A DNA stretch of 21,651 nucleotides from positions 1-21,651 of the IMG/VR virus record IMGVR_UViG_3300009419_001042; one strand, 5' to 3'. Source of the DNA: a virus. Under the pieces are notes generated by a model. The model ran no database searches and was not told where the DNA came from. It was given only the letters and a program-made list of their open reading frames with translations. Made by a program: the position numbers and the translations under genes. The stretch's first letter is position 1. Each line of letters starts with the position of its first letter. This document shows positions 1-21,651 of this stretch, in pieces.

Positions 1-115
1 ATTATTTCCTGATTTTTAAAACTTTTCCAAACCTTTATATATTTTTATGAAGGTTTTCTTTATTTTCTGAGCAAATTTGAGCAAATTTTATATGAGGTTT
101 TGGCATAAAATGGGC

Positions 116-144
116 TTGACAAATACAAAGGTTTGGTATATAAT
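116..144 (+). promoter_or_regulatory. Consensus sigma70-type promoter in the control region
   Basis: TTGACA (116-121), a 17-base spacer, then TATAAT (139-144): a perfect consensus match. The spacer contains the first copy of the 13-mer ATACAAAGGTTTG. No gene starts close downstream; the first good start is at 454. It may make a long leader, a non-coding RNA or a replication primer. Confidence 0.75.
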
Positions 145-167
145 GCCCAAACCATGCATACAAAGGT

Positions 168-196
168 TTGACAATATGATTCATATGTGGTATAAG
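168..196 (+). promoter_or_regulatory. Second tandem promoter in the control region
   Basis: TTGACA (168-173), a 17-base spacer, TATAAG (191-196). The second copy of the 13-mer (158-170) overlaps the -35 box, so a protein bound there could block or steer polymerase. It lies about 52 bases after the first promoter, same direction. Confidence 0.65.
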
Positions 197-271
197 GGGG
201 CTATAAGGTTTGGAGATGTGAGGTTTGGCCGCTATAAAAGATTACGACGCCCTCTTTAAAGATGCTCCCTA

Positions 272-298
272 CTCCACTATCCTCCACTTCACTCCACT
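272..298 (+). repeat. CTCCACT repeated three times with 10-base period
   Basis: CTCCACT occurs at 272-278, 282-288 and 292-298. The 10-base period would place each copy on the same face of the helix, which suits cooperative protein binding (iteron-like). The three copies sit between the tandem promoters and the DnaA boxes. Confidence 0.6.
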
Positions 299-329
299 TC
301 TAGACTGTCTAATAATATAATCAGTAACA

Positions 330-389
330 TTTATCTGTGGATAAAGGTGTGGATAACTAACATTTTTATGGGTATTTATCTGTGGATAA
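330..389 (-). promoter_or_regulatory. Cluster of three perfect DnaA boxes
   Basis: TGTGGATAA, the complement of the consensus DnaA box TTATCCACA, occurs at 336-344, 348-356 and 381-389. The first and third are part of a 15-base direct repeat, TTTATCTGTGGATAA (330-344, 375-389). A fourth perfect copy lies at 1024-1032. Three exact 9-mers within 54 bases are unlikely by chance and suggest recruitment of host DnaA. Confidence 0.65.
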
Positions 390-395
390 GTCCTA

Positions 396-424
396 TTGAC
401 AAACCACATCTGCGGGTATATACT
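396..424 (+). promoter_or_regulatory. Promoter of the first plus-strand gene pair
   Basis: TTGACA (396-401), a 17-base spacer and TATACT (419-424). The start codon at 454 is about 23 bases past the expected transcription start, so this message has a short leader, unlike most plus-strand promoters in the window. Confidence 0.75.
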
Positions 425-453
425 TAGAATATAACTACAACAGAAAGATTACA

Positions 454-777
454 ATGATACTAAAAGACGGAGAAAGCCTTGTACACCTTAAGATAAGAAT
501 CAAAAAAGAAATGTCTGAGTTATCTCCAGAAGATGCAAAACTATATGTTGATGAAGCAGTCAGAGATATCTTTGGTGCTGCAAGGGAAGAAAAGATTCCT
601 GTGAATGAGGCAAGGGCTTTAATAGAAAGTATTGATCCAGAGTTTTATACAAAGCCAAACCAACTTAGAAAATCAGCAATGAATCAGGTATATCTAAATG
701 GTGTTGCTCTCTTCTTGTGTGGTTCGTTTGGGCTTCTAATCCTTGCTCTATTTGTTGCTACAATCCTATCATTTTAA
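454..777 (+). CDS. Small C-terminally anchored membrane protein
   Basis: 107 residues, not recognised. The first ~75 residues are charged and probably helical; residues about 82-106 form one strong hydrophobic segment, so the protein is likely tail-anchored with its bulk in the cytoplasm. It is the first gene after the control region, driven by the promoter at 396-424, with only a weak purine-rich site before the ATG. The next gene follows 13 bases later and probably shares the transcript. Function unknown. Confidence 0.75.
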   Translation: MILKDGESLVHLKIRIKKEMSELSPEDAKLYVDEAVRDIFGAAREEKIPVNEARALIESIDPEFYTKPNQLRKSAMNQVYLNGVALFLCGSFGLLILALFVATILSF

Positions 778-790
778 CTTATAGGAAACT

Positions 791-1021
791 ATGAATCAAA
801 AAATCAAGACAGAGCCAATACTAACAACTGCATTCTTTATTGTATTTTCAGCACTTCTTGGACTATCTTTTTGGTGGTCAGTATGTTTGAGTATAGTTGG
901 ATACTTTATTGGTTTGGATGATTATGAAAGAAAAGAGGCTATCAAGAATGGGGATGATCTCTCCAGATGGCCAAAAGAGAAAGCCAAAAAAGATTTTCAG
1001 GAGTGGCTAAATAAACACTAA
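791..1021 (+). CDS. Small membrane protein
   Basis: 76 residues, not recognised. Residues about 10-42 are hydrophobic and could form one long or two short membrane segments; the tail is highly charged (KEKAKKDF). The ATG is preceded by AGGAA at a workable distance, consistent with translation as the second gene of an operon with 454-777. A DnaA-box-like TGTGGATAA lies just after the stop. Confidence 0.7.
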   Translation: MNQKIKTEPILTTAFFIVFSALLGLSFWWSVCLSIVGYFIGLDDYERKEAIKNGDDLSRWPKEKAKKDFQEWLNKH

Positions 1022-1050
1022 CCTGTGGATAACTGTTAACCTTGATGTGA

Positions 1051-1056
1051 TAGAAT
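1051..1056 (+). promoter_or_regulatory. -10 box for leaderless gene 1063
   Basis: TAGAAT ends exactly six bases before the ATG at 1063. No good -35 is visible. It is listed because the spacing matches the stronger leaderless promoters in this window. Confidence 0.45.
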
Positions 1057-1062
1057 AGACTA

Positions 1063-1248
1063 ATGGAAATAATTATAATACTAATCACCTGGTATGCCAC
1101 TAAGATATACTATACAAAAAACTTTAAACTCTCAATGCCTACTGTAGACCCAAACATGGTACATATTAACTGTGCTAAGTGTGCTCAAACCATCTACACC
1201 CATATAGACAATCTTCGTGCTCCGTACTACTGTCTGGCATGTAAGTAA
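1063..1248 (+). CDS. Membrane-anchored zinc-ribbon microprotein
   Basis: 61 residues. An N-terminal hydrophobic stretch (about 2-13) is followed by two CxxC knuckles, CAKC and CLAC, near residues 37-60, which is a small zinc ribbon. There is no Shine-Dalgarno site; TAGAAT six bases upstream suggests a leaderless message. The stop overlaps the next start (TAATG), so the two zinc-ribbon genes are coupled. Binding partner unknown. Confidence 0.7.
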   Translation: MEIIIILITWYATKIYYTKNFKLSMPTVDPNMVHINCAKCAQTIYTHIDNLRAPYYCLACK

Positions 1249-1358
1249 TGTTAGATATCCTATGCTTTGACTGTGGGGGTATGTTTCAAGTACCTTATGG
1301 GGTGTCAAACCCTACTAAGCAATGTCCAAAATGCCAGGGGATCAAGTCTGCTTTATAG
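1248..1358 (+). CDS. 36-residue zinc-ribbon microprotein
   Basis: The ATG overlaps the previous stop by one base. The peptide has two CxxC pairs, CFDC (residues 6-9) and CPKC (26-29), separated by a short turn-rich loop, so it is almost all zinc ribbon. Its 3' end overlaps the 3' end of the convergent GIY-YIG gene by 17 bases. The coupling and paired cysteines make a real gene likely; its target is unknown. Confidence 0.65.
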   Translation: MLDILCFDCGGMFQVPYGVSNPTKQCPKCQGIKSAL

Positions 1359-1658
1359 CCTTATTGACCATACGGATCAACGCCCTACGGGTTATCTTTG
1401 AGGCATCAAAGGTCTCTGTGTATCCGCTTTGAGGCATATCCGCCTTATCCAAAAAGTGTCCATATCTTTCCCTTAGTGTTCTTAGTACTAGGGTTTCTAC
1501 GGCTCTGCCTTATCCCGTTCGAAAAAATGCCAATACTTAATAAGTATCCAACCCTTGGTCCTATGGCTTGCAAACCTTCTGCCTGATATATCTGATATAC
1601 CCACCTTGACAGCCTTATGTAGTGGGTTGTATAGTATGTATAAGACTGCTTCATCCAT
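1342..1658 (-). pseudogene. GIY-YIG (T5orf172-like) nuclease, frameshifted
   Basis: From ATG 1658 the frame reads YILYNPLHKAVKVGIS, then RRFASHR and a GW, which fits the GIY-YIG/T5orf172-type fold. It hits a TAG at 1497-1499. If one base is re-read near 1503 the protein continues without a stop through AVETLVLRTLRERYGHF to a TGA at 1342, including the Glu expected to be catalytic. The span is 317 bases, one short of a whole number of codons, so a single-base deletion or sequence error is the simplest explanation. No slippery heptamer is evident. TATAAT (1670-1665) ends six bases before the ATG. It is the only minus-strand gene left of 7159, as expected for a mobile nuclease. Confidence 0.7.
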
Positions 1659-1664
1659 AGACTC

Positions 1665-1701
1665 ATTATACTTGACATACCGTGGCAAATCATGATACTA
1701 T
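1665..1701 (+). promoter_or_regulatory. Overlapping divergent promoters (1658 minus, 1709 plus)
   Basis: On plus, TTGACA (1672-1677), an 18-base spacer and TACTAT (1696-1701), seven bases before ATG 1709. On minus, TATAAT (1670-1665), six bases before ATG 1658. The minus -10 lies next to the plus -35, so polymerases on the two promoters should exclude each other. Confidence 0.55.
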
Positions 1702-1708
1702 TGGTACT

Positions 1709-1867
1709 ATGAGAAAAACTAACAATAAAGTATCCCAGCACAAGGCAAAGCGAGCACAAAAGAATAAGAAGAGAATCTCTGCCAATCCGTATCACAAGAC
1801 ATCAAGGTTTGAGAGAGAACAGAAGTCAATTAGAGAAGGCCTTATAGCCTCTTATCTTCCAATGTAA
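1709..1867 (+). CDS. Small basic protein
   Basis: 52 residues, rich in Lys, Arg, Gln and Asn, with a run of basic residues (KAKRAQKNKKR); it may bind nucleic acid. An upstream GTG at 1682 would give 61 residues, but it lies inside the promoter, so the ATG at 1709 is preferred. Not recognised as a known family. Confidence 0.6.
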   Translation: MRKTNNKVSQHKAKRAQKNKKRISANPYHKTSRFEREQKSIREGLIASYLPM

Positions 1868-1876
1868 GTTGGGCTA

Positions 1877-2122
1877 ATGAGATCTTGTACATCAACTACT
1901 AAGAAGGGTACTCCCTGCTCTATTTATGTAGAGGAGTGGAGAACAAGTGGTAAGTGCCATGTCCATGACCCCAATGGAAAGTTTAGACAACAGGTCAAAA
2001 AAGGTGAGCACAGGCTACCTCAAAACAAAGCCAAGGGCTGTGATCATACTTGGTATATGAGAGAGCCAGGCATCCAGTGTACTAAGTGTCTTGTGGTGTG
2101 GGAAAGTGATGATGTATCCTAA
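1877..2122 (+). CDS. Two-knuckle zinc-binding protein
   Basis: 81 residues. The N-terminal part has the pattern C-x8-C ... CHVH (residues 4-28), like small phage zinc proteins of the type CxxxTKxGxxC...CxxH. The C-terminal part has CDHTW and CTKC (about 55-70), a second ribbon. The 3' end overlaps the following HNH gene by 11 bases. Function unknown; the zinc pattern is clear. Confidence 0.65.
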   Translation: MRSCTSTTKKGTPCSIYVEEWRTSGKCHVHDPNGKFRQQVKKGEHRLPQNKAKGCDHTWYMREPGIQCTKCLVVWESDDVS

Positions 2123-2558
2123 CTGTGGCACCTATGCTGGATATAAAAAGCACCACAACCATAAGACTAAACCTTGCCTTGAGTGTTTGACTGCAAACAA
2201 TTTATATAATAAGGCCAGATATCAAAAAAATAATCGTGCTCATGTAACTGCTAAATATCGCCTAAGAAACCTTGAGAAAGTAAGGGAGCGAGAGCGATCT
2301 AAAAATAGGCGACGCAGAGCAAAGATTACGAACGACTATAATGAACTCCAGGTTATATCTGTCTATGGTATTGATTGCTACCTATGTGGATTAGAAATTG
2401 ACTTTATGGCTCCCCGAAAATGTGGGGTAGATGGCTGGGAGCATGGTTTGCATATCGATCATGTTGTTCCTATTGCAAAGGGTGGCTCAGATACATTAGA
2501 AAATGTTAGACCAGCACATGGGTTATGTAATTTAAGGAAATGGGCAAATCAGGGATAG
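2112..2558 (+). CDS. HNH endonuclease
   Basis: 148 residues from ATG 2112; an ATG at 2109 is equally possible. The N-terminal 30 residues carry a CGTYAGYKKH...CLEC module common in actinophage HNH proteins. A basic helix (KVRERERSKNRRRRAKI, about 56-72) probably contacts DNA. The HNH core follows: CYLC (89-92), HIDHVVPIAKGG (114-125), ENVRPAHGLCNLRKW (130-144), with the zinc cysteines and catalytic histidine in place. It is probably a nicking or homing nuclease. It lies in the small-gene operon after the zinc protein. Confidence 0.85.
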   Translation: MYPNCGTYAGYKKHHNHKTKPCLECLTANNLYNKARYQKNNRAHVTAKYRLRNLEKVRERERSKNRRRRAKITNDYNELQVISVYGIDCYLCGLEIDFMAPRKCGVDGWEHGLHIDHVVPIAKGGSDTLENVRPAHGLCNLRKWANQG

Positions 2559-2568
2559 TAACCAATGG

Positions 2569-2583
2569 TGCCCGTTTAGGGCA
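2569..2583 (+). terminator. Possible weak hairpin after HNH gene
   Basis: TGCCC-GTTTA-GGGCA forms a perfect 5-bp stem 10 bases after the HNH stop. No run of T follows, so it may be only a weak terminator or an RNA-end hairpin. Confidence 0.3.
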
Positions 2584-2628
2584 TAGGGAGGTTTATAACT
2601 CCTATTTTGCGCCGAACTTTAAAGATGA

Positions 2629-2634
2629 TATAAT
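2629..2634 (+). promoter_or_regulatory. -10 box for leaderless gene 2641
   Basis: Consensus TATAAT ends six bases before ATG 2641. The linker GGATAT is shared with the promoters of 3033 and of 8165. The -35 is poor (TTTGCG, 2606-2611). Confidence 0.6.
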
Positions 2635-2640
2635 GGATAT

Positions 2641-2766
2641 ATGAATAAATCTAAGTGCTTCTTTTGTGAAAAAGATGCAACACATTACGATATCGTTGTA
2701 GATCACGAAGACTATGTTGTTGCGGATGTGTGCTTAGTTCATCTATCTATGGGTCTTGTATCCTAG
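2641..2766 (+). CDS. 41-residue zinc-binding microprotein
   Basis: The peptide carries CFFC near its start and CLVH near its end (C6, C9, C32, H35), a compact zinc-binding arrangement. No ribosome binding site precedes the ATG; the -10 box six bases upstream suggests a leaderless message. Its stop TAG overlaps the GTG of the next gene, so the two are coupled. It resembles the C...C...CxxH pattern of 10897-11046. Confidence 0.65.
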   Translation: MNKSKCFFCEKDATHYDIVVDHEDYVVADVCLVHLSMGLVS

Positions 2767-3005
2767 TGAATAGCAGAATACTCAAAGATGGTTCAGAGGT
2801 TGACTCTTTTGATAAGCCAGTTGATTTAATTATTCACACTAAGGCTCCTGGAAAATGGAAACTTATTGACTTAGAGACTGGGGAGGAGTACCTTGGATCT
2901 GAGATAAGCACAGATTTTGCAGAAGTTCTTAGAGAAAAAGTTAACATTAATAAAATAGGCACTTGGGTAAAAACCAAGTGGAAACAAAAACCATCAGTTG
3001 ACTAA
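2766..3005 (+). CDS. Conserved-looking hypothetical phage protein
   Basis: 79 residues from a GTG that overlaps the previous stop (TAGTG). An upstream ATG at 2730 is in frame, but using it would overlap most of the preceding gene's 3' part. The middle reads as beta strands (DLIIHTKAPGKWKLIDLETGEEY), the C-terminus is basic (KTKWKQK). No family assigned. Its 3' end contains the -35 box of the next promoter. Confidence 0.65.
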   Translation: MNSRILKDGSEVDSFDKPVDLIIHTKAPGKWKLIDLETGEEYLGSEISTDFAEVLREKVNINKIGTWVKTKWKQKPSVD

Positions 3006-3026
3006 ACCCTGACTTTAAGGTATACT
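2998..3026 (+). promoter_or_regulatory. Leaderless promoter of gene 3033
   Basis: TTGACT (2998-3003), 17 bases, TATACT (3021-3026), then GGATAT and ATG. The 17-mer GGTATACTGGATATATG (3019-3035) is identical to the one before the minus-strand gene at 8165. Confidence 0.75.
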
Positions 3027-3032
3027 GGATAT

Positions 3033-3263
3033 ATGATTCAATGGATTGCTGACTATGCACACTGGGTACTTGCCTGTATTGGTGTATCTGGTATTTACTT
3101 TGTTGGAAGAAAAACCCTATGGGGATGGTTTGTCCTATTGTTCAATGAGTGCCTATGGATAGCCTACGCTTTAGTGACAGACCAATACGGATTTATTTTT
3201 GCAGCAGTAGCCTATGGTGCTGTTTATATTAGATCATACCTTCACTGGAGACGAGATGCTTAA
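3033..3263 (+). CDS. Small membrane protein, PnuC-like fragment
   Basis: 76 residues with three hydrophobic segments (about 9-24, 30-47, 51-66) and aromatic-rich loops. The pattern of RK, GW, LW-YA, QYGF and a final W recalls part of PnuC-type nicotinamide-riboside transporters, which are normally about three times longer, so this would be a half- or third-size form. Read from its own leaderless promoter. The family link is a resemblance only. Confidence 0.6.
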   Translation: MIQWIADYAHWVLACIGVSGIYFVGRKTLWGWFVLLFNECLWIAYALVTDQYGFIFAAVAYGAVYIRSYLHWRRDA

Positions 3264-3465
3264 ACATTACGATATACCTGATCCTTTTCAAACCTTCGTA
3301 GCCAAGAAGTATGCTAACGCTAAGGGTTATGTTCATGACTTCTTTACTGGTGAATGGTCTTATAGGTGTACTACTTGTAAGGATGATCTTTATGCTCCAT
3401 CCCGCAAAATTATGACAAAGATTCGCCTATATCATACAAGAAATGAGTGCCTAAATGGATATTAA
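3256..3465 (+). CDS. Small zinc-knuckle protein
   Basis: 69 residues. The start at 3256 has GGAG a few bases upstream and overlaps the previous gene by 8 bases; a longer frame from 3214 would be buried in that gene. A CTTC pair (about residues 40-43) and a late Cys and His (YHTRNEC) could bind one zinc. Not recognised. Confidence 0.65.
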   Translation: MLKHYDIPDPFQTFVAKKYANAKGYVHDFFTGEWSYRCTTCKDDLYAPSRKIMTKIRLYHTRNECLNGY

Positions 3466-3622
3466 TGAATTTATGACAGACCCTTGGAAAAAGTTTAATG
3501 AGATGAGAAATACCCCCCACGAATGTGATTACGATTACAGGATAGACTCATCTGGTGCTATGTTCTTTGAAATATGCAAACTATGTCTTGACACTAAGGG
3601 TGTCGTTGAAATGGATAAATAA
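3455..3622 (+). CDS. Small cysteine-containing protein
   Basis: 55 residues; overlaps the previous gene by 11 bases. It carries HEC (residues 22-24) and CKLC (41-44), a likely zinc site separated by a beta hairpin (YDYRIDSSGAMFFEI). It sits in a run of compact overlapping genes on one transcript. No family identified. Confidence 0.55.
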   Translation: MDINEFMTDPWKKFNEMRNTPHECDYDYRIDSSGAMFFEICKLCLDTKGVVEMDK

Positions 3623-3745
3623 ATGGATACTGAGCAAACCTTTGACCAAGAGTTTAGTGTTGAAGAGATTACGAAAGCCATAGTCGATAGGGCTAAGTCT
3701 GAGGTTAAGTCTAAGTTTGGTAATAAGAAACGGCATAGACAATGA
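3623..3745 (+). CDS. 40-residue charged microprotein
   Basis: The ATG directly follows the previous stop (TAAATG). The peptide has an acidic N-terminal half and a basic tail (KSKFGNKKRHRQ). Its stop overlaps the next start (ATGA). Position and spacing support a real gene; function unknown. Confidence 0.5.
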   Translation: MDTEQTFDQEFSVEEITKAIVDRAKSEVKSKFGNKKRHRQ

Positions 3746-3855
3746 ATAACGAATGCTTAAAGTGCGAGATGTCTAAGAAAGATCCCTTGTTTTGGGACAC
3801 TCATCAGACTATGAGTGATGGGCATGTATGGTGTACTAATGCCAAGAGAACCTAA
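3742..3855 (+). CDS. 37-residue zinc-binding microprotein
   Basis: Coupled to the previous gene through ATGA. CLKC at residues 5-8 and later His and Cys residues (H21, H28, C31) could form a zinc site. The 3' end overlaps the next gene by 17 bases. Unknown function. Confidence 0.5.
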   Translation: MNNECLKCEMSKKDPLFWDTHQTMSDGHVWCTNAKRT

Positions 3856-3955
3856 GATTACGAAGATGGACTGGAGAGCCTTGGGATATTGGCCAGTATA
3901 TAAAAACGGGAAGAAAGTGTGGGTGCCACAAGATGGAAAAGATTCAAAAGACTAA
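3839..3955 (+). CDS. 38-residue microprotein
   Basis: Short basic and aromatic peptide (WRALGYWPVYKNGKKVWVP), probably a small beta hairpin. It overlaps both neighbours by 17 and 23 bases, typical of this packed phage operon. No ribosome binding site is obvious beyond coupling. Confidence 0.45.
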   Translation: MPREPKITKMDWRALGYWPVYKNGKKVWVPQDGKDSKD

Positions 3956-4145
3956 TATACTTCCATTACGATGGATAGGTAATTTTCTTGGTGGCTATGC
4001 TGGTAATCATTTAGTCAAGGCTATATATTTAGATGAAGATGATAACTTGGGTTTACGATTTAAATACCACGCAAAGATGTGGAAATATCTTAATAAGCCA
4101 TATGAGTGGTGGGGAACTTATTACATTGTTAAGGTAAATAAATAA
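3933..4145 (+). CDS. Small hypothetical protein
   Basis: 70 residues, aromatic-rich, with WIGNFLGGYAGNH near the start and YEWWGTYYIV near the end. It starts inside the previous gene and ends directly before the ATG of the luciferase-like gene at 4146, so it is likely co-translated with it. Not recognised. Confidence 0.6.
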   Translation: MEKIQKTNILPLRWIGNFLGGYAGNHLVKAIYLDEDDNLGLRFKYHAKMWKYLNKPYEWWGTYYIVKVNK

Positions 4146-4922
4146 ATGAATGTTTATTGGTTTGGAAGAACTCACAACAATAATCTTTCTGAAATGTCTT
4201 TAGATTTAGAAAGCAATGGCTTCAGCGGAATCCTTTTGCCATATGGGTCAGATGTTGGAGATTATTTTGTACAGATAGCCAGATCACTTAAAAGTGATCA
4301 GAATTTTACTTACATTGTTGCAGTCAGACCTTACACAATTTCTCCACAAAATCTTGGAATGATAATTAAATCATTAAACTCTATAGATGTTGGCAGGGTT
4401 TGGATTAATTTTGTGTCTGGGCAAATTTTAGATGAAGAAAAAAGTATGGGCGGGATAATCGGTGAGATAAATGATACATCCAGCCTTTATGAAAGAAGAG
4501 AATATTTAAAAAACTATATACCAATCTTCTTTGATTTTTGTAAAAAGTTAAAAATAGAAACAAAGATATGCATATCTGGTAAAGGTGATGATATGAACTC
4601 CCTTGTTGAGAACTATGGAGACTACAGTTTTGCAGCATACCAGTCACATGCTGAAGTGGCTAAGTACAAAAAAATATCAAAACCAAGAGTTTTATCTATG
4701 TTTCCACTTATAGAAGATGATGAAGAAAAATTTAATAAATTAAAAAACAGCAAAGAACTTGGATCTGATATAAGATTAACAACAACTTTGGAGTTAAAAG
4801 AAATCATTAACGAATTAAAGTTAGATGGAATAGAAGGTGTGATGTTTTATTGTTACTGGCCTGAAGAGTATAGAATTAAGATAGTTAATTTTGTTAAAGA
4901 TAACAAAAATCTTTTTACTTGA
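4146..4922 (+). CDS. SsuD-like luciferase-family protein, copy 1
   Basis: 258 residues with the TIM-barrel pattern of bacterial luciferase-like, FMNH2-dependent alkanesulfonate monooxygenases (SsuD). Visible in order: N-terminal YWF strand with TH (4-10), ESNGFSGILLPYG (22-34), VAVRPYTISPQ (58-68), RVWINFVSG (84-92), YERREYLKNY (115-124) and a final GIEGVMFYCYWP strand. Full SsuD is about 380 residues, so roughly 110-120 are missing, mostly mid-protein. If active it would oxidise a small organic substrate using reduced flavin; the substrate is unknown. Two diverged paralogs lie at 10106 and 15553. It begins directly after the preceding stop. Confidence 0.75.
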   Translation: MNVYWFGRTHNNNLSEMSLDLESNGFSGILLPYGSDVGDYFVQIARSLKSDQNFTYIVAVRPYTISPQNLGMIIKSLNSIDVGRVWINFVSGQILDEEKSMGGIIGEINDTSSLYERREYLKNYIPIFFDFCKKLKIETKICISGKGDDMNSLVENYGDYSFAAYQSHAEVAKYKKISKPRVLSMFPLIEDDEEKFNKLKNSKELGSDIRLTTTLELKEIINELKLDGIEGVMFYCYWPEEYRIKIVNFVKDNKNLFT

Positions 4923-4947
4923 CAAAGACAGCAACTAACTGTATAAT
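4919..4947 (+). promoter_or_regulatory. Leaderless promoter of gene 4954
   Basis: TTGACA (4919-4924) overlaps the end of the luciferase-like gene; 17 bases; TATAAT (4942-4947); six bases; ATG. Both boxes are perfect consensus. Confidence 0.8.
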
Positions 4948-4953
4948 AGAAAT

Positions 4954-5097
4954 ATGACTAATCAAGAAATAGCACAACTACTAGATCAAGAATCCTATCG
5001 TATTTGGGATACTACCAAGGTTATTAAAAATCAGGACTATCATGATGGACTAGTCAAGGGGCTTAAAATGGCATCCAAGTTGGTGGCTAAACTATGA
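4954..5097 (+). CDS. 47-residue helical microprotein
   Basis: Starts six bases after a consensus -10 box, so leaderless. The peptide is amphipathic and probably two helices (EIAQLLDQESYRIW; GLVKGLKMASKLVAKL). Its stop overlaps the next start (ATGA). No known family. Confidence 0.6.
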   Translation: MTNQEIAQLLDQESYRIWDTTKVIKNQDYHDGLVKGLKMASKLVAKL

Positions 5098-5267
5098 GTA
5101 TAGACGAAATGGCATTGAGAGAAGAAATTGCAAGGGCTATTGAGGCTCTTCCAATAGAAGAGTCAGTAACCAACGCAGTTGGTATGAGAATGCTTGCAGC
5201 AAAGATTGCAAGAGGAGAAGATAATTATATGACAACTATGTTTGAAAGACAGGAGGACTTCGAATGA
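5094..5267 (+). CDS. 57-residue helical microprotein
   Basis: Coupled by ATGA to the gene before and by ATGA to the gene after. The sequence is acidic and helical (DEMALREEIARAIEALP), then MRMLAAKIARGED. Possibly partners with its neighbour. Unknown function. Confidence 0.55.
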   Translation: MSIDEMALREEIARAIEALPIEESVTNAVGMRMLAAKIARGEDNYMTTMFERQEDFE

Positions 5268-5356
5268 TTGAAATTTTGTTTTTAATTCCAGCATCTATTA
5301 TTGTTGGGTATTCACTATGCTACTTTATAATGACATATAAGGTTGATCAAGATTAA
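5264..5356 (+). CDS. 30-residue single-pass membrane peptide
   Basis: Nearly all of residues 2-23 is hydrophobic (IEILFLIPASIIVGYSLCYFI), ending in a charged tail. It overlaps the previous stop (ATGA) and the TTG start of the following phosphatase gene. The tight coupling suggests it is translated. Confidence 0.5.
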   Translation: MIEILFLIPASIIVGYSLCYFIMTYKVDQD

Positions 5357-5801
5357 GCCTAGAGCATACATATTTGATGTAGACGGAACATTGGCCAATG
5401 TAGATCCTTATCTTCACCTTGTTCGTGGCTCCAATAGGGACTACAATGCTTTTCATGAGGCCTCTATCGATGCCCTGCCAAACTTTGAAGTAATTCAAAT
5501 GGTGAACGAAGCCTTCTTTGATCAGATGCATATTCTTATTGTTACATCAAGGAAGGAGGTTTGGCGTGGACTAACTTCGCTTTGGCTTGCTAAAAATGAT
5601 ATTGGTCACCATGCACTTTATATGCGTAGCGATGAAGACAATAGGCCAGACTATGAAGTTAAAAAAGATATATTACTTAAGATTAAAAAACACTGGAATG
5701 TCCTGCATGCTGTAGATGATAACCCAAATGTTATAAGACTTTGGGAAGAGTACGGGATTTCTACAACCAAAATTGGGACATGGGATGGGGATAAATCCTA
5801 A
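5343..5801 (+). CDS. HAD-family phosphatase, PNK 3'-phosphatase type
   Basis: 152 residues from a TTG start; no in-frame ATG precedes the motif. HAD motif I FDVDGTLA (about 11-18) holds both catalytic aspartates, motif II is IVTSRKE (about 65-71), and the late DDNPN (about 123-127) supplies the Mg-binding acids. The spacing fits the phosphatase domain of phage T4-type polynucleotide kinase/phosphatase, which removes 3' phosphates during RNA or DNA repair; no kinase P-loop domain is attached. Such enzymes often act with RNA ligase to repair tRNA cut by host defences, which would suit the nearby tRNA cluster (inference). Confidence 0.75.
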   Translation: MIKIKPRAYIFDVDGTLANVDPYLHLVRGSNRDYNAFHEASIDALPNFEVIQMVNEAFFDQMHILIVTSRKEVWRGLTSLWLAKNDIGHHALYMRSDEDNRPDYEVKKDILLKIKKHWNVLHAVDDNPNVIRLWEEYGISTTKIGTWDGDKS

Positions 5802-5816
5802 TATTTCAATATGTGG

Positions 5817-5822
5817 TATCAT
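5817..5822 (+). promoter_or_regulatory. -10 box for leaderless gene 5829
   Basis: TATCAT ends six bases before ATG 5829; linker TAGTAT is the same as at 6701. The -35 region is poor. Confidence 0.45.
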
Positions 5823-5828
5823 TAGTAT

Positions 5829-6488
5829 ATGAGTACATTTTTTTCTAAAGAGTTAACTGAACTTGGAATAAAGTTTGAGGAAGTGTCAAACGGGATACTT
5901 TCAATAGAAAACTTCATATCTAAAGAAGATATAGATAGTTTGTTTGATGTTATCAATAACACTACTGAAGAGCAGTGGGGACAAATTTATCTAAACAATT
6001 TAAAAGCATTTGCAAAACTTAAGCATGGAAGAGATGACATAGACAATCTTGTTGCAGAGGGTAAATTGCAAATTACTCAAAACTGGACAGATAAAAATCT
6101 TGCTATTTCAGATCATTATGTTACAAAAAAGATAGACGATAAAATAGTTAGCATTATTCAAATGGCAGATCCAAATTTAATAGTAAACGGCACTAACATA
6201 TTACAAAGAATGTATGCTGGTGTTCAACTGTATGCTCATACGGACCAGGATACGGACCCATCCATTCAGTACGCTGCTATCCTATACCTAAATGATGACT
6301 ATGTTGGTGGAGAATTGTTCTTTGATAAAATTAATGTAACACTAAAACCAAAACCAGGAACCCTGGTAATATTCCCAGGCTCAGAAGAGTTTCATCATGG
6401 TGTAAATTTTGTTAAAGATGGACCAATGAGATATGTTGTTGTTGGATTTATTAAGACAAAAGATTTTTACGAAAACAATAAGTACTAA
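5829..6488 (+). CDS. 2OG-Fe(II) oxygenase, prolyl-4-hydroxylase type, copy 1
   Basis: 219 residues. The double-stranded beta-helix core is clear: YAHTD gives the iron ligands H137 and D139, then AAILYLNDDYVGGELFF (149-165), LKPKPGTLVIFPG (172-184), distal His in EFHHGVN (H189 or H190) and R201 for 2-oxoglutarate. Such enzymes hydroxylate protein or small-molecule carbon using O2 and 2OG; the substrate is unknown. Residues 1-100 are helical and phage-specific. It has a leaderless -10 box. Two other copies (8208 plus, 13299 minus) share the YLNDDYxGGE strand but little else. Confidence 0.85.
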   Translation: MSTFFSKELTELGIKFEEVSNGILSIENFISKEDIDSLFDVINNTTEEQWGQIYLNNLKAFAKLKHGRDDIDNLVAEGKLQITQNWTDKNLAISDHYVTKKIDDKIVSIIQMADPNLIVNGTNILQRMYAGVQLYAHTDQDTDPSIQYAAILYLNDDYVGGELFFDKINVTLKPKPGTLVIFPGSEEFHHGVNFVKDGPMRYVVVGFIKTKDFYENNKY

Positions 6489-6502
6489 ATAAAAAATACA
6501 CC

Positions 6503-6531
6503 TTGACTAGTTGTTTCGCATGTGATACAAT
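6503..6531 (+). promoter_or_regulatory. Leaderless promoter of the CDGSH gene
   Basis: TTGACT (6503-6508), 17 bases, TACAAT (6526-6531), six bases, ATG 6538. Confidence 0.75.
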
Positions 6532-6537
6532 TAAATA

Positions 6538-6669
6538 ATGAGACAATGTACCTGTGGTAGATCAAAAATATATCCATATTGTGATGGCACTCACAATGAT
6601 AAGATAGTCAAAAACCCTGCAGACGAAACAAAAGACAGTGTTGATTTAAAAAACACAGACAAGAATTGA
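6538..6669 (+). CDS. CDGSH-type [2Fe-2S] microprotein
   Basis: 43 residues. Residues 4-19 match the CDGSH iron-sulfur signature C-x-C-x2-S-x3-P-x-C-D-G-T-H exactly: C4, C6 and C15 plus H19 would hold one [2Fe-2S] cluster. CDGSH proteins normally carry two motifs or a longer fold; here one motif fills the N-terminus and the rest is a charged tail. Likely a small redox or iron-sulfur transfer protein, possibly an electron donor for neighbouring oxygenases (inference). Its own leaderless promoter and the next gene's -35 bracket it. Confidence 0.75.
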   Translation: MRQCTCGRSKIYPYCDGTHNDKIVKNPADETKDSVDLKNTDKN

Positions 6670-6694
6670 CAATGGTAATTCTTTTTGATATACT
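6666..6694 (+). promoter_or_regulatory. Leaderless promoter of gene 6701
   Basis: TTGACA (6666-6671) overlaps the previous stop codon; 17 bases; TATACT (6689-6694); six bases; ATG 6701. Confidence 0.75.
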
Positions 6695-6700
6695 TAGTAT

Positions 6701-6844
6701 ATGACATACAATAAAGAGTTTGAAAAAATATCAAAAGATTTAAAGCGTTATATTATCAAAGAGCATATGAAAACATATTATCACTGGACAGTTGGAACAC
6801 TATGTTTCATAATTGGAATGCTTCTTGGCATACTAGTATCATAA
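6701..6844 (+). CDS. 47-residue single-pass membrane protein
   Basis: A charged N-terminal helix (about 1-25) followed by one transmembrane segment (about 29-47, TVGTLCFIIGMLLGILVS) at the extreme C-terminus. Own leaderless promoter, and the last plus-strand gene before the tRNA cluster. No family recognised. Confidence 0.65.
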   Translation: MTYNKEFEKISKDLKRYIIKEHMKTYYHWTVGTLCFIIGMLLGILVS

Positions 6845-6850
6845 GGTCTA

Positions 6851-6925
6851 GCACCAGTAGCCAAGTTGGTTAAGGCCCCGAACTCATAATTCGGTTATTC
6901 GTAGGTTCAAGTCCTACCTGGTGTA
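6851..6925 (+). tRNA. tRNA-Met (CAT)
   Basis: Acceptor stem GCACCAG pairs with CTGGTGT (one G-U). Anticodon stem CCGAA/TTCGG encloses CTCATAA, anticodon CAT at 6885-6887. T-loop GGTTCAAGTCC is present. CAT could mean elongator Met, or Ile if modified; initiator features are not obvious. Confidence 0.9.
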
Positions 6926-6929
6926 CTAC

Positions 6930-7003
6930 ACATCTGTAACTCAGTTGGTTAGAGTACCTGCCTTATATGCAGAGAGCCGAAGGTTCAAGTCCTTCCAGAT
7001 GTA
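6930..7003 (+). tRNA. tRNA-Ile (TAT)
   Basis: Acceptor ACATCTG pairs with CAGATGT, D-stem ACTC/GAGT, anticodon loop CTTATAT with TAT at 6964-6966, T-arm GAAGG-TTCAAGT-CCTTC. The outermost anticodon-stem pair is a C-A mismatch. It would read AUA, a codon common in AT-rich genomes and rare in GC-rich hosts. Confidence 0.85.
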
Positions 7004-7007
7004 CTAA

Positions 7008-7080
7008 GTCTTCATCGTCTAGTGGCCTAGGACTCTGCCCTTTCACGGCAGCAACACGGATTCGAATTCCGTTGGAGATA
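7008..7080 (+). tRNA. tRNA-Glu (TTC)
   Basis: Acceptor GTCTTCA pairs with TGGAGAT (two G-U pairs). Anticodon stem CTGCC/GGCAG, loop CTTTCAC, anticodon TTC at 7042-7044. Lies four bases after tRNA-Ile. Confidence 0.88.
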
Positions 7081-7084
7081 CAAT

Positions 7085-7156
7085 ACCTCTGTAACTCAGC
7101 GGAAGAGTAGCGGACTTCTAATCCGTTTGTCGCAGGTTCGATTCCTGCCAGGGGTG
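7085..7156 (+). tRNA. tRNA-Arg (TCT)
   Basis: Acceptor ACCTCTG pairs with CAGGGGT. Anticodon stem GCGGA/TCCGT, loop CTTCTAA, anticodon TCT at 7117-7119, T-loop GGTTCGATTCC. Reads AGA, again an AT-rich codon. The end lies two bases from the stop of the minus-strand gene at 7159. Confidence 0.9.
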
Positions 7157-7158
7157 CT

Positions 7159-7287
7159 TTACTTTGTAGGATGTTTTGGTTCGTATGGTGCTATCTTAGA
7201 CTTTACTCGTCCATCTTTATATAGTCTAACAATCCAGCCATCTTTGATCTGAACAGGATTAAATGCTGATGCTTTTTTCTTTGGCAT
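7159..7287 (-). CDS. 42-residue basic microprotein
   Basis: Starts at the ATG that overlaps the stop of the gene upstream by one base (TAATG). Lys-rich ends (MPKKKA; KHPTK) around a beta-like centre (GWIVRLYKDGRVKSKI). Coupling to the preceding structural-type gene supports translation. Function unknown. Confidence 0.6.
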   Translation of the reverse strand: MPKKKASAFNPVQIKDGWIVRLYKDGRVKSKIAPYEPKHPTK

Positions 7288-8165
7288 TATAGTGAGTGTC
7301 TTTCTGTTTGTACTTTTGTGTAATCTTTACCAAAATCAGCAAACAGAGACTTGTCTCTTTCACGATTAGCAATTCCTCTTGACCATGAATAGCCTGCGTC
7401 TCCACCCCATGCAAGCCACATTATGTATCCGTTAGATGGGTTTTCTGAGTTACCCCAGTCCTTGCCCTTCTTGTCTACTTCATGTCGTGAGAAGTATGAG
7501 TACATTCTCTTAACAGTACTTAGAGAGATTGATTCTCCTCTTGCTAACTGCCCTGCACGAGTCCAGCCAACTGCAGTTCCTGCACCATTAGCCTTTCCAT
7601 CTTCTTTAAACTTAATTGCTCTACGAGCAGCAGATCTTGCTCCTGCTGGTGGAGAGTAACCTTCAGCCTTTGATACTGTGTCTGTATCGTATTCAACTGT
7701 GTCGTCATCTTCAAATAGATCATCTGCTTTTGCAGCAGGAACACAGTTAGGAACTGGACCTCCGTCTGCTCCTGGCTTCATTCCACGCTGTACATATCCA
7801 TCCCAGCACGGTGCCTGCTTGTTGCTTTGATAGGTATTTGTTGGCATCATTGAATCATCTGTCTTGCCTATTTGTGCATCAAACATAGCCATTTCTGTTT
7901 CTGAATCCATTGTGTTTGTTTCCATTTCTACTTTTGTAGCGTCTTGATACATCATACCAATACTGTACGCTGTTGGCTCCCACTCACCATCTTCTTGTTC
8001 GTAAATTCTAACAGCCATTGCTGGGTTATCTGGTGGCATCGACTGGATTGCATACTCTGTTCCAGGAACTCCGTATACTCCGCCTTCTATCATAATGTGC
8101 TCTATAACACCATGCACAACCCCCTCAGAGGTTGATCCCATAACAAAGTCGCCTTCTTTTAACAT
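7287..8165 (-). CDS. Head-associated-type phage protein
   Basis: 292 residues, three parts. Residues 1-80 are beta-rich (a KEGDFVMG start). Residues 120-143 contain CWDGYVQRGMK...GPVPNCVP, a short motif seen at the ends of many phage proteins. Residues about 171-266 carry SPPAGARSAARRAI, GTAVGWTRAGQLA, STVKRMYSYFSRHEVDKKG and NGYIMWLAWGGDAGYSWSR, a domain I know from proteins near phage portal, protease and capsid genes, role unclear. It is leaderless: TATACT ends six bases before the ATG. The family assignment is from memory. Confidence 0.6.
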   Translation of the reverse strand: MLKEGDFVMGSTSEGVVHGVIEHIMIEGGVYGVPGTEYAIQSMPPDNPAMAVRIYEQEDGEWEPTAYSIGMMYQDATKVEMETNTMDSETEMAMFDAQIGKTDDSMMPTNTYQSNKQAPCWDGYVQRGMKPGADGGPVPNCVPAAKADDLFEDDDTVEYDTDTVSKAEGYSPPAGARSAARRAIKFKEDGKANGAGTAVGWTRAGQLARGESISLSTVKRMYSYFSRHEVDKKGKDWGNSENPSNGYIMWLAWGGDAGYSWSRGIANRERDKSLFADFGKDYTKVQTERHSL

Positions 8166-8171
8166 ATATCC

Positions 8172-8201
8172 AGTATACCATAATCTTATATAGTGTATAA
8201 T
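8172..8201. promoter_or_regulatory. Face-to-face promoters for 8165 (minus) and 8208 (plus)
   Basis: Minus: TATACT (8177-8172), GGATAT, ATG 8165. Plus: TATAAT (8196-8201), six bases, ATG 8208. The -10 of each sits where the -35 of the other should be, so both share a 30-bp segment and neither has a good -35. Confidence 0.55.
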
Positions 8202-8207
8202 GGTTGT

Positions 8208-8783
8208 ATGAATATAATAAGACCTTTTGACAACGAAATTGTAGTAGTTGAAGACTTTTTAACACAGGCTGAAGCAGACTATGTTCTTGCTCTGGCCACA
8301 GAGGATCCAAAACTTTGGGATGGGTCCAACGATGGATCTGGTCTAAAAGAATGGTATGGCAATCAACTAAGAATTGACTCAATTAATCTAAAAGAAAAAT
8401 ATAAAGAATATAATGATTTTATGTATATGCTTCAGGATAGATCAAAGCCTATATTTTCTAGCGAGTATGGGATTTCTGAGTTCTACTATCTACCAATAAA
8501 CTCTGTTTCTAGAAGAATAGGTCCAGGTCTTGGCGTTCACACAGATGAAATTCACCCAGATCACCCTCAATATAATCCATTAGAAAAAATAATAACTCAT
8601 GGGTTTGTTGTTTATTTAAATGATGATTATGAAGGCGGAGAAATATTCTATCCTCAAAAGGGTTTATCTATTAAGCCAAAGCCTTTGTCTCTCGTAATGC
8701 ATCCAGGCAATAAAGAATATGAGCATGGTGTTAATGAGGTTATGAAGACAACACGATATAGTCTTTCTTGGTGGACTAGATAG
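8208..8783 (+). CDS. 2OG-Fe(II) oxygenase, copy 2
   Basis: 191 residues. Iron ligands H111 and D113 in VHTDEIHPDHP, core strand FVVYLNDDYEGGEIFYP (133-149), SIKPKPLSLVMHPG (154-167), distal H173 (EHGV) and R183. Prolyl-4-hydroxylase-type fold, substrate unknown. The ATG at 8208 is chosen because TATAAT ends six bases upstream; a longer frame from 8193 would start inside that box. It is the only plus-strand gene right of the tRNAs, so it may be under separate control. Converges on the HNH gene at 8798. Confidence 0.85.
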   Translation: MNIIRPFDNEIVVVEDFLTQAEADYVLALATEDPKLWDGSNDGSGLKEWYGNQLRIDSINLKEKYKEYNDFMYMLQDRSKPIFSSEYGISEFYYLPINSVSRRIGPGLGVHTDEIHPDHPQYNPLEKIITHGFVVYLNDDYEGGEIFYPQKGLSIKPKPLSLVMHPGNKEYEHGVNEVMKTTRYSLSWWTR

Positions 8784-8797
8784 TTAAGTAATAAATA

Positions 8798-9067
8798 CTA
8801 CTGCTCATTAAGTCTGTTGTGTGTTCTTATTCTGTGGCAGTTGGCACAAACCACCTCACACTTTTCTATCTCTTTCTTAATAGCCTTCCATGAAAACCCA
8901 TCGTGGATCATTCTAGATATGTTATATTTTTTGTCTCTTATGTGATCAAAGTCTAAAATTATATGGTTACCAACACCACAATCTACACAGCCAGAATCTT
9001 CTTTTATTTTAGCAAGCATCTTTTTATACTGCTGCTTATTATAATGGTCTAACTCTTTGTCAGTCAT
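8798..9067 (-). CDS. Small HNH endonuclease
   Basis: 89 residues from ATG 9067. The start is preceded seven bases upstream by TATACT (9080-9075), so the longer reading from 9109 is unlikely. Features: CVDC (27-30), LDFDHIRDKK (HNH histidine), CEVVCANCHRIRTHNR at the end (zinc and catalytic residues). Probably a homing or nicking nuclease. A strong hairpin-forming element (9096-9177) lies just upstream. Confidence 0.8.
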   Translation of the reverse strand: MTDKELDHYNKQQYKKMLAKIKEDSGCVDCGVGNHIILDFDHIRDKKYNISRMIHDGFSWKAIKKEIEKCEVVCANCHRIRTHNRLNEQ

Positions 9068-9095
9068 TAATCTAAGTATACCGCCAAATATTAAG

Positions 9096-9177
9096 CCCCA
9101 CACAGGCAATTCACCTGACTTGCGCCACGGTCTCTATCCAATGGGTAACTAATCCATCACTAAGGTCCTGTGTGGGG
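9096..9177 (-). ncRNA. Structured element with perfect 11-bp stem
   Basis: CCCCACACAGG (9096-9106) pairs perfectly with CCTGTGTGGGG (9167-9177). Inside, ACCT (9113-9116) pairs with AGGT (9163-9166) beyond a 6-base bulge, and ATGGG-TAACTAA-TCCAT forms another stem-loop. No T-run follows, so it is not a textbook terminator. It sits between hsp20 and the HNH gene on the minus strand. It does not fold as a tRNA. It could be a 5' regulatory RNA, a terminator or a mobile-element end. Confidence 0.4.
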
Positions 9178-9191
9178 ACATTTATATTGTA

Positions 9192-9596
9192 CTACTTAAT
9201 TGCGATTGTTTTTGGCAGTTTGTCTTCTGGGATCTGCTTTTCAAGTCTGATATCTAAGATACCATCCTTAAACTCAGCCCCAACTACCTCAACAAACTCA
9301 GGAAGGGTAAAGATATCAGTAAACTTACGAGCAGCAATGCCCTTATGTAGATACTCCGCACCCTCTGGTAACTCAGCATCCTGCTTCTCGCCCTTGATTG
9401 TAAGTTTGCGATTGTCTAGCGACACTGAGACATCATCCTTAGAGAACCCAGCCAAGGCAAATGAAAGAATATACTCTGTATCATTTAGTTTGATTTGGTT
9501 ATAAGGTGGATAGTTTGTTGTTGTTGTTACCTTCTGAAAATTTGAGAAGGTATTGAAAAATGGATCATTAAAAAGATCCAGTGCTGTTTTTACCAT
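9192..9596 (-). CDS. hsp20: Hsp20 small heat-shock protein
   Basis: 134 residues, full length for the family. The N-terminus DPFFNTFSNF is the typical aromatic arm. The alpha-crystallin core spans about residues 30-125: ILSFALAGFSKDDVSVSLDNRKLTIKGEK, the A-x-x-F-x-L region (ARKFTDIFTLP), and GILDIRLEKQIPE. The C-terminal IAIK is the I-x-I tail that caps oligomers. It is an ATP-independent holdase; phage copies are known in cyanophages, where scaffold or late-stage roles have been proposed. Strong ribosome site AAAGGGG seven bases before the ATG. Confidence 0.95.
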   Translation of the reverse strand: MVKTALDLFNDPFFNTFSNFQKVTTTTNYPPYNQIKLNDTEYILSFALAGFSKDDVSVSLDNRKLTIKGEKQDAELPEGAEYLHKGIAARKFTDIFTLPEFVEVVGAEFKDGILDIRLEKQIPEDKLPKTIAIK

Positions 9597-9653
9597 GTTA
9601 TTCCCCTTTCAAGCGAATAAGTTAATTTACCCCCCATTTGGGCAGGTATTAAT

Positions 9654-9662
9654 ATTATAGCA
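9654..9662 (-). promoter_or_regulatory. Extended -10 promoter of hsp20
   Basis: TGCTATAAT on the minus strand (9662-9654) is an extended -10 (TGN-TATAAT) about 60 bases upstream of the hsp20 ATG. No -35 is visible, as usual for this promoter type. Confidence 0.5.
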
Positions 9663-9670
9663 TAAGAAAT

Positions 9671-9693
9671 GAGCAGTTTATAGACGACTGCTC
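9671..9693. repeat. Inverted repeat GAGCAGT/ACTGCTC
   Basis: GAGCAGT (9671-9677) and ACTGCTC (9687-9693) form a perfect 7-bp stem with a 9-base loop. It lies upstream of the hsp20 -10 box and could be an operator or the end of an RNA from the gene at 9802. No T-run. Confidence 0.4.
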
Positions 9694-9783
9694 AGGTCTA
9701 TTAGCCACGAAGGTTCGACTCCTGCTAACTCTCTTCTCATAAGAGCATCCGTTGTAAAACCTTTTAAAGTCTTAGATCGGAAT

Positions 9784-9798
9784 AGTATAAATTATACT
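9784..9798. repeat. Perfect AT palindrome after gene 9802
   Basis: AGTATAA-A-TTATACT is a 7-bp inverted repeat around one base, three bases past the stop of 9802. The minus strand contains TATAAT here. It could be an operator, a promoter or a weak terminator. Confidence 0.4.
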
Positions 9799-9801
9799 AT
9801 A

Positions 9802-10119
9802 TTATTTTACTTGATTGGTTGTCTTGCCTCCGCCTGATGACTTCTTTGCAGGAGCCTTCTTAGCGGTCTTCTTTACTACCTTTGCAGACTTAACTGCTGC
9901 GTCTACCTCATCTACTGAAGGCATCTTTCCAAATGCCTTGTCATTAGGGTTGGCTGCTCTTAATACTACGGGCACAAGTGCTCCAAGTAGTGAGTATGCT
10001 AGTGTCTGCGGATCTGTAACTCCAGATGCATACATCGCTGTTGCTGCACCAAGGACTGAGCGTCCGTATGATGCAAGTGCTGCCTTGATCTGTGAGTTTG
10101 TTTCGTTATGGTGTGTCAT
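9802..10119 (-). CDS. Small phage protein with hydrophobic core and KKSSGGG tail
   Basis: 105 residues. Residues about 13-58 are Ala/Leu-rich (GAATAMYASGVTDPQTLAYSLLGALVPVVLRAA), perhaps one or two membrane segments or a packed helix pair. The C-terminal ~30 residues are Lys/Ala/Pro-rich (KKTAKKAPAKKSSGGGK) and closely match the tail of the endolysin. The ribosome site AGGAGG is strong. The start overlaps the end of the luciferase-like gene by 14 bases. It may be a structural or lysis-associated protein. Confidence 0.7.
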   Translation of the reverse strand: MTHHNETNSQIKAALASYGRSVLGAATAMYASGVTDPQTLAYSLLGALVPVVLRAANPNDKAFGKMPSVDEVDAAVKSAKVVKKTAKKAPAKKSSGGGKTTNQVK

Positions 10120-10900
10120 TTTTTCCTCCTAGGATATTTGTTTCTTTGTTAGTAAAATAACTAACAAAACTTAGCGTGTGCTTTTTTTCTATATATTCGT
10201 TGGGTTCTGCTTCGTCCATTAAAATATTGTTTATATTTTTATTTTTTAATTCGTTTAATAATGCTTCAAACTCATCAAAGGTAAAGTGCTGAACATCACT
10301 TCTTGTATTTTTTTCTATCAGTGGTAAAAGTTCTTCTCTTGTTTTTCTTATTACTGGAGAAATATAGATCATTATTTTGCTTGAATCATTAGTGCTAAAA
10401 TTGTTTTGCTTGTATGACTGGTATGGAATAATAACTTTATCGCCAGAAACCTTTTCCAGTAAAATAGGATTAGTAACAGACACATAAAAGTTTGGTGTTT
10501 CTCCAGCGGTATTTTTTAAAACCTTTAAATATTCTACCAAGTTCTCAGATCTTTCTAGGTTTGAAGAAAGGTCATTTACTTCACCTTGAATTCCACCCAC
10601 CTGTTTGTCATATTCCGATATCCAACCAGTTATAAAATTAATTATGATTCTGTCTTTTGATATTTTTTGAAATGAATTGTTTATCATAGACAAATATTGT
10701 GGAGATATAACATGAGGTCTTATGGCAACCATATATTTTATTTTTTGATTTACATCTATTGCATTTGCTATTTTTACAAATTGATCATCACTATAAAACG
10801 AGTACACCAAAAGAACCCCATAAAAACCAGATTTTTCTAACTCTAAAGATATTTCTTTTATATCATAAGAATTTGATCTTTCAAACCAAAAAAAATTCAT
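10106..10900 (-). CDS. SsuD-like luciferase-family protein, copy 2
   Basis: 264 residues. The same landmarks as copy 1: FFWF start, EKSGFYGVLLVYS, VAIRPHVISPQYL (58-70), DRIIINFITG (83-92), GGIQGEVNDLSSNLERSE (102-119). The C-terminal half is more diverged, and it ends inside the next gene. The IxFxxG flavin-region strand is kept, but several loops of full-length SsuD are gone. Activity is uncertain; it may be an enzyme or a degenerate binding protein. Coupled (ATGA) to the small cysteine protein upstream. Confidence 0.7.
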   Translation of the reverse strand: MNFFWFERSNSYDIKEISLELEKSGFYGVLLVYSFYSDDQFVKIANAIDVNQKIKYMVAIRPHVISPQYLSMINNSFQKISKDRIIINFITGWISEYDKQVGGIQGEVNDLSSNLERSENLVEYLKVLKNTAGETPNFYVSVTNPILLEKVSGDKVIIPYQSYKQNNFSTNDSSKIMIYISPVIRKTREELLPLIEKNTRSDVQHFTFDEFEALLNELKNKNINNILMDEAEPNEYIEKKHTLSFVSYFTNKETNILGGKNDTP

Positions 10901-11046
10901 GGCTTACTTGCCTCAGAATAATGGAAATCGCAAAGGTCTGCGATTCTGCTCTCAGAATTTGCCCAAACTTTTGTGCTTTCATCTTGGCACAACTCTTCTT
11001 CACATATAAACATGTTAAGATTTTTAGTTGATTTAAGTACGATCAT
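10897..11046 (-). CDS. 49-residue zinc-binding microprotein
   Basis: Overlaps both neighbours (TAATG upstream, ATGA downstream), so it belongs to the operon. FICEEELC (C15, C20) and a late CDFH (C39, H42) give a C-x4-C...C-x2-H zinc arrangement like that of 2641-2766. It is followed immediately by luciferase-like copy 2. Confidence 0.65.
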   Translation of the reverse strand: MIVLKSTKNLNMFICEEELCQDESTKVWANSESRIADLCDFHYSEASKP

Positions 11047-11471
11047 TACTCTATTCTATCATAGTCTTCTGGTATCAGTTTCTTTAGTTCTTTATATGCC
11101 CCAGAAATTTTCTTCATAGAGTGGTAGTGAGGATACGCAGAACCAACTGCGCCATACTCATCAAAGTATGATATTTCAGGCTCAATATCAGTAACAAACT
11201 CATTTATTCCTTCTTGAACTTCATCTATATACTGATATGCCCAGTCTCTAGAATCTGAAATAAATTTTAAGAATGCTTCAGATGAATAGTCGTCTTTTTT
11301 ATTTTTTTCTTCAGATATTTCTATTAACTTTTCAGATACGATTGTTTTTTCTAGGTAAGCCTTTATAACTTCAAGCCTAAGTTCAGACAACTTTATGTTT
11401 AATCTAACATTGTTAAAAATTAACATAAAGAACAAAATAATAAAAATAGAAAATGAAATTAACTCTATCAC
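11046..11471 (-). CDS. N-terminally anchored coiled-coil protein
   Basis: 141 residues. A membrane anchor (about 4-20, ISFSIFIILFFMLIF) is followed by a long charged helix likely to form a coiled coil (about 25-62), then a more ordered acidic C-terminal domain with several Tyr and Trp. Starts by overlapping the previous stop (ATGA). Unknown function; perhaps a membrane-bound scaffold. Confidence 0.7.
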   Translation of the reverse strand: MIELISFSIFIILFFMLIFNNVRLNIKLSELRLEVIKAYLEKTIVSEKLIEISEEKNKKDDYSSEAFLKFISDSRDWAYQYIDEVQEGINEFVTDIEPEISYFDEYGAVGSAYPHYHSMKKISGAYKELKKLIPEDYDRIE

Positions 11472-11704
11472 AATTCTTCCCCACCCTCTCTAACCAACAA
11501 AACAATCGCACCATTATCCTCAAGTGCTTTTTTTGCACGAACCATATACTCTACAGCCTGTTTTCTTTCTTCTCCAGAAAGACTCATAAACTGCTTCTCA
11601 CTTGCTTTTACAGTCAAGAAGTTGTCATTATCAACTATTTGAAGTTCAAATCCTTTTGGTCCCCTAAGTGATCGAAAGGCTCGTATCATTGAATCTGTAT
11701 ACAT
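11468..11704 (-). CDS. Small hypothetical protein
   Basis: 78 residues, alpha/beta (FELQIVDNDNFLTVKA ... SGEERKQAVEYMVRAKKALEDNGAIVLLV). It sits directly after the WhiB gene with one base between and overlaps the next gene. An internal ATG at residue 6 is an alternative start. No family recognised. Confidence 0.7.
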   Translation of the reverse strand: MYTDSMIRAFRSLRGPKGFELQIVDNDNFLTVKASEKQFMSLSGEERKQAVEYMVRAKKALEDNGAIVLLVREGGEEL

Positions 11705-11705
11705 A

Positions 11706-11990
11706 TTATTGCTCCGTTGTTAGTCTTTGCCAAGTATTTGCCCAGTCTGTTTTAGACTTATGTTTTGAAAACTCTTTAGATATTTGTCCACCTTCGAGAT
11801 AAACTCCACCCCAGATACCCCACTCTTTTTGTGAAACACCAACAGCAAAACACATCTTAGACACTGGACACATAGAACAAAGTTTGTCTACTGCAGGTCT
11901 TAGAAGTTCATCATCTTCATACTTTTCAAAGAATATATTTGTGTCGTAATCTAAACACAAAGCATCATCTTTCCATTCGTGCTTTGGCAT
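11706..11990 (-). CDS. whiB: WhiB-family iron-sulfur transcription regulator
   Basis: 94 residues. The four cluster cysteines are in place: C12, C38, C41, C47 (C-x25-C-x2-C-x5-C). The signature turn G-I-W-G-G follows at 57-61, then a basic C-terminal tail (KHKSKTDW). WhiB proteins hold a [4Fe-4S] cluster and bind the host sigma-A region 4; they are nearly exclusive to actinobacteria and their phages. A phage copy probably redirects host or phage promoters. It is in a minus-strand operon with unknown genes on both sides. Confidence 0.93.
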   Translation of the reverse strand: MPKHEWKDDALCLDYDTNIFFEKYEDDELLRPAVDKLCSMCPVSKMCFAVGVSQKEWGIWGGVYLEGGQISKEFSKHKSKTDWANTWQRLTTEQ

Positions 11991-11991
11991 A

Positions 11992-12201
11992 TTAACTCAC
12001 AAACTTGTCTGGTATATCCCATCCATTCTTAGAAGGTACAAAGCGACGCTGCAGATGCCATTTACCATCCACGAATGCCCCTTGTGGGGCTGTTCTACCC
12101 TTCTCAGAAGGATAAGAATTAACTACTGTCCACCCATCCCATACCAAACCCTTGTTATTCTTAACAATTGTTTCCATTTGTTCTAATGACTTGATTTCCA
12201 T
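11992..12201 (-). CDS. Small hypothetical protein
   Basis: 69 residues with many aromatic residues and a likely beta-sheet (GLVWDGWTVVNSYP ... GKWHLQRRFVPSKNGWDIP). AGGAG lies eight bases before the ATG. Stops one base before the WhiB start, so the two are probably co-expressed. Not recognised. Confidence 0.7.
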   Translation of the reverse strand: MEIKSLEQMETIVKNNKGLVWDGWTVVNSYPSEKGRTAPQGAFVDGKWHLQRRFVPSKNGWDIPDKFVS

Positions 12202-12210
12202 TATGATCTC

Positions 12211-12561
12211 CTAGTACCTAAAAATGCCGTATTCGACATTATTTGTTTTTGCATCGTCAACAAGTTTTGACACCTGTTCTCTTTCCTTACTTAAAAAAGC
12301 AAAGTAGTTTATATCTAAAATATTTTCTGTAATCCACGAAGGTGGCACAGCCTTATACTTAATACTTTTACCACGAGCCTTAAGACCTCTCTCTGACAGA
12401 TTAGCAAACTCCATAGCCATTAAGTTAATATTGGCTGGTCCTGCAGAATAGAGATAGAAGTACGGATCACCTTCTTTTAAAGAAGACATCGTAACGGCCA
12501 TGGCTCTAAGAAAAACCTGGTAGTCATCAAAACTACTAGTTCCTTGAATCCCCACTATCAT
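12211..12561 (-). CDS. SLOG-like Rossmann protein
   Basis: 116 residues from the internal ATG at 12561; a start at 12573 is also possible. The pattern MIVGIQGTSSFDDYQVF...YFYLYSAGPANINLMAMEFANLSERGLKARGKSIKYKAVPPSWI resembles the DUF2493/SLOG Rossmann fold, which binds nucleotides. It overlaps the upstream gene by 26 bases. Whether it binds or cleaves a nucleotide cannot be told. Confidence 0.55.
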   Translation of the reverse strand: MIVGIQGTSSFDDYQVFLRAMAVTMSSLKEGDPYFYLYSAGPANINLMAMEFANLSERGLKARGKSIKYKAVPPSWITENILDINYFAFLSKEREQVSKLVDDAKTNNVEYGIFRY

Positions 12562-12955
12562 TTTTCTTCCCATCTCTAAGTTGATCCATTATAAACAGCA
12601 TCTTATCTAATTGTACCTTATCCATAGCCATCGTGTCAACTAGGGTTGCGTTGGCCCCATCTATATCTGTACCGTGCATTTCTGCACAATAAAATGTACC
12701 ATCCTTAACAAAATAGGCCTTGTTGTCAAAAATAACAACCTTTATGTTTGTTTTTTCTTCATGGTTGCTGGACTGTCTAACTATTTCTTTTTTATGTGGC
12801 ATCATGTATGGTATTAATGGAGAAATGATTTCATGTATATGGCTTTGTCTATATACAAAATCATTCTTTTTAATGTTTGTTTTTTGGGAAGAAATTAGCC
12901 GTGTTGTTACGAACATGGCTATCATAGTTATTGCAGATCCAAGAAAATATTCCAT
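12536..12955 (-). CDS. N-terminally anchored hypothetical protein
   Basis: 139 residues. One membrane helix near the N-terminus (about 4-22), a linker, then a small beta-rich domain (KVVIFDNKAYFVKDGTFYCAEM). GGAGGA precedes the ATG, and TATAAT lies 14 bases before the ATG. It heads a short operon with the SLOG-like gene. No family recognised. Confidence 0.65.
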   Translation of the reverse strand: MEYFLGSAITMIAMFVTTRLISSQKTNIKKNDFVYRQSHIHEIISPLIPYMMPHKKEIVRQSSNHEEKTNIKVVIFDNKAYFVKDGTFYCAEMHGTDIDGANATLVDTMAMDKVQLDKMLFIMDQLRDGKKNDSGDSRN

Positions 12956-12976
12956 AGTTCCTCCACAACAATTATA

Positions 12977-13306
12977 CTACCTATCTAAACCAATAACACG
13001 CATGATCTCTTTTAGCGTGTACTGTTTATCTTTAGTTAGTTTTGCAACCTCTTCTTCATTCAATGCCTTTGGTGTAAGGCTTACCATTGGATTTTTTTCT
13101 GTCTCATCCATGTCTAAAAATCCTTCACTCCACAACGACATTGCTTCGTTAGAAAAATATCTTGATATTTCTTCGTGAAGTTGTGGATTTACTTCAATTA
13201 ATTTTTCTGTAAAGTTGTACAATGGTTCCCCAGTTTCAATATCTATCCCTGCAACCTCCAAACATCCGTTAAGGATAAGCCTGTCTATTTCATCAAACTC
13301 ATCCAT
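12977..13306 (-). CDS. Hypothetical acidic protein
   Basis: 109 residues from ATG 13306; that start overlaps the oxygenase gene by 8 bases, while the longer frame from 13393 would overlap it by 95. Mostly helical and acidic, with the C-terminal segment KDKQYTLKEIMRVIGLDR. Unknown function, co-transcribed with the oxygenase. Confidence 0.65.
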   Translation of the reverse strand: MDEFDEIDRLILNGCLEVAGIDIETGEPLYNFTEKLIEVNPQLHEEISRYFSNEAMSLWSEGFLDMDETEKNPMVSLTPKALNEEEVAKLTKDKQYTLKEIMRVIGLDR

Positions 13307-13925
13307 TTTGCCATCCAGTCTGAAACTCAACTCTATTTTCCCAGAACCCTGGAACAATATACTTTTCTCCTGAGAGAACTGGCTTTGAAGCATGGAAGTA
13401 AGGCTTCCTTGATGGGAACACCATAATGCTTCCAGCAGTTGGCTTTATAAAAATACCTTGATCTTCAAATTCAATCTCACCACCAGTGTAGTCGTCATTT
13501 AAATAAAGAACAACAGAGATAGTTCTTGACTTATCGTCATCATAGGTGTCTGTATGTTTGCCCATCTCACCTCCAACAGAATATTTGCTTATTGATATTG
13601 GACATAGCAAACCAATACTAAGTCCAGTATGAAAAGACTCATAGTCTTTTGATGCATAGAGTATTGCATCAGTTATTTGCTTTTCTATGTCCCTACATTG
13701 GCTATATGCTTCATGATTTTTATCAAAAAGATGTTCTCTTATCATCTTTTGTTTTCCAAATACATATGTAGACTGATATGCTGCCCACTTGAACCATTTA
13801 GAAATTCCAGTTTTATCTGTTAATAGGTGATCTATTTTTTCTATATCCTCAACCAACTTTAAAGGATCTTGTATAACATTTTCATAATAGTATACATTTT
13901 TTTCTAAAATATTTTTTGTGATCAC
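13299..13925 (-). CDS. 2OG-Fe(II) oxygenase, copy 3
   Basis: 208 residues. Ligands H124 and D126 (GKHTDTYDDD), core strand ISVVLYLNDDYTGGEIEF (136-153), KPTAGSIMVFPS (161-172), H178, and K188 in place of the usual Arg for 2-oxoglutarate. About 110 N-terminal residues differ from the other two copies. It overlaps the nuclease gene (ATGA) upstream and the 12977 gene downstream. Likely a protein or small-molecule hydroxylase; substrate unknown. Confidence 0.85.
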   Translation of the reverse strand: MITKNILEKNVYYYENVIQDPLKLVEDIEKIDHLLTDKTGISKWFKWAAYQSTYVFGKQKMIREHLFDKNHEAYSQCRDIEKQITDAILYASKDYESFHTGLSIGLLCPISISKYSVGGEMGKHTDTYDDDKSRTISVVLYLNDDYTGGEIEFEDQGIFIKPTAGSIMVFPSRKPYFHASKPVLSGEKYIVPGFWENRVEFQTGWQNG

Positions 13926-14329
13926 TTTCCAGAAATCTTTCTAGCCTTTGCAAGTGCTTGAAAATCTTTGATCTTTGTTTCCCCCATATAGCCCCAAGCA
14001 TGACCATCATTAATCATCTTGTCATTGATAGACTCTGTATCTCCATCAAGGTATACCCAGCCAAGAATACGACCATACTTCTCCGAAGAGTCCATCTTCT
14101 CTGTCTTGATGACTACAGACTTAGCACTGTCAATAGCAGCCTTTAAATAAGCCTTTGCTTCCAGTCCTAAAGCCTTTTCAGCCTTGTCTGCTGTGCGAGA
14201 CTCAGGCGTGTCGATACCAGCCAGTCTCACTCTAGAACTAAAAGAAATGTCAAACCCTAAATCAATATCTACATCGATGGTATCTCCATCAACGACCTTT
14301 GTTACTTTCTTTACATAATATTCAAACAT
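13922..14329 (-). CDS. Staphylococcal-nuclease-like (thermonuclease) protein
   Basis: 135 residues from ATG 14329, which overlaps the DUF2061-like stop by one base (TAATG). The SNase fold is clear: VVDGDTIDVDIDLG, RVRLAGIDTPES with the catalytic Arg, the KAYLKAAI helix, SSEKYGRILGWVYLDGD with the second catalytic Glu and Arg, then a C-terminal helix. It probably cleaves DNA or RNA with Ca2+. No signal peptide, so it acts in the cell; maybe host nucleic-acid degradation. Confidence 0.85.
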   Translation of the reverse strand: MFEYYVKKVTKVVDGDTIDVDIDLGFDISFSSRVRLAGIDTPESRTADKAEKALGLEAKAYLKAAIDSAKSVVIKTEKMDSSEKYGRILGWVYLDGDTESINDKMINDGHAWGYMGETKIKDFQALAKARKISGK

Positions 14330-14532
14330 TACTTTCTCCCCCATTGTATATAGTTCCATCCACGCTCATGTGCGTAGTAGATGAATATTTTAACTACCGT
14401 TTCCCAAAACGCAATCGTTACAGAAAGAGCAGTATTTCTTGTTATGACATAGGCAACAGCAACAGAGGAAAGTGTTCCCCATATGCGATAACTTAATGCC
14501 TTAACAAATGATCTTGTTTTGGTTACTTTCAT
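14329..14532 (-). CDS. DUF2061-like membrane protein, copy 1
   Basis: 67 residues from ATG 14532, which overlaps the preceding stop (ATGA). Pattern: RSFVKALSYRIWGT, two hydrophobic segments (about 15-30 and 38-52), then YYAHERGW and WGRK. That matches my memory of the DUF2061 family, small inner-membrane proteins. Copies 2 and 3 lie at 14529 and 16926. Role unknown; proximity to the APS-kinase-like gene is suggestive. Confidence 0.7.
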   Translation of the reverse strand: MKVTKTRSFVKALSYRIWGTLSSVAVAYVITRNTALSVTIAFWETVVKIFIYYAHERGWNYIQWGRK

Positions 14533-14732
14533 TCTTTGCCCCACCCAACAGCATTCCAAATTCTTTCATGATAATAGTATGCCACAAAGTTAACCCCATT
14601 GGTTATTAGTGTAGCAATAGTAGCCAGACTAATATCTTCGCTCAAAGCATAAAGAGTTACAAACCCTGAAACCATTGCGACAACTCTCCATGTTAAAGAC
14701 TTAACAAGTGATCTACTTTTCTTTACGCTCAT
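14529..14732 (-). CDS. DUF2061-like membrane protein, copy 2
   Basis: 67 residues. Shares the RSLVKSLTWRVV start, two hydrophobic segments and the YYHERIWNAVGWGKE tail. GGAG lies six bases before the ATG at 14732, so the longer frame from 14744 is not needed. Directly follows the small ORF 14713 and precedes copy 1. Confidence 0.75.
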   Translation of the reverse strand: MSVKKSRSLVKSLTWRVVAMVSGFVTLYALSEDISLATIATLITNGVNFVAYYYHERIWNAVGWGKE

Positions 14733-14841
14733 CTTTGTCTCCAAACATTATTCGCTCTTCTGCTTCGTTCATTAAGCGACCAGACTCTTCTAAATAATTA
14801 AAGACCCAACTGCTTGCGTTTTTCAGTAGCCGAAATAGCAT
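14713..14841 (-). CDS. Possible small overlapping protein
   Basis: 42 residues (ending RIMFGDKDERKEK), overlapping the APS-kinase-like gene by 44 bases and DUF2061-like copy 2 by 20. A shorter start at an internal Met would reduce the overlap. Helical and charged. The overlap makes this uncertain. Confidence 0.4.
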   Translation of the reverse strand: MLFRLLKNASSWVFNYLEESGRLMNEAEERIMFGDKDERKEK

Positions 14842-15556
14842 GAATGTCTGCCCCCAAATCTACTTGTTCAATCTTGTATCCTACATCTCTACCGTATACG
14901 ATGTTAGTAATGTTAGGTAGTCTTAGTACTAATGCACCATCCATAAAGTCGTCCTTGGCAATATATTCTTTTACCTGATCAAACTTAAGTGGATCTTTCT
15001 CACTGGTATTATAGGTATTACGAACTCCCAGCAAAACCTGCTCTGTTCTCTTACCTGCCTCTTTGTAAAGGGCGTGGTGTCCTTCATGCCATGGCTGATA
15101 TCTGCCCAGCATAAGGGTTGTAGGGGCTGTCCAATCGTGTAACTGGCAAGCAGCAATGATTAAATCAGCCTCTTCTTCTACTGTCATACCACAAGGGATT
15201 CGGACATCGCAGGACTCTGGATCTTCCCACATCTTGTTTGTATCTTCAAATCTTCCAGACTCAATTCTGTCTACCCAAACTAAAATATCTGGCTTGCCAA
15301 ATGCTGCACGAGTCAAGTCTGTTGGGCATACAAAGTCAACAATTACTGGAGCAACACCTTGCTTAGAGATAAGGCGAGCCATATCTCCCATGCGCCGTGC
15401 CTGCTCAATTCTGTCTTCAGGGCTAAAGCCTAGGTCTGAGTTTACTGTTGCACGAACCTCATCTGCATTAAGATGAATAGCGTTAATTCTTTCTTTGAGT
15501 GCCTTGGCTAACTCTGTCTTGCCTGCACCTGGCAGACCTATAATCTGAATAATCAT
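14798..15556 (-). CDS. APS-kinase-like / nucleotidyltransferase fusion
   Basis: 252 residues, two domains. Residues 1-140: P-loop GLPGAGKT (7-14), NADEVRATVNSDLGFSPEDRIEQARR (30-55), typical of CysC (ATP + adenylyl sulfate to PAPS). Residues 148-252: GRYQPWHEGH (151-160) with the HxGH motif, and ISATEKRK (241-248), like the ISxTxxR motif of nucleotidylyltransferases (NMNAT/ATP-sulfurylase superfamily). The order matches animal PAPS synthase, but the second domain is too short for a normal ATP sulfurylase, so its substrate is open. The start overlaps the luciferase-like copy 3 stop (ATGA). Confidence 0.75.
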   Translation of the reverse strand: MIIQIIGLPGAGKTELAKALKERINAIHLNADEVRATVNSDLGFSPEDRIEQARRMGDMARLISKQGVAPVIVDFVCPTDLTRAAFGKPDILVWVDRIESGRFEDTNKMWEDPESCDVRIPCGMTVEEEADLIIAACQLHDWTAPTTLMLGRYQPWHEGHHALYKEAGKRTEQVLLGVRNTYNTSEKDPLKFDQVKEYIAKDDFMDGALVLRLPNITNIVYGRDVGYKIEQVDLGADIHAISATEKRKQLGL

Positions 15557-16395
15557 TTTTTTCCCATCTCTTCATTTATTTCTTTAATTAAATCATTAAT
15601 TAAAATATTATCTTTTTCTTTTAACGGGCTATCTTTTCCAAACAAGTCCCACCTGTGAGTGTTGATCAGAACATCTGATACTCCATACTCTTCAAGTTCA
15701 AGAAGTTGTTTTTTTACGCTATCTCTTGTACCAATTGTTGACATATCTAGAAATCTAGAACTTTGTTTAAATAGGTACTCTTTGTAATCTTCAACTTCTT
15801 TTTCTGTTTCTAGTATAACAGGTGTAGCCATAACCATTATTTTTTTTATTCCTTTAAACCTGTCCATATTATTTTTGTAATCATCAATAACTGATAAAGA
15901 AGTTTCAGAAAACATTCTAGCAGTCTCTACTGTATACTCTGAAAAACCACTAAATACCATTTCTGGTTTTTTACTTATCACTGGCATTTCATTATATTGT
16001 TTAATAAAATTCCTTAAAAATGTTGTTCTTTTTACTATACTATCTAATGCTTCTGTGTCTCCATAGACATCCATCTGTGGTTTTTCTCCAGAGGTACTTT
16101 TTTCATCTCCAGCGATCCAGTTAAAAATTAACCTATCGGGCTCTATTTGATTAAAGGCCTCTGTTACCATGGCACAATATTGTGGGCTTATATGGTATGG
16201 CCTTAGAGCAATCATATATTTTAACTTTTGTCCTGGAACAAGTGCAGCAGCACTTTTTACAAGATAGTCTGGAGAGTCTGAATGAAATGTCAATAGAACC
16301 GATTCATACCCAAAAGACTCTAATTGAAAAGAAAGATCCCTCAAACCTTTAGCGTCTAAGGGATTTCCTCTAAACATGTAGTGAAACTTTAGCAC
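15553..16395 (-). CDS. SsuD-like luciferase-family protein, copy 3
   Basis: 280 residues from a GTG start that directly follows the preceding stop. Landmarks: ESFGYESVLLTFHSD (26-40), MIALRPYHISPQYCAMVTEAF (61-81), DRLIFNWIAGD (87-97), a GDTEALDSIVKRTTFL segment like the SsuD Arg/Tyr helix, and a final GVSDVLINTHRW strand. It is about 100 residues shorter than SsuD. Translationally coupled to the APS-kinase-like fusion, the best hint that this family works on sulfur compounds here. Confidence 0.75.
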   Translation of the reverse strand: MLKFHYMFRGNPLDAKGLRDLSFQLESFGYESVLLTFHSDSPDYLVKSAAALVPGQKLKYMIALRPYHISPQYCAMVTEAFNQIEPDRLIFNWIAGDEKSTSGEKPQMDVYGDTEALDSIVKRTTFLRNFIKQYNEMPVISKKPEMVFSGFSEYTVETARMFSETSLSVIDDYKNNMDRFKGIKKIMVMATPVILETEKEVEDYKEYLFKQSSRFLDMSTIGTRDSVKKQLLELEEYGVSDVLINTHRWDLFGKDSPLKEKDNILINDLIKEINEEMGKK

Positions 16396-16623
16396 TTATC
16401 TTAACTTTTCTCGTTCGTCAGTAACAGTAATTGCAAACTTCATCATCTTTTCATATCCGACTGAATCATCCATAATCTTATTGTAGTGATGACCACAAAA
16501 TAACAGTTCTCCATTTAGCCCAACAACTTGAACTAAGGCTTCTGCTGCACATGAATCACATCTATCGATTGCCTTAAGCACCCATTCTTTGATTTCTTCA
16601 GGTGTTTCTATCATGGTATTCAT
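16396..16623 (-). CDS. DUF7455-like zinc protein
   Basis: 75 residues from ATG 16623; a start at 16614 or the longer frame from 16668 is possible. RCDSCAAEALVQVVGLNGELLFCGHHYNK (about 21-50) has the CxxC...CxHH pattern I associate with the actinobacterial family DUF7455. Zinc probably. It begins just after the FmdB-like stop and is followed at once by luciferase-like copy 3. Confidence 0.7.
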   Translation of the reverse strand: MNTMIETPEEIKEWVLKAIDRCDSCAAEALVQVVGLNGELLFCGHHYNKIMDDSVGYEKMMKFAITVTDEREKLR

Positions 16624-16633
16624 AGTATACTGC

Positions 16634-16819
16634 CTATTTCTTTCTGTTATCAGTGGAATAAAATCCACTACCGTTGAAAACTGCTCCTACATTAGAGTAT
16701 ACACGAACCAAAGAAGTATTGCAAGTTTCACATGTATATCCAGGATCATTGTCCTTAATAGACCGTTCCTTTATATATCTTTGTGCACATGGCATACAAT
16801 CATATTCGTACAAGGCCAT
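16634..16819 (-). CDS. FmdB-type zinc-ribbon protein
   Basis: 61 residues from ATG 16819, which is used because the MALYEYDC start matches the family. CMPC (8-11) and CETC (30-33) form the ribbon; the C-terminus VFNGSGFYSTD is the FmdB signature. These are putative regulators of unclear role. No strong ribosome site, but the previous gene ends three bases upstream. Confidence 0.8.
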   Translation of the reverse strand: MALYEYDCMPCAQRYIKERSIKDNDPGYTCETCNTSLVRVYSNVGAVFNGSGFYSTDNRKK

Positions 16820-16821
16820 GT

Positions 16822-16926
16822 TTATTTCTTCTTTGCTTTTACTGTCCAATAAGGTAGGTTTAGTTTGTCTCCACCCCACTCATAACCCAAAGCCTTTACT
16901 ACAAACTTAATAATTTTAATTCTCAT
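16822..16926 (-). CDS. 34-residue basic microprotein
   Basis: Starts one base into the preceding stop (TAATG) and ends before the FmdB gene. Peptide is Lys- and aromatic-rich (MRIKIIKFVVKALGYEWGG ... YWTVKAKKK). Coupling on both sides supports it. Unknown. Confidence 0.55.
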   Translation of the reverse strand: MRIKIIKFVVKALGYEWGGDKLNLPYWTVKAKKK

Positions 16927-17126
16927 TACTTTACCTTCTTTCCAAACCTTGCCCACAGTCTTTCGTGTACAAAGTATCCTAATGCTTCAATAGCGATGTA
17001 AAGAATTGCACCAAGACTTGCGTACTCCCATTCACCAGTAAATATGTAAATGATTCCAGCAAGAACTACAAGGTGAAATGTTTCCCAACTAATTGTTTTA
17101 AGTGATGACCTCTTAGTTGATTCCAT
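16926..17126 (-). CDS. DUF2061-like membrane protein, copy 3
   Basis: 66 residues: RSSLKTISWETFHLVVLAG, two hydrophobic segments, then FVHERLWARFGKK. More diverged than copies 1 and 2. Starts inside the endolysin stop (TAATG), so it is translated with the endolysin. Confidence 0.75.
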   Translation of the reverse strand: MESTKRSSLKTISWETFHLVVLAGIIYIFTGEWEYASLGAILYIAIEALGYFVHERLWARFGKKVK

Positions 17127-17764
17127 TATAGTGCCACACTGCCCTTTCCTCCGCCACCAGAAGACTTCTTTGCTGCTGGCTTTGGTGCTGCTTTCTTAAC
17201 TGGTGCTGCAGTTGTTGCAGATGCAACTACCTTGTTTAGTAGTGGAGCATTCTCTTCACCAGTATAGACTGGACGGCCCCAACCAACTACAGCGTTAACT
17301 AACTTCTTCTTGTTATTCTTTACATATGCACGAGTTTTTTCTACGCACATTCCGCCATTGCGCTGATCTCCCTTTGCAGTTCCTGAAGTATTTCCCTCAA
17401 TAACTTGGATTGTTCCATCTCCGTTGTTCTTAATGCAAAGACCAACATGTGAAATACGATTTACACCATCTTCTGGGAAATCAAAATAGATCCAATCTCC
17501 TGCTTGTGGATCATCGTTGCGAGCATCTGACCAACGCTCAGCCTTCTTGAACCAGTCTGCTGCTGCAACTGTTGATGCAGACTTAGGGAATGACTTTACT
17601 CCCGAAGTAAATGCACACCAAGAAACGAAGGACTGGCACCATGGCTGAAAATTAACCTTGATCCATGCACCGTACTTTGTTTCGTTATCTTTAGGGCCTT
17701 CAATTGTTCCCACTTCCTTCTTTGCAACCTCAATGATTGCTTCTAAACTACCTTTTGCTGCCAT
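17126..17764 (-). CDS. CHAP-domain endolysin
   Basis: 212 residues. CHAP core: WCQSFVSWC with catalytic C43, ADWF helix, PQAGDWIYFDFP, SHVGL with H106, VIEGNT (122-127), final VVGWGRPVY. Cleaves peptidoglycan, likely as amidase or endopeptidase. No signal peptide, so a holin should release it. The last ~35 residues are an Ala/Pro/Lys linker ending KKSSGGGGK, nearly the same as the end of 9802-10119; it could be a cell-wall anchor. The ribosome site AGGAGG lies seven bases from the ATG. Confidence 0.9.
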   Translation of the reverse strand: MAAKGSLEAIIEVAKKEVGTIEGPKDNETKYGAWIKVNFQPWCQSFVSWCAFTSGVKSFPKSASTVAAADWFKKAERWSDARNDDPQAGDWIYFDFPEDGVNRISHVGLCIKNNGDGTIQVIEGNTSGTAKGDQRNGGMCVEKTRAYVKNNKKKLVNAVVGWGRPVYTGEENAPLLNKVVASATTAAPVKKAAPKPAAKKSSGGGGKGSVAL

Positions 17765-17794
17765 GATATTCCTCCTTGTAGGTATGACAATACA

Positions 17795-17803
17795 ATTATA
17801 TCA
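17795..17803 (-). promoter_or_regulatory. Extended -10 promoter of endolysin
   Basis: TGATATAAT on the minus strand (17803-17795) is an extended -10, between tRNA-Asn and the endolysin. No -35 evident. Confidence 0.45.
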
Positions 17804-17805
17804 CG

Positions 17806-17878
17806 CTGCCCCACCTGGCCTCGATCCAGGGACATCCGAATTAACAGTTCGGCACTCTACCAACTGAGTTATAGGGCA
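17806..17878 (-). tRNA. tRNA-Asn (GTT)
   Basis: Minus strand. Acceptor TGCCCTA pairs with TGGGGCA, anticodon loop CTGTTAA with GTT (+ strand 17843-17845), D-arm AACTCAGTTGGTAGAGT, T-loop GGATCGAGGCC. Lies apart from the plus-strand tRNA cluster, between the protease and the endolysin genes. Confidence 0.9.
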
Positions 17879-17882
17879 AGGT

Positions 17883-17904
17883 TAGGCAGTTTTAGTCATG
17901 CCTA
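17883..17904. terminator. Hairpin between protease and tRNA-Asn
   Basis: TAGGCA (17883-17888) and TGCCTA (17899-17904) form a 6-bp stem with a 10-base loop, directly past the protease stop. No strong T-run. Could be a weak terminator or processing signal. Confidence 0.3.
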
Positions 17905-17914
17905 GGACTTAAAA

Positions 17915-18775
17915 CTACTTGCCGTTATATGGATATGATAGCATCTTTGGAAGAGATGATACATATTCTCCAAAGGTTTTGTATGTATTTTTAGAAACAT
18001 ACTTTGCTGCCGTAAGAACAGTTGCTCCAGAAGTTCCAGATGTCTCTACTGTTGTTCCGTGGTATCTTACAACTAGTGCTTCTGCTACACCAAGAATGTC
18101 AAGACCAGGACCACGATTTGTAGACTTTGCAAAAATGTGAGACTTTGTTGTAGTGTCAAACCATGATGCTCCAACTCCAATTACACCAGAGACACATGAC
18201 GGATATCCAACTACATTCAATGAGCCATCATTTCCAGTTGCTGCAAATGTTGGAATATTTTTTGAATTAAGATAAGACACTGCTGTCAAAACAACAGAGT
18301 CTGTTGTGCATTCGGTTAGATTGTTTTTAGATATAGAGGATAAACTAACTGAAACTGCATCGATGCTATATTTTTCAGCGTTCTTTGATACCCAGTCAAT
18401 TGCTGATCGCAAAGACTTAGTATCTTGAAGAGTATTACCAGAACTTGTAACATTGGCAACTCTAACAAAGACGATCTTGATGCTTGGGTCTACTGTAAGT
18501 GCAGCCTGAGTCATGTTGTGACCATGATAAATAGAATTAATAATTGACGAAGGCCATACATTTGAATTTGCAGACCCCTTGCCTTCCATAAAGTTTGTTT
18601 TATTTGGACATGAAAGATTAGTTGTGAAACATGCTTCATAGATTACTGAAGGAATCTTCTTGTAATCGACTGCTGAATCAATGATTGCTAAAACCTTTTG
18701 ATCTTGTGCTTGTGCTGGTGCGATTGCTGTAAATGCAATTGCAACTGATAGTAGTGCTAGTAGTACTTTTTTCAT
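17915..18775 (-). CDS. Secreted subtilisin-like (S8) serine protease
   Basis: 286 residues with a Sec signal peptide (MKKVLLALLSVAIAFTAIAPAQAQ). Candidate catalytic triad: D33 in AIIDSAVD, H86 in YHGHNMTQAA, S249 in SGTSGATV, with N182 (FAATGNDG) as oxyanion residue. Four Cys near 49-56 and 156-194 could make disulfides. The Ser motif GTSGAT differs from the usual GTSMA. A secreted protease is unusual in a phage; it might act on host surface proteins, on polymers, or on the phage fibre. The ribosome site is AAAGGAA. Confidence 0.75.
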   Translation of the reverse strand: MKKVLLALLSVAIAFTAIAPAQAQDQKVLAIIDSAVDYKKIPSVIYEACFTTNLSCPNKTNFMEGKGSANSNVWPSSIINSIYHGHNMTQAALTVDPSIKIVFVRVANVTSSGNTLQDTKSLRSAIDWVSKNAEKYSIDAVSVSLSSISKNNLTECTTDSVVLTAVSYLNSKNIPTFAATGNDGSLNVVGYPSCVSGVIGVGASWFDTTTKSHIFAKSTNRGPGLDILGVAEALVVRYHGTTVETSGTSGATVLTAAKYVSKNTYKTFGEYVSSLPKMLSYPYNGK

Positions 18776-18791
18776 TTTATTCCTTTTCTAT

Positions 18792-18995
18792 TTATGAGAT
18801 CATCAGTCTTACGACATGACAACACGGGTCACCACCTTGGTCCCACTCCTCAATTTCTTCTACACCCATATACTCGTATCCGCCATCATGAGTATTGCAG
18901 TATGGTGGAGTTACCCATCCTCTTTCAATACCATTTTCAAGCCATATACCGAACTCTTGTTCTTCAGGTGACAAATCATCATGTGTGTGATTCAT
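18792..18995 (-). CDS. Small acidic hypothetical protein
   Basis: 67 residues, His/Asp/Glu-rich with a CNTHDGG and a PCCHVVRLM end. Perhaps metal-binding. It is leaderless: the promoter TTGACA-17-TGTACT ends six bases before the ATG. Not recognised. Confidence 0.65.
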   Translation of the reverse strand: MNHTHDDLSPEEQEFGIWLENGIERGWVTPPYCNTHDGGYEYMGVEEIEEWDQGGDPCCHVVRLMIS

Positions 18996-19001
18996 ATATT
19001 A

Positions 19002-19030
19002 AGTACACCCCTAAGCGCTTATGATGTCAA
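19002..19030 (-). promoter_or_regulatory. Leaderless promoter of gene 18995
   Basis: Minus strand: TTGACA (19030-19025), 17 bases, TGTACT (19007-19002), TAATAT, ATG 18995. It overlaps the last codons of the proteasome-like gene. Confidence 0.7.
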
Positions 19031-19535
19031 CTGGTCCCATGCACGATGGGTTAAATTTAATTGCTGCAGATACTGCCTGATTAACTCTATTCCTTGCATT
19101 TTTTTGCTTGTCTGTTGCATATAAAACACCATAGGCATACTCTGATCCAGAGCCAATAGAAACATATGGTAATGAATACTTGGATAAAGACATATCTCCA
19201 GAACTATGCTCATAGATTTCTCCACGAATACCAATGATCAAACTAAGTTCGCCATCTTTAGATGTGTCAATCCAGAACTCGTTATAAAATTCACGAAGTT
19301 CCTTAATGAACTTGGTGTGCATATATTTATCTGTGTCTTTAATGTTGGGTGCTGATGGTCTAAAGTTGTGTCTAATTCTGTCACCATCCATTGATCCAGC
19401 GTATCCAATTAAGTAAGGTCCAACCTTCCAAACCTTTGGTGATTCAAGTGAAAGAATAACACCATCATCTGATGCTCCACGATCTCCAGCCATATAAATT
19501 TTATCTTCATGGCGTAAAGCAACAATACAGGTCAT
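19011..19535 (-). CDS. Proteasome-beta/HslV-like Ntn hydrolase
   Basis: 174 residues starting MTCIVAL. After loss of Met1 the first residue is Thr. D18 in AGDRGAS and K34 in SPKVWKVG then fall at positions 17 and 33, the exact Thr1-Asp17-Lys33 triad of the proteasome beta subunit. A later YVSIGSGSEYAYGVL segment matches the G-S-G region of that fold. The propeptide is only Met, as in HslV. It could be an active peptidase or a stand-alone Ntn hydrolase. Strong GGAGAGGG ribosome site. Its promoter carries a large palindrome. Confidence 0.8.
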   Translation of the reverse strand: MTCIVALRHEDKIYMAGDRGASDDGVILSLESPKVWKVGPYLIGYAGSMDGDRIRHNFRPSAPNIKDTDKYMHTKFIKELREFYNEFWIDTSKDGELSLIIGIRGEIYEHSSGDMSLSKYSLPYVSIGSGSEYAYGVLYATDKQKNARNRVNQAVSAAIKFNPSCMGPVDIISA

Positions 19536-19540
19536 GACAA

Positions 19541-19596
19541 AGCCCTCTCCAGATAGGTGATACTTAAGTATACCATTGCCCAGAGAGGGCTGTCAA
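19541..19596 (-). promoter_or_regulatory. Promoter with nested palindromes before the proteasome-like gene
   Basis: Minus strand: TTGACA (19596-19591), 18-base spacer, TATACT (19572-19567). A 9-bp inverted repeat flanks the core, AGCCCTCTC (19541-19549) and GAGAGGGCT (19583-19591), and the perfect 12-bp palindrome ATACTTAAGTAT (19560-19571) overlaps the -10. This layout suits a repressor operator. Confidence 0.6.
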
Positions 19597-19612
19597 CTAC
19601 CGTCAATAATGA

Positions 19613-19897
19613 CTAATTAGCCTTTTTGTCTACCGTCTTAAACGCATCATTGATCTCTGCCAATGTGAGTTTTCCATCGTCCAAAAAAGCCCTTGCCAGT
19701 CTTTCAATGACTGTTGCTACGCCTAATAGTCCTGCTAAGAATACTGCCTGCATTGTGTCAATTCCAACCACTGCTCCAGCACCAAGTACTGATAGACCAG
19801 ATGCTGCAAAGACTGCTAGGATTCTCATTAAAATATTAGTGATTGCCTTTTGTGGGTGCTCCTTCTTAGGAGGCTCTACTACCTTTTTAGTTGCCAT
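19613..19897 (-). CDS. Holin-like membrane protein
   Basis: 94 residues from ATG 19897, with AGGAGG before it; the longer frame from 20068 has no support. Two membrane helices (about 26-44 and 48-63) follow a basic N-terminus, and the tail LDDGKLTLAEINDAF resembles the C-terminus of many phage holins of this size. It would form pores at lysis to release the endolysin. The neighbour 19900 is a second candidate. Confidence 0.65.
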   Translation of the reverse strand: MATKKVVEPPKKEHPQKAITNILMRILAVFAASGLSVLGAGAVVGIDTMQAVFLAGLLGVATVIERLARAFLDDGKLTLAEINDAFKTVDKKAN

Positions 19898-19899
19898 AT

Positions 19900-20106
19900 T
19901 TAGTCCTCCTTTCTTAGCGGGATTGTGATTAGCCAGATGATTGTGGTTGCAAGTACTGCAATACCAACAATGTCTCTTGCTGATCCCGTCAAAGTTAGCC
20001 ACGCTATGAAGAAGCCAAGGAGGGTAAAGGCTTGTGCGATTATCTCCACCCCTGCATCTTTTAGCCATGTGAAGAATCCCTTCACAACCTTTGTTATTAT
20101 TTTCAT
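19900..20106 (-). CDS. Second small membrane protein, holin or antiholin candidate
   Basis: 68 residues with an amphipathic N-terminal helix (KVVKGFFTWLKDAG) and two hydrophobic segments (about 23-40, 46-63), ending in a charged tail. AGGAGG lies seven bases upstream. The pair with the downstream gene suggests a holin and antiholin or a two-part holin. Confidence 0.6.
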   Translation of the reverse strand: MKIITKVVKGFFTWLKDAGVEIIAQAFTLLGFFIAWLTLTGSARDIVGIAVLATTIIWLITIPLRKED

Positions 20107-20107
20107 A

Positions 20108-21651
20108 TTACCTCCTCATCCCAATCATTACATTTGCAATCTGTGAAACAATGATTACTGGGATAATGACTTCCTGGGCTTTTTCTCTCTGATCATCTGT
20201 CATGTCCATACCTAATTCAGAGAAATTAGATAGGAGTTCTGCTACATCCACTTCAAATACTGCACCAAGTGGATCCTCAAGAAATGCCTCTGTTTGTACT
20301 TCTGTTACTGCATCTGCTAATGTAAATGGCATTGGTGTATCCCCTGCTGATTCTGCTCTATCTGTAAACTCAACGAATGCTTCTGCCAGTGCTGGGTTAG
20401 ACTTCATCTGCTCAGCAATCTGTGCAACTTCTGACGGCTTAATACCAAGGTCTTCTGCAACTTCTACTTTTGCTTCTTGCGTCAATGCTTTGAGTGTTTG
20501 GCTAACTGCTGTAACTTGTTCAGGGGAAAGAGTAACTAACTTATTATCCTTGCTTGTAAGGTTAGCAATAACTCCAGATAAATCTTCTGATGTACCAGTT
20601 CCCTTTTCAGGAATGAGGGCTGCCAATACTTCATCTTTGATTTCTGCATCTGGTTCAGTCCAAGGATTATCTTCTGGCTCTGGATCTGGTCCAGGTTCTG
20701 GAGAAGGCTCTGGTGTAGGTTCTTCAGTAGGCTCTACAACTGGCTCCTCAGTTGGTTCTGGATCTGGTGTAACCTCTGGGGTAGGTTCAGGTGTAGGCTC
20801 GTCTGTAGGGTCTACTGTAGGCTCTGGGGTTGGCTCTGGTGTAGGTTCTTCAGTCGGTTCATCTGTTGGGTCTGGGGATGGCTCTGGTGTAGGTTCTTCA
20901 GTCGGTTCTGGAGAAGGTTCTGGTGTGGGTTCTGGGGTAGGCTGATTGGCTGCAGCATTTGCTGCTGCTTGAGCAATAGCAGCATTAAGTTCTCTTTCTG
21001 CCTGATCATAATAATATTCCCAAGCATCACTAATAGCATTATTTAAGTCAAGGATTGACTGATTGTATATTTCTATTCTGCTATTCTTCAACTCTAAAGC
21101 ATCTTCTGTATCTTCAACGGCATCAAGATGTTCCTGTGTCTTAGTTTGCAAAACCTGATTCATTGATGACAGTGTTGCATTCTCAGAGTTGTATACGCTT
21201 AGTTTGTCATTGTATACTGCCAATTTATTGTTATAGTTTGTTTGTGCTATAGCCTGTGCTGCAACAGCATCATTGTAAGCATTTATTTGTGATTGAGTTG
21301 GTCCTGATCCAGAAGAAAATGTATTAAGATTACAACTAAAATTTTGTCCCCAGACTCTTGGATTTCCAGCATAATCACATCCTGCTCCAGTCCATCCACC
21401 AGGTATAGCCCAGCCAAGATGATAGGAACCTGGCCCTCCACCGTTATACCACCAGATTTCTACATTAAAAGTCTTATCTGTTGTAACATCATAGGTTGGT
21501 GAATATGGGCTCCACTCTGTTCCCTGCTCTTGCCAATTATCAATAGCAAGTTGTCCGTCAATATACATCTTGAATCCATCATCTGTGTAACCTGCAAATT
21601 TTGTTGATGTGAACCATTCTGGAACTGTTATCTGTCCAGTAAATTTAACTA
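20108..21651 (-). CDS. PA14-domain fibre/adhesin with PEPT repeat (partial)
   Basis: Open at the right edge; at least 513 residues are in the window. The first ~80 visible residues (GYTDDGFKMYIDGQLAIDNW ... YHLGW) are a PA14-type carbohydrate-binding domain. Then a Tyr/Asn/Ala-rich coiled coil about 110 residues long, a ~95-residue Pro/Glu/Thr repeat (PEPTPEPSPEPTEEP), and a C-terminal acidic helical domain. Such layouts suit a receptor-binding fibre or tip protein reaching host sugars. The C-terminal ~160 residues are unusual for a fibre and may be a separate function. The N-terminus is outside the window. Confidence 0.75.
   Translation of the reverse strand, partial: VKFTGQITVPEWFTSTKFAGYTDDGFKMYIDGQLAIDNWQEQGTEWSPYSPTYDVTTDKTFNVEIWWYNGGGPGSYHLGWAIPGGWTGAGCDYAGNPRVWGQNFSCNLNTFSSGSGPTQSQINAYNDAVAAQAIAQTNYNNKLAVYNDKLSVYNSENATLSSMNQVLQTKTQEHLDAVEDTEDALELKNSRIEIYNQSILDLNNAISDAWEYYYDQAERELNAAIAQAAANAAANQPTPEPTPEPSPEPTEEPTPEPSPDPTDEPTEEPTPEPTPEPTVDPTDEPTPEPTPEVTPDPEPTEEPVVEPTEEPTPEPSPEPGPDPEPEDNPWTEPDAEIKDEVLAALIPEKGTGTSEDLSGVIANLTSKDNKLVTLSPEQVTAVSQTLKALTQEAKVEVAEDLGIKPSEVAQIAEQMKSNPALAEAFVEFTDRAESAGDTPMPFTLADAVTEVQTEAFLEDPLGAVFEVDVAELLSNFSELGMDMTDDQREKAQEVIIPVIIVSQIANVMIGMRR
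20660..20945 (-). repeat. Pro-Glu-Thr repeat in the fibre gene
   Basis: A run of PEPT-, PEPS- and DPTDEP-type units. The DNA is a degenerate 6- to 12-bp tandem repeat and could change length by slippage. It probably forms a rigid stalk. Confidence 0.8.

Follow-up and report, generated by a model that had tools for sequence, protein, structure and literature searches.

The window analysed here is the whole 21,651-nucleotide stretch of the viral record IMGVR_UViG_3300009419_001042, and on its minus strand lies a run of genes around a 252-residue kinase-nucleotidyltransferase fusion, KNT (14798..15556). The APS-kinase domain of KNT is N-terminal (residues 1-140; 15137..15556) and its HxGH nucleotidyltransferase domain C-terminal (residues 145-252; 14801..15124). 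On the same strand KNT shares a 4-base overlap, ATGA, with SsuD-like copy 3 (15553..16395), a member of the flavin-monooxygenase superfamily, and is followed by the small membrane protein DUF2061 B (14529..14744) and by DUF2061 A (14329..14559), in which the ATG at 14532 forms a 4-base overlap (ATGA) with the stop of B. The run continues with a staphylococcal-nuclease-type endonuclease (13922..14359; Pfam SNase 62.0 bits; PHROG 452) and a 2OG-Fe(II) oxygenase (13299..13925; Pfam 2OG-FeII_Oxy_3 55.8 bits). Upstream, DUF2061 C (16926..17126) meets a CHAP-domain gene (17126..17764; Pfam CHAP 44.4 bits, cut-off 26) in a one-base overlap (TAATG), all still on the minus strand; SsuD-like copies 2 (10106..10900, minus strand) and 1 (4146..4922, plus strand) lie elsewhere in the window. 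The products of DUF2061 A, B and C score 57.9, 52.5 and 47.5 bits, above the gathering score of PF09834 (23.1), and these three genes, SsuD-like copy 3 and the fusion are real genes, so that the gene content and 4-base coupling described in the earlier, sequence-only reading of this DNA stand. All 17 window proteins compared have their counterparts within a single stretch of the phage record G025 (111,870 bases), 16 at 100% and one at 98.9% identity.

KNT is encoded in at least 594 viral stretches. Of 35 clusters, 8 have a DUF2061 gene after it (110 of 115 loci) and the other 27 do not. Loss of gene order among relatives, named beforehand as an outcome that would count against a sulfur block, was not found within the window's clade, where the kinase-DUF2061 order is kept. 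The core of the module is KNT with DUF2061 B and A (14744-14329), not the SsuD-like gene; copy 3, which had been counted as a component, was rejected as part of the core and is an optional partner, as its close relatives occur in 5 loci versus the at least 594 stretches with KNT.

DUF2061 and the genomic company of KNT

The statement that DUF2061 is found near sulfate-assimilation genes holds for part of the family. DUF2061 sits in cysI-cysH operons, and bacterial members of a sulfur subtype occur as fusions with CysN or with CysN-APS kinase, whereas most alphaproteobacterial loci sampled have no sulfur neighbour. The domain is present in 26 of 142 alphaproteobacterial genomes, and as a sulfur gene adjoins or is fused with it in only four of 30 loci there (L292, L297, L304 and L305; ~3 kb each, ~1.5 kb per side, two pairs overlapping), DUF2061 overall is not a marker of sulfur metabolism. 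On subtype profiles made from bacterial DUF2061 only (6 and 12 sequences), all 127 DUF2061 proteins downstream of KNT score higher on the sulfur type, and 123 of the 127 carry K..(S/T)(W/Y)R, a motif defined after inspecting DUF2061 sequences. In the window DUF2061 A scores 76.0 versus 41.7 bits and B 53.3 versus 40.8. Those upstream of KNT (n = 46) score a median of 6.2 bits lower on the sulfur type than on the other profile, with 18 of them favouring the sulfur type; the motif occurs in none of the 46, and 24 start at most 350 bases after a CHAP match. DUF2061 C (38.9 bits on the sulfur type versus 48.9 on the other) goes with the CHAP gene and was rejected as part of the module, so the third, upstream copy loses the place in the sulfur block that it had been given.

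Separate genes encode the kinase and the nucleotidyltransferase in SAR86 and in many SAR11 loci, and an alphaproteobacterial order (the L214 order) runs cysI-cysH-DUF2061-kinase-nucleotidyltransferase in five of six genomes, the contig of the sixth stopping at cysH. CysN and CysD are over cut-off in none of these six and Sat in one (G023), absence counts that have to be read with the small size of the genomes (0.6-1.1 Mb) and their unreported completeness. Among 20 genomes with KNT relatives, ten have CysH over cut-off, and CysN and Sat are both below cut-off only in the two of them that carry the cysI-cysH-DUF2061 operon. In nine of the 20 none of CysN, Sat and CysH, the three looked for, is over cut-off, and hence no other source of APS was seen there. 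Since some bacteria with KNT relatives appear to lack the standard enzymes of sulfate activation, KNT may represent an undescribed route to activated sulfate in microbes and phages. The cysI-cysH operons and the fusions of CysN with DUF2061 uphold, in general, the idea of a phage sulfur module.

Among the neighbours of KNT in 26 phage loci that are divergent, of which 129 of the 134 genes listed were scanned, the commonest family is 2OG-Fe(II) oxygenase, with 7 members; glycosyltransferases and AhpC have 5 each and the sulfotransferase families 2-3 each, some surely being the same genes. Of 22 bacterial loci, at least 5 have a sulfotransferase over Pfam cut-off next to KNT, as does phage locus L163, and 3 of 12 phage records of the window's clade hold one; in most KNT loci none was seen adjoining. 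PAPS reductase was found in none of 20 phage records, on which ground a use of PAPS for reduction within the phage was rejected.

Sulfotransferases sought elsewhere in the genome, as had been proposed, were found in those three clade records; in G025, the nearest long relative, a PF13469 search detected none. Two G025 genes, on either side of a 2OG oxygenase, resemble L267:1949-2605 (E 4e-44 and 4e-38), whose product matched no Pfam family at 0.01, and one of the two aligns with a pair of L266 genes (20 and 24%), of which one scores over the Sulfotransfer_3 cut-off. Neither G025 candidate has a Pfam sulfotransferase match, and a PDB profile search with them returned only chance-level E-values, a protein-tyrosine sulfotransferase among them (0.65). 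These likenesses are suggestive, at most, of two sulfotransferases.

The two domains of KNT

APS_kinase (PF01583) matches KNT residues 2-84 with 56.2 bits (profile positions 4-90 of 152; gathering score 21.1), and PHROG 10255, 'kinase', spans residues 1-251. The first 21 rows of a PDB profile search with KNT are APS kinases or chains containing that domain, and the top 30 rows of a fold search with the KNT model are all APS-kinase domains (Z 16.4-18.6, 24-33% identity). In M. tuberculosis CysC the APS contacts are described as Asp480, Arg483, Phe492 and Arg497 (PMC4373884); by spacing and by profile alignments to other APS kinases these correspond to D32, R35, F44 and R49 of KNT, which are invariant in 33 of 33 rows, as are the P-loop residues G7, G12 and K13. 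The Mg-site Asp478 of CysC, in the LDGD stretch, is not kept, N30 standing there in KNT (Asn in 31 of 33 rows, D and E in one each). KNT scores 59.7 of the 138.7 bits of the APS-kinase equivalog TIGR00455, in a match that ends at residue 83. From there on the lid half diverges; the alignment of the lid, with its residues Lys562 and Phe576, is tentative, and KNT has a conserved GR(F/Y).DTN.xF..P instead. The N-terminal domain is likely to have APS kinase activity, and the earlier APS-kinase-like call holds: a kinase lacking APS-binding residues would have spoken against it, and all four contacts are invariant.

The second catalytic domain, likely an ATP sulfurylase, had not been singled out in the sequence-only reading. 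It is an HxGH nucleotidyltransferase of ~110 residues that resembles a shortened NMN adenylyltransferase. Searched alone with VIA-align it returns the PPAT/NMNAT/GCT fold (Z 8.3-9.7 over 50 rows); ATP sulfurylase is not among the matches listed, which proves nothing, and Foldseek gave nothing below 0.001 (best 0.013). CTP_transf_like matches residues 149-186 weakly (18.5 bits, cut-off 21), and PF01747 (Sat) has no match in the window KNT, seven relatives or two free-standing nucleotidyltransferases. The domain carries the motifs GRYQPWHEGH, YGRDVGY and ISAT..R, and the residues of HxGH (33 of 33 rows), GR.VGY and ISAT..R are kept in 33 or 32 of 33 rows with the exception of D224 (24 of 33). 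The GRD formed by this D and the invariant GR is a candidate counterpart of the Sat GRD loop. We suggest, with less certainty than for the kinase, that this domain may act as an ATP sulfurylase.

Proposed sulfate activation and its alternatives

From the observed domain make-up, conserved residues and genomic company we infer, with a probability of about 0.6, that KNT activates sulfate as a compact enzyme with two functions, converting sulfate to APS and APS to PAPS for sulfotransferases, with DUF2061 assisting. The HxGH domain would join ATP and sulfate to form APS, acting as an ATP sulfurylase built on a shortened, NMN-adenylyltransferase-like fold, and the kinase would add the 3'-phosphate that turns APS into PAPS. 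DUF2061 B and A, both small membrane proteins, may anchor the activating enzyme at the membrane or help it there, and sulfotransferases encoded elsewhere in the phage would use PAPS to sulfate some phage or host molecule. Both this purpose and the feeding of host sulfur metabolism had been put forward; sulfation is favoured over feeding reduction because PAPS reductase is missing from all 20 phage records while some carry sulfotransferases.

Phage cysC genes have been read as APS kinases that work alone on host-made APS and boost reductive assimilation (PMC10914622, PMC9529941, PMC8190135). Applied to KNT, with the second domain a mere accessory, this reading seems rather unlikely, as it leaves unexplained why that domain keeps its motif residues, D224 excepted, and persists as a separate gene in bacteria, and it sits poorly with the lack of PAPS reductase in the phage records and with the nine genomes in which CysN, Sat and CysH are all below cut-off.

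NadR combines a kinase of nicotinamide riboside with an NMN adenylyltransferase, in the domain order opposite to that of KNT. A similar NAD salvage by KNT, the P-loop domain phosphorylating nicotinamide riboside and the HxGH domain making NAD from NMN, would fit the front half of the nucleotidyltransferase, whose best sequence match is NMN adenylyltransferase (E 1e-10) and which shares the GR(F/Y)QPFHxGH signature with that enzyme. In four Casjensviridae records KNT is overlapped on its upstream side by a 444-base gene; one of these, when tested, proved to encode a NADAR protein, which would also fit NAD salvage, and the other three have no functional name. We nevertheless consider it unlikely. 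Sequence, fold and four contact residues identify the kinase as an APS kinase; the similarity to NMN adenylyltransferase breaks off at profile position 81-84 of 121, and free-standing nucleotidyltransferases (n = 11) have 117-129 residues versus 168-181 in archaeal NMN adenylyltransferases. Scores are far below the cut-offs of that enzyme, both for KNT (18.1 of 181.2 bits for TIGR01527, 23.5 of 127 for NF002243) and for the free-standing forms (36.8, cut-off 181.2, and 37.3 bits), and KNT keeps the company of cysI-cysH and sulfotransferases.

Enzymes with an APS-kinase fold can use other nucleotidyl anhydrides as substrates, and in Campylobacter phosphoramidate synthesis an APS-kinase homologue adds a 3'-phosphate. 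By analogy, KNT could activate another small anion or an alcohol phosphate, the HxGH domain forming NMP-X and the kinase adding the 3'-phosphate. The ATP sulfurylase sulfate-binding motif QXRN (PMC3779200) is indeed absent from KNT, which has GRYQ at residues 151-154 instead, and yet the cysI-cysH operon and the DUF2061-CysN fusions indicate sulfate, making another substrate quite improbable.

The SsuD-like label holds at the level of the superfamily and not for SsuD itself. The nearest structures to the family profile are MsuD (E 6.7e-18) and SsuD (E 2.3e-13), whereas copies 3, 1 and 2 score 35.9, 38.0 and 49.7 bits against a TIGR03565 cut-off of 518.2. His228 of SsuD is kept in none of 20 family members and is T, S and F in copies 3, 2 and 1. 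Arg226, whose role in SsuD is named in a title within the reference list of PMC8234197, is kept in two of the 20 (L020 and L067) and is M, Y and S in the same three copies. Other SsuD-like genes lie next to KNT or its DUF2061 in L053, L063, L067, L075 and L078, but the earlier proposal that they free sulfite from sulfonates and, with KNT, feed host sulfur is very improbable given these lost positions, copies of 258-280 residues in a family whose match to SsuD (380 residues) is confined to residues 27-245, 20 phage records lacking PAPS reductase and most compared loci having no SsuD-like copy beside KNT.

Returning to sulfate activation, we see an even chance that the second domain, together with the free-standing nucleotidyltransferases of SAR11, SAR86 and the L214 order, is a third class of ATP sulfurylase, neither Sat nor CysDN. 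With APS kinase and DUF2061 it would then be a minimal sulfate-activating system that phages and abundant marine bacteria have in common, and it would supply PAPS in cells regarded as incapable of sulfate activation. For Ca. Pelagibacter ubique, cysDNCHIJ and sat have been scored as absent (PMC5069961), and acI actinobacterial genomes are described as lacking sulfate assimilation (PMC5301498). If the domain makes APS, SAR11 and SAR86 hold an unrecognised ATP sulfurylase, and phages could make PAPS inside hosts that have no sulfate assimilation; such phage 'cysC' genes would then be read as serving some sulfation instead of a boost to cysteine synthesis, and DUF2061 would gain a job. Phage cysC is already published; in the open-access literature we found no paper that links DUF2061 to sulfur and nothing on the fused second domain.

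Comparison with known systems

SsuD and MsuD, the nearest structures of the SsuD-like copies, differ from them in length, in the equivalog score and at the Arg226 and His228 positions. NadM, of the PF01467 superfamily, has the GR(F/Y)QPFHxGH front half and the terminal T..R motif of KNT, whose domain is in contrast ~50 residues shorter, with a back half rebuilt around YGRDVGY, and outside the Casjensviridae loci was seen in no NAD context. Phage cysC auxiliary metabolic genes are, like KNT, phage-borne APS-kinase homologues (PMC10914622, PMC9529941), and are reported to be transcribed in Rotsee Lake (PMC10914622); the portions of these two accounts that deal with cysC assign it to reductive assimilation and do not mention a second domain, DUF2061 or sulfotransferases. 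PAPSS also joins an APS kinase and an HxGH nucleotidyltransferase in one chain, kinase first (human PAPSS1), and PAPSS1 aligns over most of the KNT model, yet the domains pack differently (rmsd 14.6-16.5), KNT has 252 residues in all as compared to 562-590 in the PAPSS1 chains, and its second domain of ~110 residues is not PF01747 and has no QXRN. Finally, CysN or CysN-APS kinase with a C-terminal DUF2061 (L252/L262, L304 and L305) ties the same DUF2061 subtype to sulfate activation; the activating enzyme there is CysN, with or without APS kinase, and in the window it would be KNT.

Gene order around KNT and its spread among phages

The window, a single virus record of 21,651 bases, carries on its minus strand a series of genes that overlap or lie close together, in which SsuD-like copy 3 of the flavin-monooxygenase superfamily (16395-15553) is followed by the kinase-nucleotidyltransferase fusion KNT (15556-14798), then by DUF2061 B (14744-14529) and DUF2061 A (14559-14329), with genes for a nuclease and a 2OG-Fe(II) oxygenase last. 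The ATGA overlap that joins SsuD-like copy 3 to KNT is found again between DUF2061 B and A. All 17 window proteins compared occur together in G025, a phage record of 111,870 bases, 16 of them with 100% identity and the remaining one with 98.9%. As a WhiB gene is present in the window (42.1 bits, cut-off 23.6), an actinobacterial host is suggested. The window also encodes a HAD phosphatase of the polynucleotide-kinase type (5343-5801; 77.1 bits, cut-off 27.6), a proteasome-subunit-like protein (Ntn hydrolase; 19011-19535; 29.3 bits, cut-off 22.4) and five tRNAs (6851-7157 and 17805-17878), those for Met, Ile(tat), Glu and Arg(tct) being consecutive and that for Asn lying on the opposite strand. 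Homologues of the 2OG-Fe(II) oxygenase are many: by blastp the window's third copy matched 10 genes of G025, all three window copies among them.

Relatives of KNT are encoded by at least 594 stretches of the viral collection, as against five loci found there for SsuD-like copy 3. Neighbours were counted at 171 KNT loci (the window's own entered once) that form 35 clusters at 85% identity, a downstream DUF2061 being scored if its gene starts no more than 600 bases after KNT. It is present in eight clusters, at 110 of their 115 loci, and at none of the 56 loci of the other 27 clusters, the contig ending too early to tell in three. In four of the eight (clusters L001, L024, L126 and L021) KNT is 79-100% identical to that of the window and in the other four (L098, L122, L131 and L139) 38-42%, and the pairing with DUF2061 is kept while the surrounding genes vary between loci. 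The link of SsuD-like genes to KNT is a loose one: variously arranged, they lie next to KNT or next to its DUF2061 at loci L053, L063, L067, L075, L078 and L082-L086; at the majority of loci KNT has no adjoining SsuD-like gene.

In bacteria DUF2061 is found fused to CysN: at its C-terminus in Methylosinus (genome G018, L252/L262; DUF2061 64.2 bits, CysN 603 bits, cut-off 336), as a simple fusion in the genome G124 (L304), and in G099 (L305) together with an APS kinase in the middle of the protein (kinase 194.8 bits, DUF2061 67.7). When phage DUF2061 proteins were scored on subtype profiles made from six sulfur-linked bacterial domains and from 12 others, all 127 lying downstream of KNT scored higher on the sulfur-linked one (median difference +38.6 bits), and the 46 lying upstream gave a median of -6.2, with 18 above zero. 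A sulfur context is not general for DUF2061, since among 142 alphaproteobacterial genomes, 26 of which carry it, sulfur genes stood at only 4 of 30 fetched loci. Four open-access papers name the domain, among them an iron-response study and an iron/regulator study in whose tables it appears. DUF2061 C (17126-16926, minus strand) is of the non-sulfur subtype and lies downstream of the window's CHAP gene with a one-base overlap (16926-17764 for both); a CHAP match precedes 24 of the 46 upstream DUF2061 genes, and DUF2061 C could be a holin-like lysis partner.

The two domains of KNT

For the kinase, the first 21 rows of a profile search of the PDB were APS (adenosine 5'-phosphosulfate) kinases or chains with that domain (2yvu, 9.4e-17), and so were all 50 rows listed by Foldseek for the KNT model (mean pLDDT 90.9) and the first 30 given by VIA-align (Z 16.4-18.6, identity 24-33%), where the next family was gluconate kinase (Z 15.8, 13% identity). 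In CysC of M. tuberculosis APS is contacted by Asp480, Arg483, Phe492 and Arg497 (PMC4373884). These correspond to D32, R35, F44 and R49 of KNT, as judged from residue spacing around DGD..R and from the alignments printed for other APS kinases, and none of the four varies among the 33 proteins aligned. Where the Mg site of CysC has Asp478, 31 of the 33 have Asn; the domain is divergent in its lid half.

The second domain (residues 145-252) carries the motifs GRYQPWHEGH, YGRDVGY and ISAT..R, and its HxGH residues, together with R152, R179, G222, R223, Y227, T244 and R247, are invariant in all 33 proteins; R152, R179, R223 and R247 are candidates for holding sulfate. Canonical ATP sulfurylase is described, partly in the title of a reference, by a QXRN loop, a GRD loop and an HXGH motif (PMC3779200). 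KNT has HxGH and a GR(D/G) loop that may correspond to these, with GRYQ in the place of QXRN, and on this motif KNT is to be placed outside the Sat family. Structure comparison of the model assigns the domain a fold of the PPAT/NMNAT/GCT type (Z 8.3-9.7).

The nearest sequence relatives of the domain are NMN adenylyltransferases (2qjt 1e-10, 1f9a 4.1e-10), the match being confined to the first 81-84 of 121 profile positions, and one may ask whether KNT acts in NAD metabolism as a salvage enzyme. Eleven free-standing nucleotidyltransferases of the KNT type are 117-129 residues long, about 50 shorter than the archaeal NMN adenylyltransferases (168-181). In Casjensviridae KNT is overlapped by another gene, and the one such gene tested encodes a NADAR protein (92.6 bits), which fits NAD metabolism; neither there nor in phage DLP_6 is a sulfotransferase annotated next to KNT. 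Because of the NADAR overlap and the likeness to NMN adenylyltransferases we leave this role a small share of the probability. Within the four Casjensviridae records (L088-L091) the NADAR gene, that of L089, lies upstream of KNT and a gene annotated as MazG-like is near KNT in three; a nucleotide-metabolism context for KNT is possible in this family.

Bacterial relatives and the cysH operon

The best clue to the function of KNT, which we predict to activate sulfate to PAPS, is given by its bacterial relatives. A scan of bacterial and archaeal genomes returned at least 351 relatives among the candidates, of which 80 loci were kept. Many SAR11 loci and the SAR86 loci have separate genes for the kinase (~136 aa) and the nucleotidyltransferase (~124-130 aa), adjacent or a few kb apart, and the fused form is found in other SAR11 loci. 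The spacing is 2.3-6.4 kb in some SAR11 genomes (L202, L205, L207, L216 and L222), the gap being filled in L202, L207 and L222 by one to three large secreted-looking proteins. The L202 pair adjoins a gene best matching dimethylsulfoniopropionate demethylase, under the cut-off (242 of 410 bits).

At two bacterial loci, L214 and L218, genes for a sirohydrochlorin-chelatase-like protein, uroporphyrinogen methyltransferase, sulfite reductase (707 bits in L214, cut-off 457) and CysH (248 bits, cut-off 154) are followed by DUF2061, kinase and nucleotidyltransferase. CysH is over cut-off in all six genomes that the collection has of the alphaproteobacterial order to which L214 belongs; the last three genes directly follow cysH in five of these, and the sixth contig stops at cysH. 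Neither CysD nor CysN is over cut-off in any of the six (two sub-threshold CysD matches fall within cysH) and Sat is found in one (G023), beside genes that by eye look like sugar metabolism, the genomes being small and of unreported completeness, so that absence is not proof. Among 20 genomes with KNT relatives, including L196, L197 and L199 where the match is to the kinase half only, 10 have CysH over cut-off, nine have CysN and one has Sat; CysH without CysN or Sat occurs in only two, both of which carry the cysH-DUF2061-kinase-nucleotidyltransferase operon. As a reductive pathway whose usual activating step was not found has this pair in its operon instead, we propose, chiefly from the operon context, that the free-standing kinase and nucleotidyltransferase would together activate sulfate.

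Actinobacteria of the acI type have no assimilatory sulfate reduction (PMC5301498). Were the host of this type, a lone APS kinase would for that reason have little substrate; a fused activator, we reason, would be independent of the host.

Proposed use of PAPS and comparison with known phage genes

Beside KNT a sulfotransferase over the Pfam cut-off is encoded in at least 5 of 22 bacterial loci, the other 17 being judged by eye or motif: L178 (148.7 bits), L180 (79.8), L192 (55.7), L181 (26.2, cut-off 22) and L187, where it is divergent and ~0.6 kb away (142.9 bits). In the phage locus L163 a sulfotransferase overlaps KNT (62.5 bits). At four further phage loci the gene that immediately precedes KNT, or overlaps it, encodes a protein beginning with a P-loop like that of sulfotransferases; that of L096 matches Stf0 at 19.0 bits, under the cut-off of 22, that of L101 matched no sulfotransferase family, and those of L104 and L109 are likened to sulfotransferases by resemblance only. 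Among 20 long phage records with KNT, six gave a match to PF13469 at E <=0.1, two of them over cut-off, and PAPS reductase was found in none. Twelve of these records are from the window's clade; in three of the 12, a test at the protein level put a gene above a sulfotransferase cut-off (G030 42.5, G029 29.7 and G036 67.7, the last for Sulfotransfer_4). Near that of G036 lies a gene aligning with the SsuD-like family, at 20% identity to copy 3 and with no Pfam match.

Two distant sulfotransferase candidates of G025 (L274:4020-6043), related to each other and with P-loop-like starts, flank a 2OG-Fe(II) oxygenase a few kb ahead of structural-looking genes, collagen-like ones among them, and it is conceivable that virion parts would be hydroxylated as well as sulfated.

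Phage cysC has been reported before: 62 such genes are described in freshwater phages, their transcripts exceeding the non-phage ones in some samples (PMC10914622), and others in phages from a trench and in sulfur phages (PMC9529941, PMC8190135), the products being interpreted as APS kinases that serve sulfate assimilation (PMC10914622, PMC9529941, PMC8190135). Searches of open-access text turned up nothing on the second domain of KNT, on DUF2061 as its partner or on the cysH-DUF2061-kinase-nucleotidyltransferase operon. PAPS synthesis by a fused kinase and nucleotidyltransferase is already known as a kind, and the version represented by KNT appears to be new.
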